A stretch of DNA of 64,000 bases from Niabella agricola (GTDB lineage Bacteria; Bacteroidota; Bacteroidia; Chitinophagales; Chitinophagaceae), in assembly GCF_021538615.1 (NCBI RefSeq), contig NZ_JAJHIZ010000003.1:1550001-1614000 (forward strand). Reading direction: 5' to 3'. A model generated the notes under the pieces. That model was given only the letters and a program-made list of their open reading frames with translations, was not told where the DNA came from and did not search any database. Each line of letters starts with the position of its first letter. Within the stretch, counting starts at the first letter, position 1. Shown piece after piece: positions 1-64,000 of this stretch. A program made the translations under genes and the position numbers.

Positions 1-1119
1 TTCCGAATGATTCTTTTGAAAGTAAGTTGCAGCAAGGTTTTTTATCTCCGCATAATCAGTTTCTTTATTCAGCAATTTCCAGATAGATTCAGCAAAATCT
101 TTCGCCGATTCTGCTACCACACACCCATTTTCCGTTTTATTAACCAGCCCATCCACCCCCTGGGGATTGCACACCACCGGCAGCCCATACGCAAGGGCCT
201 CGATCACTTTTATCTTTACGCCGGTACCGCTAAGCATTGGACATATAGCCAGCCGGGCCCGGGAGTAATACGGTTGCAGGTCTGGTGCATAGGGCACCTT
301 GCGTATATTGGCGCAGTCCGGAATATGTTCGCATATGCGACCTACAATGCACCACCGCACAGATAAGTCAATGAGCGGATACACCTCCTTAAAAAACCAG
401 TTCGCCGCGTTTACGTTGTGGCGGTTATCGCCAGCTACATAAATAATATCAAATTCCTTTTCTTGCCCTTCGGGGACTACCTGCTCTTGGAGACAGTAAG
501 GCATCAACTTTACATCCTTATCAACAAACTGGCGGAACAGGTACTGTTCCTCTATAGATATCGCCCATATCTGGTCAAAACACCCAAGCCGCCGCATTTC
601 ATCAGCAAAGCCCCTACCTGCACTGAAGCGTTTTTTGCCCAATTCCTGAGCTGTAAGAAAATCGTGCGTGTCGACAATCAGTTTTGCCTGCTTTATACGA
701 GGATTGTTTTTAACCAGCCCTGACCAGTAAGCATAGCTGATGACAATATAGTCATAATTGTTCTTTTCGAGAATAGTGTTAAACAAGTGCCGGTTATATG
801 CCGTTACAAAATCTGGAATCGACCGCCGGAAGGCTGTATCTTTAATAAATCGGTTAATGCGATATTGAATGGAGTAGCTAAGCGCTCCGGAACCGGCCGG
901 TTTCTTGCGAAGTTCGTAAACTTCCCGAACGAGGCCCGTTTTTTTCAGCGCATCCGCCTCAGCTGCATCCATAGGCCCACCCCATAAATCAAAGCTATAT
1001 ACATAGTCAACAACACAATCCGCGTTCTTAAATGCCTCCAGCATGCCCCAGGCCCGGCGTATACTCCCTGTATTGTTTTTCATAAGATTGAGCGGGAAAA
1101 AATACAATACAGTCTTCAT
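1..1119 (-). CDS. GT-B glycosyltransferase (group 1 / GT4-like), C-terminus cut by window edge
   Basis: An open frame of 373 codons runs from an ATG at 1119 to the left edge without a stop, so the protein is partial. The protein begins MKTVLYFFPLNLMKNNTGSI, and the C-terminal half has the donor-site pattern of group 1 glycosyltransferases: GTGVKIKVIEALAYGLPV at about residues 298-315, with the conserved Glu of the E-A-x-x-x-G-x-P motif. Such enzymes move a sugar from a nucleotide donor to a cytoplasmic lipid- or glycan-linked acceptor. The next gene on the same strand, 101 bp upstream, is a GT2 enzyme, so both probably belong to a surface polysaccharide locus extending left of the window. Acceptor and sugar cannot be read from sequence. 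Confidence 0.85.
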   Translation of the reverse strand, partial: MKTVLYFFPLNLMKNNTGSIRRAWGMLEAFKNADCVVDYVYSFDLWGGPMDAAEADALKKTGLVREVYELRKKPAGSGALSYSIQYRINRFIKDTAFRRSIPDFVTAYNRHLFNTILEKNNYDYIVISYAYWSGLVKNNPRIKQAKLIVDTHDFLTAQELGKKRFSAGRGFADEMRRLGCFDQIWAISIEEQYLFRQFVDKDVKLMPYCLQEQVVPEGQEKEFDIIYVAGDNRHNVNAANWFFKEVYPLIDLSVRWCIVGRICEHIPDCANIRKVPYAPDLQPYYSRARLAICPMLSGTGVKIKVIEALAYGLPVVCNPQGVDGLVNKTENGCVVAESAKDFAESIWKLLNKETDYAEIKNLAATYFQKNHSE

Positions 1120-1220
1120 AATTTTTAAAAACCGTCACTAATCCGGATATATACACCGGCCTTTATCCGAACCGTATATAATTAACATTTTATACCTATA
1201 CCTATAAACATCATCACCCG

Positions 1221-2021
1221 CTATGCCTCCACATATCCATTGGGCCGGTAGGTGTATTTATACTGTACCGTTTCCCGGTAGATCAGTTCATTCGGTACAA
1301 AGTTGGCTCTCGAGCTTAAGGGATGAAAAATATGGTAGCCGATCGCTGCCATTTTCAACCGCTTCTTTTTTACGCCTACATTGATCAGCCGCTCGCCAAA
1401 TTCATAATCTTCCCATCCCCATCCTTCAAATCCGCTGTAGTACCCGTTCACTTTTACATAATCAGCCTTCCAGAAAGCAAGATTGCATCCCTTTACATTG
1501 TGGGAACTATACGGATCTACTTTAAAAAAGGAGGAAAACAGGGGCATTCTTATAGCATTAAACCGACTGTATAATCCGCTCATCAAGGGGTGAAGCCGAT
1601 TGATCTTTTTTGCTTTTAGCAATGCTTTGCTTTTCCATTCTTTCAGCATCGTGCGACTTCCCTGCACAAAATATCCCTGTTCGGCCGCACCGATATGGTC
1701 TGCGATAAATTCGCGGTGCATGATAATATCGCCATCTATTTCAATAATATAATCCGACTCAATCTCTTTTATGGCCTTATTCAGAATCAGACTTTTACGA
1801 AAACCCCGATCCTCATGATATACATGCTTTACCGGTATGCTGTGCAGTTTTTCAAAATCACCGATACACCATGCCGTGCGTGTGTCGTCGCCATCCTCCG
1901 CAATAATGATCTCATCTGGCCTCCGGCTTTGGTACAAAACACTTTGCAATACCAGCTGCAAGGCTTCCGGCCATTTATAGGTTGAGATTAATAATGCGAC
2001 CTTAAAAGGAGCTTTTTTCAT
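1221..2021 (-). CDS. GT2 family glycosyltransferase with galactosyltransferase-type C-terminus
   Basis: Predicted 266-residue GT-A enzyme starting MKKAPFKVALLISTYKWPEA. The N-terminal half is a typical GT2 nucleotide-binding domain (SxxxRPDEIIIAEDG) with the metal-binding DxD at D96-G-D98 (EIDGD). The C-terminal part has EGWGWEDYEFGERL, the WGWED motif of the Glyco_transf_7C region seen in chondroitin-synthase-like bacterial transferases. The longer frame to 2072 was not used because MKKAPFKV begins the conserved domain directly. It probably acts with the neighbouring GT-B enzyme in building a capsule, O-antigen or exopolysaccharide repeat. No strong Shine-Dalgarno site is visible, as is usual in Bacteroidota. 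Confidence 0.85.
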   Translation of the reverse strand: MKKAPFKVALLISTYKWPEALQLVLQSVLYQSRRPDEIIIAEDGDDTRTAWCIGDFEKLHSIPVKHVYHEDRGFRKSLILNKAIKEIESDYIIEIDGDIIMHREFIADHIGAAEQGYFVQGSRTMLKEWKSKALLKAKKINRLHPLMSGLYSRFNAIRMPLFSSFFKVDPYSSHNVKGCNLAFWKADYVKVNGYYSGFEGWGWEDYEFGERLINVGVKKKRLKMAAIGYHIFHPLSSRANFVPNELIYRETVQYKYTYRPNGYVEA

Positions 2022-2365
2022 ATTTTTCTGTCTTTCTGCTTTTTGGTTTAGACCAGCTACTGAAACGATCACTACCTCTCAAAACAACGTAAAAAACCGC
2101 TGTATCGCAACACTTTCTGTCAGTTTGATTGATCCCGGATCTCAAATTTATCAAATCTTTTACAAATTAGGGTTTCTTCCGGTGCGAGAAGATGGAAGCG
2201 ATAAAATCTTTTAAGCCCTGCAACGTTTTCCCTTTGTAGTTTCTGTTTAGCTCGCAAAGATAGTTTTTTTACCCTATCCGGGGCACAGAAATCCCCCTTT
2301 CGGCTGCCAGGGCGACCCTTTATTTATCAAACTATCATTAAATTTGCCTCTTTATTTGTTGTTTT
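2022..2365. other. Intergenic region between divergent genes; promoter box for the cupin gene
   Basis: This 344 bp separates the glycosyltransferase pair from the plus-strand cupin gene. I find no credible coding frame. A Bacteroidota -7 box TAAATTTG lies at 2339-2346, 19 nt before the cupin ATG, without a clear TTG at -33. Nothing else stands out. Confidence 0.5.
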
Positions 2366-3232
2366 ATGCAATTAACCTCCTTAGATAAATTTGATCAGCT
2401 TAGCCCGGAAGATTTTAAAAAGAACTATTATCAGCAAAATAAACCCGTGGTGATCCGGGACCTGGCCCGTCAGTGGCCTGCTTTTTCCAGATGGAACTGG
2501 GATTATTTTATTGATATTGTAGGAAACAAGGAAGTAGGTGTTTACAATAATGTAAAAAGCGACTCCTATACTCCAATTAATACGGCAGATGCCTATATGA
2601 AATTTGGCGAATACCTGGAGATGGTGAAAAAAGGCCCGGTAGAACTGCGGATCTTTTTATTCAACATTTTCCAGCATGCCCCCCAGATCGTTTCCGATTT
2701 TACCTGGCCTGATACTTACATGAGGGGCTTTGTAAAAAAATTCCCCATGCTATTTGTAGGCGGCCAGGGCTCCGTTACGCATATGCATTTCGATATCGAC
2801 CTCAGCCATATTCTTCACACACAATTCCTGGGAAGAAAAAGGGTATTGCTTTTTCCATTTGAGGAACAGCACAAATTGTACCGGAAACCCTGGGAGGTGT
2901 TGAGCCTGGCAAATTTTGCGCAGTATTATGAAAAATTCGACTATGCAAAATTTCCGGCTGCAAAAAATGCCAGGGGATATGAAGTGATCCTGGAACATGG
3001 AGACACCCTGTTTATGCCAGCCGGATACTGGCACCATATGGAGTATATTGATGCCGGATTTGCTATGAGTCTCAGGGCCTTGCAAAACAGTGTGTCCGGC
3101 AAGTTAAAGGGTGTATGGAACCTTTTTGGCATGCGGAATATCGATACCCTGATGAAGAAAACAGCACCTAAATGGTGGTACGACCGCAAAGTGAAGCAGT
3201 TGTATGCAGATGCAGCGCAAACAATGAGGTAA
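2366..3232 (+). CDS. Cupin-like / JmjC-domain protein (Fe(II)/2-oxoglutarate oxygenase-like)
   Basis: 288-residue soluble protein of the cupin_8/JmjC type. The Fe(II) triad is visible as H141-x-D143 (THMHFDID) and a distal His in the GYWHHMEY segment (H223 or H224). The phrases LGRKRVLLFP and HGDTLFMPAGYWHH match bacterial JmjC-like hydroxylases, in which the Lys binds 2-oxoglutarate. Members of the family hydroxylate proteins or small molecules, and the substrate here is unknown. The N-terminus (SPEDFKKNYYQQNKPVVIRD) is the usual start of the fold. The gene is transcribed alone, away from the glycosyltransferases, and is followed by a repeat-rich intergenic region. Confidence 0.8.
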   Translation: MQLTSLDKFDQLSPEDFKKNYYQQNKPVVIRDLARQWPAFSRWNWDYFIDIVGNKEVGVYNNVKSDSYTPINTADAYMKFGEYLEMVKKGPVELRIFLFNIFQHAPQIVSDFTWPDTYMRGFVKKFPMLFVGGQGSVTHMHFDIDLSHILHTQFLGRKRVLLFPFEEQHKLYRKPWEVLSLANFAQYYEKFDYAKFPAAKNARGYEVILEHGDTLFMPAGYWHHMEYIDAGFAMSLRALQNSVSGKLKGVWNLFGMRNIDTLMKKTAPKWWYDRKVKQLYADAAQTMR

Positions 3233-3783
3233 TATGCTAATGGGTTGATTTGAAAATGTGGGGATGAAGATATCGTTACTGCATCCTGATCTTCCTCTGG
3301 TCCCATATTAAACAGGAAATTGGGAATGGCGGGTCAAGGTTGTTCTTTTAGTACACGGACGTCCTTATATGCCCACAGAAGCCCCTGATTTTTATAGAAC
3401 AACTGCTGCGGGCTGCCAGGAAACGGTATCAAATGCCGAGTAGTCAGAAGTTTGTACATGAAGCATAAAAAGGGAACCCAACCTCAAGCCTTTCCTTCGG
3501 CAATGTAAAATATCCAATAAGAAATAGTAAATATAAAATTGAAGATGCCGCTCCTGCTCCGTGAACCTCCCCCGATTAATATTTGACAGACGTCAGACGA
3601 TAGACATCTTATAGCCGGCATCTAACATCTAACGTAAAATGGACCTGACATGGGAACCTGAAATAGTGAATGATTAACGGATGATAGAGCGTAAAATGGA
3701 TCCGGTTTTAAACGTTAAACCTTGAACTTCCAGAAGCACATTGAATAAAAAACCGGATCTGACATAGCACTTAAGCCTGGAAC
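3233..3783. repeat. Intergenic repeat copy R1, in a convergent gene junction
   Basis: This 551 bp non-coding stretch carries the longest copy of a dispersed repeat (others at 29785-30107, 33170-33425 and 61213-61498). Shared pieces include GAAAATGTGG..ATGAAGAT near 3253, GAAGATGCCG(C/T)TCCTGCTCCGT near 3543, a TCTAACATCTAACGT-like run near 3630, and ATGGATCCGG / TTAAACCTTGAAC words near 3700-3730. The second half appears to hold a second partial unit. A 43-codon open stretch at 3312-3443 without a proper start (contains LLVHGRPYMPTEAPDFYR) may be a gene remnant but matches nothing I recognise. Confidence 0.65.
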
Positions 3784-4515
3784 TTAACTGTTCCAAATGT
3801 TCCAGCTTAATTCTGCCTGCCCTACCAGCATGTCATAACCATTTTTGATCACTGCTCCCCTGCGCTGTCCTTCCTCCAGAAATGCCGTCAGCGGCGGGTT
3901 GTAAACAAGGTCATATAAATAATGCCGGGGCGTGATCCATTCATAAGGCAACGCAGGTTTTCCTTCTGTTTTGGGATAGCTTCCCAGCGGCGTGGTATTG
4001 ATGATTAGCGGATAGGCTTCCATCGTTGCCGCATCCAGGTGCTGATACCCCAGCGCATCCGGCGCCGACGTGCGCGAAACATACTGGTAAGCAATCCCCA
4101 GCTTTTCCAGTGTATAACGCACAGCTTTCGACGCCCCGCCAGTGCCCAGGATCAATGCCTGGGTATGGTGTGGCTGCAATTGCTGCAGTAAGGTTGTTTC
4201 AAAAGCCGCAGCATCCGTATTGTAACCCTTTAATTTTCCATTGATGATCCGGATGCAATTACAGGCGCCTATTGAAGCGGCTTCTCCGTCCAGCTCCTGT
4301 AAAAACGCCATTACCTCCTGTTTGTAAGGAATGGTTACATTAAACCCCGCCAGCTCCGGGTGCTGTTGCAACAACGCCGGCAGGTGCTGAATAGAAGGAA
4401 TTTCAAATGCCTCATACCGGCAGCCTCCGATCCCCTCTTTTTCAAACTTTTCCGTAAAATAACGTTTGGAAAAAGACTGGCTTAGCGGAAATCCTATTAA
4501 ACCAAACAGTCGCAT
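3784..4515 (-). CDS. aroE: Shikimate dehydrogenase (AroE)
   Basis: 243-residue enzyme that reduces 3-dehydroshikimate to shikimate with NADPH in chorismate biosynthesis. Substrate-site motifs are present: GFPLSQSFSKRYF near the N-terminus, NVTIPYKQEV (catalytic Lys) and NTDAAAF. The nucleotide-binding loop is GTGGASKAVRYTL. The length is slightly below the usual 270 residues, typical of the compact Bacteroidota form. The start codon overlaps the stop of the upstream comA-like gene by one base (TAATG), so the two are translationally coupled in one minus-strand operon. No other aro gene lies in the window. Confidence 0.95.
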   Translation of the reverse strand: MRLFGLIGFPLSQSFSKRYFTEKFEKEGIGGCRYEAFEIPSIQHLPALLQQHPELAGFNVTIPYKQEVMAFLQELDGEAASIGACNCIRIINGKLKGYNTDAAAFETTLLQQLQPHHTQALILGTGGASKAVRYTLEKLGIAYQYVSRTSAPDALGYQHLDAATMEAYPLIINTTPLGSYPKTEGKPALPYEWITPRHYLYDLVYNPPLTAFLEEGQRRGAVIKNGYDMLVGQAELSWNIWNS

Positions 4516-5288
4516 TAAAACGCGGTTTTATTATCAAGGTATAATCCAAAAGAATCGCCCCTCAGGCCGATGCGCATGGCCTCCAGCGCAATGACTTCAT
4601 TGGGCGGAATATTTCCCAGGTTTACATTACATCCGATCAACTCCAGGAAATAAAGCTGCTGAGCCTTCTGCGGCGCCTCCCAGATGATCTTTTCCGAGGG
4701 AATCTGGGTAAGAATCTCCTGTACCAGTCCTTCCCGTACTTCACCGGTGCCACGATAAATGCCCACGTTTCCTGCTTCCCGGGCCTCCGCAATCACATAA
4801 GAAGAGCCGGCTTCCAGTTCGGCCTTCATCAGCTCAATCCATTTATACGGCGGAATAATATGGGTGGCATCCTTACTGCCCACTTCGCTTAAAACGGTTC
4901 CGTGCTTCGTCAGCTTTTCAATGTAACCGCATTTCTCTGCGTGAGGAATGCTGATGGAGCCATCGCTCACTTCCATATAATCGATCCCGAAATGTTTACA
5001 GATGGCAATATAATCGTCTACCTGGTTGCGTACTAGATAGGCTTCAAATAAAGTACCTCCAAAATAAACAGGAACATCATAAGAACGGTACACTTCAATC
5101 TTCTTTTCCAGGTTCGGGGTTACTACCGCGGTACCAAATCCCAACTTTAATACATCTACATGGGGATGAGAAACACTCATAAAACTTGTTGCCTCATCTA
5201 TACTCAACCCTTTATCCATTACCATTGTGATGCCGTTTGTACGTGGACGAACGTACCGTTCCGGCATCTGCGTCAAATTAAACTTCAT
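4515..5288 (-). CDS. comA: Phosphosulfolactate synthase homologue (ComA family)
   Basis: 257-residue TIM-barrel protein of the ComA family. The archaeal enzyme adds sulfite to phosphoenolpyruvate to give (R)-phosphosulfolactate, the first step to sulfolactate and coenzyme M. Family features visible are RTNGITMVMDKG at the N-terminus, HVDVLKLGFGT, VYFGGTLFEAY, EVSDGSISIP and the acidic-site segment IIWEAPQKAQQLYFLELIG. In Bacteroidota, which lack coenzyme M, sulfolactate could lead by way of sulfopyruvate to cysteate, the head-group precursor of capnine sulfonolipids; this is inference, supported by the alpha-oxoamine synthase 2.8 kb away. Plant HSA32-like proteins share the fold, so the activity is not certain. 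A promoter box TACTTTTG (5312-5319) precedes the ATG by 23 nt. Confidence 0.85.
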   Translation of the reverse strand: MKFNLTQMPERYVRPRTNGITMVMDKGLSIDEATSFMSVSHPHVDVLKLGFGTAVVTPNLEKKIEVYRSYDVPVYFGGTLFEAYLVRNQVDDYIAICKHFGIDYMEVSDGSISIPHAEKCGYIEKLTKHGTVLSEVGSKDATHIIPPYKWIELMKAELEAGSSYVIAEAREAGNVGIYRGTGEVREGLVQEILTQIPSEKIIWEAPQKAQQLYFLELIGCNVNLGNIPPNEVIALEAMRIGLRGDSFGLYLDNKTAF

Positions 5289-5311
5289 TCGGTATCAGTT
5301 ATTAATCGTCG

Positions 5312-5319
5312 CAAAAGTA
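5312..5319 (-). promoter_or_regulatory. TAnnTTTG promoter box for comA-aroE
   Basis: TACTTTTG on the minus strand, 23 nt upstream of the comA-like ATG, matches the Bacteroidota -7 consensus. No convincing -33 TTG is seen 19 nt further upstream. Confidence 0.5.
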
Positions 5320-5447
5320 ACCATTTTGCGGAAGTTTGAGCCACCCATAAAATGAAGGCTCAGGAAAAAGCATTGAAAATGAACCATCAATTGATAAAAC
5401 CGCCTTAAATTATCCCGGTATTTTCTATTTATAGAAAGGCATTTACT

Positions 5448-5455
5448 TATTTTTG
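5448..5455 (+). promoter_or_regulatory. TAnnTTTG promoter box for the PBP1A gene
   Basis: TATTTTTG lies 37 nt upstream of the PBP1A ATG and matches the Bacteroidota -7 consensus. The -33 element is not obvious. Confidence 0.45.
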
Positions 5456-5492
5456 GTACCAGATTTTATTATAAACACTTTATCATTGATAT

Positions 5493-7934
5493 ATGAAGAA
5501 ATCCGTTCGTATTTTTTGGCGAATTTTTTTCATTTTATTCGGAGCGGGTATTTTGACCGTGCTTTTGGCCAATTGGGGCGTATTTGGCAAAATGCCTTCG
5601 CTGGCGGAGCTGGAAAACCCCACCATTATGCAGGCCTCCGAAGTACTGGCAGCGGATGGCACACTGATGGGAAAATACTATTTGCCGAACGGAAACCGTT
5701 CGCTGGTAAAGTACCGTGATATTTCTCCCAATGTGGTCAATGCCCTGATTGCAACGGAAGACAAACGTTTTTATGATCATGCCGGCATTGATCTGAAAGG
5801 AACCCTGCGGGCGATTTTTTTACTGGGGAAAGAAGGCGGCGGCAGTACCATTACCCAACAGCTGGCGCTGGCCCTGTTTAACCAGCGTGCAAGCAATAAA
5901 GCCTTGAGGGTTATCCAGAAATTAAAAGAATGGATCATTTCCGTAAAACTGGAACGCAATTTTACCAAGGAAGAAATTGTTGCTTTATACCTGAATGCCG
6001 TTCCATTCAGCGATAATGTATATGGGATCCGCAATGCGGCCCGGACCTGGTTCCAAAAAGAGCCGGACCGGCTAAGTGTGGATGAAGCAGCCCTGCTGGT
6101 AGGAATGATTAACGGGCCGGGGATCTACAATCCCCGGAGAAATCCAAAGCTGGCCATTGACCGCAGAAACCTGGTAATCTCCCGGATGGTGGAAAACGGC
6201 AACCTTTCGTCCGCTGAAGGCGAGCGCCTGTCTGCCATGCCAATGAAACTCAACTATAAAAAAATGGATGAGAACACCGGTTATGCGCCCTATTTCCGGG
6301 ATGTGCTGCGCGATGAATTAAAGACGATTTTAAAAGATCCGGGGTTGAAAAAACCGGATGGCTCTTCTTACAGCCTTTACGAAGATGGTTTAAAAATTTA
6401 TACCACCATCAACCCGCTGATGCAGCAATATGCAGAAGAAGCGGTGTATATGCAGGTACCCAACCTGCAGCGTGCGCTGGTGCGCCAGTCGTTTATAAAA
6501 AGCGGGGCCGTATGGAAAGGCCGGGACAATATTTTACTCCGGGCGATGAAGGAAAGCGACCGCTGGAAGAATATGGCTGATGATGGGTTTTCTGATAAAG
6601 AGATCAAGGCCAGCTTTTATAAAAAAGTGCCCATGCGCATTTTTGCCTGGAATGCCAGCAAAGGGCGGGATACGGTCATGACGCCTTATGATTCCATCAA
6701 ATATCACCGCACGATGGTACAATCGGCCTTTATGGTAATGGACCCGGTAACCGGTGAAGTAAAAGCCTGGGTGGGGGGTATCGATTTCAAGACCTACAAA
6801 TACGATCACGTAAACCTGAAAACCAAGCGCCAGGTAGGATCTACCATCAAGCCGCTGTTATATGCCGAGGCGATCGAAGAACAGAATATGACGCCTGAAT
6901 CGATGGTTGAAGATGTACAGCAGAATTTTGGCAACGGGCAGCTGGTGCCGGCCACCGGAAGAACCTGTACCGGCCGGTCGATGACAATGGCCTCTGCCCT
7001 GGCATGGTCGCGCAACTGTGCCACCGCCTACATTATGAAGATCGTGGGCCCGGCCCAGTTTGTTAATTTCCTACAGCGGATCAATATCCCTACAAAAGTG
7101 CCCGCCTTCCCTTCCATTGCCCTGGGGGCCTGCGAACTTTCACTTTTTGAAATGCTTTGGGGGTATTCCATTTTTGGAGGGCGGGGGTTTTCTACCAAGC
7201 CGTATTTTATCAGCCGCATTGAAGACCGGAATGGCAATGTAATCAAGCGTTTTGACTACAGCGTGAACCGCAAAGAGGCCATCAGCGAAGCCACCGCTTA
7301 TACCATGAGCCGCATGATGCAGGGGATTGTAGATAAAGGTACCGCCGCGGGATTGCGTGCCCGCCTCGGTGCTGCGGAGATGGCCGGAAAAACCGGCACC
7401 ACCAACGACAACAGTGATGCCTGGTTTATGGGTTTTACGCCTCAGTTGCTGGGCGGTGTTTGGGTAGGCTGTGATGACCGTTTCATCCGTAATGAGGGTA
7501 AGGGCGGTTTTGGTGGTGAAGCAGCACGCCCGATCTGGGAAGCATTCTTTAAAAAAGTATACGCCGACAAATCGCTGGGCATTAATAAGGATGAAAAATT
7601 TGCAGAGCCGGCTACTATGGAAAACGAAGTACTCAGTGCCGATCCGTCTCAATATGTCACTTCTGAAAACCCCGAGCCCACAGCAGAGGGAGAAGATGCA
7701 GGGCTGGGCACCGAACAGGACTATATGCAGAACAATAATGAATACATCGGACCCGAATCCAAGCCGGTAACCGATGAAAAGGGGCCTGTGAAGGACACTA
7801 CCAAAAAAGAACCGTCTAAAGCCGTACAGGGAAAGCCCATCGGTTCTGCAGATGAGCCTAAAAAGAAGAAAGGATTTCTGGGCGGGCTTTTTAAGAAAAA
7901 AGATAAAAATAAAAACCAGGAAGGCGAGAAATAG
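5493..7934 (+). CDS. Bifunctional class A penicillin-binding protein (PBP1A-like)
   Basis: 813-residue inner-membrane peptidoglycan synthase. An N-terminal membrane anchor (residues about 6-27) is followed by a GT51 glycosyltransferase domain with catalytic E89 in ATEDKRFYDH and GGSTITQQLA at about 116-125. The transpeptidase domain has the acyl-enzyme serine in S450-T-I-K453, S506-R-N508 and K633-T-G-T. It polymerises lipid II and crosslinks stem peptides in the periplasm. The last ~110 residues are low complexity: Glu/Pro/Thr-rich, then a Lys-rich end (KKKKGFLGGLFKKK). Such tails are common in Bacteroidota class A PBPs. The gene is divergent from comA-aroE and appears monocistronic. Confidence 0.95.
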   Translation: MKKSVRIFWRIFFILFGAGILTVLLANWGVFGKMPSLAELENPTIMQASEVLAADGTLMGKYYLPNGNRSLVKYRDISPNVVNALIATEDKRFYDHAGIDLKGTLRAIFLLGKEGGGSTITQQLALALFNQRASNKALRVIQKLKEWIISVKLERNFTKEEIVALYLNAVPFSDNVYGIRNAARTWFQKEPDRLSVDEAALLVGMINGPGIYNPRRNPKLAIDRRNLVISRMVENGNLSSAEGERLSAMPMKLNYKKMDENTGYAPYFRDVLRDELKTILKDPGLKKPDGSSYSLYEDGLKIYTTINPLMQQYAEEAVYMQVPNLQRALVRQSFIKSGAVWKGRDNILLRAMKESDRWKNMADDGFSDKEIKASFYKKVPMRIFAWNASKGRDTVMTPYDSIKYHRTMVQSAFMVMDPVTGEVKAWVGGIDFKTYKYDHVNLKTKRQVGSTIKPLLYAEAIEEQNMTPESMVEDVQQNFGNGQLVPATGRTCTGRSMTMASALAWSRNCATAYIMKIVGPAQFVNFLQRINIPTKVPAFPSIALGACELSLFEMLWGYSIFGGRGFSTKPYFISRIEDRNGNVIKRFDYSVNRKEAISEATAYTMSRMMQGIVDKGTAAGLRARLGAAEMAGKTGTTNDNSDAWFMGFTPQLLGGVWVGCDDRFIRNEGKGGFGGEAARPIWEAFFKKVYADKSLGINKDEKFAEPATMENEVLSADPSQYVTSENPEPTAEGEDAGLGTEQDYMQNNNEYIGPESKPVTDEKGPVKDTTKKEPSKAVQGKPIGSADEPKKKKGFLGGLFKKKDKNKNQEGEK

Positions 7935-8070
7935 CTTTAGCGCTTAGCCGTCGGCATTCACCGGTCAGTTGATGATTAGCGGCTGAAGGCCGAACGCTGT
8001 GTGCCAAACGCTACAGGCAAACGGCTAACAGCCGGTAGCGGTCTGACGGCTGAACTATCGTATATTTGCG
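7935..8070. repeat. Short low-complexity intergenic repeat, ending in a promoter box
   Basis: The stretch between PBP1A and the next gene is built of degenerate repeats of words such as GGCTGAA, GCCGAACGCT, CAAACGCT and CAAACGGCTAACAGCC in both orientations. It can pair with itself and may terminate or insulate transcription. A -7 box TATATTTG at 8061-8068 lies 32 nt before the ATG at 8101. Confidence 0.45.
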
Positions 8071-8100
8071 CATTATTTTATTTAAAAATCGAATCATTAT

Positions 8101-9360
8101 ATGGCAGACATTTTTGAGCGGCTATTAAAAAATTACGGGCCTATTGGTCAACACAGGGAAAGAGCTCACGGTTATTTTGCGTTTCCTAAATTAGAGGGAG
8201 AGATTGGTAGCGTTATGAAATTCCGGGGCAACGATGTAATCGTTTGGAGCCTCAACAACTACCTGGGACTGGCCAATCACCCCGAAATCAGAAAGGCTGA
8301 CGCTGAAGGTGCTGCTCAATATGGTCTTGCATTACCGATGGGCGCCCGCATGATGAGCGGCAACTCTAACCTGCACGAACAACTGGAAGCAGAACTGGCA
8401 GCATTTGTACACAAAGAAGACGCCGTGTTGCTGAATTTTGGTTACCAGGGCATGGTAAGCATCATCGATGTGCTGTGCAGCCGTCATGATGTGATCGTTT
8501 ATGACGCGGAAAGTCACGCCTGCATCATCGACGGATTAAGACTGCACCCGGGTCATCGCTTTGTATTCAAACATAACAATATTGAAGACTTTGAAAAACA
8601 AATGGAGCGGGCTACGGCGCTGATCGAAAAACAAAAATCCGGCGGTATCCTGGTGATCACCGAAGGCGTTTTTGGTATGGCCGGAGACCAGGGCAAACTG
8701 AAAGAAATTGTAGCCCTGAAAGGTAAATACGATTTCCGCCTGCTGGTAGACGATGCACACGGGTTTGGCACATTGGGCAAAACCGGTGCCGGTGCTGGTG
8801 AAGAACAAGGCGTACAGGACCAGATCGATATCTATTTTTCAACATTTGCAAAATCGATGGCGTCTATCGGGGCCTTTGTTGCCGGCGACCGTAAGATCAT
8901 TGATTATATCCGCTACAATATCCGCAGTCAGATTTTTGCCAAAAGCCTGCCTATGCCGCTGGTGATAGGCAACCTGAAGCGCCTGGAGCTGCTGCGCACC
9001 CGCCCGGAACTTAAGCAAAAACTCTGGGACAATGCGTTAAAATTGCAGAACGGTTTGAAGGAACGCGGCTTTGATATCGGTACAACAGATTCCGTGGTGA
9101 CCCCTATTTATATGAAAGGCGGCGTTGAAGAAGCTACCGCAATGGTGATGGACCTGAGGGAAAATTATCGCATCTTTTGCTCAATCGTAGTATATCCTGT
9201 AATTCCCAAGGGCCATATTATTTACCGCCTGATTCCTACGGCCAGTCATACAGATGAAGATATCGAAGCTACCCTGGAGGCTTTCTCTGCTGTAAAAGAG
9301 AAACTCGATGAGGGAGCTTACAAAACAAACGCCATCCCCGACATGGCGGAACGCTCTTAA
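8101..9360 (+). CDS. Alpha-oxoamine synthase (serine/cysteate fatty acyltransferase-like, PLP)
   Basis: 419-residue fold-type I PLP enzyme of the alpha-oxoamine synthase family, which includes serine palmitoyltransferase, KBL and BioF. It condenses an amino acid with an acyl-CoA or acyl-ACP thioester. Visible motifs are NNYLGLANHPEI, GARMMSGNSNLHEQLE, the Asp that contacts the PLP pyridine in LLVDDAHGFGTLG, and the Schiff-base lysine in FSTFAKSMASIGAF. There is no biotin or threonine-catabolism gene nearby, so a sphingolipid- or sulfonolipid-forming role (condensing serine or cysteate) is more likely than BioF or KBL; substrate choice is inference. The gene ends before a strong terminator at 9384-9425. 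Confidence 0.85.
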   Translation: MADIFERLLKNYGPIGQHRERAHGYFAFPKLEGEIGSVMKFRGNDVIVWSLNNYLGLANHPEIRKADAEGAAQYGLALPMGARMMSGNSNLHEQLEAELAAFVHKEDAVLLNFGYQGMVSIIDVLCSRHDVIVYDAESHACIIDGLRLHPGHRFVFKHNNIEDFEKQMERATALIEKQKSGGILVITEGVFGMAGDQGKLKEIVALKGKYDFRLLVDDAHGFGTLGKTGAGAGEEQGVQDQIDIYFSTFAKSMASIGAFVAGDRKIIDYIRYNIRSQIFAKSLPMPLVIGNLKRLELLRTRPELKQKLWDNALKLQNGLKERGFDIGTTDSVVTPIYMKGGVEEATAMVMDLRENYRIFCSIVVYPVIPKGHIIYRLIPTASHTDEDIEATLEAFSAVKEKLDEGAYKTNAIPDMAERS

Positions 9361-9383
9361 ATAAGCTATACAATCATAAAGGT

Positions 9384-9425
9384 AAATGAGCGGTGATCTC
9401 AAAAAGAATCATCGCTCATTTTTTA
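9384..9425 (+). terminator. Rho-independent terminator after the alpha-oxoamine synthase
   Basis: A 14-bp stem (AAATGAGCGGTGAT pairing with ATCATCGCTCATTT, one G-U pair, 10-nt loop) is followed directly by a T-run. It sits 24 nt after the stop codon at 9360. Confidence 0.85.
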
Positions 9426-9447
9426 TGTTCCTCCGCTGCCATACTGC

Positions 9448-9486
9448 AAAAAAAGAGCTGTCTTTACAGACAGCTCACACGTTTTT
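9448..9486. terminator. Bidirectional terminator hairpin
   Basis: GAGCTGTCT-TTAC-AGACAGCTC (9455-9476) is a perfect 9-bp stem. An A-run on its left serves as the U-tract for the minus-strand gene ending at 9505. A TTTTTT 6 nt to its right could serve plus-strand read-through. Confidence 0.8.
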
Positions 9487-9504
9487 TCAACGATTACTTA
9501 CTGG

Positions 9505-9897
9505 TTATTTTACTTCGTTTACAACAACAACTTCTACAGTTTTAGCAGATTTGCTGATATTGTATACTTTAACGCTGTTGTTCTTTATATCGCTTACTTC
9601 AAAAGTCAGCTTTACATCAGCCGGCAGCTGGGTATCGAACTGGTAATTACGTACGATTTTAGCACCGGAAACCGTTTCATTATACAATACCTCGCCGGTT
9701 TCGTCTTTGATTGCAACCGCGTACGTTCCCTTATTCAGGTTGTTCAACCGCAGTTGATAGATCGGCAATTGTGTATTTGAGTTGATGTACTTTAACTCAA
9801 CAGGATTGTCAACGTTATCGTTTGCGATAACATTGCCTGCAGAAATAGTAGTGGCAAGCGCTACTGCCAGAACGAGTGATAATACTTTAAATTTCAT
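9505..9897 (-). CDS. Small exported protein of unknown function
   Basis: 130-residue protein starting MKFKVLSLVLAVALATTISA, a clear Sec signal peptide with probable cleavage after about residue 20-25 (ISAGNVIAN). The mature part is a compact all-beta sequence (LPIYQLRLNNLNKGTYAVAI, FEVSDIKNNSVKVYNISKS) without Cys or catalytic motifs. It resembles the many short secreted beta proteins of Chitinophagaceae, but I do not recognise a named family. A longer GTG-started frame to 9942 was rejected in favour of the signal-peptide Met. No Shine-Dalgarno precedes the ATG. A 31-codon mini-ORF with a strong ribosome site lies 47 nt upstream (9945-10040). Confidence 0.75.
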   Translation of the reverse strand: MKFKVLSLVLAVALATTISAGNVIANDNVDNPVELKYINSNTQLPIYQLRLNNLNKGTYAVAIKDETGEVLYNETVSGAKIVRNYQFDTQLPADVKLTFEVSDIKNNSVKVYNISKSAKTVEVVVVNEVK

Positions 9898-9944
9898 GGT
9901 AATTGTTTTATGATTTTTAATTAAGGTTTTGCTTATAAACACAT

Positions 9945-10040
9945 CTATTTGATGTAGATGTTCTTTGTGGTAATGGTATTGGAAAACAAGAGTCCCAATT
10001 GATAGGCCGCATTTGCAGCTTTTGTTAATAAAGTCTTCAT
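9945..10040 (-). CDS. Possible 31-residue leader peptide / mini-ORF
   Basis: ATG at 10040 to TAG at 9945 encodes a 31-residue peptide beginning MKTLLTKAANAAYQLG and ending NIYIK. It is preceded by AAAGGAG 7 nt before the ATG, one of the few strong Shine-Dalgarno sites in the window. It lies between a promoter box TAGCTTTG (minus strand, 10184-10191) and the exported-protein gene, which lacks such a site. It may be a regulatory upstream ORF or a small protein in its own right. Chance is not excluded at this length. Confidence 0.4.
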   Translation of the reverse strand: MKTLLTKAANAAYQLGLLFSNTITTKNIYIK

Positions 10041-10533
10041 TTTACGTCTCCTTTTGTTTAATCTTTATAATATTTTCTTCAATGGTCAATATCGCCGGGC
10101 GGCAAACAAAAACGAGACAAGCGAATCCTGGTTGTTGAGCTCAATCGGGTGCGTTGTAAAGCACTTTTTTTAAATTGATACCACAAAGCTACGGTCTGCA
10201 AAACGCCGTATAAAACCAATATTTGGCAATTCTTAGGGTGGTTAGCTAAGCAACAACCATCACAAGATCCTGAAATTCAAACCATTAAAACTCCATCTAC
10301 CATGATATCCAACCGAAAAATAAAATCATCCCTCTACGGTCTCCAGTGCTTTTCCAGCCTGTTTTTTATTCCGTTTTTCAGCGTGAATGGAGTGTAAAAA
10401 CAGGGCTGGGGCCGTTTCAAAAAGATATCGAAACCCAACCGAAATCAGTAGTAACAAGGCCGTTTTTTCATAGACTGTTTTTTTATCATACAACAGATTT
10501 ACCGTATCTTACGGCGCCGAAACGTATTCAGCC
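10041..10533. other. Intergenic region between divergent genes
   Basis: About 490 bp without a credible gene. It holds a minus-strand TAGCTTTG box (10184-10191), which would give a leader of roughly 140 nt before the mini-ORF. A plus-strand TATCTTAC (10505-10512) resembles a degraded -7 box for the M23 peptidase gene. The plus frame 10346-10639 overlaps the M23 start and lacks protein-like composition. Confidence 0.45.
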
Positions 10534-11358
10534 ATGCTCAAACATAAAACTTCTGTATTGTTTGTCAACAACTCTGGCAAAGAAAAAAAAGCAGTCCAGG
10601 TTCCCACGGCCTTATTGCTATCATGGAGGAAGTATCTGATTGCCGGCATCACCCTGATCCTTTTGTTATGTGCATCGCTTTGCTTTTTTATCTTCAAAAA
10701 AACCAGCAGCTTTTATTCCCTTGCCTACAAAAGCCGGCTGGAGCATGTGAACCGTGTAAGAGAAGAAGTCAATGTAGAAAAAATAAAGGCGGCATTTAAA
10801 TCGATCGATCAGCGTATGCAACAGATCAACCGGCTCCTTGCCGAACGAGGACTATCAAAACTGACACTGGAGCATGCAGGCGGCCCCGAAATCTTTGACA
10901 TGACGAACATTGACGAAGTGGCCTCACTTTATGATTCAGGGTTGGTGAAGGCAGAAAACCTGATCCGCCATACACCTATCGGAAGACCGCATTTTGGTGA
11001 GCAAACCTCGGGATTCGGGCACCGCTACAATCCATTCGGCAACGGTTCTGTTGAAAGTCACAGTGGCCTTGATTTCAAGGGTGAGATCGGAGAAACCGTA
11101 AAAACGACTGCAGATGGCACGGTTGTGCATGCCGGACCCAAAGGCGGATATGGAAACTGTGTAATCGTGCAACATCAAAATGGATTCCAAACCTTATACG
11201 GGCATTTATCCAAAATAAACGTCAAAGAACAACAAAAAATACGCTCCGGCGAGAAGATCGGGGAAGTAGGCAGCACGGGGCGAAGTACCGGTCCGCATTT
11301 ACATTATGAGATCCTTATAAACGGGGTCAGAACCGATCCTTCTCGTTATACAAAATAG
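10534..11358 (+). CDS. Membrane-anchored M23 metallopeptidase (LytM-like)
   Basis: 274-residue protein with a cytoplasmic N-terminus of about 30 residues, one transmembrane helix (residues about 34-56, YLIAGITLILLLCASLCFF), a coiled-coil-like periplasmic stalk (about 65-110) and a C-terminal M23 domain. Zinc-site residues are present: H176 and D180 in HSGLD, and H255-L-H257 in GPHLHYE. M23 enzymes cleave peptidoglycan crosslinks. The stop is 7 nt before the bactofilin ATG, so the two form an operon. The same pairing shapes cells in other bacteria (bactofilin with M23 endopeptidase), so a role in cell shape or local wall remodelling is likely. Confidence 0.92.
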   Translation: MLKHKTSVLFVNNSGKEKKAVQVPTALLLSWRKYLIAGITLILLLCASLCFFIFKKTSSFYSLAYKSRLEHVNRVREEVNVEKIKAAFKSIDQRMQQINRLLAERGLSKLTLEHAGGPEIFDMTNIDEVASLYDSGLVKAENLIRHTPIGRPHFGEQTSGFGHRYNPFGNGSVESHSGLDFKGEIGETVKTTADGTVVHAGPKGGYGNCVIVQHQNGFQTLYGHLSKINVKEQQKIRSGEKIGEVGSTGRSTGPHLHYEILINGVRTDPSRYTK

Positions 11359-11365
11359 TAGCACT

Positions 11366-11782
11366 ATGTTCCAAAAGAATACATCCAGGGAGAAAAAAAC
11401 GAATTTAGACAATATCGCAATTAATACGGTGATTGACGAAGGCATGCTGATTAAGGGCGACATTTTGGGCGAAGGAGCCATCCGCATTGATGGGAAAATA
11501 GAAGGGAACATTGATCTTAAAGAAGGCATTATTCTCGGGGAAAAATCGGAGATCAGGGGCGCCGTAAAAAGCAACATCATCGTTGTGCACGGAAAACTAT
11601 ATGGCAATATACAATGCCGCTACCTGTATATTAAAAGCACCGGACTGATCGACGGCGATATCGAGGTAGAAGCTTTTGAGGTAGAGCTGGGCGGGCAATA
11701 CAACGGTACGCTTAAAATGACGACTCCTGCGTCAATGACCAACGGTGTTGCGAAATCTAAAAAAGCAGAAGCAGTGGTTTAA
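11366..11782 (+). CDS. Bactofilin (polymerising cytoskeletal protein)
   Basis: 138-residue bactofilin. The core (residues about 20-115) is a right-handed beta-helix: IDEGMLIKGDILGEGAIRID, then GKIEGNIDLKEGIILGEKSE, ending GLIDGDIEVEAFEVELGGQY. Short charged or disordered tails flank it, as in the family. Bactofilins polymerise without nucleotide into membrane-associated filaments that position wall enzymes. The upstream M23 peptidase in the same operon is the likely partner, its cytoplasmic N-terminus offering a contact surface (inference). Length and domain span are normal. Confidence 0.95.
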   Translation: MFQKNTSREKKTNLDNIAINTVIDEGMLIKGDILGEGAIRIDGKIEGNIDLKEGIILGEKSEIRGAVKSNIIVVHGKLYGNIQCRYLYIKSTGLIDGDIEVEAFEVELGGQYNGTLKMTTPASMTNGVAKSKKAEAVV

Positions 11783-11933
11783 ACGCTTCTTTCTGACGGT
11801 GCACACACTTGCCGCAACAGTGGCCGAATGGCGGACGTAATACACATTCTTCAAAACACAAATAAACCGGTTAAAACGGAGGTTCTTTACCGGATCATCC
11901 TAATTTTATCATCCATTTTTATAAAACAACTTT

Positions 11934-13163
11934 ATGCATAACAAAACCCGGGGTCTTTTTTCGGCAACCTTTCTCATCGCTTGTGCTACAGCTGCAGCCA
12001 CAAACAACCCGCTTTTTATGGCTCATCCCTACACGGATACCTTACCCGCTGTAGAAAAGAAGGCCCCCAACAGTAATTACCGACCGGCCTTTAACGGTCA
12101 AACCCGGGTAAAAGGAACAAAGACCACCACCGGCTATAAGGTAGAAAAAATAGCAGAGAAGGTAGGCGCTCCTTTTGCCATTGTAGCGATGCCCGACGGC
12201 CGACTGATGGTTACGGTAAAATCGGGTCATATGGAAATACGCAACCGGAACGGGAGCCTGGTAAAAACGATCACCGGTTTCCCGACCGTTGACCTGGTGG
12301 GTCAGGGCGGCTTGCTGGATGTGGCGTTTGACCCCAGTTACGGCCGCAATAAAACGATTTATTGGACCTACTCCGAAAAACAGGGAAAAGGCAACTTAAC
12401 GGCCGTGGCCAAAGGAACCCTGAATGAGGCCGCGGGAAAAGTTGAAAACGTATCCGTAATCTTCCGCGCCACACCGGCCTTAAACAGCAACCTGCATTTT
12501 GGCTCGCGGATTGTTTTTGATGCATCAGGAAATCTATTGGTAGCCGTAGGTGAGCGATCTATTTTGGAAGGGCGGGCGCAGGCACAGCAACTGCAGTCCG
12601 GGCTTGGAAAAATATTCAGGATCACCACCAGTGGCAAACCGGCCGCGGGTAACCCCTTCCTGAAGAAACCTGGCGCCATGCCCGAAATCTACAGCTATGG
12701 ACACCGCAATCCGCAGGGACTGGATATCAATCCGGCCACCGGTGAACCCTGGGAAGCCGAATTTGGCCCACGTGGCGGTGATGAAATCAATATCATACGC
12801 GCCGGAAGAAATTATGGCTGGCCCGTGATCACCTATGGCATCGAATACAACGGTTCAAAAGTAGGCAATGCCCTGCAGCAGCAAAAAGGAATGGAACAAC
12901 CGGTATATTACTGGGATCCGGTTATTTCCCCCAGCGGCATCTGTTTTTACAGGGGAAATGCCATCCCTGAGTGGAAGAATAATTTGTTTGTAGCATCCCT
13001 CAGCGGACAGCATATTGACCGGCTGGTGATCAAAAACAACAAAGTGGTTGGAGAAGAGCGGCTGTTGGCAGATAAGAGCGAGCGCTTCCGGGATATCGCC
13101 TGTGTAAACGGCATGCTTTTTACCATTACCGATAAAGGTAATATTTACCGGATCGGCCGGTAG
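11934..13163 (+). CDS. PQQ-type aldose/sorbosone dehydrogenase lipoprotein
   Basis: 409-residue six-bladed beta-propeller of the glucose/sorbosone dehydrogenase family (soluble GDH / YliI type). The N-terminus contains a lipobox L-I-A-C at Cys17, so the protein is probably a lipoprotein; a weakly cleaved Sec signal is the alternative. Family phrases are GQGGLLDVAFDPSYGRNKTI, GSRIVFDASGNLLVAVG, YSYGHRNPQGLDINPATGE, EFGPRGGDEINII and AGRNYGWPVITYG. These enzymes oxidise aldoses in the periplasm with PQQ; cofactor use is inferred. It is preceded by a 150-bp gap after bactofilin and is likely a separate unit. Confidence 0.9.
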   Translation: MHNKTRGLFSATFLIACATAAATNNPLFMAHPYTDTLPAVEKKAPNSNYRPAFNGQTRVKGTKTTTGYKVEKIAEKVGAPFAIVAMPDGRLMVTVKSGHMEIRNRNGSLVKTITGFPTVDLVGQGGLLDVAFDPSYGRNKTIYWTYSEKQGKGNLTAVAKGTLNEAAGKVENVSVIFRATPALNSNLHFGSRIVFDASGNLLVAVGERSILEGRAQAQQLQSGLGKIFRITTSGKPAAGNPFLKKPGAMPEIYSYGHRNPQGLDINPATGEPWEAEFGPRGGDEINIIRAGRNYGWPVITYGIEYNGSKVGNALQQQKGMEQPVYYWDPVISPSGICFYRGNAIPEWKNNLFVASLSGQHIDRLVIKNNKVVGEERLLADKSERFRDIACVNGMLFTITDKGNIYRIGR

Positions 13164-13353
13164 CCTTACGCACAGAGAAAAAAACCGCGAAACGCACGAC
13201 ATTCGCTAATACCATAGCATAAAAGCATCTTATAGGCTTTGCGGTCACTGACATACCGTACGTAAAATAAAACCGTAATACCTGAAGCAAACGGAGACTT
13301 ATGCGTTGGATGAGGATTTGTTCCATCTTCCTTGACATCCGTTAAAAAAGCGC

Positions 13354-13361
13354 TACTTTCG
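13354..13361 (+). promoter_or_regulatory. Probable promoter box before the 13389 gene
   Basis: TACTTTCG differs from TAnnTTTG at one base. Transcription would start near 13368, which supports the ATG at 13389 over the TTG-started longer frame at 13332 and leaves about 20 nt of leader. Confidence 0.35.
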
Positions 13362-13388
13362 CAACCCTTGATGAAAGCAGAAGAAGTA

Positions 13389-14366
13389 ATGAGCACAAAC
13401 AAAGAAGCAGCTCCTACCGGTAGCAACTGTATTGAAGTTGCCTATTTTTTTGAAGAAGCCACCCATTTGATGGATGCCCTTGTCCAGAATAAATGCGAGT
13501 ATGAATTGCTGGCATTGGTGCGGGAAGTAGCCTCCCGTCTTAAACTGCGCGTTATTATTGAAACGGTTCCATTGTCGGAAAAGGGATTCAGGCGGCGTTT
13601 TAGGGTGACCTTAAAAAAGGAAACTAAAACTGCCGCCGCCGCCGTTACCATCGCTACTGCGGCATTGGTAGCTGTTGTTACAGCCCCATTGTCGGTTTCT
13701 GCCGGCGACGAGGCCCGGAAGCGGATTGAACAATTGATGGACGCGGCGGGGTTTATCCAAACAGACAATGAGCGGTTACGGCTGCAGATTGAAAAACTGA
13801 CACTGCAACTGATAGCCAGTTGCGCAAATCTGGACACCAGTAACGTTATCAAAAAACGACGGTCCAATTTCTTTGAGCTGCTAACCCGCTATCCCAAAAT
13901 CAATGGGGTGTGTTTTACAGCCTTGGAAGAACATCAGGCTATTGCAACACAGGAACAACAATTGCTCCGGCATGCATTTGGTGCGTATATCCTTACCACA
14001 AATGTACTGGAGCCTGAGGAAATTGACGATGTAGACATTGAAATCATTTCCCCGGTATTAAAAAAGAGCAGCTATAAATGGACCGGTATGTACCAGGGCC
14101 GCCCCCGCTCTTTTAACATGCAATCCAAAGAATTTAAGAAGCTGGTGCAGTCCGGCAAGGTGCAGTTCAAAAACGGCACGTCCATCAACTGTCAGCTGAC
14201 CATTCATAAAAAAATGAACAACGAGGGTACCGAACGGATTACCGGCATTGACATTACCCGGGTCAATCATTATTTTGAAAACGACAAACCCGTTGAAACT
14301 GTGGAAGGGAAAAAGCAGAAAAAACAACCAGAGCCGGAAATTACACAATTAGCTCTATTTATGTAA
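13389..14366 (+). CDS. Unrecognised protein with a central hydrophobic segment
   Basis: 325 residues starting MSTNKEAAPTGSNCIEVAYF. I do not recognise a family. Visible layout: an N-terminal alpha/beta segment of about 80 residues; an Ala/Val-rich hydrophobic stretch (about 90-115, AAAAVTIATAALVAVVTAPL) that could be a membrane helix; a helical region with DNERLRLQIEKLTLQLIASC; a C-terminal beta-rich domain (about 200-305: YKWTGMYQGRPRSFNMQ, KNGTSINCQLTIHKKMN) ending in a Lys/Glu/Pro-rich tail. The gene stands alone. The absence of catalytic motifs and the isolated position leave its role open; accessory, defence or stress roles are possible but unsupported. Confidence 0.7.
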   Translation: MSTNKEAAPTGSNCIEVAYFFEEATHLMDALVQNKCEYELLALVREVASRLKLRVIIETVPLSEKGFRRRFRVTLKKETKTAAAAVTIATAALVAVVTAPLSVSAGDEARKRIEQLMDAAGFIQTDNERLRLQIEKLTLQLIASCANLDTSNVIKKRRSNFFELLTRYPKINGVCFTALEEHQAIATQEQQLLRHAFGAYILTTNVLEPEEIDDVDIEIISPVLKKSSYKWTGMYQGRPRSFNMQSKEFKKLVQSGKVQFKNGTSINCQLTIHKKMNNEGTERITGIDITRVNHYFENDKPVETVEGKKQKKQPEPEITQLALFM

Positions 14367-14878
14367 AGGCCTCTCCAACCGAAGGATAATGATCCGAACG
14401 ATTGACAATGGCTCGGATCTGGATAGCCATCGCCGGAACACACCATAGGCTGCTGGTTTAGCATTCATCCGGCAGGATCTGTAGCCAATACCTATACCCA
14501 TAACCCACTACTAATTTTATTGGAGCATTTGCCTGATTCAACACCCAGCTTATACACAGTATGAATAACAGAAACTAAGAGAGGGTTATAATACCTTTAA
14601 TGCAAGCGATTATACGAGCCTTTTTATAAAAGCAGTTAGTTTTGATTGACTTAACCGGAACAAAAGTACATGAAGCGCAGCAACTGCCTTGTCATGATTA
14701 TTCGTGACAAGAACCGCGCACTTTTTATTTTTGCCGCAACAACAATACGCCCGCCATTGGCGGGCGTATTGTAACATATACAGCGTTTGTCCTTCGCGGA
14801 ACAATTAAGCCGTTCGATAAAAGGCGATCCTTCAGACCAACCCGCTCATCCCACGGTGCTGCCCCTAGCAATCTTTGC
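14367..14878. other. Intergenic region with the strongest hairpin of the window
   Basis: About 510 bp between convergent genes. It contains a perfect 14-bp inverted repeat with a 3-nt loop at 14742-14772 (ACAATACGCCCGCC / GGCGGGCGTATTGT) without a T-run on either side, a plus-strand TATTTTTG (14726-14733) just left of it, and a minus-strand TACTTTTG (14661-14668). No credible protein frame is present; the 64-codon minus frame at 14610-14804 spans the hairpin and has poor composition. Confidence 0.5.
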
Positions 14879-16123
14879 TCATTTTTTAACTACGGCTACC
14901 ACTTTAGAATAGCTGCTGTGACCATCAGCGTCTACCTGCTCGATGCGTATAAAGGCTTTTTGCGATCCTTCCACCGGAGCAATTTCTGCACTGTTCCGGC
15001 GGCAGGATACAGCCGCCATTCCAATCAGTACATAGCACAATACTGCCGACATAAATATCTTCCGGTTTCTGCGGGCTCCGCCAAAACCCAGGGCTGCAGC
15101 CGCCAATACAGAAAGCCCCAGTAACACCATATTTCCATTTTTATCGGTACGCACAGAGTAGGTGGTAGCACCGGTAAATACGGCACCCGCATGTTTTGAT
15201 TTTATAGTGGCTATGGTTTGAAAATCGGTTCCATTTCCGGAAGCCTGGATATTGAAATGATCGTTGTTATTTTCCTCAAGGGTCGTAAAATTTACGAGCA
15301 GGTCATCGTCGGTTGCAATAGCAGTAACAGACTCAAACTGTACAGGCAGCACCAACAGTACGGTCACTTCTACCCGGCCGTTACCACCGCTCAAAGCAGG
15401 CCTGTTATTACCACCATTTGTGCGAAAGCCACCGCCACCGCCACCGCCGGGCGCATCACCTGCAGTTGCATCAAGATTGGTGTTTGCTCCTTCGCCGCCA
15501 TTTCCTCCAAGATCGTTACCATTCCCCGGACCTCGTCCCAGGCTATTGGCGCCGCTTCCTCCACTACCCGCAGCACCGCCGCCACCGCCGCCATACCCGC
15601 CAACACTGCTGTTGCCGTCGGCTCCGTTACCACCGCCGAAATTAATAATACCGGTGGCACCGTTTACAGACCAGAACGAGGTTTCACCTGCAGTTTGTGC
15701 AACACCACCGCTACCGGCGGTGCTGTTGTTACTACCAGAGCTGCCCCCGTTTGCTGTAATGATAAAAGCAGGCGATATGTTGAAAGATGAAGCACTTCCG
15801 TTGGTACCGGATACACCTCCTCCACCAACATTGACGGTATAAGTGCCGGGTTGCAGGGTTACATTTACCTGTGAATAAGCGCCGCCGCCACCACCGCCCC
15901 CGGCGGTACTGTTACCACTGGCACGGGTTCCGCCACCGCCGCCGGCGCCCCAAACTTTAATGGTCACTTTGTTAGCCTGGCCGGCCGGTACAATAAACGA
16001 TTGTGCAGTATTTGTATAATAATACGTTGTTGTTTGTGCAGATACGGTCGAAAACAATAAAAGTAATAACATGCTTACAAGAGCGCACCGGATGCGCATC
16101 CTGCTAAAAAAAGATAATTTCAT
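14879..16123 (-). CDS. Family member A: glycine-rich exported protein with constant C-terminal module
   Basis: 414 residues. Signal peptide at 1-29 (LLLLLFSTVSAQ), then a glycine-rich beta domain of about 220 residues (IKVWGAGGGGG, LQPGTYTVNVGGGG) typical of Gly_rich surface domains. A short WxT-like beta module follows (VQFESVTAIATDDDLLVNFT, EENNNDHFNIQASGNGTDF). The shared C-terminus comprises a hydrophobic helix (MVLLGLSVLAAAALGFGG), a basic stop (ARRNRK), a second hydrophobic stretch ending AAVSC with Cys374, and a 41-residue tail (AFIRIEQVDADG, YSKVVAVV). It is the most diverged of the four paralogues. Function unknown; surface adhesin or matrix component is a guess based on the head. 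Confidence 0.8.
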   Translation of the reverse strand: MKLSFFSRMRIRCALVSMLLLLLFSTVSAQTTTYYYTNTAQSFIVPAGQANKVTIKVWGAGGGGGTRASGNSTAGGGGGGGAYSQVNVTLQPGTYTVNVGGGGVSGTNGSASSFNISPAFIITANGGSSGSNNSTAGSGGVAQTAGETSFWSVNGATGIINFGGGNGADGNSSVGGYGGGGGGAAGSGGSGANSLGRGPGNGNDLGGNGGEGANTNLDATAGDAPGGGGGGGFRTNGGNNRPALSGGNGRVEVTVLLVLPVQFESVTAIATDDDLLVNFTTLEENNNDHFNIQASGNGTDFQTIATIKSKHAGAVFTGATTYSVRTDKNGNMVLLGLSVLAAAALGFGGARRNRKIFMSAVLCYVLIGMAAVSCRRNSAEIAPVEGSQKAFIRIEQVDADGHSSYSKVVAVVKK

Positions 16124-16409
16124 TTTGTGCAGTTTTAAGAATTAAATAAATCGGTTGTTGGTGATAACGGTAAAGCAAAAGATGATTCAAAAAATTCCGG
16201 CGCACGCAAAGGGCCTTAGAAATAGTTTTGAGTGGCTGTGTCAGATGCTACAGAACTATTCTCCACAGATTTTGCCATGGATGGTAGATTCCTGTATGTC
16301 TAATATATCGGAGGTTTCAGAGGAGCCCGGGATCCGCAGTGGATCACCATTGTTAGTTTAAAGGAGTATCAGTCGTTTGTTTTCGAGTGTACCGATGCCG
16401 GCAAAAGTA
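16124..16409 (-). promoter_or_regulatory. Promoter and long leader of family member A
   Basis: A minus-strand -7 box TACTTTTG lies at 16402-16409, about 280 nt before the ATG. The leader carries elements shared with B and C: the plus-strand words TTCAAAAAAT (16186-16195) and ATAGTTTTGAGTGG (16222-16235), and TGTGCAGTTTTA-GAATTAA beside the start codon. The plus frame 16155-16361 here is not protein-like. Confidence 0.55.
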
Positions 16410-16490
16410 CAGGATCACGAATCCCTTGCCAATACCGCCAATGGGGTATTTTTAAATAAGGGACCGTCGCTCTTGTCCGGCCAACGGTAA

Positions 16491-16530
16491 TTAAAAAAGC
16501 TGCATCTCTTTTGAGAAGCAGCTTTTTTAA
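16491..16530. terminator. Bidirectional terminator-like hairpin between A and B
   Basis: TAAAAAAGCTGCATCTC pairs with GAGAAGCAGCTTTTTTA over 17 positions with one mismatch and a 3-nt loop. A-run and T-run flank it on either side, so it can act on both strands. No gene ends immediately beside it: B ends at 16662 and has its own hairpin at 16611-16637, so this is a second barrier upstream of A. Confidence 0.75.
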
Positions 16531-16610
16531 CGCCAGCAATAGATTTTACCGAGCAAGCCAGATTTATTTACAAAAGATATTTGTGCGGGTAAGAAGCCGG
16601 GCACGGTTCA

Positions 16611-16637
16611 TAAAGGGCTGCCCTTTCAGACAGCCCC
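16611..16637 (-). terminator. Terminator-like hairpin downstream of family member B
   Basis: GGGCTG ... CAGCCC stem within AAAGGGCTGCCCTTTCAGAC, 25-51 nt after the B stop codon on the minus strand. The same hairpin with a few substitutions and a stronger T-run follows gene D. Confidence 0.6.
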
Positions 16638-16661
16638 TGTCATCCCGGTTTTTACTGCACC

Positions 16662-18125
16662 TTAATCATTAACTACTGTTACTACTTTTGAATACTGCAC
16701 CGTTCCCGCCTGGTCATATTGAGCGATGCGAACAAAAATGGTCTGACCACGATTTACATCGACGTTCTTTCCGTCTTTTAAACAAGATGCAGCAGCTACT
16801 ACAATAACGGCTATTGCGAGCACTTTTGCCCATCTGGATCTTACCAATGTTAGCAGGAACAGGCCACCCAGGCCAATCGCCGCCAACGACGCCGGGATGC
16901 CTAATGCCAGGCTGTAATCGATGGGCAGGTCAGAGTTACCGTCTACACCTTTTGAATTCAATTTGCCGATAGCCGTCCAGTTCTTTCCGTCATTGGAAGC
17001 TTCCACTACAAATTCCTTATTATTCTTTTCGGTGAGCGTTCTCCAGTTTACCACGATCTGATCGTTTTTCCGGCTGGCCGCAACATTGTCAATTGCTGCA
17101 GACAGCGGGCTGCAGGTATTAACCGCCGGAGTCACCAATCCAAAATCCACATTAGTAGTAGTACCTCCATTGGTAATACTAATATTACGTACCACCACAT
17201 AAAGATCTTTTATCCGGTCCGGGTTATTGGTGGAATAAGGTGCCGGATAGATGGCGGGCAGGTAAATATGCGTGGCGTCATTGGTGCCGCTAGCCGAACT
17301 GAAAGTGATTGAACTGTTGGAAGCTCCCTGGACAACGGTATACAGCGTGGCGCCGCCATCGTAGATCTTGGTATCGGTAGCAGAGTATCCCGCAATTCCA
17401 TCAGTTTCCTGATATACATCAAAAGCGAAGTTGATGGAGTTACCGATGCCATTGGCAGTAACGGTAAAATTCAGAATGTTGGGGTCAGGATTTCCACAAC
17501 CGATCAAGGCAACCACCGAAGGATCTGCAGCCGAAAAAACAAAGCCAGGTAAAGCACATGCTACAATTTTACCATTGTTATCCTGTGCAGACCAGGAGTC
17601 TCCTTTAAACAGCGGAGGTGCAGAAGTATTGCAGGCTCCGGGCAAATCAATTACGATGTTCTGAAATGTAAAATGAGTTGCAGTTGAATTCGGAACCGGG
17701 GTTTTACTAAATGTAATCCCATCGGATGCGTCCAATACGTTTACGGTATTATCTGGCCCATAAACACTCGACAACACGGGATTCGAAACATTGGTATAAT
17801 CCAATGCCAATGTAAATAAGGCGTTTCCCAGTATATTGGCACTGGTGGGCGCCTGGTTACTATACGTCCAGTTTTGACCATTATGATACCCCGTCGCCGT
17901 CCATACGTGTATATAGGTAAATTTATTACCACCGTTCACATCAATATCCACCGAAAGTGTTAGTGTTGTCCGGCAATAGGGCTGCCCGTTAATCATTACG
18001 TTTGATGTACCCTGAACTTGTATCAATGGGCTTACAAAAGTACAGGGAGCAGCCATAGCGCTCTGTTGACTTAATAAAATAAGAGAAAAGAGTGTTGCAG
18101 TTAAAATTAAAAACCGAGTTTTCAT
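16662..18125 (-). CDS. Family member B: exported protein with constant C-terminal module
   Basis: 487 residues. Signal peptide (about 1-25, LILLSQQSAMA), then a head of about 330 residues, Asn/Thr/Ser-rich and all-beta, with several Cys (YCRTTLTLSVDIDVNGGN, GCGNPDPNILNFTVTANG). The WxT module (IVVNWRTLTEKNNKEFVVEA, NDGKNWTAIGKLNSKG) precedes the shared end: helix 1 LGIPASLAAIGLGGLFLL, basic RSRWAK, helix 2 ending AAASC with Cys448, and a 40-residue tail (IFVRIAQYDQAG, YSKVVTVV). The head matches nothing I recognise. Its 5' leader and 3' flank resemble those of its neighbours, pointing to tandem duplication with head replacement. Confidence 0.8.
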   Translation of the reverse strand: MKTRFLILTATLFSLILLSQQSAMAAPCTFVSPLIQVQGTSNVMINGQPYCRTTLTLSVDIDVNGGNKFTYIHVWTATGYHNGQNWTYSNQAPTSANILGNALFTLALDYTNVSNPVLSSVYGPDNTVNVLDASDGITFSKTPVPNSTATHFTFQNIVIDLPGACNTSAPPLFKGDSWSAQDNNGKIVACALPGFVFSAADPSVVALIGCGNPDPNILNFTVTANGIGNSINFAFDVYQETDGIAGYSATDTKIYDGGATLYTVVQGASNSSITFSSASGTNDATHIYLPAIYPAPYSTNNPDRIKDLYVVVRNISITNGGTTTNVDFGLVTPAVNTCSPLSAAIDNVAASRKNDQIVVNWRTLTEKNNKEFVVEASNDGKNWTAIGKLNSKGVDGNSDLPIDYSLALGIPASLAAIGLGGLFLLTLVRSRWAKVLAIAVIVVAAASCLKDGKNVDVNRGQTIFVRIAQYDQAGTVQYSKVVTVVND

Positions 18126-18433
18126 CGTTGTGCAGTTTTAGAATTAAAAAAATAGAAACCAGTTACCAAAATGACATTTGGTAGAGAGGGATGGGATATT
18201 CAAAAAATGTCGGATACGTACGGGGTATCGCAATAGTTTTGAGTGGGGTTAGCGGCGTATATCTATGTCTGTCATTCCGGCCGGAATGTAGACAAAAATA
18301 GCAGCCGTATAACCATACGGTTTGCTTTCACGGTTCGCGGTAACATCCGCAACGGATGTTGCAAATTGGTTTGGAAGGTATGGGTGAGGATGGATCAGCC
18401 CATCACAGGGAGCATTTATTCTGTACAAAATTA
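18126..18433 (-). promoter_or_regulatory. Promoter and long structured leader of family member B
   Basis: Minus-strand -7 box TAATTTTG at 18426-18433 gives a leader of about 295 nt. It contains TTCAAAAAAT (18199-18208, plus strand), ATAGTTTTGAGTGG (18233-18246), a GATAC..GTATC pairing between them, the palindrome CATTCCGG-CCGGAATG (18273-18288), and a hairpin ACATCCG-CAA-CGGATGT (18343-18359) whose counterpart before gene C shows a compensatory change. Confidence 0.6.
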
Positions 18434-18805
18434 CTACCCTCCCGGCTCCTGGAAAATCCCTGAAAATAGGGATGCCATTGCATAGACAGAAAAAATTAAA
18501 AATAACAGACAGTCAAGGCCCGGCTTCGGATTATTTGTGCGAAACCATCGTTTTCTGGTTACACGGTGCCCTCATTAAGAACGAAGCTCATACCTCGCCT
18601 GGTCTTCTGCTTCACACAACACCCACATACGAGTACTGTCCGCAATTTTTCAATTTCAAATCTACTTATATATATGCCCAGTTTTATATAAATTCGTTGA
18701 ACCTCCTTTTTTATTCGGCAAATGCGTTTTACAGGAAGACAAAAAAGGATGTTTAGCTACTATATCCCAATTGCAATAAACCCTTTAGGCTGTCGTTTTT
18801 ATGCC
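18434..18805. other. Intergenic remainder between the B promoter and the end of C
   Basis: About 370 bp without a recognisable gene. The plus frames 18472-18756 and 18722-18943 lack protein-like composition; the second overlaps the end of C. No clear terminator for C is visible. Confidence 0.4.
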
Positions 18806-19498
18806 TTAATTATACGTCACCTTTACGGCCTTCGAATAACCTATTGCACCATCTTTTTCATGCTGGGCAATCCGAACATATTCTGTTTTACCGGTTCCTG
18901 CTGTTGCCATCTGATCTTTTTTTCTACAAGCGCCGACTACTAAAACAACGGCAGCAATCATCAGCAACTTCGTTCTTCGGGAACGGGTAACGGTTAACAG
19001 CAACAACCCGCCCATACCAATTGCTGCAAAAGAAACCGGAAGCTTTAACTGCAGGCCATATTCCAGTGATTCGGCAGAACTTCCATTACTGCTTTTTGAT
19101 TGAATTGTACCCAGCGCCTCCCATTGCTGCCCGTCTGCAGACCCTTCCACTACAAACTCCTTACTGTTCTCCTCGGTAACCGTTTGCCAGGACACCATTA
19201 ATCTACCATTGGCAGCAGTTGCGGCTATCCGTCCAAACGCCGCACCCATTCTCAAATAATCAAGCACAGCTACCTCGTCATTATCATCCTTGATTGTTAC
19301 GTATTTTGTATACACCGGAATAGAGTCTTCGTTATCGTACACTTTTATTTCAAGCAATTTACTTCCGTTTGCAGCATACGTAATGTCAAGATCCCATATC
19401 AGATTGTCGTCTCCGGCATTGGGAATCGTATCGTTTTGAGCGGTACCTGTCAATGCAGCGAGCAGCCCAATAAAAAAACATAAAAATCTGAGTTTCAT
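18806..19498 (-). CDS. Family member C: short exported protein with constant C-terminal module
   Basis: 230 residues from MKLRFLCFFIGLLAALTGTA; the start at 19498 was preferred over 19519 because it begins the signal peptide and aligns with the shared CAT-TTTAAGCAGTTT leader. The head is only about 70 residues (LIWDLDITYAANGSKLLEI, VYTKYVTIKDDNDEV). Then come the WxT module (LMVSWQTVTEENSKEFVVEG, ADGQQWEALGTIQSK), helix 1 LPVSFAAIGMGGLLLL, RSRRTK, helix 2 ending VVGAC with Cys191, and a 40-residue tail (EYVRIAQHEKDG, YSKAVKV). It shows that the C-terminal module is the constant part and the head is optional. Function unknown. Confidence 0.8.
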   Translation of the reverse strand: MKLRFLCFFIGLLAALTGTAQNDTIPNAGDDNLIWDLDITYAANGSKLLEIKVYDNEDSIPVYTKYVTIKDDNDEVAVLDYLRMGAAFGRIAATAANGRLMVSWQTVTEENSKEFVVEGSADGQQWEALGTIQSKSSNGSSAESLEYGLQLKLPVSFAAIGMGGLLLLTVTRSRRTKLLMIAAVVLVVGACRKKDQMATAGTGKTEYVRIAQHEKDGAIGYSKAVKVTYN

Positions 19499-20144
19499 TT
19501 TAAGCAGTTTAAAAAACAAAAAAAGAGGTCTTCTCCAGAAACAACTTCTGGCAGCGAAGGCAAACTGGGTTCAAAAAATTTAGATACGAAGCAGTATCAA
19601 TAAGTTTTGAGTGGTATACAGACCACAGCATATAGGCACAGGAATGATAAACTGAGCGCTACATCACAGCATCTGTTATTTGTATTTATTCAAGGGAAGC
19701 AGTAACATTCGCAACGAATGTAACCGTTTGTTTGGAGGAAATGTAGCAATGATCAACATCCATCAATAAAGGTAATCCGCCCGAATCATCTCTCCGACTC
19801 TAAAAAACAAGGCCTCTTGTCCGTTTTATTTTAGATTACCGGCATGCAGCAAGATCCTTTGACTAAACATTGACGTAATGAATGAATTTTATATCACTGT
19901 ACATTCATATTGTTTGTAGCATATCCGCTGTCCGCCAGGCTATCAGACCAACCGTCTTTATCTCACAGCAGTCATTACCTAATCGTTTCTTACTTCAAAA
20001 ATAATCATATACAGATCGGATATTTATAAATTTCGATGAGTACCGGGCTTTGTTCGTCAGATATGTTTTGCAAACAGGTTAAAGCAGTAATAAAAAAAGG
20101 GCTGCCCCGTCGGACAGCCCCGTCATCCTGGTTTTTACTACACC
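19499..20144 (-). promoter_or_regulatory. Leader of family member C and spacer to D
   Basis: The plus-strand words TTCAAAAAAT (19570-19579) and AAGTTTTGAGTGG (19602-19614) repeat those before A and B, with GATAC..GTATC between them. A hairpin ACATTCG-CAA-CGAATGT (19705-19721) matches the B hairpin apart from one exchanged base pair. I see no clean TAnnTTTG box. The rest of the 646 bp is AT-rich without a gene, apart from the D terminator at its end. Confidence 0.5.
20094..20125 (-). terminator. Terminator downstream of family member D
   Basis: GGGGCTGTCC / GGGCAGCCC stem on the minus strand, followed by a T-run (AAAAAAA on the plus strand, 20094-20100). It is nearly identical to the hairpin after B, and similarity extends through the last codons of both genes. 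Confidence 0.75.
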
Positions 20145-20951
20145 TTATTCCTGAATAACTTTTACTACTTTCGAATAGCTTACAGCGCCATCCTTATCAT
20201 ATTGAGCAATACGTACAAAGGCGGTTTGATTTTTCCCTTCCAGGACTTGTTCGTTTTTTGCACAGGCTCCCGCTGCAATAACAATCGCAAGGATCATGAA
20301 AGCTTTCATCCACCTGGATCTTGTTACAGTCAACAGCAATAAGCCACCCAGACCAATCGCGGCAAATGAAGCCGGTAGACTCAGCAGCAAGCTGTAATCC
20401 AATGGCTGCGCGGAGTTTCCATCGATGCCTTTAGATTCCAACTTACCAAGCGCGGTCCACACCTGGCCATCTGCAGACCCTTCTACAACAAATTCTTTGT
20501 TATTTTCCTCACTTCCGGTTCGCCAGTTCACCTGCAGCTTCCCTCCTGTTATCGCGGCGGTTACGCTTTCAAACTGAACGCCCAGTGGTACATCTCCGGG
20601 TACTACAATATCATCGCCGCATCTGGCTGCGCCACAATTCCCGGTCCATCTCACAAATACAGCCTTCAGCTTGGAAAGGCCGCCGCTGCAGGCTACCCCG
20701 GTCATCTGTGCAGAGCCTGGCCCGCCTGGGTATTTCAAACAATCGGAACTTGCAACCAGGTTTCCGTCGCAATAAATATATACCTGTAACGATTTGTTAC
20801 CATCTGTCAGGTAGCTGTAGTCAAGCTGCCAGGTTTGACCGTCATTACTGGGATTAGAAAAGATAGCGCGGGTAATTTGAATACAATTTTGAGCATTGGC
20901 AAAGCCTGCAATAAAAAGCGCTATTAAAGGGAGTAAAAACCGTTTTTTCAT
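20145..20951 (-). CDS. Family member D: exported protein with constant C-terminal module
   Basis: 268 residues. Signal peptide 1-20 (LLPLIALFIAGFANAQ), then a Cys-containing beta head of about 110 residues (DGQTWQLDYSYLTDGNKSL, VRWTGNCGAARCGDD). The WxT module (VQFESVTAAITGGKLQVNW, EENNKEFVVEGSADGQVW) leads to helix 1 LPASFAAIGLGGLLLL, RSRWMK, helix 2 ending AAGAC with Cys230, and a 39-residue tail (AFVRIAQYDKDG, YSKVVKV). The constant part is closest to B and C. The head length and W-x-L-D-Y words echo C (IWDLDITYAANGSK), suggesting a common head ancestor for C and D. Function unknown. Confidence 0.8.
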   Translation of the reverse strand: MKKRFLLPLIALFIAGFANAQNCIQITRAIFSNPSNDGQTWQLDYSYLTDGNKSLQVYIYCDGNLVASSDCLKYPGGPGSAQMTGVACSGGLSKLKAVFVRWTGNCGAARCGDDIVVPGDVPLGVQFESVTAAITGGKLQVNWRTGSEENNKEFVVEGSADGQVWTALGKLESKGIDGNSAQPLDYSLLLSLPASFAAIGLGGLLLLTVTRSRWMKAFMILAIVIAAGACAKNEQVLEGKNQTAFVRIAQYDKDGAVSYSKVVKVIQE

Positions 20952-21346
20952 TTTGTTTTGTTTAAAATGTGTTTAAGATGATTTGTTGCTGTTCATACAG
21001 CAATCAGGTGTAAACAATTCAACGCATACAGAAAAGCAACTACCGTTCCTTACAACCCTTTTACGATATCTCTTCAGGTACACAACAGCACATAATTCCT
21101 CCGTTTGCTTAATGCTGAGCATTAACGCATACGTCCTTAAGAGATAGAAGGTAAGAGAGTTGCAGTTTAAACGGACGGTGTATAACTGGTAACCCGGGTT
21201 CCCGGATGCGCTCTAGAAATCACACCCGTATATATTCCATTTTTCATACACCGAATTTGTAAACCAGATCAGCTTTATTTTTCCGGAATCATAAAATCTC
21301 ATCTGGTTGCTTCAATCCGTCTTGATTAAATTGTGCGGCAAAAGTA
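20952..21346 (-). promoter_or_regulatory. Promoter and long leader of family member D
   Basis: Minus-strand box TACTTTTG at 21339-21346 predicts a leader of about 380 nt. The boxes shared by A, B and C are absent. A small perfect hairpin TTAATGC-TGA-GCATTAA lies near 21110-21126. No coding frame of note is present; 21347-21497 also looks empty. Confidence 0.45.
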
Positions 21347-21497
21347 GATACTGTGGCGTTTGCAGTTAAATGAAATTCGATGAACACCGTTCTTTATTCG
21401 ATGAGTCGTTTATTATATCGATGCGGCTCTTAGCAAGCACAATGGTATTTTTCAGAAACGCATCGCATCCATCACAATCAACGGTGCTTCCAGCCGC

Positions 21498-21989
21498 TTA
21501 GTTTTTTTGAACAAAAATGTTTACGGGTCCTTTAACAGTCCCGTCTGCCATATTGCTTCTTGCAATGATCAGCGTATACGTTCCTTTTTTTCCGGTTTTA
21601 TATTGCATAGTAAGTCCAAAAGGTCCATCCGTTTTTCCATCGGGCATTTCAATCTGGCTGATCCGGACATTCCGCTCATACCCCTCCGGTTTCAACTGTA
21701 CCGCTAAATGTTGTGTACCGGTTACCGGAATCCGTATATGTATTTGCTGATACTCTTTCTGTATATCCGCATGCAGCGTATCCCTGTTCCCGGAAGACGC
21801 TAATACCATAATGGAATCACCCGATTCCGGACTGCTCGGCGGCAGCGTATCCTTAGCGGGCGGATGAAATAAGGTATCGGGGTGTTGCCCGCTCATGGTA
21901 TCATCCTGTACTTGCTTCGGATCAGCCACATGGCCGCAGGCATACAGGCACCATAAAAAAAAAGAAAGGTATCGGGGTGTTCTTAGCAT
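21498..21989 (-). CDS. Small lipoprotein of unknown function
   Basis: 163 residues. The N-terminus MLRTPRYLSFFLWCLYACG carries a lipobox L-Y-A-C with Cys18. A Pro/Asp/Ser-rich linker of about 45 residues follows, then one beta domain (HIRIPVTGTQHLAVQLKPEG, GPFGLTMQYKTGKKGTYTLI, NIFVQKN). The composition fits an envelope lipoprotein with a small beta-sandwich of unknown role. It is divergent from the ybjQ-type gene: a minus-strand TATTTTTG box (22014-22021) lies 24 nt before its ATG, inside the 43-bp gap between the two start codons, so the two promoters must overlap. Confidence 0.7.
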   Translation of the reverse strand: MLRTPRYLSFFLWCLYACGHVADPKQVQDDTMSGQHPDTLFHPPAKDTLPPSSPESGDSIMVLASSGNRDTLHADIQKEYQQIHIRIPVTGTQHLAVQLKPEGYERNVRISQIEMPDGKTDGPFGLTMQYKTGKKGTYTLIIARSNMADGTVKGPVNIFVQKN

Positions 21990-22032
21990 CGTTCTTAAAA
22001 TTTTGTAGGTTTACAAAAATATTAAATCTGTT

Positions 22033-22371
22033 ATGAACAAGCAATTCATCCTCTCCACCACCGCCACCATTAACCTGAAAGGAGCCGAAATCGTGGAGTA
22101 TTGTGGTATTGTATCCGGCGAAACAGTTATTGGCGCAAATATCGTGCGCGACTTTTTTGCAGGCATCCGCGATATTGTGGGCGGCCGTTCGGGCTCTTAT
22201 GAAGAAGTATTGCGGGAAGCAAAGGACACCGCTATTAAAGAAATGCAGGAACATGCCCAGCGGTTGGGTGCCAACGGTGTAATTGGCATAGACCTGGACT
22301 ATGAAACGGTTGGCCAAAGCATGCTGATGGTGGCAGCCAGCGGAACTGCTGTAAAAATTGAGGGTATCTGA
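22033..22371 (+). CDS. YbjQ/UPF0145 family protein
   Basis: 112-residue protein matching UPF0145 (YbjQ, heavy-metal-binding-domain-like) over its whole length. Signature features are the N-terminal [60 protein letters not shown] and [11 protein letters not shown]. Family members form rings or pentamers of unknown function and do not always bind metal. It is a single gene, divergent from the lipoprotein, and ends before an empty region with a hairpin. Confidence 0.92.
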
Positions 22372-22721
22372 GGTTCCGGCTACTGGCGGCAACAGGGATG
22401 CAGCGGAGGTACCGAAGGTTTCGTGAACAAACAATCGTTTTGGCGAGCCAAAAAATATTGATAACCAGGCAACCAGGTTCCGTCTTCCTGCGTCTTATTT
22501 CCGATTGAATGATCAAAATGGGATAAAAAAATCCCCAACATTGTTACACGTTGGGGACCTTCATCAAAAACCATTAACCATTAAACCTTATCCTATGAAA
22601 ATTCAATCTCAAATTTATAAACTATTTCCTATATTTCAAAAGTAATATTTTGAAGTGTGGGAAATTTTCACATTTTGTTATCAATTTATTTACTGCCAAA
22701 CCCCTAATAAGCTAAAAATCA
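22372..22721. other. Intergenic region with an orphan hairpin and tiny ORF
   Basis: CCCCAAC-ATTGTTACAC-GTTGGGG (near 22532-22555) has seven A on its left, so it works as a minus-strand terminator although no minus-strand gene lies to its right. Fifty nt on, an ATG at 22595 opens a 16-codon frame (MKIQSQIYKLFPIFQK, stop 22643-22645) after an ACCATTAAACCTTATCCT leader. This may be the relic of a lost gene's 5' end or an unrecognised small RNA. Confidence 0.4.
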
Positions 22722-23297
22722 ATGAAAAGAAAAGTTGTAGTGGCCATTACCGGCGCCAGCGGGTCTATTTATCCGTTGCGGCTGCTTTCCAAGTTTTTAC
22801 AAATACGGGAACAATGGAACGAGGTTGGGGTGGTCGTTACCAACAATGCTAAGGAAGTATGGCAGGTGGAAACAGGAACCGCTTTTACACCGGATCCCTC
22901 CTTTTCTTATTATGCTACCACCGATTTTAATGCGCCTTTTGCATCGGGCAGCGGCCGGTTTGATACAATGATCATTATGCCCTGCTCGATGGGCGTGCTA
23001 GGCCGGATTGCTACGGGAATTTCTAACGACCTGATCACCCGGGCGGCTGATGTTGTGCTGAAGGAGCGACGGAAGCTGATTTGTGTGGTGCGTGAAACGC
23101 CTTATAGCCTGGTCCATATAAAAAATATGGAATTCCTGACCCTTGCCGGAGGCATTGTATGCCCCGCAACGCCCTCCTATTATAGTAATCCCACAAGCAT
23201 TGAAGCCGTTGCAGACACCGTAGTAGACCGGGTGCTGGACCTGGCCGGCTTTGATATTCCGTCCTATCGCTGGGGCAGTGCCGGACAGGAGGTTTAA
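22722..23297 (+). CDS. ubiX: UbiX-like flavin prenyltransferase
   Basis: 191-residue flavoprotein of the UbiX/Pad1 family. It attaches a dimethylallyl unit to FMN to make prenyl-FMN, the cofactor of UbiD-type decarboxylases. Diagnostic stretches are VAITGASGSIYPLRLL (FMN phosphate loop), the PCSMGVLGRIATGISNDLI core and ERRKLICVVRETPYSLVHI, with NMEFLTLAGGIVCPA near the C-terminus. In Bacteroidota it likely serves menaquinone biosynthesis with a UbiD/MqnL-type partner located elsewhere. The gene appears monocistronic. Confidence 0.95.
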   Translation: MKRKVVVAITGASGSIYPLRLLSKFLQIREQWNEVGVVVTNNAKEVWQVETGTAFTPDPSFSYYATTDFNAPFASGSGRFDTMIIMPCSMGVLGRIATGISNDLITRAADVVLKERRKLICVVRETPYSLVHIKNMEFLTLAGGIVCPATPSYYSNPTSIEAVADTVVDRVLDLAGFDIPSYRWGSAGQEV

Positions 23298-23500
23298 AGA
23301 GACCTGCAACAGCAGCCTTGAGCTCGTAAAATCAACTAACGATGCTTATATGGCGTTTCTTTTCCTGTAAATCGCAGCAGCAAGCGTACTGAGGGTATAA
23401 GGCCGGAGCGGCCCTGTAAAGACATAAGCTGCACCGGCCGTCCTTTCTTCCTGGATTCCTACACAAAGCCTTTCCTGTAAAGCAACACTCTCTGTAAATG

Positions 23501-23529
23501 AAAAAGGTCATCTTCAGCAGATGACCTTT
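23501..23529 (-). terminator. Terminator of the DsbD-alpha gene
   Basis: A perfect 11-bp stem (AAAGGTCATCT-TCAGC-AGATGACCTTT) with a minus-strand T-run, 18 nt after the stop of the gene ending at 23547. Confidence 0.8.
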
Positions 23530-23546
23530 ACACTTGTAAATTATGT

Positions 23547-23999
23547 TTATCCTAAGGGAATATTAAAGCGAACGGTTTTAGGCGGCAGACATTGTTTGTC
23601 GTCGCAGGTCTGGTATTCTACCGTTCCGGAAAGCGCTGTTTTCGCAGCCGCTTTCAAGGTCACTTTTTGCACAAAAGTTACCGTGTTGGCGTACTGATGT
23701 GCTGTTGAGTTGGTGCTGACATCATGATATTTCTCCATTTTTCCCAGTTCCTTTACATTACCGGACCGCACGACCAGTGGATTGTTTGTAAAACCAACCT
23801 TTGTGGGATACGCTATGGCGCCCTTGGGCTGTGTTTGCGAATACAGGTGCCAGCCGTTTTTTAGGGTTGCCACCATTTGTACTTCATAAACTTTTTCGCT
23901 GATTTTTTTTGCCGTAAACTTCCAGCTTGCAGGATCTACCTGCGCCCTTGCTGTAGCCAGGCTTAATACAGCCACCAGCGCCAATACAATACTTTTCAT
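23547..23999 (-). CDS. Stand-alone DsbD N-terminal (alpha) domain protein
   Basis: 150-residue exported protein: signal peptide MKSIVLALVAVLSLATARA, then the immunoglobulin-like DsbD alpha domain ending in TCDDKQCLPPKTVRF, whose two Cys form the redox pair. In full-length DsbD this domain passes electrons from the membrane domain to periplasmic partners. Here the membrane and thioredoxin domains are absent, so it must act with a separate DsbD-like protein or in another thiol pathway. The start at 23999 was chosen at the signal-peptide Met. A clear TACCTTTG box (minus strand, 24026-24033) lies 26 nt upstream. Confidence 0.85.
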   Translation of the reverse strand: MKSIVLALVAVLSLATARAQVDPASWKFTAKKISEKVYEVQMVATLKNGWHLYSQTQPKGAIAYPTKVGFTNNPLVVRSGNVKELGKMEKYHDVSTNSTAHQYANTVTFVQKVTLKAAAKTALSGTVEYQTCDDKQCLPPKTVRFNIPLG

Positions 24000-24025
24000 C
24001 TTTTCTGATTTTATTTTTTCACACA

Positions 24026-24033
24026 CAAAGGTA
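24026..24033 (-). promoter_or_regulatory. TAnnTTTG promoter box for the DsbD-alpha gene
   Basis: TACCTTTG, 26 nt before the ATG at 23999, separates this gene from purQ and makes it an independent unit. Confidence 0.5.
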
Positions 24034-24085
24034 CCCGCTCATTCGTTTACAAAAACCTAAAATGAGTTTATAAAGGACGCTGAAC

Positions 24086-24799
24086 TTAAGAAACCAGTTG
24101 TCTGGCCATCAGCAGGGAGGTAAGGATTTTTTTACCGTCTTCATTACCCAAAACAGCACTACAGGCCCGCTCGGGGTGCGGCATCATGCCAAATACATTC
24201 CGCCCGGCATTGCAGATACCGGCAATATTGTCGATGGCTCCATTGGGATTGCTTTCGGGTGTTTCATTACCGGCAGCATCGCAATATCTGAAAAGGATCT
24301 GCCCGTTTTCCTTCAGTTCTTCAAGCGTTTGCGGGTTTGCATAAAACCGGCCTTCTCCATGAGCAATCGGAATTTTGTATACTTCCTGAAAACGCTCAGG
24401 ATCTTCCTTCAGCTGTTCCCTGTAAAAACCATCGGGCTTAATAAAAATATTTTTACAGATATACTGCTGGCGTTCATTCCGCAGCAATGCGCCGGGCAGC
24501 AGGCCCGATTCGCAAAGAATCTGGAAGCCATTGCACACTCCATATACTTTCCCTCCGTTGTTTGCAAATTCAATCACCTGCTTCATAACCGGGCTGAAAC
24601 GGGCAATAGCACCACATCTCAGGTAATCGCCATAAGAAAATCCTCCGGGCAGCACGATACAATCCTCCGTGGTAAAAGCACTGATATCCTCACTTTTATG
24701 CCAGAGCGGAACCACTTCCTGGTTCAGATCGTACTGTAAGGCATCCAGCATGTCGCGGTCGCAATTAGACCCGGGAAATATAACTACTCCAAATTTCAT
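24086..24799 (-). CDS. purQ: Phosphoribosylformylglycinamidine synthase, glutaminase subunit PurQ
   Basis: 237-residue class I glutamine amidotransferase that supplies ammonia to PurL in the fourth step of purine synthesis. The N-terminus KFGVVIFPGSNCDRDML is diagnostic for PurQ. The nucleophile is C89 in GVCNGFQIL, and the catalytic His-Glu pair is in MMPHPERAC near residue 210. Separate PurQ implies the PurSLQ form of the enzyme; no purL or purS lies in the window. A TATCTTTG box (24824-24831) lies 24 nt before the ATG, so it has its own promoter. Confidence 0.97.
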   Translation of the reverse strand: MKFGVVIFPGSNCDRDMLDALQYDLNQEVVPLWHKSEDISAFTTEDCIVLPGGFSYGDYLRCGAIARFSPVMKQVIEFANNGGKVYGVCNGFQILCESGLLPGALLRNERQQYICKNIFIKPDGFYREQLKEDPERFQEVYKIPIAHGEGRFYANPQTLEELKENGQILFRYCDAAGNETPESNPNGAIDNIAGICNAGRNVFGMMPHPERACSAVLGNEDGKKILTSLLMARQLVS

Positions 24800-24823
24800 T
24801 CGTATCTTGTTTTATCCAGAACG

Positions 24824-24831
24824 CAAAGATA
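24824..24831 (-). promoter_or_regulatory. TAnnTTTG promoter box for purQ
   Basis: TATCTTTG on the minus strand, 24 nt upstream of the purQ ATG. No clear -33 TTG at the usual distance. Confidence 0.5.
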
Positions 24832-25015
24832 GGCCTTATTTTCCTTGCTGGAATTTAGAATATTAAATGTAAAATATTAAATATAAAAGTGGTTCAATTC
24901 CAGGTAACAGGAGCCCACAATCCGGATTTATCCTGCTCCAGGCCATCCGCTTTCCGTTGTCAGCGATCAAGGGATCTGCCATCCGGCCACCAGTACGAGT
25001 GTTAAAACAATATTC

Positions 25016-26023
25016 CTACCGGAACCCTGCGATTTCTACTGCAATGATATAGCCTACTGTTAACCAAAATGCAATTAACGGGTATAGCCGCACTTCACTG
25101 TTCAGGTAACCAAACCCATGCACTGCCGCACAGGGTACCAGCACCAGCACCCAATTGGTAAATCCCGGCCCGGGGTTCACGAAGGCGATGCCTACTGCAG
25201 CAACAAAGTACAGGAGAAACAGGACCCACCCTTTTCGCACCTGGATCAGCATTTTCGAGGAAAGGGCATTGATCGAATAGATTCCTGCCAATAGAGGCAG
25301 GATTGTAAGAAACAGGGCCCCTGCAAACCAAAGCCGCTGTTTTCCAAGATGAATGCCGATGGAGAATGGCTCCAACATCGAGTATGACTGGGCCCACTGG
25401 TCTGTTAAAAACAGATAAATCAGGTAGAAATAGAACGGGGTACAAACGCCCAGCAACAACAACAACCATTCGTTTATCCTGAACGGTCTTAATATGCCCA
25501 ATGCCAACAGGCCCCATGCCAGAAAAAATACAGATGGCTGAAAAAACATTGTGGCTACACCCAAAACCAATCCACAGTTAAAAATAAGGCCTTTGGCATT
25601 GGGATGATTATGTGCTCTGAAAATAAAGATAAACGCCAACAGGAACAGGAAGGATACAATGAGCGGCGCCGACAGGTAATTAAATTCGGGTATAAAAGAA
25701 GAAACCAGCATCAATGCCATACCTGGCAAATAATTGGCCCTGTTCACCAGCCGCTGGTTATTAATAAAATTAGTCAGGAGGTAGGCCTGCCAAAACAACA
25801 GCAGGAAGGCCGTTATCGCAAAAACGGATGGGAATACCGCAGCAACCGGTTCCAGGATACGGAGCAATTGATCGTATAAAAACCCATCCTGCCGGCGGAT
25901 GACTACCGGTCGCCTTTCATTTTGGACACCAGGCAGGAAGAACCAGGGCAATTTCAGCAATAGCCCCAGAATGAAAATCATAATAAGATTTCCCGGGTTC
26001 TTTTGTTTAAAAACTCCAATCAC
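25016..26023 (-). CDS. Polytopic membrane protein, DUF6427-like
   Basis: 335-residue integral membrane protein with roughly nine to ten hydrophobic helices, for example LIMIFILGLLLKLPWFFL, PLIVSFLFLLAFIFIFRA, WLLLLLGVCTPFYFYLIYLF and LWFAGALFLTILPLLAGIY. The opening MIGVFKQKNPGN and the overall helix pattern match the Bacteroidota DUF6427 family. Function is unknown; no catalytic motif stands out. It lies 39 nt downstream of the 26063 gene on the same strand and is probably cotranscribed with it. Confidence 0.7.
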   Translation of the reverse strand: MIGVFKQKNPGNLIMIFILGLLLKLPWFFLPGVQNERRPVVIRRQDGFLYDQLLRILEPVAAVFPSVFAITAFLLLFWQAYLLTNFINNQRLVNRANYLPGMALMLVSSFIPEFNYLSAPLIVSFLFLLAFIFIFRAHNHPNAKGLIFNCGLVLGVATMFFQPSVFFLAWGLLALGILRPFRINEWLLLLLGVCTPFYFYLIYLFLTDQWAQSYSMLEPFSIGIHLGKQRLWFAGALFLTILPLLAGIYSINALSSKMLIQVRKGWVLFLLYFVAAVGIAFVNPGPGFTNWVLVLVPCAAVHGFGYLNSEVRLYPLIAFWLTVGYIIAVEIAGFR

Positions 26024-26062
26024 AATAACAGTCAGTCATATTTATTTGGATCCCTTTATGGG

Positions 26063-27625
26063 TTAGAAGTCGACCTTTGCAAATGAAATATTCTTTTTGT
26101 ATAGATAAGGAATGATCATGCTGCTGGATCCTACCTGCTTGCCATACCTGGGCATAAAGTTCACATATTTATCTTTTGCCTCGATCGGCTCAGCTTCGGT
26201 CATTTGACCATCTTCGGTAATGATCACATCATCGAGGTCGGAGATCTTGGCGGCTCTGTTCAATACAAAATGCATCCGGTCTCCATCTACCAGCACCTGG
26301 TAAGAAATGGTACCATCTGTTCCAACTTCCGACTGATTCTTGAAAATGATCTGTTCGAATGTACGATTGCCTTCTTTATCGAAAGAAAACACACCAATAT
26401 TGCCTGCATTATAACGCGCATAGCCATCCCCATAGCCATAGCCGGTTCCCCACCAATAGCTCCGGTAAAAGAAAGGCGAGTAATAATAGTAAGGCGACCA
26501 GTATCCCCGACCCCAGGGGCCCCAGCCTCCCCAGCCTCCGTAAAAGCCATAAGGGCCGCCCCAGTAGTTCCACCGGTCCCACATCCCACCGGAGCTGGTC
26601 GTATAAAGCGCCTCTGCACCTATAGAAAAACCGCCGTTCTGATGAATGATAATGCTGTTGATGAACAGGTCATTAAATGCCGTTTTGCTTCCGCTTTTGC
26701 CGCCCATTTTTTTCCTTAGGTCATCGTTGAATGCCGTTTGGGTCTCAAAAAGCTTTTCCCGGCGGTCCAGGCTCAACGCATAGTTGTAAATACCTGTAAT
26801 ATTTCCCCGCTTTTGCTGGGCATAGAACGAACTCAAGAGGTAGCGGTTGTTGCCCTCGTCTATTTTCAGTTTTATATCGTCGAGGTATAAGGCATCTACC
26901 GAAAGCGGGTATTCGTTATAAATATCACTGTTTTCCGGTTTTACGATCAGTGCCGCCTCCTGGATGTTACCGCTGTTGAGCCGGTTATATTTCACAAAGG
27001 CAAAGTCGCCATTATTTGCCAGGCTGTAGCCACTCAGATAATCGCCGCCTTTAACCATGGATACTGTATAGCGGCTTTCCTTAACCAGGTTCAGTTCACC
27101 GTCGTAAAGCCGGGTCTTAAAAACATGGTGCGCGGGGTCTTTTTTATTGATCTTAAACAGGAGGATCTTGCCCCCGTCGCTGCTTTTTACCGAACTGTTG
27201 ATTTTCCGGTCTGCCGTATAAGCGATAATCGTTGTGTCCAGGGTCACCGGCTCCTGGAGGACCCGGCCATTTGCTTCTATCCGCAGGGCATTGCAGTAAA
27301 CAACATTCCCTTTCTGAAACTGGTACAGCAGGTACGCATAATTATGAAACGGGTAAAAAGTCAGGTCCAGCAGGTCTTTTTGTTTGGGGAGCACTGTTAT
27401 GGGTACCGATTCCAGCAATTGCATGCTTTCATTAAAGACATTGATCTGGTGGTTCCCTTTCACCTCCTTGTAGATAAGATAATTGTTGGCCAGCTTTCCA
27501 ATGATTTCAAAATTCATCCGCTGCACGTCCGCCTTATTTACATCGGCGTACACAATACTTTGAGCATTTGCAACGTTTATAAGGCTGAAACTAAGTAGTA
27601 ACAGACTAAAAATCAATTTTTTCAT
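26063..27625 (-). CDS. Exported protein of unknown function with a Trp/Tyr/Gly-rich insert
   Basis: 520 residues with signal peptide MKKLIFSLLLLSFSLINVANA. The mature part reads as a beta-propeller-like repeat of short strands (LLESVPITVLPKQKDLLDLT, GGKILLFKINKKDPAHHVF, YLLSSFYAQQKRGNITGIY). Near residues 345-405 lies an extraordinary insert of W, Y, G, P and F (for example GFYGGWGGWGPWGRGYW, SPYYYYSPFFYRSYWWG), followed by a return to propeller-like sequence. I do not recognise a named family. The insert could be an extended sticky loop for adhesion, glycan binding or self-association. A TAACTTTA box lies about 22 nt upstream of the ATG. Confidence 0.75.
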   Translation of the reverse strand: MKKLIFSLLLLSFSLINVANAQSIVYADVNKADVQRMNFEIIGKLANNYLIYKEVKGNHQINVFNESMQLLESVPITVLPKQKDLLDLTFYPFHNYAYLLYQFQKGNVVYCNALRIEANGRVLQEPVTLDTTIIAYTADRKINSSVKSSDGGKILLFKINKKDPAHHVFKTRLYDGELNLVKESRYTVSMVKGGDYLSGYSLANNGDFAFVKYNRLNSGNIQEAALIVKPENSDIYNEYPLSVDALYLDDIKLKIDEGNNRYLLSSFYAQQKRGNITGIYNYALSLDRREKLFETQTAFNDDLRKKMGGKSGSKTAFNDLFINSIIIHQNGGFSIGAEALYTTSSGGMWDRWNYWGGPYGFYGGWGGWGPWGRGYWSPYYYYSPFFYRSYWWGTGYGYGDGYARYNAGNIGVFSFDKEGNRTFEQIIFKNQSEVGTDGTISYQVLVDGDRMHFVLNRAAKISDLDDVIITEDGQMTEAEPIEAKDKYVNFMPRYGKQVGSSSMIIPYLYKKNISFAKVDF

Positions 27626-27804
27626 ACATTTTCAATATTCAATTATATAAAGTTACAGCTTTCTTTTAATACCCTGCCTGCTTTTAACAAAGGCCGTTAC
27701 CAGGGGAAAAATATAGTGAAAGGCGGTAATAAAATAAGTTTTTTGTTTATTAATCTTTATTTAAACTTTGCTGCTTTATCGCAGAATAAAAGGACTCATA
27801 GCAA

Positions 27805-29784
27805 GTGAAAGCTTCCACAAACAAAATGACGGCCGCCGGCCTGCTAGTTGCATTGGGAATTATTTATGGTGACATCGGCACCTCCCCGCTCTACGTGTTT
27901 AATGCAATTATCGGGAACCGGGAGGTGAGCGAGTTGCTGGTAATCGGGTCGTTGTCCTGTATCATCTGGACCCTTACGCTACAAACCACGATCAAGTACG
28001 TAGTGCTCATTTTAAGGGCGGACAACCGGGGTGAGGGAGGTACTTTTGCCTTATTTGCCCTGGTCCGGCGGCGACGAAAATGGCTGGTCATTCCTGCCAT
28101 GATTGGCGGTGCCGCCATGATCGCCGATGGCATCATTACCCCGCCTATGACCATCACTTCTGCGGTTGAAGGCCTTACCATTCTCCCCTCTCTCAGACAC
28201 ATGTCAACCAATACTACCGTAGTCATCGTCCTTTGCATTTTATCTGCTTTTTTCTTCCTGCAACAGTTCGGAACTGCTTCCATCGGTAAAATATTCGGGC
28301 CTGTCATGCTCCTTTGGTTTACCATGCTGGCCGTTTTCGGCTTGCTTCACCTGTTTGACGATCTTTCTATTTTCCGTGCGCTCAGCCCCCATTATGCCAT
28401 TGATTTTCTGATCACCTACCCTCACGGCTTCTGGCTGCTGGGAGCCGTATTTCTCTGTACAACGGGAGGAGAAGCCCTTTACAGCGACCTGGGGCACTGC
28501 GGAAGGGAAAACATCCGGATATCCTGGATATATGTAAAATTCTGCCTGCTGTTAAACTATTTCGGACAGGGGGCCTATCTTTTATCACATCACAACGGGC
28601 TTACCATTACCGAATCCGTTAAAAAAACACTGGGCATCAATGCCTTTTTCAATTTAATGCCCGACTGGTTCATTGTACCCGGGGTAATCATTGCCACAAC
28701 AGCCGCTATTATTGCCAGCCAGGCCATGATCTCCGGTGCCTATACCCTTATCAGTGAGGCCATGCGGCTGAACCTCTGGCCGAAGGTAAAAATACGCTAC
28801 CCCTCGGAAGCCAAAGGGCAGCTGTTCATCCCGGCCATCAATACCCTGATGTTTGTGGGCTGTATTGGTGTGGTGCTTTATTTCCAGCAGTCTTCCCGTA
28901 TGGAGGCCGCCTATGGTTTGGCCATTATCGTTACCATGATCACTACCACCATCCTCTTTGCCAATTACCTGGTGTTAAAAAGAGTACGGCCGGCGCTGGT
29001 TTATGTGTTTATCATCAGTTATTCTATCATTGAAATTGCCTACCTCATTGCGCTGCTGGAAAAATTTGCACATGGAGGTTTCTTTACCTTGTTGATCGGC
29101 GGAATCATGTTTGTAGTTATGTATGTATGGTACCGCGCGCGTAAGATCAAGAACCGCTACGTGGAATTTGTGCGTATGGAGCATTATATTCCCAAAATGC
29201 AGGAACTGAGCGCCGACCGTTCTATTGCCAAATATGCCACACATCTGATCTATCTGACCAGTGCCGATAATCCCAGGGAAATTGAGCATAAGATCATTTA
29301 CTCCATCCTGAATAAGAAGCCCAAACGTGCCGACATTTATTGGTTTGTGCATGTAGATACGCTGGATGATCCGTACACGGCCGAATACAAGGTAGAACAT
29401 ATTATTCCCAACGATATTATCCGCATCGATTTCCGGCTGGGTTTCCGTATACAGCCGCGGATCAATATTATGTTTAAGAAAGTGGTGGAAGACCTGGTAG
29501 TAAATAATGAAGTAAACATCATCAGCCGTTACGAAAGCCTGGCAAGCAGCAATACGGTAGGTGATTTCCAGTTTATGGTGATGGAAAAATATCTCAGCCC
29601 GGATAATGACCTGCCCTTTATAGAGAAGATCATCATGAAGCTGCATTTCCTCATCAAACAGATCAGTCTGTCTGAAGAAAAAGGCTTTGGGCTGGATCTT
29701 TCCAATGTAACCGTAGAAAAATTCCCGTTGATTGTGGCGCCGGTTACCAGCGTTAAACTCAACAGGATCCAGGACCCGGAGTGA
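27805..29784 (+). CDS. kup: Kup-type potassium transporter
   Basis: 659-residue K+/H+ symporter of the KUP/HAK/KT family in the inner membrane. The hallmark LGIIYGDIGTSPLYVF is near residue 17, followed by about twelve helices, TTGGEALYSDLGHCGRENIR, and a cytoplasmic C-terminal domain of about 200 residues. The start is a GTG preceded by AAAAGGA at 12-15 nt; an ATG at 27826 is an alternative that would shorten the protein by seven residues without loss of the first helix. It stands alone between the DUF6427 pair and a repeat element. Confidence 0.95.
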   Translation: MKASTNKMTAAGLLVALGIIYGDIGTSPLYVFNAIIGNREVSELLVIGSLSCIIWTLTLQTTIKYVVLILRADNRGEGGTFALFALVRRRRKWLVIPAMIGGAAMIADGIITPPMTITSAVEGLTILPSLRHMSTNTTVVIVLCILSAFFFLQQFGTASIGKIFGPVMLLWFTMLAVFGLLHLFDDLSIFRALSPHYAIDFLITYPHGFWLLGAVFLCTTGGEALYSDLGHCGRENIRISWIYVKFCLLLNYFGQGAYLLSHHNGLTITESVKKTLGINAFFNLMPDWFIVPGVIIATTAAIIASQAMISGAYTLISEAMRLNLWPKVKIRYPSEAKGQLFIPAINTLMFVGCIGVVLYFQQSSRMEAAYGLAIIVTMITTTILFANYLVLKRVRPALVYVFIISYSIIEIAYLIALLEKFAHGGFFTLLIGGIMFVVMYVWYRARKIKNRYVEFVRMEHYIPKMQELSADRSIAKYATHLIYLTSADNPREIEHKIIYSILNKKPKRADIYWFVHVDTLDDPYTAEYKVEHIIPNDIIRIDFRLGFRIQPRINIMFKKVVEDLVVNNEVNIISRYESLASSNTVGDFQFMVMEKYLSPDNDLPFIEKIIMKLHFLIKQISLSEEKGFGLDLSNVTVEKFPLIVAPVTSVKLNRIQDPE

Positions 29785-30107
29785 TCAAGATTTGTTTCAG
29801 GTGGCGGGTCTGATTCGGCTTTATGCCTGATGTAAGACGTTAAATATTAGATACCAGATTCCAGACACCAGGTGTCTATCGTTAGTATCTAGTGTGTAAC
29901 GTCTCTATTGAATCGATTGGAGGAGGTTTACTGAAGCAGGAACGGCATCTTCACTTTTACATTTAATATTTCTCATTGGATATTTTACATTTCCGAATGG
30001 AGGGTTTGAGATTGGGTCGGATTTTATCCATCATGTACTTAACTCCTCTCTGCTGGCTACTCGCCATTCCCTAACTTTACATTTCCAAATTCTACAAGGC
30101 GTATGCC
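29785..30107. repeat. Intergenic repeat copy R2 (inverted), convergent junction
   Basis: Non-coding stretch between kup and oxyR. It contains GCAGGAACGGCATCTTCA, the reverse complement of the TGAAGATGCCGTTCCTGC core of copies R1 and R4, preceded by GATCGATT-type and GTATCTAGTG-type words, and followed by TTTACATTT..TATTTCTCATTGG, the reverse of the R4 left part. It thus lies in opposite orientation to R1, R3 and R4. No coding frame. Confidence 0.7.
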
Positions 30108-31046
30108 TCACCCAATCGGGATCACATTCGGTGATGGCTTTTTCTTTAACTGCTCCGGCACTGCCAGCAGGATCTCTTCCCGGAGGGCCTTTACCAGCTT
30201 CTCCTTTAAAAAATCGCGGTGTACCGCAAGGCTTACTTCCCGCACCGGCACCGGTTTTTTAAAATGGCGGATCAGCTGCTGCTGGTTTTTGGGCATCTGA
30301 AGGGTTACCAGTTCGGGCACAATCGTAACCCCATCGCTGATCTCAACCATCCGTTTCAGGGTCTCCAGGCTGCCTGCCTCATATTCTAAACCGGAATGTT
30401 CGCGGCTTTGTTTTTGCAATTCACAGATGGAAAGAATCTGCGAGCGGAAACAATGCCCTTCCTCCAGCAGCCAAAGTTTGCTGGTATCAATATCCTTTGG
30501 AAGGAGGTATTGTTTTTCATAAGCCCGGTTCTTTTTAGAGGTAAACACCATGAGTTCTTCATAAAATAAAACATGCTCTGTAATGCCGGCTTCATTTAAT
30601 GGTGTTACCAGGATCCCTGCATCTATTTTTTCATCCTTCAGGTAAGACACAATGTGTTCCGTCATCAGTTCATGGATGATCAGTTTGATGTCGGGATACT
30701 TTTTTATAAAAGCAGGTACAAAAATTGGAAGCAGGTACGGTGCCAGTGTGGGAATGATCCCGATGCGCAGCTGCCCGGATATTTTTCCCTTCTGATCCTC
30801 AATAAAGCGGTTCAGCTCGTTGCGGGCATGCAGCACACGCCGGGCATGTTCCAGCACTCCCTGTCCGGTAGATGTAGGCACTACCGGCAGCTTGCTGCGG
30901 TCAAAGATCTTCACCCCCAGCTCCTCTTCCAGTTTCTGTATCTGCATACTCAGTGTGGGTTGGGTAATATAACAGGAATCCGCGGCCTTTATAAAATTCC
31001 GGTGTGTATCCACGGCCAGTATGTATTCCAGTTGCTGCAGGGTCAT
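30108..31046 (-). CDS. oxyR: OxyR-type LysR-family peroxide sensor
   Basis: 312-residue LysR-type regulator. HTH at residues 1-60 (MTLQQLEYILAVDTHRNFIK, TQPTLSMQIQKLEEELGVKI) and effector domain 90-300. The two redox cysteines fall at C199 and C208 (GHCFRSQILSIC), the same numbers as in E. coli OxyR, so it very likely senses hydrogen peroxide by a disulfide switch. No katA, ahpC or dps lies in the window, so the targets are elsewhere. An inverted repeat TATCG-N7-CGATA (31051-31067) just upstream of its start fits an autoregulatory site. Confidence 0.95.
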   Translation of the reverse strand: MTLQQLEYILAVDTHRNFIKAADSCYITQPTLSMQIQKLEEELGVKIFDRSKLPVVPTSTGQGVLEHARRVLHARNELNRFIEDQKGKISGQLRIGIIPTLAPYLLPIFVPAFIKKYPDIKLIIHELMTEHIVSYLKDEKIDAGILVTPLNEAGITEHVLFYEELMVFTSKKNRAYEKQYLLPKDIDTSKLWLLEEGHCFRSQILSICELQKQSREHSGLEYEAGSLETLKRMVEISDGVTIVPELVTLQMPKNQQQLIRHFKKPVPVREVSLAVHRDFLKEKLVKALREEILLAVPEQLKKKPSPNVIPIG

Positions 31047-31050
31047 ACGC

Positions 31051-31067
31051 TATCGGTTTTGTCGATA
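31051..31067. promoter_or_regulatory. LysR-type inverted repeat upstream of oxyR
   Basis: TATCG-GTTTTGT-CGATA is a perfect 5-bp inverted repeat with a 7-nt spacer, matching the T-N11-A and N7 spacing of LysR-family half-sites. It starts 4 nt from the oxyR ATG, so binding would block oxyR initiation. Confidence 0.45.
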
Positions 31068-31197
31068 AAAATAAGAAATTTATTGATTTTGGCTATAACT
31101 ACACCGCGTCACTGAAATGCAACTTTCCTCACTTTGGTCTTTAATCATTGATAAACGCCACCTTTTTTTCACCGGTTCTGTCACCACCAGCAGACCA

Positions 31198-32109
31198 CTA
31201 TAGTTCTTCCAGTAACACTTTTTCATCCACGGTTAGCTGGTACTGCCCCCCCACTTTTAGGGCATAATTTTCATTGTTGTGACTCACCGGAAAGTCGAAA
31301 CAAACCGGGTAATTGTATTCTTTTACTTTATCCCAAAGCAAGTCCTTAAGCGCTTCCCCAAATGGCCTTGTTGTATCCTGCAGATCGGTAAAACCGCCAA
31401 AAATCATCCCTGCCAGCCCGCTTAATTTTCCACTGCGTTTCAGCTGGTACAGCATACGGTCGATATTGTATTTCTGCTCGCCGATGTCTTCTATAAAAAG
31501 AATCTTTCCCCGCGTTGGCACATCGGACCGGGTACCGATCATATTTACCAGCAATGACAGGTTTCCTCCAACCAGGTGCCCGGTAGCTGTTCCCGGCCGA
31601 TTGTATCTGGATCCCGGAACGGTATAGGAGGCCTTTATTCCGTCAAGCGCTTGTCGCAACGATCGCACATACCGGTTCCTGTACCCGTTATCATTAAAGG
31701 CCGCCGCCATGGGTGCATGCAGCCCGGCAATTCCGAAATTGCGGTAAATATGATTGTGAAATATTGTAATATCGCTGTATCCGATCACCCATTTCGGGTT
31801 TTTCCGGAATTTCTTAAAGTCGATCTGGTCAATAATACGTCCCGTACCATAACCGCCCCGGCCACAAAGCACTGCCTTTATGCCGTCATCATCCAGCATC
31901 CGTTGCAGGTCCTGCAGGCGTTCTGCGTCAGTTCCGGAGAAATAGGTATCCGAATCTCCGCCAAGGGAGGTACCGGTCTTCACGTTGTAACCCCATTGTT
32001 TTAGAGTTTTGATGCAGGTTTCGGCCTTTGCCGCATCCATGTATCCTGCCGGGCATACGATTCCGATGGTATCGCCCTTTTTCAAATACGGGGGTAATAT
32101 TATACGCAT
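31198..32109 (-). CDS. LD-carboxypeptidase (S66 family), cytoplasmic
   Basis: 303-residue S66 serine peptidase, the LdcA/MccF family that removes the terminal D-Ala from tetrapeptides during murein recycling. Features are IILPPYLKKGDTIGIVCPAG, GRGGYGTGRIIDQID, the nucleophile S112 in IGYSDITIFH, the ILFIEDIGE acidic segment and the catalytic His in FPVSHNNENYALKVG. It has no signal peptide, fitting a cytoplasmic recycling role. The ATG at 32109 was chosen over a TTG at 32115. It lies 12 nt after the stop of a paralogue with a signal sequence, in one operon. Confidence 0.92.
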   Translation of the reverse strand: MRIILPPYLKKGDTIGIVCPAGYMDAAKAETCIKTLKQWGYNVKTGTSLGGDSDTYFSGTDAERLQDLQRMLDDDGIKAVLCGRGGYGTGRIIDQIDFKKFRKNPKWVIGYSDITIFHNHIYRNFGIAGLHAPMAAAFNDNGYRNRYVRSLRQALDGIKASYTVPGSRYNRPGTATGHLVGGNLSLLVNMIGTRSDVPTRGKILFIEDIGEQKYNIDRMLYQLKRSGKLSGLAGMIFGGFTDLQDTTRPFGEALKDLLWDKVKEYNYPVCFDFPVSHNNENYALKVGGQYQLTVDEKVLLEEL

Positions 32110-32121
32110 ACACAAATTATT

Positions 32122-33147
32122 TTATATACTGGTTAGCGTGGCACCGCCCGCAGTAACCGTTAGCTGATGCCTGGTGCCGCAACGCAACGCGTAATTATCG
32201 ACCTGGTGACCGACCGGAAAATCAAAACAAACCGGATAACGATGCTCCTTTACTTTTTCCAGTACAATGTCATAAATACTTTTCCCAAACTGTTCGTCAA
32301 CCGGATCCTGTTTTACCTTTATTCCACCCACGATCAGCGCCGCCAGCCGCGCCAGCTTACCGGTGCGTTTCAGGTTCCAGAACATGCGGTCGATGCTATA
32401 TAAGTACTCGCCCGTATCTTCCACAAACAGGATTTTACCGTCTGTATCCATATCAGAGGCAGACCCCGCAAGGCTTTCAAGAGTTTTGAGGTTTCCCCCA
32501 ACCAGCACACCGGCAGCTGTTCCCGGGCGATTAAGACTGTTGAATGCTTCTGCGGTATAATGCATTTCCTCGCCGGTAAGGGCCTTCCGGATCGATTCAA
32601 TCGTATCTTTCTGCAGCGGATCTGCCGTATCCCATACATCCGGGAAGCTGTTACACATTTTTGAATGAATGGAAGCGATGCCGAAATTTTGCTGAATATG
32701 TGCGTGCAGCACGGTAATATCACTAAACCCGATGAGCCATTTGGGACGTGCTTTGAACCGGTCCCAGTTGAGCCCATCTACAATCCGTACCGATCCATAG
32801 CCTCCGCGGGCGCACATGATAGCCTTTACCTGCGGATCATCCAGCATTTTCTGAAGGTCCTCCATCCGTTCTGCATCGGTTCCTCCAAATGTAAAATCCC
32901 GCCGGCCAATGGTGTAACCTGCCCGTATCTTAAATCCCCATTGCTGCATCAGGGTTGCAGCCGGGATGATGCCCTCCCTCAAAATAAACCCGGCCGGAGC
33001 GGTAATGCCGATCATATCGCCCGGCTTTAGATAAGGTGGAATGATTTCTTTATTATCCGTTGTTGATACATGGGCACGGGCTATTGCCGGCATTCCTGCT
33101 GCGGCCAACAAAGTCATTGATGATTGAACAAAGGTTTTACGGTTCAT
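32122..33147 (-). CDS. LD-carboxypeptidase paralogue (S66) with export signal
   Basis: 341-residue S66 peptidase. The N-terminus MNRKTFVQSSMTLLAAAGMP ends in AIARA and reads as a Sec signal or a weak Tat signal (N-R-K rather than twin Arg). The catalytic domain repeats that of its downstream neighbour: PPYLKPGDMIGITAPAGFIL, ARGGYGSVRIVDGLNW, nucleophile Ser in IGFSDITVLH, ILFVEDTGEY and FPVGHQVDNYALRCG. The two are ancient tandem duplicates now directed to different compartments. An exported copy would trim periplasmic muropeptides or act on imported peptide antibiotics; this is inference. Confidence 0.88.
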   Translation of the reverse strand: MNRKTFVQSSMTLLAAAGMPAIARAHVSTTDNKEIIPPYLKPGDMIGITAPAGFILREGIIPAATLMQQWGFKIRAGYTIGRRDFTFGGTDAERMEDLQKMLDDPQVKAIMCARGGYGSVRIVDGLNWDRFKARPKWLIGFSDITVLHAHIQQNFGIASIHSKMCNSFPDVWDTADPLQKDTIESIRKALTGEEMHYTAEAFNSLNRPGTAAGVLVGGNLKTLESLAGSASDMDTDGKILFVEDTGEYLYSIDRMFWNLKRTGKLARLAALIVGGIKVKQDPVDEQFGKSIYDIVLEKVKEHRYPVCFDFPVGHQVDNYALRCGTRHQLTVTAGGATLTSI

Positions 33148-33169
33148 GACCGCTAAGATAGGGGATGTT

Positions 33170-33425
33170 TAACATCAAATACTAAATACAAAATCTCAAA
33201 TTCCAAAAATCAAATTCCAAATTTGCGGGCATGACATACGGGCTTGCGGAAATGGGGAGCTGTGAAAATGTGAAGTTGCAGTTCCTGCTCTGTAATTTGC
33301 GCTCTGATCGATATTCGATAAACGTTAGACGATATATCTGGTATCTAATAGCTAAACTAAAACGGATCTGACCCGCCACGGCGGGCGGGCCTGGAACCTT
33401 AAACTTTAAACATAACCCTAATAAG
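33170..33425. repeat. Intergenic repeat copy R3
   Basis: Located between two minus-strand genes. Contains TGTGAAAATGTGAAGTTG, CAGTTCCTGCTCTGTAATT, GATCGATATTCGATAAACGT, GGTATCTAATAGCTAA and ends with ACGGATCTGACCCGCCACGG then GGAACCTTAAACTTTAAAC. These match R1 and R4 in order and orientation. The CCCGCC-AC-GGCGGG part forms a strong small hairpin. It also carries short AAATTCCAAA-type repeats on its left. Confidence 0.7.
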
Positions 33426-33429
33426 CCCG

Positions 33430-34713
33430 TCAGGCATTGGACACATCTGATGTGGGCCCGGTGGCTATAGGCGTTGAAGATGGAATATGAAACCGCTCTC
33501 CTGTAAGCCGGGTCACTACCATGGCCGCCACGGTATTTCCTGTGGCATTGAGAACGGTGGCCAACGGATCTACAAGAGTGCCGATGATCATTACGGCCGG
33601 TATTGCCTCGGTGGGCAGGTGATAGGCCGAGATCATCAGCAACTCGCCGATATAGCCTCCATTCGGAATGCCGCCTTCCACCATACTGCATAATATGGTA
33701 ATGCCCAGCGCCAGCAACAGGTGCTGCGGATCAAAAAAATCCCATCCCAGCATCTGGAATACTACATAAATTTTTACAATGGCAGAGATCGATGAGCCGT
33801 TCTTATGCAAGGTTGTACCCAGCGGGATGACCACATTGGCAATGGAAGCCGGAATGCCAATGCGCTCGGCGGCAACCAGGTTAGCCGGCATAGTGGCCAG
33901 GCTGCTGCAGGTGCTTACAGCAGTAAGGGATGGAACGATATTGTTTTTCCAGAACAAGTGTATTCCCCGGGGACCATTGGCAGCAAATGCATACAGCGTA
34001 AAAAAAATAAAAAAGTACAGCACACTGGTTCCATAATACAACGCCATGGGTTTTGCATAAAAGCCAAACAACTGTGGCCCCAGGTCGGCTGCCTGGTAGG
34101 CAATATACGCACCCAGCCCTACCGGTGCCCCCTTCATGATCAGCAGCAGCAGGCTTTTCATCACTTCATTTGCCGCTACCAGAAATTCATAAAAAGGTTT
34201 GGCCACTGGTCCTGATTTACGGACAGCCGTACCCAGCAACAGCGAAAACACAAGCAATGCCAGCATGTTTTGCCGCGATAACAACTGGTAAAATTCCCCT
34301 ACTGTAAAAAAAGAAACCAGGCGCTCTCCCCAGGTTTTATGATCGCCCTCTCCGATGCCAATCCCCGGTTGCTGTGCCGTTGGGGATATTGATAACGGAA
34401 ACAGCCAGGCCATTAGTATCGTAAACAATGCAGCCAACACTACAAATACCAGGAAAGTGAGCGCCATCGTTCCCAATACTCGCCCCAGCCGGTTCTTTTG
34501 CTCAATAGCAGCAACGGATATGGCAATAGCAAAAAATACCAGGGGCACTACTGTGACAAAAAGCAGGTTTAGGAACACATCTCCCAGGGGCTTCAGAACA
34601 GCCACTGAACCCGGAAAGCAAACACCGATAACGCCTCCTGTAAGCATCCCACCCAATAATAGAATAATACCGGAATAGCTGTTCCATAATTGTTGCCTGG
34701 AAATTTTTGTCAT
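33430..34713 (-). CDS. Dicarboxylate/amino acid:cation symporter (DAACS family)
   Basis: 427-residue transporter of the GltP/DctA family in the inner membrane, with about eight helices and two re-entrant loops. Diagnostic motifs are the serine-rich hairpin TAVSTCSSLATMPANLVAAE, PLGTTLHKNGSSI in helix 7 and DPLATVLNATGNTVAAMVV in helix 8. It imports C4-dicarboxylates, glutamate or aspartate with H+ or Na+. The T-C-S-S hairpin departs from the strict S-S-S-S but keeps small residues. The gene is separated from the S66 pair by repeat R3 and from the protease gene by 141 bp. Confidence 0.93.
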   Translation of the reverse strand: MTKISRQQLWNSYSGIILLLGGMLTGGVIGVCFPGSVAVLKPLGDVFLNLLFVTVVPLVFFAIAISVAAIEQKNRLGRVLGTMALTFLVFVVLAALFTILMAWLFPLSISPTAQQPGIGIGEGDHKTWGERLVSFFTVGEFYQLLSRQNMLALLVFSLLLGTAVRKSGPVAKPFYEFLVAANEVMKSLLLLIMKGAPVGLGAYIAYQAADLGPQLFGFYAKPMALYYGTSVLYFFIFFTLYAFAANGPRGIHLFWKNNIVPSLTAVSTCSSLATMPANLVAAERIGIPASIANVVIPLGTTLHKNGSSISAIVKIYVVFQMLGWDFFDPQHLLLALGITILCSMVEGGIPNGGYIGELLMISAYHLPTEAIPAVMIIGTLVDPLATVLNATGNTVAAMVVTRLTGERFHIPSSTPIATGPTSDVSNA

Positions 34714-34854
34714 AATACGGGTCTCCGTCTATAAAAATAGAAAAAATCGCTGTTATTACCCTCTCTTCCGGAAGGCATCTAAAATTGACGGCGCCCGCAG
34801 TACACCGAGGTTGAATACGGGTCCCGGAATGTGAGCGGCCTGTTGTAATAATGC

Positions 34855-36198
34855 CTAGCGCTGCGCTGCGCGCGTTCTAAATTTCACCGTATAGGGTTTT
34901 AAAAAGAAGCCTTCCGCAGAAGCAAAATTCCGCTCACTCACCCGGATCTCATATTCCCGGCCGGGCCTGAGATCCAGCTGCAACGTAAAAGCGGTGCCAT
35001 CTGCAGAAAAGCCGGTAATGCCCGTCACAGGCCAGGTTTCTTTTCCTTTTTCACCAGGCGTAACGGAGTAACGTCTTTTATCCATTGGAGCCGAAAAAAG
35101 AATGTGTATTTCTTTAACCGCAGGGTCTACCAGGGTATCACCGTTTACAAAGGGTGCAGTTCCTGTTACCATGGGTCTTTTAGCCTCGTAGGCCTGAACC
35201 AGCTGCGTTTTATAAAGCGGCTCCTTAAAATATTGCGATTTTCGCAGAAAGGCTTCCACGGCAGCGGTATCCGAGTAATCCAGTTCTATGATCTCTCTTA
35301 ACGCCTGTTGTTTATTGACGGCTATTTTATAGTATTGTTTGCAGATTGTGTAGCCCATAAAATAACCGAGATCCGCTACCGTAGCCGCACTTGAGGCATT
35401 GTACAACCAGTTACCTGAGGCGGGGCTGAACATTTCAGTTTTAAACTGTGCTTTTAATTCGGTTTCGTGCGCTCTCCCGTAAACGATATAGTTATTCTGC
35501 AACAGCCGGCCCATTACCAGTTCTGTAACAAAATCGCAGGCACCCTCCATAATGCAATCTCCAAGCAGGTTTACGGCCTCGCCGCGTTGCTGCGTGTGTA
35601 CATATTCGTGCACGTTCAGCGATACGATATTGTCTAACCGCTGGCTCCGGAACACATCGGTCAGCCATTTCCATTTTTCCGGAAATTCAGACACGTCGGT
35701 CGACGGTCCCGCCGCTGCGATCTCTGTACCTACCAGTACCAGGTCATTCATAGTGGTGCCGCCGGAACGGAATCCGCCGATGGTGAAATACATTTTTGCG
35801 GGCCGTAGCTGCGGGTACAGGCGCTTAAATTTCTGGATGCTGGTTTCTATGTCGCCTGCCTTGGACTTTACCGTATTGGTGGCCGGCCGTATCGAATTCC
35901 AGAACCGGGGATAATTCCGGATCAGGCTTACCCATAGCGGCGCCGAGTAGTCGCGGGCCTTCATGAACGCAAGGAGGCCTTCGGTGCCCTTGTCGACATA
36001 CAGCGTCTGAACAAAATGAAGTTGTTTCAAACTGTCGGTCGTTGTGCGGCAACTGTCATAGGCCGTCCAGAAATGATCAATATCCTCGGTAAAGACCTTT
36101 TGCGCATTCGGTTGTGCAGCGGCGTTAAAAAGTAATAAGACGCAGCAACTCACCAGCACTATCCCTTTTTTTATATTTTGAATTTCGAACGGCATCAT
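34855..36198 (-). CDS. Exported zinc protease (DUF2268-like) with C-terminal Ig-like domain
   Basis: 447-residue exported protein; a hydrophobic signal at about 10-28 (KGIVLVSCCVLLLFNAAAQ) has an internal C-C but no good lipobox. The gluzincin motif H197-E198-Y-V-H201 is followed by a likely third ligand E218 in IMEGACDFVTEL, as in DUF2268/GldB-like proteins. Residues about 360-440 form an Ig-like beta domain (KEIHILFSAPMDKRRYS, EYEIRVSERNFAS). It probably cleaves peptides or acts structurally in the periplasm. A TATTTTTG box ends 4 nt before the first ATG, implying a near-leaderless transcript. Confidence 0.8.
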   Translation of the reverse strand: MMPFEIQNIKKGIVLVSCCVLLLFNAAAQPNAQKVFTEDIDHFWTAYDSCRTTTDSLKQLHFVQTLYVDKGTEGLLAFMKARDYSAPLWVSLIRNYPRFWNSIRPATNTVKSKAGDIETSIQKFKRLYPQLRPAKMYFTIGGFRSGGTTMNDLVLVGTEIAAAGPSTDVSEFPEKWKWLTDVFRSQRLDNIVSLNVHEYVHTQQRGEAVNLLGDCIMEGACDFVTELVMGRLLQNNYIVYGRAHETELKAQFKTEMFSPASGNWLYNASSAATVADLGYFMGYTICKQYYKIAVNKQQALREIIELDYSDTAAVEAFLRKSQYFKEPLYKTQLVQAYEAKRPMVTGTAPFVNGDTLVDPAVKEIHILFSAPMDKRRYSVTPGEKGKETWPVTGITGFSADGTAFTLQLDLRPGREYEIRVSERNFASAEGFFLKPYTVKFRTRAAQR

Positions 36199-36202
36199 TT
36201 TT

Positions 36203-36210
36203 CAAAAATA
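36203..36210 (-). promoter_or_regulatory. Promoter box immediately before the DUF2268 protease
   Basis: TATTTTTG on the minus strand, with 4 nt between its G and the ATG at 36198. Confidence 0.45.
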
Positions 36211-36253
36211 AGCAGAAATTATAGCCAACCGCTCATGTAAGCGGACCGAAGGG

Positions 36254-36283
36254 TTGGCTGGTTCAATAAAATCCGTATCTTTG
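36254..36283 (+). promoter_or_regulatory. Canonical Bacteroidota promoter of the ABC-F gene
   Basis: TTG (36254-36256), 19-nt spacer, TATCTTTG (36276-36283): a full match to the TTG-N19-TAnnTTTG pattern. Transcription would begin near 36289, leaving a leader of about 108 nt. Confidence 0.7.
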
Positions 36284-36312
36284 CCACTCACCTATAATCA
36301 TCTAACAAACAC

Positions 36313-36397
36313 ATGTAATCGATTCTTTCTTTTAAGATCATAAGAACGGGCACTCCCGGGGGAGCCGCCGAATTACTCCATCCTTAAAGAAAGAAAC
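36313..36397 (+). promoter_or_regulatory. Candidate translational attenuator in the ABC-F leader
   Basis: The leader holds an ATG-TAA start-stop (36313-36318), a pyrimidine arm TTCTTTCTTTTAAG (36323-36336) and its near complement CTTAAAGAAAGAA (36383-36395) ending 2 nt before the ATG at 36398, so the stem would bury the ribosome site. A GC-rich hairpin (GGCACTCCC / GGGAGCC) lies inside the loop. The layout resembles antibiotic-responsive leaders of ABC-F resistance genes. Confidence 0.45.
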
Positions 36398-37990
36398 ATG
36401 TTGACGCTTCATAACCTATCCTACGTCCACCCGGACAAAGAGCCATTATTCAGCAATATTCATCTCACGGTAAACAGGGGCGATAAAATCGCTTTAACCG
36501 GTAACAATGGTGCGGGTAAATCGACCCTGCTACGGGTGATCGCCGGCCTGCTGCCACCATCGGGCGGACATATTTATGCCGATGTTACGCCTTACTATGT
36601 TCCGCAGGCGTTCGGACAATATGATCATTACACCATGGCACAGGCCCTGGGCATTGAAAAAAAATGGGCCGCCCTGCGGGAGATCCTCAATGGCAACACG
36701 TCAGAAGCATATTTTACCGCGCTTGATGATGACTGGACGATTGAGGAGCGAAGCCGTGAAGCGTTACAGCAATGGCAACTGGACGAACCGGATCTTTCCC
36801 GGCAGCTATCTACGCTGAGCGGCGGTCAAAAGACCAAACTGTTCCTGGCCGGAATGACCATTCACCGTTCCGGCATCCTGTTGCTCGACGAGCCCAGCAA
36901 TCACCTTGATATTGCCGGCAGGCAGCAGTTATATCAATTTATTGAATCTGCTCCCGCCACCATCATCCTGGTGAGTCATGACCGGAAGCTCCTGAACCGT
37001 TTAGATACCGTATGTGAGCTGGACAAACGTGGCCTGACCGTTTATGGCGGTAACTACGACTTTTATACCACTCAGAAACAAGCCGAACAACAGGCCCTGA
37101 GCCAGGATATACAAAGCAAGGAAAAAGCGCTCCGTAAGGCAAAAGAGAAAGAGCGTGAGACCCTGGAACGCCAGCAAAAACTGGATGCTCGGGGAAAAGG
37201 AAAACAGGAAAAAGCCGGTGTGGCCCGCATTATGATGAATACGCTCCGGAATAGTGCAGAGCAAAGCACCTCAAAACTCAAACAGGTACATGCCGAAAAG
37301 ATCGGCGGCATCTCGCAGGAATTGCAGGAACTGCGTGCGGCATTACCAGATATTGACAAAATGAAATTTGGCTTTGAGCATGCCACACTGCATAAGGGGA
37401 AGGTGCTCTTTTCCGCTGAGGGAATTAACTACAGCTATGGATCGCATCCGCTGTGGAAGGAACCACTGACCCTCCAGATCAGCAGCGGGGAACGGATCGC
37501 GCTAAAAGGACTGAACGGGTCCGGCAAAACCACGCTGATCCGGCTGATTACCGGTGCTATTGCACCCACTACGGGCACCATTCACAGAATCGACATTTCA
37601 TCCGTTTATATCGACCAGGACTATGCTCTTGTTCACAACGATCGCAGCGTTTACGAGCAGGCACAGCAGTTTAACACCGGCGACTTGCAGGAGCACGAGA
37701 TTAAGATCCGGCTCAGCAGGTTCCTGTTTACCTCCGAATACTGGACTAAACCTTGCAACCAGCTAAGCGGCGGGGAACGGATGCGGCTTCTGCTTTGTTG
37801 TCTTACCATCAGCAGCCAGGCCCCGGATATCATTATCCTGGATGAGCCAACGAATAACCTGGATTTACAAAATATCGGGATCCTGACCGCCGCCGTGAAT
37901 GCCTACCAGGGCACGTTGATTGTTGTGTCGCATGATGAGGATTTCCTGGAACAGGTTCATATTGAACGGTCAATATGGCTAGTCTCCTGA
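36398..37990 (+). CDS. ABC-F family ATPase (ribosome-associated)
   Basis: 530 residues with two ABC ATPase domains and no membrane segment. Domain 1: Walker A GNNGAGKST, signature LSGGQ, Walker B LLLDEPSNHLD. A charged coiled linker of about 80 residues follows (residues about 235-305, KEKERETLERQQKLDARGKG). Domain 2: GLNGSGKTT, LSGGERMRLL and IIILDEPTNNLD. ABC-F proteins bind the ribosomal E site; some protect from antibiotics, others are housekeeping factors. The long linker and structured leader make a resistance-type role possible. The stop overlaps the convergent tautomerase gene by 12 bp. Confidence 0.92.
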   Translation: MLTLHNLSYVHPDKEPLFSNIHLTVNRGDKIALTGNNGAGKSTLLRVIAGLLPPSGGHIYADVTPYYVPQAFGQYDHYTMAQALGIEKKWAALREILNGNTSEAYFTALDDDWTIEERSREALQQWQLDEPDLSRQLSTLSGGQKTKLFLAGMTIHRSGILLLDEPSNHLDIAGRQQLYQFIESAPATIILVSHDRKLLNRLDTVCELDKRGLTVYGGNYDFYTTQKQAEQQALSQDIQSKEKALRKAKEKERETLERQQKLDARGKGKQEKAGVARIMMNTLRNSAEQSTSKLKQVHAEKIGGISQELQELRAALPDIDKMKFGFEHATLHKGKVLFSAEGINYSYGSHPLWKEPLTLQISSGERIALKGLNGSGKTTLIRLITGAIAPTTGTIHRIDISSVYIDQDYALVHNDRSVYEQAQQFNTGDLQEHEIKIRLSRFLFTSEYWTKPCNQLSGGERMRLLLCCLTISSQAPDIIILDEPTNNLDLQNIGILTAAVNAYQGTLIVVSHDEDFLEQVHIERSIWLVS

Positions 37991-38191
37991 AACGGCTTCC
38001 CTCTTACGGAAATCGGAGGTCAGCATTCCTGAAAATCCCCAGTTGTCTGATTCAATTTCCTGGATCACGATGTGAATGTGTTCCGGCTTTTTTCCCAAAA
38101 CAAGGACCAGGGTTTGGGTAAACTGTTGTACGATCTGTTCTTTCTGAGCACGGGAAATACCCGGTGTAACCTGTAAATTGATATATGGCAT
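37979..38191 (-). CDS. 4-oxalocrotonate tautomerase family protein
   Basis: 70-residue tautomerase. After Met removal the catalytic Pro1 is N-terminal (MPYINLQVTPGISRAQKEQI), followed by the family strand-helix (VQQFTQTLVLVLGKKPEHIH, IVIQEIESDNWGFSG). These enzymes interconvert enol and keto acids or dehalogenate small acids; the substrate is unknown. It is a few residues longer than the canonical 62. Its 3' end overlaps the end of the ABC-F gene tail to tail by 12 bp, an arrangement that can give antisense interference. Confidence 0.88.
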   Translation of the reverse strand: MPYINLQVTPGISRAQKEQIVQQFTQTLVLVLGKKPEHIHIVIQEIESDNWGFSGMLTSDFRKREAVSGD

Positions 38192-38244
38192 AATAAAAAT
38201 GATACATCCTGCAGCCTCGGCTTTAAAACGGCTTACTCAAAATA

Positions 38245-38673
38245 TTAAATGATCTCCCAATCTTCGATCTCCCCCGGTACTACCTCAAACAACCGGTTCA
38301 CCTCAATATTCCTGCAGTTTTGAAGCTGTTTGAACTTTTGAGGATCTCTCGTTTCCAACTTTTTCAGCAAGTGCCGGAACTCATAGTTCAGTTGCCCCTC
38401 CTGCACCCTGATCCGGACCCCCGGGGATGTACGGCCAATCTTTGTTTGATCGAACCGATACCCTCTGCTTAATGCTTCTTCGTATATGGTTATGAGATAC
38501 GCGTTGATGGCTGCTACGGGTTGCTTCAGGGCTTTAAAGCGGTTTAACTGCGGATGATTTTTGTATCCTACCGTCCGGCCTTCCAGTACATGTTTGGCAA
38601 GAAGTGTTTCCCGCCACAATGCCACTATTCCTTTTGCATCCAGGTACTTTGGATGTAATGACCAGATCCGCAT
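38245..38673 (-). CDS. Pyrimidine dimer DNA glycosylase-like protein
   Basis: 142-residue protein. The opening MRIWSLHPKYLDAKGIVALW then RETLLAKHVL is characteristic of the pyrimidine-dimer glycosylase / endonuclease V-type family, with GYKNHPQLNRFK shortly after. T4 enzyme relatives excise UV-induced dimers with an N-terminal residue and a Glu; the Glu in WRETLLA is a candidate here. The chromosomal bacterial branch is less studied, and lesion specificity is inferred. It lies 53 bp from the tautomerase gene on the same strand, without an evident functional link. Confidence 0.8.
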   Translation of the reverse strand: MRIWSLHPKYLDAKGIVALWRETLLAKHVLEGRTVGYKNHPQLNRFKALKQPVAAINAYLITIYEEALSRGYRFDQTKIGRTSPGVRIRVQEGQLNYEFRHLLKKLETRDPQKFKQLQNCRNIEVNRLFEVVPGEIEDWEII

Positions 38674-38857
38674 ATTTCTATGATTTAAATTCCCCGCAGG
38701 CCGGTAAAACCAGGCAGTTCCGGCAAATATAAATTAAGGCCGGTTCCTGCTACTCCCAAATGCATTGGTTTTTTTATGGAAACCGCGTTGCGTTGAGTGG
38801 CCTTAAAAAATTATTTAATTTATTAATAAAAACATTATTTATATATGAAAATTTTCG

Positions 38858-38922
38858 TACCTTTATACCAGTGTTTTTCATAGGTTAGCAACGGCCAGCT
38901 CTTTTTAGGGCAGGCCTTTTTT
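38858..38922 (+). ncRNA. Candidate small RNA with own promoter box and terminator
   Basis: In a gene-free gap, TACCTTTA (38858-38865, one base off TAnnTTTG) is followed by about 50 nt and a terminator-type hairpin GGCCAGCTC-TTTTTA-GGGCAGGCC (one mismatch, one wobble) with a T-run ending at 38922. No plus-strand gene lies upstream for this terminator to serve, so a short independent transcript is the simplest reading. Confidence 0.4.
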
Positions 38923-38956
38923 ATATTCAGCTGATTTTCAGGTCGTTGATTTACCC

Positions 38957-39292
38957 TCATCCTTCCTTTTTATTTTTCTGTTTGAGGATTTCGTTATAAG
39001 CAGCCAGCAGCGCTTCGGTTACCAGTTCGATAGCCACACCATCCAGTTCGAATGTTGTAGCACCTTTCTCGCCCCATTTGTTGGGCACCGGATAGATATA
39101 TTTTGCATCCATTTGGCAAAAGAGTGCCTGCTCTTCCCTGTTTAAAAAAATATTGGCGGTGTTATTTTTGTCAAGATATGTTGCAAACATCCGTTTGCCA
39201 ATTACTTTAAAGCCGGTACGATCGAAATGCGGCCGGGCTTCCGTTCCCGGAAAAGAAAGAGCCAGGTTTGCAAATGCTTTTTCCGTTATCAT
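38957..39292 (-). CDS. MmcQ/YjbR family protein
   Basis: 111-residue protein of the MmcQ/YjbR (cyaY-like fold) family. It starts MITEKAFANLALSFPGTEAR, with PHFDRTGFKVIGKRMFATYL and NIFLNREEQALFCQMDAKYI as family phrases. The upstream extension of the frame to 39478 is not family sequence and was dropped. Homologues have a double-wing DNA-binding-like fold, but DNA binding is mostly by annotation. The gene stands alone, divergent from the outer-membrane protein gene. Confidence 0.88.
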   Translation of the reverse strand: MITEKAFANLALSFPGTEARPHFDRTGFKVIGKRMFATYLDKNNTANIFLNREEQALFCQMDAKYIYPVPNKWGEKGATTFELDGVAIELVTEALLAAYNEILKQKNKKEG

Positions 39293-39580
39293 TATATATT
39301 TTTTATAGTTCCATTTACCGGTGCCTGGGTCAGCTGTATCATACAGCGTATGTCTTCGCCACACGATCGATATTGAAAATACAAAACTTTTTCTGCTTAT
39401 GGCCGGTGCAATGAATTCCGGAGAGGGCGTTAATGATCCGCTGATGCGCACAGGTGCTCCCGTACCGGTTTGTACCAACGGTACCGGCCATTTTACGCAT
39501 GGTTCCTCCGGTCCGATACGGGCTTTTCATTATATTTACCGTTCTTTTTGATCCATACTATTAAATACGTTCTTTTAACA

Positions 39581-42025
39581 ATGAAAAAATATTCCGGCCT
39601 GCTGCTGGCTCTTGGTTTTTATCTTCAGTCCGATGCACAACAGGTTACCATTTCGGGGGTCGTAGCGGATAGTGCCACACATGCCCCGCTGGAAGCGGCC
39701 TCCGTCATTTCATACCACAACAACCAGGCAGGTCCTGCCGTTGCTTCTCAAAACAACGGCCGCTTTACAATCCGTATTCCATCCGGTGAACATGCCACCC
39801 TGCTGGTATCCCACAATGGCTACCAGGCCAGGAAACTTGAGCTGTCTTCCTCACCGGCCCAAATACCAGATACCATTTACCTGCAACCCGTTACCACATC
39901 CCTGGAAGCAGTCATCGTACGGGGGAAGAAGCCCCCGGTATCTTTTAAGGTAGACCGCCAGGTGTACCATGCCGGGCAATTCGGTAACGCCGCTTCCGGA
40001 ACGGGAGTAGACGTCATCCGGAACCTACCCTCCGTTTCCGTAAATGCGCTTGGAGAAATCAGTTTCAGGGGCTCTTCCAGCTTTTTGGTACTGATCAATG
40101 GCAAACCCGCGCAGGGTGACCCGGCAACCGTATTGAGCCAGCTGCCCGCCGCCGCCATCGAAAATATCGAAGTCATTACCAGTCCTTCCGCCGCCTATGA
40201 TGCCGATGGCAAAGCCGGCATCATCAACGTGGTGACTAAAACGGGAGTTGAGGATGGGTGGATGCTGCAATCCAGCCTGATGTACGGTATGCCTCCTGTT
40301 AATGATTTTGACAATGCGCATCATCCGCAACGGTTTGGAGCCGATATCAGCGCCGGCTACCGCAAAAACAAATGGGATATCAGCGGCGGACTGAACTATC
40401 TGCGGAATGATATTGCAGGCTACCGCGAAGGAGATGTATACACCCTCCGCGACGGCATTAAAACCGCGTTTCCGTCAAACGGAGAACGGAGCTTTAAACG
40501 CTATAATTACGGAGGCCGGTTTGCCGCCAGTTACCAGGCAAATGCCCGTAACCTCATTAGTGCCGGGTTTTATATGGGTAAGAAATTCCAGTCGCGGGAG
40601 GCCGACTTGCTCTACCACAATTATCGCCAACAGGTGCAAACCGGTGAAGTATTTGCCCCCTTTACTTATTATAATGCCAATACCCAGGAAAAAGAAGGCC
40701 TGTTCAGCCTTGCAAACCTGGATTACACCCATCACTTCAGTAAAACCTCCGGCATTACGGTTTCTGCGCTCTATGAGCATGCCGGCCTGTCGGGCAATAC
40801 CTATAACAGGAACCTTTACTATCCCAACACCTCCGATACCCTGCAGTTTACACATAACCCCAATAGTAATCCGCTGAACGCCTTCCGCATCAAAGCAGAT
40901 TATACACAAAAAATAGGCGCACAGCATACCCTTCAGGGAGGGTATCAGCTCCGGTACGACCTGCAGGACGGCACTTTTACCTATTACACAAAAATCCTTG
41001 GAACGCCAGATTATGCGATCGATCCCGAGTTTACCAGTCGTGTTAAAACCGTTAACCGCATTCATGCAGGATACGTGCAGTTAAACGGACAGGCCCGGAA
41101 ATTGAATTATAACCTGGGCGCCCGGCTGGAATACTCTGAACGGGATCTGGACTTTTCCAAAGACGAGGCAAAGCAACAGCTGGTGCTGAATAATTTCTTT
41201 CCGGCCGCACAGTTCCGGTATACACTTACGGATCACGCTACATTAAAAGCAGGTTATAACCGCAGGATCAAGCGTACCAACAACTACGAGCTCAATCCGT
41301 TTCCGGAGCGGGAGCATTCTGAAACACTGGAACAGGGTGATCCGCACTTATTGCCGGAGCTAACGGGCACTTATGAACTGGGATGGGAACAAAAACTAGG
41401 GTCCGGGTCCTTTTTCCTGACCCTGTACCACCAGCGGATCCTGAACCCCATCCAGCGGGTGAATAAAGTATATAACGATTCCATCCTTAACCGGGTATTT
41501 ACCAATGCCGGAAAAGCTTTTCAAACCGGGCTGGAAACCAATCTCAGTATTACCGTTACGCCCTGGTGGCAGTGCGTATTGGGCGGCAATCTGTACAAAT
41601 ACAAAATTGCTGGTGAAATTTTTAACGGTACCCTGCCGGTTTCCAACAGCAGCTGGGTATACGCAGTCAATACCAGTCAAAACGTTACGCTTCCGGCCGA
41701 CTGGCTGCTGCAGTTAAGCGTGAACTATCTTTCTGAACGCGTAACTGCGCAGGGCGAAGACAGCCGTTTTTTAACTCCCCATTTTACAGTCAAAAAAACA
41801 ACAAAAGATAAACGATGGTATTTCCAGATGCAATGGCTGAATATCGACGCCGGAATGAAGGAATCGAACCGTCAGCGCATCACTACCTACGGTGCGAATT
41901 TTTATACGACCACCAATTATATTTACGAACCCGACCAGTTCCAGCTCTCTGTAGGCTTTAATCTTTCCCGCCGTAACCGGAAGATTAATCTGCCTCAAAG
42001 TGAAATGGGTGAGAAAGAGTTTTAG
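39581..42025 (+). CDS. Outer-membrane beta-barrel protein with CarboxypepD_reg and plug domains
   Basis: 814 residues starting MKKYSGLLLALGFYLQSDAQ, a signal peptide. A carboxypeptidase-regulatory-like beta domain (about 20-105, TISGVVADSATHAPLEAASV) is followed by a TonB-receptor-like plug (VDVIRNLPSVSVNALGEISF, LINGKPAQGDPATVLSQLPA, IENIEVITSPSAAYDADGKA). A barrel of about 600 residues ends in the aromatic F typical of outer-membrane proteins (EMGEKEF). This matches the OMP_b-brl_3 branch rather than SusC, and no SusD partner is present. Substrate unknown. The 39470 extension upstream was rejected because it precedes the signal peptide. Confidence 0.9.
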   Translation: MKKYSGLLLALGFYLQSDAQQVTISGVVADSATHAPLEAASVISYHNNQAGPAVASQNNGRFTIRIPSGEHATLLVSHNGYQARKLELSSSPAQIPDTIYLQPVTTSLEAVIVRGKKPPVSFKVDRQVYHAGQFGNAASGTGVDVIRNLPSVSVNALGEISFRGSSSFLVLINGKPAQGDPATVLSQLPAAAIENIEVITSPSAAYDADGKAGIINVVTKTGVEDGWMLQSSLMYGMPPVNDFDNAHHPQRFGADISAGYRKNKWDISGGLNYLRNDIAGYREGDVYTLRDGIKTAFPSNGERSFKRYNYGGRFAASYQANARNLISAGFYMGKKFQSREADLLYHNYRQQVQTGEVFAPFTYYNANTQEKEGLFSLANLDYTHHFSKTSGITVSALYEHAGLSGNTYNRNLYYPNTSDTLQFTHNPNSNPLNAFRIKADYTQKIGAQHTLQGGYQLRYDLQDGTFTYYTKILGTPDYAIDPEFTSRVKTVNRIHAGYVQLNGQARKLNYNLGARLEYSERDLDFSKDEAKQQLVLNNFFPAAQFRYTLTDHATLKAGYNRRIKRTNNYELNPFPEREHSETLEQGDPHLLPELTGTYELGWEQKLGSGSFFLTLYHQRILNPIQRVNKVYNDSILNRVFTNAGKAFQTGLETNLSITVTPWWQCVLGGNLYKYKIAGEIFNGTLPVSNSSWVYAVNTSQNVTLPADWLLQLSVNYLSERVTAQGEDSRFLTPHFTVKKTTKDKRWYFQMQWLNIDAGMKESNRQRITTYGANFYTTTNYIYEPDQFQLSVGFNLSRRNRKINLPQSEMGEKEF

Positions 42026-42373
42026 CGGCAGCGCACGGGGCGGCATCCATCCACCTCCGTCATGTCGCCGGATCGACCGGGATTGTTTCGGTATCTGTGC
42101 AAGACTACGTGGATGTTAACCCATGCTTGTTATGGCTACATCGATTCGGCCGCTTGTAAAAAAACTTTTGATATCCGGATTGAACCCGGCGCTAAGGCGA
42201 ATCTTTGGGATTTCTTTAGCATGTAATATGAAGGCAGTCTGTCAACGGATACAAAACCCGCCCACTGCAGGCCGGCCGTTCGGTCCGGCAATTTATAAAC
42301 AGACTTTGAAGCTGTTCGTATGGCCAATAAAATAAACTAACTTGCACTTTATTTTTTTAAAACCCGTTTCATT
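42026..42373. other. Intergenic region, possible decayed frame
   Basis: About 350 bp before queA. A 38-codon frame from 42113 (contains YGYIDSAACKKTFDIRIEPG) ends at a stop, and the sequence after it stays protein-like in the same frame for about 50 codons broken by stops. This could be the remains of a small gene. The AT-rich 42318-42373 part is the probable queA promoter region. Confidence 0.3.
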
Positions 42374-43609
42374 TTGCATCCAAAGGACCTGAATATCGCA
42401 GATTTCACCTACGAACTTCCCGAAGAAAAGATCGCTTTTTTCCCGTTAACACAAAGGGACGCTTCGCTGCTGCTCGTGTATCAATCTGGTAGCATCGCTA
42501 CCGATATCTACCGCAACATTGATCAATACATCCCGGAGCATTCGCTGGCAATTTTCAACAACACAAAGGTGGTGGAAGCCCGGATCTTGTTTAAAAAGCC
42601 TACAGGCGGACAAATTGAAATTTTTTGTCTGGAGCCTTATGAAGGTTATGCAGATATCACCACGGCGATGGCGCAGCAGAGTAACGTGCTGTGGCTTTGC
42701 CTTATTGGCGGCGCATCTAAATGGAAAAGCGGACAGGTGCTAACCCGTTCCATCAACGGGCCGGCCGGTGAAACCATTCTGGAGGCTCGCTTTTTAGAAA
42801 AACGGGATGATCGTTTTCTGATCGACCTGAGCTGGACGCCGGCCTCTTTGAGTTTTGCAGAGATCCTGCACGCTACAGGACAGGTCCCGCTGCCGCCTTA
42901 TATAAAAAGAACCGCCGACGCGGCAGATGAAGAACGGTATCAAACCGTGTATGCCTTGCACGATGGTTCGGTAGCTGCTCCAACTGCCGGGTTACATTTC
43001 ACCCATGAGGTATTACAAAAACTGGCGCAAAAAAAGATTGAAACCGATTTTGTAACCCTGCATGTAGGTGCAGGAACCTTTAAGCCGGTAAAAGCGGAAG
43101 TGATGAACGATCATGAGATGCACGCGGAATTCATTTCCGTATCTCCCCAATTGATCCGGAATATTGCCCGTACACAGGAGCACCCGGTGATCGCTGTGGG
43201 TACCACCTCGCTCAGAACCCTGGAATCCCTGTACTGGCTGGGCGCAAAGCTCCTGCGGGATCCGCACTGTTTCGACAGCCGCATTCCCTATATTGATCAA
43301 TGGGAGGCTTACGAGGAACCACTGCAGCAGTACCCGGTACATGCCGTGTTAGATGCGCTGGTCACCTATCTGTCGGAAAAACAATTGACCACCCTGGTTG
43401 CTAAAACGCAGATCCTGATAGCGCCGGGATATCCTTTTAAAATTGCAGACGCCCTGGTCACCAATTTTCATCAGCCCTCCTCCACCCTATTGTTATTGGT
43501 GGCCGCTTTTATTGGGGATGACTGGCGAATGGTTTATCAATACGCCTTAGAGAATGATTTCCGTTTTTTGAGTTATGGCGATGGCAGCCTTTTATGGCGT
43601 GGCCGCTAA
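42374..43609 (+). CDS. queA: S-adenosylmethionine:tRNA ribosyltransferase-isomerase (QueA)
   Basis: 411-residue enzyme that transfers the ribosyl part of SAM to preQ1 in tRNA, forming epoxyqueuosine. Family motifs are DFTYELPEEKIAFFPLTQRD at the N-terminus, FNNTKVVEARILFKKPTGG, HATGQVPLPPYIKR, RYQTVYALHDGSVAAPTAGL, VTLHVGAGTFKPVK, VGTTSLRTLE and TNFHQPSSTLLLLVAAF. The start is TTG (MHPKDLN), since no ATG precedes the conserved N-terminus. The stop is 4 bp from the stop of the convergent aguA gene. Other queuosine genes are not in the window. Confidence 0.96.
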   Translation: MHPKDLNIADFTYELPEEKIAFFPLTQRDASLLLVYQSGSIATDIYRNIDQYIPEHSLAIFNNTKVVEARILFKKPTGGQIEIFCLEPYEGYADITTAMAQQSNVLWLCLIGGASKWKSGQVLTRSINGPAGETILEARFLEKRDDRFLIDLSWTPASLSFAEILHATGQVPLPPYIKRTADAADEERYQTVYALHDGSVAAPTAGLHFTHEVLQKLAQKKIETDFVTLHVGAGTFKPVKAEVMNDHEMHAEFISVSPQLIRNIARTQEHPVIAVGTTSLRTLESLYWLGAKLLRDPHCFDSRIPYIDQWEAYEEPLQQYPVHAVLDALVTYLSEKQLTTLVAKTQILIAPGYPFKIADALVTNFHQPSSTLLLLVAAFIGDDWRMVYQYALENDFRFLSYGDGSLLWRGR

Positions 43610-43613
43610 GTGA

Positions 43614-44669
43614 TTAAACTGCTGGCTCCTGCTGACTCAGGCAGTGAAAACTACCCAGTCCCCAAATGATCTCTGTAGAATCAATGCCCACGATCTTCCG
43701 GTCCGGAAAAGCCGCTTCGATGATACGAAGTGCTTTATCATCGTATTTACTGCGGAAGGTGGGAACAATTACCGCCTGGTTGGCGATATAAAAATTAGCA
43801 TAGGATGCCGGCAAACGCTGATCTTCCCAAATTACTGCTTCGGGCATGGGCAGTTCAATAATATTGAGTTGCTTACCGTTTAAAAGCCGCATCGCTTTTA
43901 GCTGCTCCAGGTTCTGCTGCAACAGCAAATGATTTTCGTCATTTTTATCTTCTTCCACTACAGCCAGTACGGTATCTTCATTTACAAACCGGATGGTATC
44001 ATCAATATGTCCGTCGGTATCGTCTCCCACAATGCCTTCTTCCACCCACAGCACCTGTTCCGCACCGTAATAATTGTACAAATAGGTTTCGATCTGTTCC
44101 TGGTTCAAATGCGGGTTGCGGTTCTCGTTCAGCAAACAGGCCGTAGAAGTAAGAATGGTTCCGCTGCCGTTAAATTCCACCGAACCTCCTTCCATTACAA
44201 TCCCCGGGTGAAAAACCGGAATATTGTAGTGTGCTCCAATCTTTGTCGGAATCACATCATCCAGGTCAAACGGAGGGTATTTACCCCCCCATGCATTGTA
44301 TCCCCAGTCTACAATTACTTTTTTTACAGAAGCACCAGGGTTGATCAGGAAAGCCGGACCGTGATCCCTGCACCAGGCATCATTGGTGGGGTGATCATAA
44401 AACGTCACCTTTTCCATATCGACACCGGCGGTTTCGAGATGGCTGGTTGCAGCGGCTTTCATCGCATTATCCCCTACATTGATACAAACGCGTTCACCCT
44501 TTGCCAGTTCTTTTACAAACCGGGCATAATAGGGATAGATGGTTTGGATCTTGTCCGGCCATGAAGCTTCTTTATGCGGCCAACTCAGCCAGGTTGCGTC
44601 ATGCGGATGCCATTCAGCAGGAAAGTAATAGCCCAGTTCTTTGGGGGTTGCTTCAGCAGTTGTATTCAA
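43614..44669 (-). CDS. aguA: Agmatine deiminase
   Basis: 351-residue guanidino-group hydrolase that converts agmatine to N-carbamoylputrescine and ammonia. Diagnostic sequence includes FPAEWHPHDATWLSWPH, DAWCRDHGPAFL, VMEGGSVEFNGSGTILT, GDDTDGHIDDTIRFV and the catalytic C343 in GLGSFHCLSQQ near the C-terminus. The next gene upstream on the same strand (33-bp gap) encodes N-carbamoylputrescine amidase, so the two complete agmatine-to-putrescine conversion in the cytoplasm. Confidence 0.96.
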   Translation of the reverse strand: MNTTAEATPKELGYYFPAEWHPHDATWLSWPHKEASWPDKIQTIYPYYARFVKELAKGERVCINVGDNAMKAAATSHLETAGVDMEKVTFYDHPTNDAWCRDHGPAFLINPGASVKKVIVDWGYNAWGGKYPPFDLDDVIPTKIGAHYNIPVFHPGIVMEGGSVEFNGSGTILTSTACLLNENRNPHLNQEQIETYLYNYYGAEQVLWVEEGIVGDDTDGHIDDTIRFVNEDTVLAVVEEDKNDENHLLLQQNLEQLKAMRLLNGKQLNIIELPMPEAVIWEDQRLPASYANFYIANQAVIVPTFRSKYDDKALRIIEAAFPDRKIVGIDSTEIIWGLGSFHCLSQQEPAV

Positions 44670-44702
44670 GGGATCTCTTTTTAATGTAGTGAAAATTCGA
44701 TC

Positions 44703-45581
44703 TTAAGCTTCATCATCAATGTAACGCTTTGTTATCGGGGCATAGGAGTCGATGCGCCGGTCGCGTAAAAACGGCCAGTGTGTCCGGTAGGTATCGGTTT
44801 TGGAAAGGTCCAGCTCCTGTACATGCACTTCCTCCTGGTCGTGCGAAGCAAGATAGTCCAGGGTACCAAAGGGATTGGAGATAAAGGATCCGCCCCAGAA
44901 CTGCATAGCGCCATTTTGCTCCAGGCCTATACGGTTTACACTCACCACGTGCACACCGTTTGCAACAGCATGGCTGCGCTGGATGGTCTGCCAGGCATTG
45001 TATTGTTCTTTGTTGGTTGCTTCATCCTGTGTGGTGGCCCAACCGATAGCGGTAGGATAAAAAAGGATCTCGGCGCCCATCAGGCTTGTGATCCGTGCAC
45101 CCTCGGGATACCACTGGTCCCAACAGATCAGTACTCCAATGGTGGCAAATTTAGTCTTGAACACTTTATATCCCAGATCGCCGGGCGTAAAGTAAAACTT
45201 TTCATAATAGGCCGGATCATCGGGTATATGCATCTTCCGGTATTTACCCAGGTAAGCACCATCTGCATCCAGTACCGCGGTAGTATTATGATACAACCCT
45301 TCGGTCCGTTTTTCAAACAGCGAGGCGATGATCACCACCCCCAGCTCTTTGGCCACCCGGCTCAACGAATCCGTGGAGGGCCCGGGTACAGGCTCCGCCA
45401 GTTGAAAGTTGCCGTAATCTTCCACATCACAGAAATACAGCGATGTGAATAATTCCTGAAGACACACGATTTGTGCGCCTTTTGCCGCTGCCTCCTTTAT
45501 TTTCTCAATGGCCTTATTCAGGTTCTGTTGCTTATCGGCACTGCAACTCATCTGAACCAGACCTACTTTTACTTTTGCCAT
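44703..45581 (-). CDS. aguB: N-carbamoylputrescine amidase
   Basis: 292-residue nitrilase-superfamily amidase that hydrolyses N-carbamoylputrescine to putrescine, CO2 and ammonia. The Glu-Lys-Cys triad is visible as E43 (CLQELF), K116 (KYRKMHIPDD) and C153 (LICWDQWYPE). YYEKFYFTPGDLGYKVF and FWGGSFISNPFG fit this subfamily. It precedes aguA in an aguB-aguA operon, a common Bacteroidota order. Arginine decarboxylase, needed to make agmatine, is not in the window. Confidence 0.95.
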   Translation of the reverse strand: MAKVKVGLVQMSCSADKQQNLNKAIEKIKEAAAKGAQIVCLQELFTSLYFCDVEDYGNFQLAEPVPGPSTDSLSRVAKELGVVIIASLFEKRTEGLYHNTTAVLDADGAYLGKYRKMHIPDDPAYYEKFYFTPGDLGYKVFKTKFATIGVLICWDQWYPEGARITSLMGAEILFYPTAIGWATTQDEATNKEQYNAWQTIQRSHAVANGVHVVSVNRIGLEQNGAMQFWGGSFISNPFGTLDYLASHDQEEVHVQELDLSKTDTYRTHWPFLRDRRIDSYAPITKRYIDDEA

Positions 45582-45608
45582 ACAATTTATTTGATCGGTT
45601 GATGCTGT

Positions 45609-45638
45609 TAAAAAAACAGGCGCCTTTACCGGCGCCTG
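45609..45638 (-). terminator. Terminator of the DUF4293 gene
   Basis: CAGGCGCC-TTTACC-GGCGCCTG, a perfect 8-bp GC-rich stem with an A-run to its left (minus-strand T-run), 14 nt after the stop at 45652. Confidence 0.8.
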
Positions 45639-45651
45639 AAGGTTATACGGT

Positions 45652-46068
45652 CTACCGCAGCCGGTCCAGGTCCCGGATCAGTTTCTGGTCCCTGCGAATA
45701 CCCTTTAATGCAAAAAAGAAGCCTGCCACCACCAATAAGGTCAAAATAGCTGTAATGGCAATACCTCCGGTTTGAAATGCTTTCATATAACTAACATACA
45801 GCGCAATTAAACCCACGGAGGCCACCAGTCCCAGGAAGGTCAGTTGCAGCTGCAGCTTCCGGTTCTTATAAAGGAAAATGGTAATCAATCCCAATGCTGC
45901 AATGGCGCCTGTAAGAAGCGTGAGCCAGATATTGCTTGCGGCATTCATATCTGCACCCGCCAACCCCTCGGTGCCGGTTACGGTACCATTATAAAAAGGA
46001 AACTTAAACGTAAGCCCGGCGGAGATCACGGACAATAACAGCCACAATGTTTGTTTTCTTTGGATCAT
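45652..46068 (-). CDS. DUF4293 membrane protein
   Basis: 138-residue Bacteroidota-specific membrane protein. Four hydrophobic helices are visible (LWLLLSVISAGLTF, IWLTLLTGAIAALGLITIFL, LTFLGLVASVGLIALYVSYM, IAITAILTLLVVAGFFFAL). The N-terminal MIQRKQTLWLLL and C-terminal LIRDLDRLR are the family's fingerprints. Function unknown. It has its own terminator and lies 103 bp downstream of glyA on the same strand. Confidence 0.9.
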   Translation of the reverse strand: MIQRKQTLWLLLSVISAGLTFKFPFYNGTVTGTEGLAGADMNAASNIWLTLLTGAIAALGLITIFLYKNRKLQLQLTFLGLVASVGLIALYVSYMKAFQTGGIAITAILTLLVVAGFFFALKGIRRDQKLIRDLDRLR

Positions 46069-46076
46069 GATAAATA

Positions 46077-46165
46077 GTTTGAGGTTTGAGGTTTAGGATT
46101 TGAAGTTCTTCCGGCATTCAATAGTTTCATAAACCAACCAGCACCTCAAACAATAAACCTCAAAC
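46077..46165. repeat. TTTGAGG-type intergenic repeats forming an inverted pair
   Basis: GTTTGAGGTTT (46077-46087), partly repeated in tandem, is the exact reverse complement of AAACCTCAAAC (46155-46165). The pair could form an 11-bp stem closing a 67-nt loop just after glyA. Similar words occur at 50530-50605, 61455-61490 and 3715-3730. Confidence 0.5.
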
Positions 46166-46171
46166 AATGAA

Positions 46172-47452
46172 TCAGGACAGCTCCGGATAAAGCGGAAACT
46201 GCTGCATGAATGTCTTAACCTCCTCTCTTACCGATGCGACTACATTTTCGTCATCAGCATTCATCAGTACTTTATCGATCAGTTCCGCCACCTGTGTTAC
46301 ATCGGCTTCCTTCATTCCCCGGGTGGTTACCGCCGGAACGCCCACACGGATACCGGAGGTTACAAACGGCGACTTGTCATCAAAAGGAACAGCATTCTTA
46401 TTTAATGTGATATGTGCTTTATCCAGCGTTTCCTGTGCTTTTTTTCCCGTCAGGTTCTTATTGCGCAGGTCAATCAGCATCAGGTGGTTATCGGTACCAT
46501 CGCTGATCAGCTTATAGCCCTTATCTACAAAGGCTTTGGCCATCGCCTGTGCATTTGCGATGATTTGTTTCCCGTATATCTTCCAGTCGTCGGATAAGAT
46601 CTCACCAAAAGCAACGGCTTTTGCTGCAATGATATGTTCCAGCGGTCCGCCCTGCATTCCCGGAAAAACGGCCAGGTCCAGCAGCTGGCTCATAGTACGT
46701 GTATTTCCTTTGGGATCTTTATAGCCCCAGGGATTTTCAAAATCATTGCGCAACATGATGATGCCGCCACGGGGACCGCGCAGGGTTTTGTGCGTGGTGC
46801 TGGTTACAATATGGCAGTGTTCAAACGGATCGTTCAGCAATCCCGCTGCAATCAGTCCGGCCGGATGTGCGATATCCGCCATCACCAATGCCCCTACCTT
46901 ATCAGCAACCGCACGAATGCGGGCATAATCCCAGTCGCGGCTGTATGCCGAAGCACCGCAGATGATCATCTTTGGTTTTTCTGCCAGGGCCTTTGCTTCC
47001 AGGTCGTCATAATCCACCAGGCCGGTTTCCTTTACAACTCCGTAAGAAATCACCTGGTAATGTTTCCCGCTGAAATTTACCGGGCTTCCGTGTGTCAGGT
47101 GGCCACCCATGCTCAGGTTCAATCCCATGATCTTATCGCCAGGGTTCAGCGCGGCAAAAAACACGGCGGCATTGGCCTGCGCACCGCTATGCGGCTGCAC
47201 ATTGGCCCAGCTCAGGTTAAAGACCTTTTTCAGGCGGTCGATCGCGAGGGTTTCGATTTCATCTACGATCTCACAGCCCCCATAATAGCGTTTGCCGGGA
47301 TAGCCTTCCGCATATTTATTGGTAAGTACGGTCCCCATGGCCTTAATCACGGGCAGGGAAGCAAAATTTTCTGAAGCGATCAGTTCAATGCCATTGCGCT
47401 GGCGGTCTAATTCCTTATTGATAAGGTCAAATACTGTATTATCCTGTTGCAT
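46172..47452 (-). CDS. glyA: Serine hydroxymethyltransferase
   Basis: 426-residue PLP enzyme that interconverts serine and glycine while charging tetrahydrofolate. Conserved sequence includes [70 protein letters not shown], the PLP-lysine segment [18 protein letters not shown] and [27 protein letters not shown] box ends 4 nt before the ATG, so the transcript is probably leaderless. It is upstream of DUF4293 on the same strand. Confidence 0.97.
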
Positions 47453-47456
47453 GGCG

Positions 47457-47464
47457 CAAAGTTA
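47457..47464 (-). promoter_or_regulatory. Promoter box directly before glyA
   Basis: TAACTTTG on the minus strand; only CGCC separates it from the glyA ATG. Confidence 0.5.
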
Positions 47465-47999
47465 AGGGGGTACGGGGATGTTGAAAAGTTTATGGGTTGA
47501 AAAGTTGGAGGGATTATACGTGACGGGCTATATACCGCTTCTATCAATGATCCGCGCCATCCGCTACCAGTTGTTAGCATCCGTATTACCATAATGCCTT
47601 ATGCAGGAGTATTCCATTCCGGCTTTTAAGTTGAGATGTCTCCACCGGAATCAAACATGCTTATGGGATCGATTAAATGCCCGTTTATCATTTTCATCAA
47701 GCCCAAAGAAACATTCCCGTTGAATGGTCATTTCAATTCCCGTTGCCTGCAATGATAACACCCTTGTTTATTGTAAACCGTCCCTATCAGCATCCTGCAT
47801 AAGTTGTTGCATCAACGCTGCCCCCCCAAGAAAGCTACGGTTCCGCTGCCTCTCCTGGAGCAACGCATTATGATACCGCATGAACGTGTTTCCTGACACC
47901 GGAAGAAAAACTTTCTCCGGCTTAACCGGCCGCTAGTGGTGGCCGGCGCCCGAAAGGCAAAGTCAACCAGCGCTTTTAATGGCGATAATCCCCCCTGCA
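47465..47999. other. Gene-free intergenic region
   Basis: About 535 bp between nhaP and glyA. No coding frame with protein-like composition, no clear hairpin terminator and no match to the R1-R4 repeats. The left part carries short GAAAAGTT-type repeats near 47480-47506. Confidence 0.4.
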
Positions 48000-49277
48000 C
48001 TATGCCCCTTTTCCCACCTCCCTCCCTGTCACGTTCTTAACAATCCCGGGCAGCAACAGCCCCTGGCCAAGAATGGTAATGATGACCACTACAGTAGCAA
48101 TAAAGATGATATCATTGCGCATGGGAAGCGGACTTCCGTCTTTCAGGTGTGTGGGCAGGCCGATGGCAATGGCAAGGGAAACGATCCCCCGCATGCCGGA
48201 CCAGCTGATGATCACACTTTCCTGGAAGCTCAGCAATGCAGACTCGGTAATCGCGCGTCGCGAACGCTGCATTTTAGGATCCCGGAAGCCCTTTTCCAGT
48301 CGCCGGCGTTGGGCAAACACCCGCATCATCCGTATAAGAATGGTAACGATCGTGATCAGGAATGCATAACCGATATAGGGCAGGAACCTCGACGAATCAA
48401 CATTGCGGATCACCACCGGAAATTCCAGACCGATGAAGATAAAAATGAGCCCGTTTAACAGGTAAACGATCACTTCCCATATTGTTTTTGACTGATGACG
48501 GAGTGCCGGGGAAAACTGGCGTTCACTTAACATGGAAACACCAAAGCCAAGGATCACAACAGCAATTACCCCGGAAACTTCCAGTTCCTCCGCGACGAGG
48601 TACGTGGTAAACGGCGCCAGAAGTGTAAAGGCCAGCACCGCCATTGTGTTTTTTCGTACATAGCGCAAAATTACCGCCAACAGTTTGCCCAGTATCATCC
48701 CCACCAGGAAACCTCCGGCCATTAGTAGTACAAACGTGAGAGAAGCCTTCCACCATACAAAGCTGGTACCCATCACCGCGGCCACAGCAAAGCGGTACGC
48801 TACCAGTGCCGATGCATCGTTGATCAGGCTTTCTCCTTCCAGTATGGTTACTGTATGTTTTGGAAGACCCAGGTTGCGGGTAATGCTGATGGCGGCCACC
48901 GCATCCGTTGCCGCAAGGATGGCACCCAACACGAACGACAGTGGCCAGGTCATACCCGGTATCAGGTAATACGATAATACGGCCACACCTGCTGTGGTCA
49001 GAAATACGAGACCAATTGCCAGTGCACTGATCGTTCCCAGGTTCTCACGGAAATCTTTAAAATGGATATTAAACGCAGCATCATAGAGCAGTGGCGGCAG
49101 AAATAACAGGAAAATGATCTCGGGGTCAATTTCCGGAACCGGCATATCGGGAATAAATCCCACCGCTATACCTGCTATGATCAGCACGATCGGGGACGCG
49201 ATCTTTATCCGGTCGGCCACTACATTCAGCAATACCATCAGCCCCAGCAATATCAGTATAATTGTATAGTTGGTCAT
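48000..49277 (-). CDS. CPA1-type Na+(K+)/H+ antiporter
   Basis: 425-residue monovalent cation:proton antiporter with 12-13 membrane helices. Key motifs are FLLFLPPLLYDAAFNI, GAILAATDAVAAISITRNLG, LEGESLINDASALVAYRFA (the N-D ion-binding pair) and SWSGMRGIVSLAIAIGLP. It exchanges cytoplasmic Na+ or K+ for H+ at the inner membrane. It lacks the roughly 100-residue soluble tail often found in Bacteroidota relatives. Transcribed alone; the neighbouring nucleotidyltransferase is divergent. Confidence 0.92.
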   Translation of the reverse strand: MTNYTIILILLGLMVLLNVVADRIKIASPIVLIIAGIAVGFIPDMPVPEIDPEIIFLLFLPPLLYDAAFNIHFKDFRENLGTISALAIGLVFLTTAGVAVLSYYLIPGMTWPLSFVLGAILAATDAVAAISITRNLGLPKHTVTILEGESLINDASALVAYRFAVAAVMGTSFVWWKASLTFVLLMAGGFLVGMILGKLLAVILRYVRKNTMAVLAFTLLAPFTTYLVAEELEVSGVIAVVILGFGVSMLSERQFSPALRHQSKTIWEVIVYLLNGLIFIFIGLEFPVVIRNVDSSRFLPYIGYAFLITIVTILIRMMRVFAQRRRLEKGFRDPKMQRSRRAITESALLSFQESVIISWSGMRGIVSLAIAIGLPTHLKDGSPLPMRNDIIFIATVVVIITILGQGLLLPGIVKNVTGREVGKGA

Positions 49278-49535
49278 GGTTCAAACATTATTTTTTCTGC
49301 TTGTATTCCTGAAAGATAAAATATAAAAGCATTCCTTGCTGCGCTGAAGCGCGGCTTTCCAAAAACAAACCGCACCATGGCTCAAAACAATTCAGCTGCG
49401 TTTATCCGGCCTTCACACAGAGCTGTTCTGCCGTACAAAAGAAAATGCTTACCTTCACCCATCGAAATGAGCAGGGAACGTTCCCGTTTTTTTACGGCTC
49501 ATTTATAATTTAATTGATAACGACTATTTAAATAC

Positions 49536-50525
49536 ATGAAGGCGATCATTCCTGTAGCAGGAGCCGGAACAAAACTACGCCCACAAAGCTATACCCAACC
49601 TAAGGCGTTAATTCCTCTGGCGGGTAAAACGGTGTTAAGTTTTATTATTGATCAGCTGAAAGAGGCGGGTATAGAGGAATTTATTTTTATTGTAGGCTTC
49701 CTGGGTGACAAGATTTCCGATTATGTAAAAGAACATCATCCGGATATCCAGGCGCATTATGTAAGCCAGCAGGAACGCCGCGGTATCGGCCATGCCGTAA
49801 ACCTTACCCGAAGCCTTGTTGATGGTGACGAGGTGTTTATATCGCTGGGAGATACCATCTGCGAATACGACGTACCCGCTGTTTTAAGCAACGAGCACTC
49901 GATGGTGGGCATCCGGAAGGTTGATAATCCCCGCGATTTTGGTGTGGCAGAGATCGACGCCGGCGGGTTTATCGAATCCGTGGTGGAAAAGCCGCATATC
50001 CCGAAATCCAATATGGCGATGGTGGGCATTTATAAGATCCGCGAAAGCGAATTGCTGTTCGAATGCCTGGCCTCTAATATCCGCAAAGGGCTGCTGACCC
50101 ATGGCGAGTTTAATATTACGGATGCCCTGCATTGCATGATCCAAAACGGGGTAAAATTCGAAGCATTTAAGGTAGACAACTGGTTCGATGCCGGGAATAA
50201 AGAGACCCTGTTGCGGTCGAATGCCACACTTTTACGAAAATACAAAGCAACTGCAGATGCATCCCAGTTTGAAAATACGGTGATCGTTCCTCCCGTAAGC
50301 ATCGGCAATGGATGTGTGATCCGGAATTCGATCATCGGTCCGAATGTTACACTGGGAGAGCATACATTCCTGGACCAGTCCATCATCCGTAACTCGATTG
50401 TAGGCGCCTTTTCCAATTTATTCGATATTGTACTGGAGCATTCCGTTATTGGCTCCGATTCCAGTATAAAAGGAGAAACACGGAGCCTGAATATCGGGGA
50501 TAATACGAGTATTGATCTGGGATGA
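49536..50525 (+). CDS. Sugar-phosphate nucleotidyltransferase with left-handed beta-helix
   Basis: 329-residue protein. The nucleotidyltransferase domain (residues 1-230) has PVAGAGTKLRPQSYTQPKAL with the G-x-G-T-x-x-R-P loop (Lys replaces one usual residue) and VEKPHIPKSNMAMVGIY, plus FDAGNKETLL. Residues about 245-329 carry hexapeptide repeats (VIVPPVSIGNGCVIRNSII, GPNVTLGEHTFLDQSII). It likely makes a UDP-, dTDP- or GDP-sugar for the cell envelope; the nucleotide cannot be told from sequence. It is 192 bp upstream of secA with a TATCTTTG box between, so it is a separate unit. Confidence 0.9.
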   Translation: MKAIIPVAGAGTKLRPQSYTQPKALIPLAGKTVLSFIIDQLKEAGIEEFIFIVGFLGDKISDYVKEHHPDIQAHYVSQQERRGIGHAVNLTRSLVDGDEVFISLGDTICEYDVPAVLSNEHSMVGIRKVDNPRDFGVAEIDAGGFIESVVEKPHIPKSNMAMVGIYKIRESELLFECLASNIRKGLLTHGEFNITDALHCMIQNGVKFEAFKVDNWFDAGNKETLLRSNATLLRKYKATADASQFENTVIVPPVSIGNGCVIRNSIIGPNVTLGEHTFLDQSIIRNSIVGAFSNLFDIVLEHSVIGSDSSIKGETRSLNIGDNTSIDLG

Positions 50526-50615
50526 GGCCGGTTTCAGGTTTAAAGTTTCAGACTCAACGTTTTAGCTCCTAAACATCGAACTTCAAACACTAAAAGCCAA
50601 ACCCCGAAACTTCCG

Positions 50616-50623
50616 TATCTTTG
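50616..50623 (+). promoter_or_regulatory. TAnnTTTG promoter box for secA
   Basis: TATCTTTG in the context CCGTATCTTTGCC, nearly the same context as the ABC-F promoter. The secA leader would be about 90 nt. Confidence 0.5.
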
Positions 50624-50717
50624 CCCTCCGCCTGTATAGGCTGTCAAAATGGCTTAAAAAGGATATAGCACTGTTTTTGAAGGATCACTGTTTTTAATAA
50701 AATATCGCGATAATTAT

Positions 50718-53700
50718 ATGTTTGGTTTTCTATCTAAAATGTTCGGTGGCAGCAAATCGGAAAAAGACGTTAAAAAGCTTGCACCTGTCATTGAACAAAT
50801 AAACAAGAATTTTGCTCAGTACCAATCACTTAGCAACGACGAACTGCGTAATAAGACCCATGAATTCCGTCAGCGTATCCAGGACCGGCTGAGTGAAATC
50901 GATGCCCGGGTAACGGCCCTGAATGAGCAGGCCGATCAGCTTCCTCATGAAGAACTGCTGCAAAAAGACGCTATTTATAAACAAGTGGACGATCTGAAAA
51001 AGGATCGGGATAAAGAAATTGAAAAAGTGCTGGAGGAAATTCTCCCCGAAGCATTTGCAGTGGTAAAAGAAACTGCCCGCCGTTTTACTGCTAATACCGA
51101 ACTGGTTTCCAAAGCAACCGAACTGGACCGGCAACTGGCGCGTACAGCTGAATATATCACTATTGACGGCGAAAATGCCATCTATAAAAACAGCTGGACG
51201 GCCGCCGGCGCAAAGATCACCTGGAATATGGTACACTACGATGTGCAGCTGATCGGCGGTGCGGTGCTGCATTCCGGTAAAATCGCTGAAATGGCTACCG
51301 GTGAGGGAAAGACACTAGTATCTACCCTGCCGGCCTACCTGAACGCATTAGCCGGTGAAGGAGTGCACGTGGTTACGGTGAATGACTACCTGGCCCGCCG
51401 TGACCAGGAATGGAACGGACCGGTGTTTGAATGGCTGGGCCTGCGGGTGGATTGCATCGATAAGCATCAACCCAATTCCGAAGCCCGTCGCAACGCTTAC
51501 CTGGCCGACATCACCTATGGTACCAATAATGAATTTGGCTTCGACTACCTGCGGGACAATATGGTGCACAATGCATCAGAAATGGTGCAACGCAAGCACC
51601 ATTATGCGATGGTGGATGAGGTGGACAGCGTATTGATCGATGATGCCCGTACACCACTGATCATCAGCGGACCGGTTGATAAAGGTGACGAGCAGCAATA
51701 TCATATTCATAAACCGCGTGTAGAACAGTTGTACCGTGAACAGGAGCGTATTGTGCGTACCAATCTGAATGAGGCCAAACGGCTCTTCGAGAAAGGCGAA
51801 GACGATCCTAAAACCGGTGGTTTGTATTTATACCGTGCTTTCCGCGGATTACCGAAATATGGCCCGCTGATCAAGTTCTTAAGTGAGCCCGGTGTTAAGG
51901 TAAAAATGCAAAAAGCGGAAAATTACTACCTGCAGGAACAGGAGCGCAATATGAAGATCGTGGATGAAGACCTGCTCTTTAAGATCGACGAAAAGACCAA
52001 CTCCGTAGACCTTACAGAAAAGGGATTGGCGATGATCACCAAAGTGGGAGAAGATGCCGATTTCTTTGTATTACCGGATATCGGCGTAGCCCTGGCAGAG
52101 GTAGAAAAGAGCGATGCTCCTTCGGAGGAGAAGCTCAAACAAAAGGAAGCTTTGTTGAATGATTATTCACAAAAAGCGGATCGCATTCACTCCGTACAGC
52201 AATTATTAAAAGCCTATGCGCTTTTCGAAAAAGATGATGAATACGTGGTGGTAGACGGCGCCATCAAGATCGTGGATGAGCAAACAGGCCGTATCATGGA
52301 AGGCCGCCGTTATTCCGACGGCTTGCACCAGGCACTGGAGGCAAAAGAAAATGTAAAAATCGAAGCCGCCACACAAACCTATGCTACCATTACCCTGCAG
52401 AACTTCTTCCGGATGTATCACAAGCTGGCGGGTATGACCGGTACGGCAGAAACCGAAGCCGGTGAGTTGTGGAGCATTTATAAATTAGATGTAGTAACCA
52501 TTCCCACCAATGTGCCGATCATCCGGAAAGATCTCCAGGACATGGTGTACAAGACCAAGCGCGAAAAGTACAAAGCGGTAATCGATGAAATCGAGAAACT
52601 GCGTGGAGCCGGCCGGCCCGTGCTGGTAGGTACCACTTCGGTAGAAATCAGTGAATTGCTCAGCCGTATGCTGCAGCAAAAAAAGATACCCCACAATGTA
52701 TTAAACGCCAAACAGCACGCGCGGGAAGCCGAAATCGTTGCAGAAGCAGGCTTACCCGGAGCCGTAACCATTGCCACCAACATGGCAGGCCGTGGTACTG
52801 ATATCAAACTGGGACCTGGCGTGAAAGATGCAGGCGGTTTGGCCATTATTGGTACCGAACGCCATGAGAGCCGCCGGGTAGACCGTCAGCTAAGAGGTCG
52901 TGCTGGTCGCCAGGGCGATCCGGGAAGCTCCCTGTTCTATGTATCCCTGGAAGATGACCTGATGCGGATGTTTGGTAGTGACCGGATCGCCAGCATGATG
53001 GATAAAATGGGATATAAGGAAGGTGATGTAATCCAGCACAGTATGATCAGCAACAGCATCCAGCGTGCCCAGAAAAAAGTGGAAGAAAACAACTTTGGCA
53101 TCCGTAAACGCCTGCTGGAGTATGACGATGTGATGAACAAGCAGCGGAATGCGGTGTATGAAAAACGGAACCACGCGTTGTTTGGAGAGCGTCTGTCGCT
53201 GGATATCGATAATGCCTTCTCCATTGTAGCCGAAAGCCTGTGTACCTCTTTTAAAGAGCAGGAAGACTTTGAAGGCTTCAAACTGGCCAGCATTGTAAAC
53301 TTTGGTATGGACACCTCTATTAATGAGGAAACTTTCCATAATACCGATGCAACCAAACTGGCCGATCAATTATATGCAGAAGCGCTGGCCCGCTATACAG
53401 AACATAAGCAATTGATCCAAAAACAGGCGGTTCCGGTATTCCAGAATATCCGCGAAACACAGGGCCCGCATATCGAAAGCGTGGTAGTACCATTCATGGA
53501 CGGCCGCAAAGCGATCAATGTACTGGCGCCGCTGGATAAAACCATTACTACGGAAGGACGTGAGCTGGTTGCCAGCATGGAAAAATCCATCACCCTTGCG
53601 GTGATCGACGATGCATGGAAAGAACATTTGCGTGCGATGGATGATCTGAAACAAAGCGTGCAAACCGCTTACCTGGAGCAAAAAGATCCACTGGTGATCT

Positions 53701-54041
53701 ACAAGGTAGAAGCGTTCCAGTTGTTCAACAATATGACCACCAACCTGAACAAGGATATCATCTCCTTCCTTACACAGGCCAACCTACCGGCACAGGAAGA
53801 AGCACCCAAATTCAGAGAAGGGCGTGAAGAGCGGACGGATCTGAGCAAAATGCGGGTAAATAAAGATGAAATTGATGCCGCAGGTGATGATTACGGTGCT
53901 AATGAAAGGGATTATTTTGATCCTTCACAACCACCCGTAAAACAGGAACCGATCCGCGTAGCTCCAAAAGTTGGACGCAATGATCTTTGCCCCTGCGGAA
54001 GCGGTAAGAAATATAAGAACTGCCACGGCAGAAATGAATAA
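50718..54041 (+). CDS. secA: Preprotein translocase ATPase SecA
   Basis: 1107-residue SecA, the motor that drives secreted proteins through SecYEG. Walker A lies at 193-199 (ATGEGKT, K198); the DEVD box is in YAMVDEVDSVLIDDARTPLI; TYGTNNEFGFDYLRDNM and AGRGTDIKLGPGVKDAGGL are further helicase-type motifs. It is about 200 residues longer than E. coli SecA because of a Bacteroidota-type insertion in the first half (for example EAKRLFEKGEDDPKTGGLYL). The C-terminus keeps the zinc-binding SecB/ribosome-binding tail CPCGSGKKYKNCHG. A strong terminator follows at 54048. Confidence 0.98.
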   Translation: MFGFLSKMFGGSKSEKDVKKLAPVIEQINKNFAQYQSLSNDELRNKTHEFRQRIQDRLSEIDARVTALNEQADQLPHEELLQKDAIYKQVDDLKKDRDKEIEKVLEEILPEAFAVVKETARRFTANTELVSKATELDRQLARTAEYITIDGENAIYKNSWTAAGAKITWNMVHYDVQLIGGAVLHSGKIAEMATGEGKTLVSTLPAYLNALAGEGVHVVTVNDYLARRDQEWNGPVFEWLGLRVDCIDKHQPNSEARRNAYLADITYGTNNEFGFDYLRDNMVHNASEMVQRKHHYAMVDEVDSVLIDDARTPLIISGPVDKGDEQQYHIHKPRVEQLYREQERIVRTNLNEAKRLFEKGEDDPKTGGLYLYRAFRGLPKYGPLIKFLSEPGVKVKMQKAENYYLQEQERNMKIVDEDLLFKIDEKTNSVDLTEKGLAMITKVGEDADFFVLPDIGVALAEVEKSDAPSEEKLKQKEALLNDYSQKADRIHSVQQLLKAYALFEKDDEYVVVDGAIKIVDEQTGRIMEGRRYSDGLHQALEAKENVKIEAATQTYATITLQNFFRMYHKLAGMTGTAETEAGELWSIYKLDVVTIPTNVPIIRKDLQDMVYKTKREKYKAVIDEIEKLRGAGRPVLVGTTSVEISELLSRMLQQKKIPHNVLNAKQHAREAEIVAEAGLPGAVTIATNMAGRGTDIKLGPGVKDAGGLAIIGTERHESRRVDRQLRGRAGRQGDPGSSLFYVSLEDDLMRMFGSDRIASMMDKMGYKEGDVIQHSMISNSIQRAQKKVEENNFGIRKRLLEYDDVMNKQRNAVYEKRNHALFGERLSLDIDNAFSIVAESLCTSFKEQEDFEGFKLASIVNFGMDTSINEETFHNTDATKLADQLYAEALARYTEHKQLIQKQAVPVFQNIRETQGPHIESVVVPFMDGRKAINVLAPLDKTITTEGRELVASMEKSITLAVIDDAWKEHLRAMDDLKQSVQTAYLEQKDPLVIYKVEAFQLFNNMTTNLNKDIISFLTQANLPAQEEAPKFREGREERTDLSKMRVNKDEIDAAGDDYGANERDYFDPSQPPVKQEPIRVAPKVGRNDLCPCGSGKKYKNCHGRNE

Positions 54042-54047
54042 CCCCCC

Positions 54048-54079
54048 AATCCCCGCCTTACCGGCGGGGATTTTTTTTA
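54048..54079 (+). terminator. Terminator of secA
   Basis: AATCCCCGCC-TTACC-GGCGGGGATT, a 10-bp GC-rich stem followed by eight T, 7 nt after the secA stop. Confidence 0.92.
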
Positions 54080-54218
54080 CACCTGGCCTATACCGCACCG
54101 GTTACCGGCAACAGGAATTTGTTACCGCCCCTGTATTAAAAACCGCATCTGCCCGGCACTTCCTTTGCAGACTAAAAAAACAACCTTATTTTCAGTCTTT
54201 TATTAACGTCAACTACAT

Positions 54219-55460
54219 ATGAAACGGTCGCTGCAGCTCCAATTATCCGCCATGATGTTTCTGGAATTCTTTATGAAGGGCTCCTGGTTTGTTACCCTCG
54301 GTACTTACTTAAAAACCAACCTTGGGGCCGCTCCGCTGGAGGTTTCCAATATTTTCTCCACGCAATCACTGGGCGCAGTAGCAGCGCCGTTCTTTATCGG
54401 GTTTATCGCCGACCGTTTCTTTAATGCCGAGCGGGTGATGGGCGTATTGCACCTGATAGGGGCAGGTTTGCTGCTGATGATGTACCGGGCCGGCAATGCG
54501 GCTAGCATGTATCCCTATGTGTTGCTGTATTTCATTTCTTATATGTCTACCCTGGCCCTCACCAGCTCCGTTTCCTTCCGCAATCTCAGCGATCCCAAAA
54601 AACAATACCCGTTCATACGCCTGTTTGGAACCCTTGGGTGGATGGTAGCCGGCTTTTCCATCAGCTATCTGTTTCACTGGGATACAAAGGAGGCCGTGGC
54701 ATCCGGAGCCTTGCAAAATACGTTCCTGCTGGGCGCTGCCTGCTCGCTGGCGCTGGGCCTGCTCTGCTTCCTGCTTCCGGCTACACCTCCATTAAAGAAA
54801 AATCAAAAATTCCATTGGGGCGATGCCCTGGGACTGCAGGCACTGGCCCTGCTGAAACAGAAAAACTTCCTGATATTCTTCATCACTGCCATTATTATTT
54901 GCATCCCGATCTCATTTTACTACCAGAATGCGAACCCGTACCTGGTGGCAACCGGCCTGCCCAAACCCACGGGTAAAATGGCGCTGGGCCAGTTCTCGGA
55001 ACTGCTGTGCCTGCTGCTGGTTCCCTTCTTTTTTGTAAGGCTCGGCTATAAGAAAATGATGCTGATCGGTATCAGCGCCTGGGCCTTGCGGTACCTGCTC
55101 TTTGCGTTTGGCAATGGGCAGGACCTGGCTTTTATGCTGATCCTCGGTATTCTCCTGCACGGCGTTTGTTATGATTTTATGTTTGTGGTTGGGCAGATCT
55201 ATACCGATGCCATTGCGGGTAAACAATACCGGTCTTCCGCCCAGGGCCTGGTAACGGTGGCCATGTATGGGATCGGGATGCTCATTGGCTTCTGGGTGGC
55301 CGGGTTCATTTCCGAAGCACTTAAAGCCTATGAAGGTGCTACCTACTGGCGTTACATATGGCTGTCACCGGCCGCCATGGCCATTGTCTGTATGCTCATC
55401 TTCCTGGCACTGTTTAAGGAACAACCAACGCAGCAACCGGCCGCAGCGAAAGCCGCTTAA
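54219..55460 (+). CDS. MFS transporter, nucleoside:H+ symporter (NupG-like) family
   Basis: 413-residue twelve-helix transporter. LQLSAMMFLEFFMKGSWFVT then LGTYLKTNLGA, and FIGFIADRFFNAERVMGVLH, are typical of the NupG/XapB nucleoside permease family in Bacteroidota. RLFGTLGWMVAGFSISYLF and GVCYDFMFVVGQIYTDAIAG also fit. It probably imports nucleosides by proton symport; the substrate is inferred. It ends 57 bp before the PLP decarboxylase gene on the same strand and may share its transcript. No nucleoside hydrolase is beside it. Confidence 0.88.
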   Translation: MKRSLQLQLSAMMFLEFFMKGSWFVTLGTYLKTNLGAAPLEVSNIFSTQSLGAVAAPFFIGFIADRFFNAERVMGVLHLIGAGLLLMMYRAGNAASMYPYVLLYFISYMSTLALTSSVSFRNLSDPKKQYPFIRLFGTLGWMVAGFSISYLFHWDTKEAVASGALQNTFLLGAACSLALGLLCFLLPATPPLKKNQKFHWGDALGLQALALLKQKNFLIFFITAIIICIPISFYYQNANPYLVATGLPKPTGKMALGQFSELLCLLLVPFFFVRLGYKKMMLIGISAWALRYLLFAFGNGQDLAFMLILGILLHGVCYDFMFVVGQIYTDAIAGKQYRSSAQGLVTVAMYGIGMLIGFWVAGFISEALKAYEGATYWRYIWLSPAAMAIVCMLIFLALFKEQPTQQPAAAKAA

Positions 55461-55517
55461 GGAGATTGCTACAATACCTGGCTCAGACCTACTTTACCGT
55501 TCATTAACCATCAATAT

Positions 55518-56927
55518 ATGAATAAGCAATTGCAGGAAGATCTTTCTTCACTTGAAAAAATAATGCAACTGGTTAGCCGGCAGGGATTGGATTATTTAAA
55601 ACAGATCGAAGAGCGGCATACCTCGGTGAACCATGAAGCCGTACCCGGAGGAAGGTTGCCCGAAAAAGGATTGGGTACCATTGAAACCCTGCAGCAGTTC
55701 AACAGCCGGTTGGAACCGTTGATGGTGGCCGCATCCGGGCCGCGTTACTGGGGTTTTGTAACGGGTGGCACCACGCCTGCTGCTATAGCCGGAGATTGGC
55801 TTACCACGGTCTATGACCAGAATACCCAGACTATAACGGGCGACGGCGATATCTCTGCCGCCATCGAGCTGGAAACCGTTCGCCTGCTCTTGGAATTGCT
55901 GGAATTGCCCGATGAATTCCTGGGAGGTTTTGTAACCGGCGCCACCATGTCGAACTTTACCTGCCTGGCCGTTGCCCGGCAATGGTTGGGACAACAGGAC
56001 GGAGCCGATATCGCAAAGGAAGGCATTACACAACCACTGCCCGTACTTACAGCGACTCCGCATTCCTCCTCCGTAAAATCGCTGGCCTTACTTGGCTTTG
56101 GGAGCAACCATATCATCAGCGTTAAAACAATGGAAGGCAATCGTGAGGCTATGGACATGTCCGATCTTGAAACAAAAATCCTGCAGTTGAATGGCCGGCC
56201 CTTTATCCTGATCTCCAGCGCAGGAACAGTGAATACTGTTGACTTTGACGATTTTACTGCCATCGCCGCATTAAAAAAGAAATACCAGTTCTGGTGGCAT
56301 ATAGATGCCGCATTTGGTGGCTTCGCGATCCTTTCTGACGCACACAAACAGCTACTGCAAGGCTGGGAACAGGCCGACAGCATTACGGTAGATGGTCATA
56401 AATGGTTGAACGTTCCTTATGAGAACGCCGTATTCTTTATCAAACGCAGGCACCGGCTGTTACAGGTAAGTACTTTTCAAAATTCCAATGCGCCTTATCT
56501 TGGCGATCCGCTGGAACAATTTAATTACCTGAACCTGCTTCCCGAAAACTCCAGGCGGTTAAAGGCGCTTCCAGCCTGGTTTACCCTGAACGCATATGGC
56601 CGTGAAGGATACCGTTATATTATTGAGAACAGCATCCAACTGGCCCGAAACTTCGAGGCTTTTATCGAATCCTGCCCGCAGCTGCAATTGCTGGCGCCGG
56701 TACGTCTGAACACGGTTTGTTTCTCTCTGGCAGGTGCTGCCGGCGATGCAGGAAAAGTGGCGGCATTTCTTTCTGCCTTAAATAAAACCGGAGAAGTATT
56801 TATGACCCAGACCCAATACAAAGGACAGGCCGGGATCCGCGCAGCATTTGTCAATTTCAGAACGACAGAAAAAGACATCGAACGGGTAAAAACATCCGTT
56901 CTCCGGTTATTAACCGCCGGTACATAA
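55518..56927 (+). CDS. PLP-dependent group II decarboxylase family protein
   Basis: 469-residue fold-type I enzyme of the aromatic-L-amino-acid/glutamate decarboxylase family. Features are GPRYWGFVTGGTTPAAIAGD, GGFVTGATMSNFTCLAVARQ, TPHSSSVKSLALLGFG (PLP stacking His), FWWHIDAAFGGFAIL (Asp to the pyridine N) and the PLP lysine in ADSITVDGHKWLNVPYE. The amino-acid substrate cannot be assigned. Its stop overlaps an ATG of the next frame (TAATG), but the likely start of the next gene is 24 nt further on. Confidence 0.9.
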   Translation: MNKQLQEDLSSLEKIMQLVSRQGLDYLKQIEERHTSVNHEAVPGGRLPEKGLGTIETLQQFNSRLEPLMVAASGPRYWGFVTGGTTPAAIAGDWLTTVYDQNTQTITGDGDISAAIELETVRLLLELLELPDEFLGGFVTGATMSNFTCLAVARQWLGQQDGADIAKEGITQPLPVLTATPHSSSVKSLALLGFGSNHIISVKTMEGNREAMDMSDLETKILQLNGRPFILISSAGTVNTVDFDDFTAIAALKKKYQFWWHIDAAFGGFAILSDAHKQLLQGWEQADSITVDGHKWLNVPYENAVFFIKRRHRLLQVSTFQNSNAPYLGDPLEQFNYLNLLPENSRRLKALPAWFTLNAYGREGYRYIIENSIQLARNFEAFIESCPQLQLLAPVRLNTVCFSLAGAAGDAGKVAAFLSALNKTGEVFMTQTQYKGQAGIRAAFVNFRTTEKDIERVKTSVLRLLTAGT

Positions 56928-56950
56928 TGCTATCAGTGAACCATTACTTT

Positions 56951-57778
56951 ATGAAAAAACAAATCCTGGTCGCCGGTATCTGTCTTATGGCACTTTTCTC
57001 CTGTGCCGCTAAAGACGCAAACCGTCCAGCGGATACAACACACCGCGTAAGCCTCTCCCCTGAAAAAGCGCTCATCCGGCTGCCGGTTGAAAGCACCGAA
57101 TTTTTTGCGGTGTATACCCTATCGCCTAAAACGACCGGTCTTGTTATGGAGATTATTGATAATCCGGCACCCACCCGGGCTGATTCAATCTTCTCCGCAA
57201 TTGCAGAGAAAGAGCACCTCCATCCGTTTGCAGTAACGCCTTGTACTACCTGTACCATTGCGGACAGCTCCGGCCCTTTTCTTTTAATGAAGAACCCAGC
57301 GCTTGAAAAAGCCATCCGGCAACAATGGGCCGGGGTCTTTTACCTGTACGGCACAACAGGCATGCGAAAGATCACCTACCAAGAGGTTTTCTATGCCCTG
57401 GACGAATGCATTACCAATCTCATCATTTGCACCATCCGCCCGGAAGACACTGCCGGCATCGGGCAACCGCTGCTTGCGGCTTCCCGGCCGCTGCCTTTAT
57501 CATATGATTCTTCCTATACAACCATTGACCAGCGGATCCGGCAGCAGCAGGCCCGGCAGCCTGGCGATTACAGCCATATGGATACGGTAGCGGCCCGCAC
57601 TTTTGCCCGCCTCGATTCCTTTTACTTTACTTATACCGACAATTTTACCATACCCGATCTGCAAAACGCGCAGCGGTTCCGGTTTCCGTCGCGCGCAGTC
57701 TTCAAAAGCCATTTGCCCGATTCACTTCACCTGTACTGGAGCAACAGTCTGGACCTTTTTGGCATTCCCTGCGATTAG
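56951..57778 (+). CDS. Lipoprotein of unknown function
   Basis: 275 residues starting MKKQILVAGICLMALFSCAA with lipobox L-F-S-C at Cys18. The upstream ATG at 56927 was not chosen because it adds eight residues before a standard lipoprotein signal. The mature part has a C-T-T-C motif (FAVTPCTTCTIADSS) and two further Cys in ECITNLIICTIRPED, and ends DLFGIPCD; no family recognised. Close spacing to the decarboxylase gene implies cotranscription. The role is unknown; the paired Cys could bind a metal or form disulfides. Confidence 0.75.
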   Translation: MKKQILVAGICLMALFSCAAKDANRPADTTHRVSLSPEKALIRLPVESTEFFAVYTLSPKTTGLVMEIIDNPAPTRADSIFSAIAEKEHLHPFAVTPCTTCTIADSSGPFLLMKNPALEKAIRQQWAGVFYLYGTTGMRKITYQEVFYALDECITNLIICTIRPEDTAGIGQPLLAASRPLPLSYDSSYTTIDQRIRQQQARQPGDYSHMDTVAARTFARLDSFYFTYTDNFTIPDLQNAQRFRFPSRAVFKSHLPDSLHLYWSNSLDLFGIPCD

Positions 57779-57864
57779 CAATAGGATGTTGCCACTCCGG
57801 GCCGGATTACACCGGCGGCCGGACCTGTTCTTGTAAAACACGATCCGTCAACCTTGAAAAAATA

Positions 57865-57900
57865 TTATTGAATTTTCAATAAATATTGAAAATTCAATAA
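57865..57900. promoter_or_regulatory. Perfect palindromic operator upstream of the GbsR-family regulator
   Basis: Two 16-bp arms, TTATTGAATTTTCAAT (57865-57880) and ATTGAAAATTCAATAA (57885-57900), are exact reverse complements separated by AAAT. The right arm covers the -33 ATTG of the promoter, so a bound dimer or tetramer would exclude RNA polymerase. The location 34 nt before a MarR-like gene points to autoregulation. Confidence 0.75.
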
Positions 57901-57915
57901 ACAGTATTATCTTTG
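57885..57915 (+). promoter_or_regulatory. Promoter of the GbsR-led membrane operon
   Basis: ATTG (57885-57888), 19-nt spacer, TATCTTTG (57908-57915): a full match to the Bacteroidota promoter pattern. The leader is about 15 nt to the ATG at 57935. Confidence 0.7.
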
Positions 57916-57934
57916 CTCCTGAAATGTATTCAAA

Positions 57935-58441
57935 ATGAGCTTAGAAACATCCAAACAAAAATTTATTGACACCTGGGGCGCCCTGGGCACGGAGTGGGGT
58001 ATTAATAAATCTGTAGCACAGGTTCAGGCCCTGCTGCTGGTTTCCGACAACCCACTTTCCACCGACGAGATCATGGAACACCTGACTATTTCCCGCGGCA
58101 ATGCCAATATGAGCCTGCGGCAATTGCTGGACTATGGCATCATTTACAAAAAGGTGATCGCCGGTGACCGGAAGGAATATTTTGTGGCGGAAAAAGATAT
58201 ATGGAAATGGGCACTCAAAATAGCGCTGATGCGCAAGCAAAAAGAAATCGATCCTGTATTAAATGTACTGACCGAGCTGGAAACCGCAACAAAAAAGGAT
58301 AAAACCGTGGAGGGAAAAGCCTTGCATCAGACGGTGCATGAGATCCAGGTATTCACCGGGCAATTAAGCACCCTGGTGGAAAGGGTGGCCAGTTCTACCC
58401 GCGGGGAGCTGCTGTTAAAATTGTTGAAGCTGGTTATGTAA
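57935..58441 (+). CDS. GbsR/MarR-family transcriptional regulator
   Basis: 168-residue winged-helix protein of the GbsR subgroup. N-terminal KQKFIDTWGALGTEWGINKS, wHTH at about 25-85 (SVAQVQALLLVSDNPLSTDE, LTISRGNANMSLRQLLDYG, IIYKKVIAGDRKEYFVAEKD), then a helical C-terminal half for dimerisation. In Bacteroidota such regulators commonly lead small membrane-protein operons, as here. The perfect palindrome over its own promoter suggests self-repression, relieved by an unknown signal, possibly membrane or osmotic stress (inference). Confidence 0.92.
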   Translation: MSLETSKQKFIDTWGALGTEWGINKSVAQVQALLLVSDNPLSTDEIMEHLTISRGNANMSLRQLLDYGIIYKKVIAGDRKEYFVAEKDIWKWALKIALMRKQKEIDPVLNVLTELETATKKDKTVEGKALHQTVHEIQVFTGQLSTLVERVASSTRGELLLKLLKLVM

Positions 58442-58507
58442 ACAGCGGTGCCAATACCGCTGCAGAAATTAAGAAAACATTGATCGTAACATTAACAATC
58501 ATATGTT

Positions 58508-59467
58508 ATGAACAACTCCAGACAAAAAAAAGCGTTGATTGTAGTGGGCATACCCACGCTTTATGCCGTTGTTTTGAGATCGCTTTTTGGAATTAAACAA
58601 TGGAACGAACTCTTTACCGTGATGTCCATTAGTTTTTTATTCTGTCTACCCACCGTAGCCGGTATACTCATCGTATACTTTTCTACCGAGGCCAACGCAA
58701 GAAAATTAGCCTACCGGATTTTTGCACCCTGGATACCCATTTTCCTGTTCTTCTTTATTACCCTTTCAACCCGGCTGGAAGGTTGGGCCTGCTGGATGAT
58801 GATCATGCCTCTCTTTCTGCTGGCCGCCTCTGTAGGCGGTTTGATCGGCGGCTATTTCAAATTTAAGAAACGCACCAACAAAATGCATTTGTCAGCACTC
58901 TCGCTCGTTCCCATCCCGTTGGCACCTGCTGAAAAAATGATAAATGCTGTACCTCGCACATATGAGGCCGTTACTTATATCGACATACAGGCGCCTGCGG
59001 AAAAAATCTGGAGTAATGTAACCCGCGTATATCCTATAAAAGAAGCGCAGGATAAAGGCTGGCTCACAAAACTATTAGGCCTTCCAAGGCCAGTTGAAGC
59101 CATCCTTAACTATGAAGGCATCGACGCTTCAAGAGAAGCCCGGTTCACCAACGGACTTGTCTTTCACGAAACTGTAACTGAATATACGGATAAACAAAAA
59201 ATGGTCTTCTCCATTAAAGCATATCCTCACGAAATTCCGTCCACTACCATGGACGAGCACATTGTAATTGGCGGAAAATATTTTGACGTACTTAAAGGCA
59301 CTTACGAACTGGAACGCTTAAATAATACTACGCACAGACTACATCTCTGCAGCCGTTTCCAACTCACCACCACCTTCAATTTTTACGCCGGCTGGTGGGC
59401 TAAATGGATCATGAAAGATATACAAAACAGTATCCTGCAGATTGAAAAACGGAGATCAGAGAATTGA
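58508..59467 (+). CDS. Membrane protein with C-terminal SRPBCC-like domain
   Basis: 319 residues. Four hydrophobic helices in the first 120 residues (IVVGIPTLYAVVLRSLFG, LFTVMSISFLFCLPTVAGIL, IFAPWIPIFLFFFITLS, WMMIMPLFLLAASVGGLIGG). From about residue 135 there is a cytoplasmic SRPBCC/START-like domain (TYIDIQAPAEKIWSNVTRVY, EARFTNGLVFHETVTEYTDK, HRLHLCSRFQLTTTFNFYAG). SRPBCC domains hold hydrophobic ligands, so lipid sensing or handling is plausible. It is the second gene of the GbsR-led operon, 66 nt after the regulator. Confidence 0.82.
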   Translation: MNNSRQKKALIVVGIPTLYAVVLRSLFGIKQWNELFTVMSISFLFCLPTVAGILIVYFSTEANARKLAYRIFAPWIPIFLFFFITLSTRLEGWACWMMIMPLFLLAASVGGLIGGYFKFKKRTNKMHLSALSLVPIPLAPAEKMINAVPRTYEAVTYIDIQAPAEKIWSNVTRVYPIKEAQDKGWLTKLLGLPRPVEAILNYEGIDASREARFTNGLVFHETVTEYTDKQKMVFSIKAYPHEIPSTTMDEHIVIGGKYFDVLKGTYELERLNNTTHRLHLCSRFQLTTTFNFYAGWWAKWIMKDIQNSILQIEKRRSEN

Positions 59468-59482
59468 TAAACAAATGCCTCC

Positions 59483-59839
59483 ATGAACTACAATATTCTA
59501 GCTTATATTATCTATACATCCATTACCATTTATATCATCTACTGGGTGGGACGGCTGTTTCACAGAAACGGAAGGGTGTTCATTTTACGACTTTTTCACT
59601 ACCACGCAGCACAGGCAGATGCTACCAATAATATTATCCTGGTTGCCTATTACCTGTTCAATACCGGCTATGCCATCGTGCAGTTCAGCAACTGGCAACC
59701 CGTTCTTTCCATTCCGGTATTGATCGCTTCCATCGCTGTAAAGACTGGCGTCCTTGTAAGCATCCTTGCCGTAACCCATTACTTCAATATGGCACTGATC
59801 TATATACTTTCCAGACGTATATTTCATTATTCATCATAA
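59483..59839 (+). CDS. Small membrane protein, first of a paralogous pair
   Basis: 118 residues with about three helices (AYIIYTSITIYIIYWVGRLF, LVAYYLFNTGYAIVQF, VLIASIAVKTGVLVSILAV). It shares a pattern with the next gene: an N-terminal helix, L-F-x-R-N, A-x-x-T-N-x-I/L, Y-L-x-N-x-G, and V-K-x-G before the last helix. The family is not named to my knowledge. It starts 15 nt after the SRPBCC gene's stop and ends 11 nt before its paralogue, so all are cotranscribed. The pair may form a hetero-oligomer with the SRPBCC membrane protein (inference). Confidence 0.75.
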   Translation: MNYNILAYIIYTSITIYIIYWVGRLFHRNGRVFILRLFHYHAAQADATNNIILVAYYLFNTGYAIVQFSNWQPVLSIPVLIASIAVKTGVLVSILAVTHYFNMALIYILSRRIFHYSS

Positions 59840-59850
59840 AACAAATCATC

Positions 59851-60249
59851 ATGAAAAACTTAATCGTAATAGCGTACCTGGTTTATTTACCAGTAGTGAT
59901 CCTTCTTACTTTTTATGTTGCGCATAGCCTGTTTCGCAACAGCCTGGTGTACATGAAGGACATCTTTAACGGGCGCGATGAAATAGCCGTTGCAACCAAC
60001 ACCCTTTTCAAGATCGGCTTTTACCTGCTCAACCTGGGCTTTGGTCTGTATATCCTGGAGATCAGCCGGATTCTTGAAACACCTCAAGCGGCCATTGAAG
60101 CACTGAGCGTTAAAATCGGAGGCTTCAGCATTTACCTGGGTGCTATGTTGTTCCTGAACCTCTACCTGTTCTTCAGAGGCAAACGGATCGCTAAACAAAA
60201 AAGGCTGGCCACACAGTTTATCAGTCATCCCAATATACCCCAGGTATAG
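59851..60249 (+). CDS. Small membrane protein, second of a paralogous pair
   Basis: 132 residues: helix LVYLPVVILLTFYVAHSLF, then RNSLVYMKDIFNGRDEIAVA, helix IGFYLLNLGFGLYILEI, VKIGGFSIYLGAMLFLNLYL and a basic tail (RGKRIAKQKRLA). It aligns with the preceding gene along its whole length with an extra C-terminal tail. A hairpin at 60277-60307 separates it from the epimerase gene and could lower expression of the last cistron. No enzymatic motif is seen. Confidence 0.75.
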   Translation: MKNLIVIAYLVYLPVVILLTFYVAHSLFRNSLVYMKDIFNGRDEIAVATNTLFKIGFYLLNLGFGLYILEISRILETPQAAIEALSVKIGGFSIYLGAMLFLNLYLFFRGKRIAKQKRLATQFISHPNIPQV

Positions 60250-60276
60250 GCCATTGAAATGAAACAAGCGGAAACA

Positions 60277-60307
60277 AAGCTGGCATCGCCATTGCTGATG
60301 CCAGCTT
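60277..60307 (+). promoter_or_regulatory. Intercistronic hairpin in the GbsR operon
   Basis: AAGCTGGCATC-GCCATTGCT-GATGCCAGCTT is a perfect 11-bp stem followed by A-runs rather than T-runs. It therefore is not a standard plus-strand terminator and more likely tunes mRNA processing or stability between 60249 and 60322. Confidence 0.5.
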
Positions 60308-60321
60308 AAAAAAACTACATC

Positions 60322-61212
60322 ATGAAATCAAAAATAGTAATCGCAGGCGGCAGTGGGTTTATTGGTCAGCACCTGGTAAAGCGGTTCCGTGAGGATGGTT
60401 ACGAGGTGTTATTGATCTCCCGCAACGCGTCTTATATAACCTGGGCCGATAACGATAAAATACAAACAGCGCTTGAAGGTGCGGAAGTCCTGATCAATCT
60501 GACAGGCAAGTCTGTCGATTGCCGGTATACCGCAACCAATAAACAGGCCATCCTGGAATCACGTGTCGGAAGCACCAGGCAGCTGCAGTCTGTAATTGAC
60601 CAATGTATCCGTCCTCCTAAATTATGGATCAATGCCAGTACCGCTACGATTTACCGGCACGCAACTGACCGCGCCATGGATGAGCGCAGCGGCGAGATCG
60701 GGACCGGTTTTTCGGTAAATGTCGCCCGGTCCTGGGAGCAGGCTTTTTTTGAAACCCCCACGCCTCAAACACGGAAAATCGCATTGCGGATGGCCATTGT
60801 GTTAGGTAAAGGTGGTGGAGTGATACAACCATACAGCAACCTTGTTCGGTTCGGACTGGGAGGCGTACAGGGCAGCGGGCAGCAGGTATTTAGCTGGATC
60901 CACATAGAAGATATGTACAGGATAATATGTTTTTGTATGCAACAACCGCTACCGAAAGGCGTTTACAATGCGGCTGCACCATTTCCTGTGCTCAATAAAC
61001 AATTGATGCTGGCATTAAGGCAACGAATAAAACCACCTGTTTATTTTTCATCCCCCGAATGGTTGTTAAAGCTGGGAGCAATACTCATTGGCACCGAAAC
61101 AGAACTGGTTTTAAAAAGCAGATGGGTGGTTCCTCAAAAGCTACTGGAAGCCGGTTTTGCATTTCAATATCCAACGCTCAACGAAGCGCTGGATGAAATC
61201 TGGACAAAGTAA
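60322..61212 (+). CDS. TIGR01777-type NAD(P)-dependent epimerase (YfcH/SDR39U1-like)
   Basis: 296-residue extended SDR-like protein. The Rossmann loop is IAGGSGFIGQHLVKRF, the second strand EVLLISRN, the central GAEVLINLTGKSVDCRYT and LWINASTATIYRH are hallmarks of the TIGR01777 family, as are RKIALRMAIVLGKGGGV and FSWIHIEDMYRIICFC. The DUF1731-like C-terminus is present (SPEWLLKLGAILIGTETELV, LKSRWVVPQKLLEAGFAFQY). The substrate is unknown throughout the family. As last gene of the GbsR operon it probably supports the membrane proteins before it. Confidence 0.88.
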   Translation: MKSKIVIAGGSGFIGQHLVKRFREDGYEVLLISRNASYITWADNDKIQTALEGAEVLINLTGKSVDCRYTATNKQAILESRVGSTRQLQSVIDQCIRPPKLWINASTATIYRHATDRAMDERSGEIGTGFSVNVARSWEQAFFETPTPQTRKIALRMAIVLGKGGGVIQPYSNLVRFGLGGVQGSGQQVFSWIHIEDMYRIICFCMQQPLPKGVYNAAAPFPVLNKQLMLALRQRIKPPVYFSSPEWLLKLGAILIGTETELVLKSRWVVPQKLLEAGFAFQYPTLNEALDEIWTK

Positions 61213-61498
61213 TGTGAATATGAAAATGTGGAAATGAAGATGCTGTACTTACCCTTCGGGGAATGTAAAATTTCTAATGAGAAATATTGAGTGAAGATGC
61301 CGTTCCTGCTCCGTAAACCGCCTCCGATCGATATTCTATGGACGTTACACGCTAGATACTAATAATACACATCTGGTGTCTGGCATCTGGTATCTGATAT
61401 TTAACGTCTTCAAGCATAAACCCTAATTAGATCTGCCACGGCGGGCGCGCCTTAAACCTCGAACCTGAAACTTTAAACGTCAAACCCTACCCGTCCTT
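61213..61498. repeat. Intergenic repeat copy R4, convergent junction
   Basis: Gene-free 286 bp. Contains GAAAATGTGGAAATGAAGAT, CTTCGGGGAATGTAAAATTT, TGAAGATGCCGTTCCTGCTC, CTCCGATCGATATTC, GACGTTACACGCTAGATAC, GGCATCTGGTATCTGATATT and GATCTGCCACGGCGGGC, then AACCTCGAACCTGAAAC. The order matches R1 and R3, with R2 reversed. Confidence 0.7.
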
Positions 61499-62155
61499 TC
61501 ACTCCACCAGCAAACTATTGGCAAATTTTTCCGAAACGGTGAGCTTATCTTTTTCCACCAGCAACGTCATGGAACCGTCAAAAGAGATCTTTTCCAATAC
61601 CTTGATCTTTGTGCCAATACCGATGGACAACTGCTCGAGGTATTGCAAAAATACAGGAGAGGTATCTTTTACGGCCGCCACCGTACAGGACTGCTGAACA
61701 GCCACAGAAGACAGTAAGGTTGTGGCGCGGGATGGCATCTTGCCGTTGGGCTTGGGAATGGGGTCGCCATGCGGATCATAATCCGGATAGTTTAGAAATT
61801 TATCCAGGCGTTCAGTAAGCTTGTCTGACTGAATATGCTCCAGCTGTTCCGCCACCTCGTGCACTTCATCCCAGCTAAACTCCAGCACTTCACAGAGAAA
61901 AGTCTCCCATAACCGGTGCTTACGCATCACAAACATGGCAATGTCTTTACCGGAGCGGGTAAGCGAAATCTTTCCATATTTCTTATAGCTCACATACTCC
62001 TTTTCCTTCAACCGCTTCAACATGTCGTTTACGGTTGCGGGCTTCAATCCCAGGTGAATGGCAAGATCATTGGTCCCTGCCTCTTTTTTGCCGGAATCCT
62101 CAGACGTCAGATAGAGCAACGCCTTGAGATAATTTTCTTCGGTATTGGACAACAT
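61499..62155 (-). CDS. DtxR/MntR-family metal-dependent repressor
   Basis: 218-residue repressor. The winged HTH at 1-65 (NTEENYLKALLYLTSEDSGK, LAIHLGLKPATVNDMLKRLK) is followed by the metal-binding and dimerisation domain (MRKHRLWETFLCEVLEFSWD, EVHEVAEQLEHIQSDKLTER; His and Glu ligands visible) and a FeoA/SH3-like C-terminal domain (IGIGTKIKVLEKISFDGSMT). It represses metal uptake when Fe2+ or Mn2+ is high. No transporter lies next to it. A TAGTTTTG box ends 4 nt before the ATG, suggesting a leaderless transcript. Confidence 0.93.
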   Translation of the reverse strand: MLSNTEENYLKALLYLTSEDSGKKEAGTNDLAIHLGLKPATVNDMLKRLKEKEYVSYKKYGKISLTRSGKDIAMFVMRKHRLWETFLCEVLEFSWDEVHEVAEQLEHIQSDKLTERLDKFLNYPDYDPHGDPIPKPNGKMPSRATTLLSSVAVQQSCTVAAVKDTSPVFLQYLEQLSIGIGTKIKVLEKISFDGSMTLLVEKDKLTVSEKFANSLLVE

Positions 62156-62159
62156 CCGT

Positions 62160-62167
62160 CAAAACTA
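62160..62167 (-). promoter_or_regulatory. Promoter box directly before the DtxR gene
   Basis: TAGTTTTG on the minus strand with 4 nt between its G and the ATG at 62155. Confidence 0.45.
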
Positions 62168-62329
62168 CCAAAAAAATCTAAATAGAAAAGTTAGGGCCTC
62201 CTAAGATGCAGGAGGATTCAAAAATCGTATTTGCAACCATTAAGCGTTACTATCGCTATCCGCAGATCAGCACCAAGCATCGATGCGGTTTCTTTTAATC
62301 ACCCAGGCTTATTAAATTGCAGCAGATTT

Positions 62330-63130
62330 ATGCGTATATATTTTATTTTTATTTTTCTGCTGACCGGGATCTGCGTCCGGAGCCAGACCGGCCTTCGACA
62401 ACCCTTTATTGACTGCGGTGTAACAGGTAGTACGACGATCTTTGATCTTAATAACAACCGCTGGTTCATCACCGACAGTGCGGATGCACAGGCCGCCACA
62501 CAGCCGGCGTCTACATTTAAGATCATTAACCTGCTGATTGCCCTGGAATCCGGTGTGATCAGGGATGAACAGGAGATCGTAAAATGGCCGGGGCATACGG
62601 ACACCACCCTTTATGGATACCGGCCCGATATATACAGGGATATGAGTGTAAAAGAAGCATTTGAAGTTTCAGCCGGATGGGTATTTATTGAGTTAGCTAA
62701 ACGCATCGGCCGGAAAAAATATCAGCACTATCTCGATCAATGCCATTATGGGAACGGGAACCTGACAGAGAAGGGGACCGACTTCTGGAACTTTGGTCCT
62801 TTTGCTATTACACCCCAAAACCAGGTAGCCTTTCTGATAAAAGTATATCAGGAACAACTCCCCTTTTCCAAAAGGAACCTGGCCATCCTGAAAAACGTAA
62901 TGGTCACCGAAACCAACGACCATCATACGATCCGCTCCAAAACGGGATGGACACGTATTGCAGGCAAAAATATCGGGTGGTGGACGGGATATGTTACTAC
63001 AAAAAACAACGTATACTTCTTTGCCACCCGTATTCAGAACAGCCGGTCTGACAATAACCCCGGCTTTGGCAATTGCCGGAAATCCATCACCCGGCATTTT
63101 CTTCGTCAGCTGGGTGCATTACCGGAATAG
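62330..63130 (+). CDS. Class D (OXA-type) beta-lactamase
   Basis: 266-residue exported enzyme; signal peptide MRIYFIFIFLLTGICVRS. Class D motifs in order: S61-T-F-K64 (nucleophile and carbamylated Lys), S114-A-G116 in EVSAGWVF (the usual S-x-V has Gly instead of Val), Y140-G-N142, FWNFGP at 152-157 (the usual FWxxGP Trp) and K204-T-G206. Length and motif spacing are normal. The start at 62330 was chosen at the signal peptide; the frame extends upstream to 62231 without support. It is chromosomal, beside an MBL-fold gene and the metal repressor. Activity on beta-lactams is likely but the spectrum is unknown. Confidence 0.92.
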   Translation: MRIYFIFIFLLTGICVRSQTGLRQPFIDCGVTGSTTIFDLNNNRWFITDSADAQAATQPASTFKIINLLIALESGVIRDEQEIVKWPGHTDTTLYGYRPDIYRDMSVKEAFEVSAGWVFIELAKRIGRKKYQHYLDQCHYGNGNLTEKGTDFWNFGPFAITPQNQVAFLIKVYQEQLPFSKRNLAILKNVMVTETNDHHTIRSKTGWTRIAGKNIGWWTGYVTTKNNVYFFATRIQNSRSDNNPGFGNCRKSITRHFLRQLGALPE

Positions 63131-63201
63131 TAGTACTGCCGGTTCATTCGCCGGCTATCACCGGTAAAAAACAGCTATCATTGTAACGAAAACAGTCATC
63201 T

Positions 63202-63990
63202 ATGCTATCTGAATCATTTATTTGTACCACCTGTGGTACTGGTTACGCCCCTTCAACACAACCACCTTCAGCATGTCCGGTTTGCGAAGATGAGCGCCAG
63301 TATGTAAATCCGATGGGACAAAGCTGGACAACGCTTAGGCAGATCAACCGCACGCATAAAAACATCATTGATAAGATTGACACAGGGCTGTATGCCCTGT
63401 ATACTACCCCTTCCCTTGCCATCGGGCAGCGGGCATATTTGCTCAAGACCCCGCAGGGCAATATACTCTGGGATTGTATTGCCAACCTCGATGCCATAAC
63501 CATTGAGCTGATTAACGAACTGGGGGGTATTCAGAAAATAGCCATCTCCCATCCGCATTATTATACGACAATGGCAGAATGGAGCCATGCCTTTGGGGCA
63601 CCCGTGTATATCCATCAGCGGGATGCGGACTGGATTCCCCGCAGGGATTTTAACCTGCAGCTTTGGGAGGGGTTAAAAACAGAGCTCCTCCCAGGTGCCA
63701 CGCTCATTAACAGCGCCGGTCATTTTGATGGCGGTACCATTTTGCACTACGACCGCATTTTATTAGTAGGCGATATCATACAGGTGTCACCCAACCTTAA
63801 AACCGCAAGCTTTATGTACAGCTATCCCAATTACATCCCACTCGATAAAAAAAGCATCCTGCATATAAGGTCGTCGCTCGCGGGTGTACCATTTGAGGCC
63901 ATGTACGGCGCCTTCGGAAAGGCGATTACCCGGCAGGCGAGGAAGGCCTTTGATGACTCAATAGCGCGCTACCTGAGGGTTTTTGAATAA
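63202..63990 (+). CDS. MBL-fold protein with N-terminal zinc ribbon and altered metal motif
   Basis: 262 residues. The N-terminus has two C-x-x-C pairs (FICTTCGTGY and ACPVCED), a rubredoxin-like zinc or iron knuckle. The MBL domain follows (AYLLKTPQGNILWDCIANL). The metal motif reads SHPHYYTTM: two His are kept but the Asp-His of H-x-H-x-D-H is replaced. INSAGHFDGGTILHYD and LLVGDIIQ keep the later His and Asp. It may bind one metal or act without hydrolysis. It is separate from classical metallo-beta-lactamases despite its OXA neighbour 71 bp upstream. Confidence 0.82.
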   Translation: MLSESFICTTCGTGYAPSTQPPSACPVCEDERQYVNPMGQSWTTLRQINRTHKNIIDKIDTGLYALYTTPSLAIGQRAYLLKTPQGNILWDCIANLDAITIELINELGGIQKIAISHPHYYTTMAEWSHAFGAPVYIHQRDADWIPRRDFNLQLWEGLKTELLPGATLINSAGHFDGGTILHYDRILLVGDIIQVSPNLKTASFMYSYPNYIPLDKKSILHIRSSLAGVPFEAMYGAFGKAITRQARKAFDDSIARYLRVFE

Positions 63991-64000
63991 AAATGTACTT

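Follow-up and report, generated by a model that had tools for sequence, protein, structure and literature searches.

An internal lipobox within a split beta-domain: a candidate C-terminal lipid anchor in Niabella, a genus with no detected SprA

The window analyzed here is a stretch of 64,000 nucleotides from Niabella agricola (contig NZ_JAJHIZ010000003.1, positions 1,550,001 to 1,614,000 of the forward strand), and all coordinates below refer to it. Four open reading frames, A, B, C and D (414, 487, 237 and 268 amino acids), were confirmed on its minus strand, and their products could be aligned end to end over a C-terminal module of approximately 147 residues, which bears out the four tandem genes with a constant end proposed in the initial annotation of this DNA. 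Gene A (14879..16123) encodes a signal peptide, a glycine-rich head (PF21722) and the module, which comprises the first part of an FN3-like domain (15152..15349), a predicted membrane hairpin made of a first transmembrane helix (TM1), a basic loop and a second helix (TM2) up to the lipobox (15005..15151), and the lipobox Cys374 with the last strands of the domain (14882..15004). Gene B (16662..18125) has a signal peptide and a head of ~330 residues without a Pfam match over the cut-off, followed by the same three elements (16908..17102, 16785..16907 and 16665..16784, respectively). In genes C (18806..19519) and D (20145..20951) the heads are short and related to each other; the first part of the domain, the hairpin, and the lipobox Cys with the last strands are located at 19052..19255, 18929..19051 and 18809..18928 in C, and at 20391..20588, 20265..20390 and 20148..20264 in D. 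The start codon of gene C is uncertain, as an ATG is also present 7 codons in.

The modules of A, B and C share 38-57% identity with that of D, and the alignment of all four contains 28 invariant columns, including E27, N29, F33, C109, R126, Q129, G134 and the YSK triplet. The heads had been described as unrelated; this holds for A and B, which gave no match among the other 19 heads of the genome at E 0.01, but not for C and D, the heads of which are homologous (36%, 66 aa, E 1e-7). The four modules nearest to that of A (36-39%) all lie outside the array, and those of B, C and D are no closer to it than the dispersed copies. Inspection of the open reading frames neighboring the array revealed no obvious dedicated processing partner.

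Two hydrophobic stretches separated by a basic loop were present in all 75 modules measured; the loop always carried at least two K/R residues, acids averaged 0.01, and the mean hydropathy of TM1 was 2.2 (17-residue window). The second stretch had been recorded simply as hydrophobic; hydrophobic it is, and it reads as a signal of the lipoprotein type, closed by the Cys of a lipobox. All but one of the 76 distinct modules have this Cys, which is preceded by small residues and lies 38-42 residues ahead of the C-terminal end; the count should be read with the fact that the loci were collected with a profile that includes the Cys. A regular expression of the PS00013 type matched 71 of the 76, and four of the 75 modules possessing the Cys failed it. 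As in Sec/SPII lipoproteins, the Cys follows an h-region and a basic n-region, but the signal is internal rather than N-terminal; a literature search for 'internal lipobox' found no report. The second residue after the Cys was K in 71 of 75 modules and R in four, although the baseline of four ordinary Niabella lipoprotein candidates, one of them doubtful, is too small to judge whether this is special. In both ortholog pairs tested (B/L048 and D/L046) the hairpin displayed a dN/dS of 0.02, and the tail following the Cys is also under purifying selection in both, with values of 0.05 for B/L048 and 0.22, based on few changes, for D/L046.

The last strands of the module ('RIxQVDxDGxxxYSKVV') come after the Cys. 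The YSKVV tail, listed earlier as a separate element, is indeed present, yet it and the WxT part appear to belong to a single beta-domain, which the tail terminates. In other Bacteroidota this domain was found unbroken, in front of a T9SS-type tail, and a 96-position HMM was built from 26 such unbroken domains of other genera. Positions 1 to ~60 matched the parts of the modules preceding the hairpin (77 of 77 above 10 bits), and positions ~70-95 matched the post-Cys tails (72 of 77 above 10 bits), compared to a maximum of 8.5 bits for 1500 shuffled tails. As judged from these alignments, the module is a beta-domain with one loop, that between 'Y.F' and 'YYRxxQxD', replaced by a membrane hairpin. 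In a tree of the N-terminal parts, the hairpin proteins formed one clade (support 100/99). Neither the module nor the unbroken domain had a Pfam, NCBIfam or PDB sequence match over threshold; several of the sub-threshold matches were to beta-sandwich families, and since the unbroken domain has no PDB chain or Pfam match above threshold, 'FN3-like' is our judgement.

A search with an HMM of the shared end had been proposed as a check, and it found many differently headed genes, often in tandem. The genome of the window contains 20 copies of the module on varied heads, only four of them in the array; the 16 others scored E 2e-25 or better with the module HMM, whereas the 207-252 bits of A to D are circular, the HMM having been built from them. 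Fifteen of the 17 genomes of the genus contained 2-57 matches each. The exchange of heads by recombination, suggested at the same time, fared less uniformly. In the arrays orthologous to A-D (L046-L048) head and module matched the same window gene in seven of eight genes, which speaks against frequent exchange there; in the exception (L048:3426-4283) a D-type head is joined to a module 58% identical to that of B and 50% to that of D, a mosaic that fits either head exchange or module conversion. In a six-gene array (L049), in which the heads fall into three groups and a further gene has just 46 residues ahead of its module, modules were up to 84% identical between genes without detectable head similarity. 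Exchange or module conversion thus seems better supported in L049 than in the A-D array.

Proteins exported by the type IX secretion system (T9SS) are thought to require a dedicated translocon. The translocon SprA was detected in none of the 17 Niabella genomes, but in all four comparison genomes and in 233 of 244 genomes of the Chitinophagaceae; of 101 genera in this family, 100 possess it, the exception being Niabella. Similarly, the T9SS tail TIGR04183 gave no match in each of three Niabella genomes and 46-150 in each of four others. Neither of the two features by which T9SS cargo is recognized, the C-terminal sorting domain and a SprA in the genome, was detected in the Niabella genomes searched for it. 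Judging by these searches, the genus seems to have lost the T9SS that its relatives use for such proteins; two of the 17 genomes had neither SprA nor the module. The same contrast was observed behind a single type of head, an M43 protease: the hairpin follows it here, whereas in other organisms a T9SS tail usually does. Among 120 listed relatives of this head, 55 carried the full module, one is itself a fragment and 64 had no module; PF18962 was found in none of the 55 and in 46 of the 64. The hairpin proteins formed one group in the tree of M43 heads (SH-aLRT 96), and 14 of the 55 have the Cys yet fail the lipobox expression. In Niabella, the hairpin apparently takes the place of the T9SS sorting tail that relatives have behind this domain. 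The initial annotation had missed this replacement, as well as the internal lipobox and the split domain.

A natural two-gene version was found in five of 15 genomes of a Flavihumibacter-like genus, in which the two halves of the domain are encoded by adjacent separate genes. The head gene stops at a cut site matching that of the module, and 26-27 bases downstream, in all five pairs, lies a gene for a lipoprotein of 63-64 aa, which bears the last strands behind an ordinary N-terminal lipoprotein signal. No clear transmembrane segment was seen in the head chain past its signal peptide (top 17-residue hydropathy 0.8-1.7). Two carriers tested (G008 and G544) have kept SprA, which shows that the split does not depend on loss of the T9SS.

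We consider it likely that the module works as a lipid anchor built into the protein, in which the internal lipobox would be processed by Lgt and LspA and the two resulting chains would stay joined as one beta-domain. An N-terminal Sec/SPI signal would export the head together with the initial ~60 residues of the FN3-like beta-sandwich; TM1 (N-out) would then halt transfer and return the chain to the cytoplasm, where the basic loop and TM2 would serve as n-region and h-region, respectively, of another lipoprotein signal, located internally. Lipidation by Lgt of the Cys that closes TM2, and cleavage by LspA before it, would yield a chain consisting of the head and most of the domain, and a lipid-anchored tail of ~40 residues with the last strands. 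By completing the beta-sandwich, this tail would tether the head non-covalently; because the two chains would stay joined, the heads would become lipid-anchored. After the LspA cut, TM1 and TM2 would still belong to the head chain, which without the action of a further protease should be retained in the inner membrane; TM1 would also have to be cleaved for the head to leave. The anchor would presumably sit in the outer membrane, and the cell-surface location proposed earlier for the heads is plausible. A broader evolutionary scenario, to which we give even chances, is that a genus, having lost the T9SS, re-anchored its former cargo, with the lipidated half serving as a natural non-covalent tag, and that the Flavihumibacter-like genus made the same cut independently as two genes.

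One alternative explanation, which we regard as unlikely, would make the hairpin no more than a two-helix anchor in the inner membrane; the domain would fold around it as a single uncut periplasmic chain, and the Cys would have a structural role or would carry lipid with no cleavage. Such an anchor would fit the pair of hydrophobic stretches and the basic loop seen in 75 of 75 modules; it has no need, however, for a precisely placed Cys (75 of 76), for small residues before it or for K/R at the second position after it, and it does not account for the ordinary lipoprotein signal of the two-gene version or for a head chain with hydropathy maxima of 0.8-1.7 as opposed to the TM1 mean of 2.2. It is more doubtful that the module is merely a divergent member of NCBIfam NF058595, a 'lipo-invert putative C-terminal anchoring domain', for which a literature search under either name found no mention. 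At E<=1 this model matched 10 of 24 modules, the best of them at 0.00036, as against two of 24 for the families ranking next, and in three matches worked out by position the lipobox Cys fell on profile position 72 of 113. The cut-off of 37 bits was nevertheless never reached (A scored 13.1 bits, the best in the genome 20.8); at E<=10 the modules made up only five of the 23 matches in the genome, and the same loose search gave matches in 14 of 14 control genomes. No match over the cut-off was obtained in 147 genomes of the family or in 395 of the phylum, the latter absence being weak evidence because no more than 11 candidates were scored per genome. In the three matches the alignment ended at the Cys or one residue past it (positions 72-73), so the tails may differ. 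The best match in the family (L061, 27.6 bits) was rejected as an ordinary N-terminal lipoprotein signal. The initial annotation was to be refuted if this end proved to be a single described family with a fixed head or a known sorting domain, and this is half the case: a named domain of similar design exists, yet it gave no match above its cut-off. Finally, it is very improbable that TM1 acts as a C-terminal sorting signal of the exosortase, rhomboid or PEP-CTERM-like kind ('PASFAAIGLGG...RSRW'), cleaved at TM1 with the rest as a by-product: a helix followed by Arg does resemble sorting tails, and models of LPXTG, PID-CTERM and Synerg-CTERM weakly matched two, one and one of 24 modules, but no motif common to the modules was seen before TM1, the two-gene version lacks TM1, and where a PEP-CTERM tail places its motif, helix and Arg cluster at the extreme C-terminus, here TM2, the Cys and ~40 residues follow, conserved and under purifying selection in two pairs.

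If the broader scenario is correct, the module would be a C-terminal lipid anchor of novel construction and, at the same time, a domain split in nature. Split-domain pairs of this sort are of possible use in protein engineering, and the module would account for a number of C-terminal ends now labelled 'hypothetical'. An entire genus seems to have exchanged the T9SS for the lipoprotein machinery, which is universal, through one module shared by many proteins, which raises the questions of whether a lipoprotein signal can act internally behind an SPI signal and whether LspA cleavage can make a two-chain anchor from one folded domain.

One fold is built from two polypeptides in the GAIN domain, in pilin donor strands and in SpyTag/SpyCatcher; we know of no strand-complemented or cleaved two-chain beta-domain made by an internal lipoprotein signal. 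NF058595 (invert_tail) resembles the module in its C-terminal hairpin, its lipobox-like Cys at ~72 and the ~41 positions after it, and differs in that all matches lie below the cut-off and the tail is unaligned in the three checked. Proteins with T9SS type A tails (TIGR04183 / PF18962) have the same beta-domain and, for M43 peptidase and GEVED, the same head, but their domain is uninterrupted and followed by a T9SS tail. With lipoproteins processed by Lgt and LspA the module shares the lipobox and the K two residues past the Cys, numbered +3 in the Bacteroidetes surface export signal (PMC5080379); unlike theirs, its signal lies within the chain close to the C-terminus, preceded by an SPI signal and a stop-transfer helix. 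In its strict form, C-x-K-[DE][DE], the Capnocytophaga surface-export signal (LES) was rejected, as only one of 75 modules has it; K is in place in 71, and of the same 75 modules 57 have at least one acid, and two have two or more, among the three residues that come next. MYXO-CTERM, too, is a sorting tag at the C-terminus, found dozens of times per genome, and its invariant Cys is believed to carry lipid; there the Cys stands ahead of a single transmembrane helix, no lipobox is defined and the tag is removed by MrtX (PMC11980579). In the module the Cys comes after the second helix, in the ordinary lipoprotein orientation, and is followed by a conserved tail.

The four open reading frames reported in the initial annotation were found on the minus strand of the window (gene A, 14879..16123; B, 16662..18125; C, 18806..19519; D, 20145..20951), and all four proteins end in a common module of about 147 residues. 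Their heads had been described as unrelated; this holds for A and B, the heads of which match none of the other 19 heads, but the heads of C and D are homologous. A profile search of the 6.26 Mb Niabella agricola genome yielded 20 copies of the module, with matches spanning essentially its whole length at E values of 2e-25 or better; two further matches (E 0.17 and 0.26) were left out of this count. A signal-peptide-like segment was seen by eye near the N-terminus in 19 of the 20 proteins, and the start of the copy at locus L168 is ambiguous. Heads above the Pfam cut-off comprise RCC1-type (three), NHL, DUF285, M43 peptidase with GEVED, polysaccharide lyase, PMP/beta-helix repeat, LamG and glycine-rich families; one head displays Ig/fn3 matches under the cut-off, and the remaining heads had no Pfam match over it. 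The nearest named records are the Niabella loci L046-L051 (36-91% identity).

The first part of the module follows the pattern LPVxF...W.T..E.N...F.IE.S.DG...I....SK....S....Y; after it come a hydrophobic helix (TM1), a basic loop and another helix (TM2) that closes with a lipobox. The remaining 38-42 residues form a tail with the pattern RIxQVDxDGxxxYSKVV. Invariant across 24 aligned modules are the Cys, E31, S42, G45 and Y69, together with a single R and a single S of the tail. Among 76 distinct modules collected from the loci (a profile span of more than 125 positions was required), 75 have a Cys 38-42 residues before the C-terminus and 71 match a lipobox regular expression of the PROSITE PS00013 type. 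The single module without the Cys, at L104, has also lost other conserved residues; it looks degenerate and is probably a decaying copy. Two residues after the Cys stands K in 71 of the 75 modules and R in the other four. The loop between the helices carries at least two K/R in 75/75 modules (mean 3.5) and hardly any acids (mean 0.01); with this composition it should lie in the cytoplasm, with TM2 oriented like a signal peptide. In two ortholog pairs (D and B), with few changes per part, dN/dS was 0.06 and 0.07 for the N-terminal part, 0.02 and 0.02 for the hairpin, and 0.22 (D) and 0.05 (B) for the tail; none of these regions resembles a relic.

In other Bacteroidota the domain occurs in an uninterrupted form, '...Y.F.D..P..G.NYYRLKQVDxDG...YS', followed by a T9SS-like tail. 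This arrangement was found at all nine loci L052-L060 and at 22 of the 27 loci L064-L090, the 22 being those caught by the search pattern; one second copy among the latter is truncated by the locus end. The tail at L055, the only one scored formally, reached 42 bits against TIGR04183 (cut-off, 23 bits). An HMM of 96 positions was built from 26 uninterrupted domains out of the 36 loci, ten having been missed by the pattern, and was applied to 75 modules and two Flavihumibacter-type halves (n=77). Positions 1 to ~60 of the HMM align with the N-terminal parts, and positions ~70-95 with the tails after the Cys; 72 of the 77 tails scored above 10 bits, compared to 0 of 1500 shuffled tails. On this alignment both module ends belong to one domain, and the hairpin sits within a single one of its loops. 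The domain had no match over threshold in the databases; we judge it FN3-like from its sequence pattern.

The search for SprA (TIGR04189), the translocon of the T9SS, was negative in all 17 genomes of the window's genus and positive in 4/4 comparison genomes. Across the Chitinophagaceae, SprA was present in 233 of 244 genomes (232 over the cut-off) and in 100 of 101 genera, Niabella being the sole sampled genus without it (missing in 5/5 genomes sampled there). Four of the other six SprA-negative genomes are less than 75% complete; the remaining two, G116 and G610, are near-complete members of other genera in which congeneric genomes are positive. The sorting-tail family TIGR04183 had no match in the three Niabella genomes tested, as compared with 46, 56, 117 and at least 150 in four other genomes. 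Taken together, the SprA and TIGR04183 searches suggest that the T9SS is gone from this genus. The module occurs in 15 of the 17 genomes, with 2-57 matches each at E<=1e-10; the highest count, 57, belongs to G153 (completeness 83%, contamination 5%), and G155 and G158 have neither SprA nor any module match. With at most 26 candidates scored per genome, 88 of 147 family genomes gave some module match; among the matches listed, full-length ones are confined to Niabella, and those outside it cover the first part of the domain only. When up to 13 candidates were scored per genome, a hairpin-and-tail profile matched four among 395 genomes of the phylum: two Niabella genomes, G008, and G488, the last by its tail only.

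Relatives of the M43-protease head carry either type of ending. Of 507 found among 8000 scored candidates, the best 120 were analyzed. The complete module is present in 55, with PF18962 listed for none, a Cys 36-43 residues before the end in 55/55 and a regular-expression match in 41; their species labels are not all Niabella, a few reading 'Chitinophagaceae bacterium'. The hairpin is missing in 64, 46 of which list PF18962, and one (P0057) is a fragment ending in the domain. In a tree of 117 heads built by a quick method (P0062, P0084 and P0086 were excluded for length), a branch with SH-aLRT 96 separates the 54 remaining hairpin rows and P0057 from all other rows. A second tree, of the domain's first part, rested on 72 columns and had bootstrap values that did not settle; its 117 rows were 69 hairpin with many heads, 46 T9SS and two Flavihumibacter-type, including 11 of the 55 M43 hairpin proteins and 20 of the 64 others. 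All 69 hairpin rows form one clade (100/99), separate from T9SS versions with the same M43 head. From the grouping in both trees, the module seems to have had a single origin and then spread onto many heads, with the low number of columns and shared selection as caveats.

In genome G008 (L159:4989-6217; likewise at L162-L166) the two parts of the domain are encoded by adjacent genes. The head gene stops just past the first part's 'Y', and a gene for a 64-aa lipoprotein lies 26 bases downstream; the mature part of this lipoprotein corresponds to the last strands. Because this lipoprotein is 95% identical to one labelled Flavihumibacter sp. RY-1, we term the genus Flavihumibacter-like. The small gene was found in 5 of its 15 genomes, in all five beginning 26-27 bases past the head-gene stop and encoding 63-64 aa, with a head chain lacking a clear TM; at L165 the head-gene start lies beyond the contig end. 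In the first-part tree the two-gene version falls outside the hairpin clade, on a very long and weakly placed branch, so that this cut probably arose on two separate occasions. SprA was present in 4/4 sampled genomes of this genus, including the carriers G008 and G544; the split therefore does not need T9SS loss.

The roles of Sec, SPI, Lgt and LspA are established. In the proposed mechanism, the head and first part would be exported, TM1 would return the chain, the basic loop and TM2 would serve as a lipoprotein signal, the chain would be lipidated and cleaved at the Cys, and the lipidated tail would complete the beta-sandwich. Were TM1 left uncut, the head chain would not leave the inner membrane. 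To judge from the two-gene version, a lipid-only tether appears sufficient. Cell-surface presentation, as initially proposed, gains no support from the C-x-K-(D/E)2 export signal described in PMC5080379, which in its strict form occurs in just 1 of 75 modules; K alone is in position in 71/75, a figure with no usable baseline.

The A-D array is old. Head exchange was also proposed in the initial annotation. In the orthologous arrays at L046-L048, seven of eight module genes match one window gene (A, B or D) by both head and module, but L048:3426-4283 joins a D-type head (52%) to a module nearer that of B (58%) than that of D (50%). In N. ginsengisoli (L049, also L161), six tandem genes have modules 63-96% identical; their heads fall into three groups mutually without detectable similarity, plus one gene in which just 46 residues precede the module. 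Between genes 3 and 6 the heads are alike (47%), yet module 3 is nearer module 4 (79%) than module 6 (68%). Module gene conversion or head exchange would be a possible source of this pattern, and the L048 mismatch fits either. A small predicted lipoprotein (window:21498-21989, minus strand; MLRTPRYLSFFLWCLYACGHVADPK...) lies just upstream of D on the same strand.

A literature search found nothing on 'lipo-invert', NF058595 or 'internal lipobox', and the literature searched gave no account of a mechanism in which a lipoprotein signal splits the domain that contains it, in place of T9SS tails. The closest family is NCBIfam NF058595, named 'lipo-invert putative C-terminal anchoring domain'. It was matched by 10 of 24 modules at E<=1, the best of them at 0.00036, against two for the next families. 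For three matches the alignment position was determined, and each puts the lipobox Cys at profile position 72; however, all matches seen were under the 37-bit cut-off, and these three alignments end at or just past the Cys. Loose NF058595 matches in N. agricola were mostly not modules (18/23), and 14/14 control genomes also matched. PMC12636315 uses N-terminal lipoprotein signals and is not close. The nearest published relative in idea is MYXO-CTERM (PMC11980579), in which the Cys stands before a single helix.
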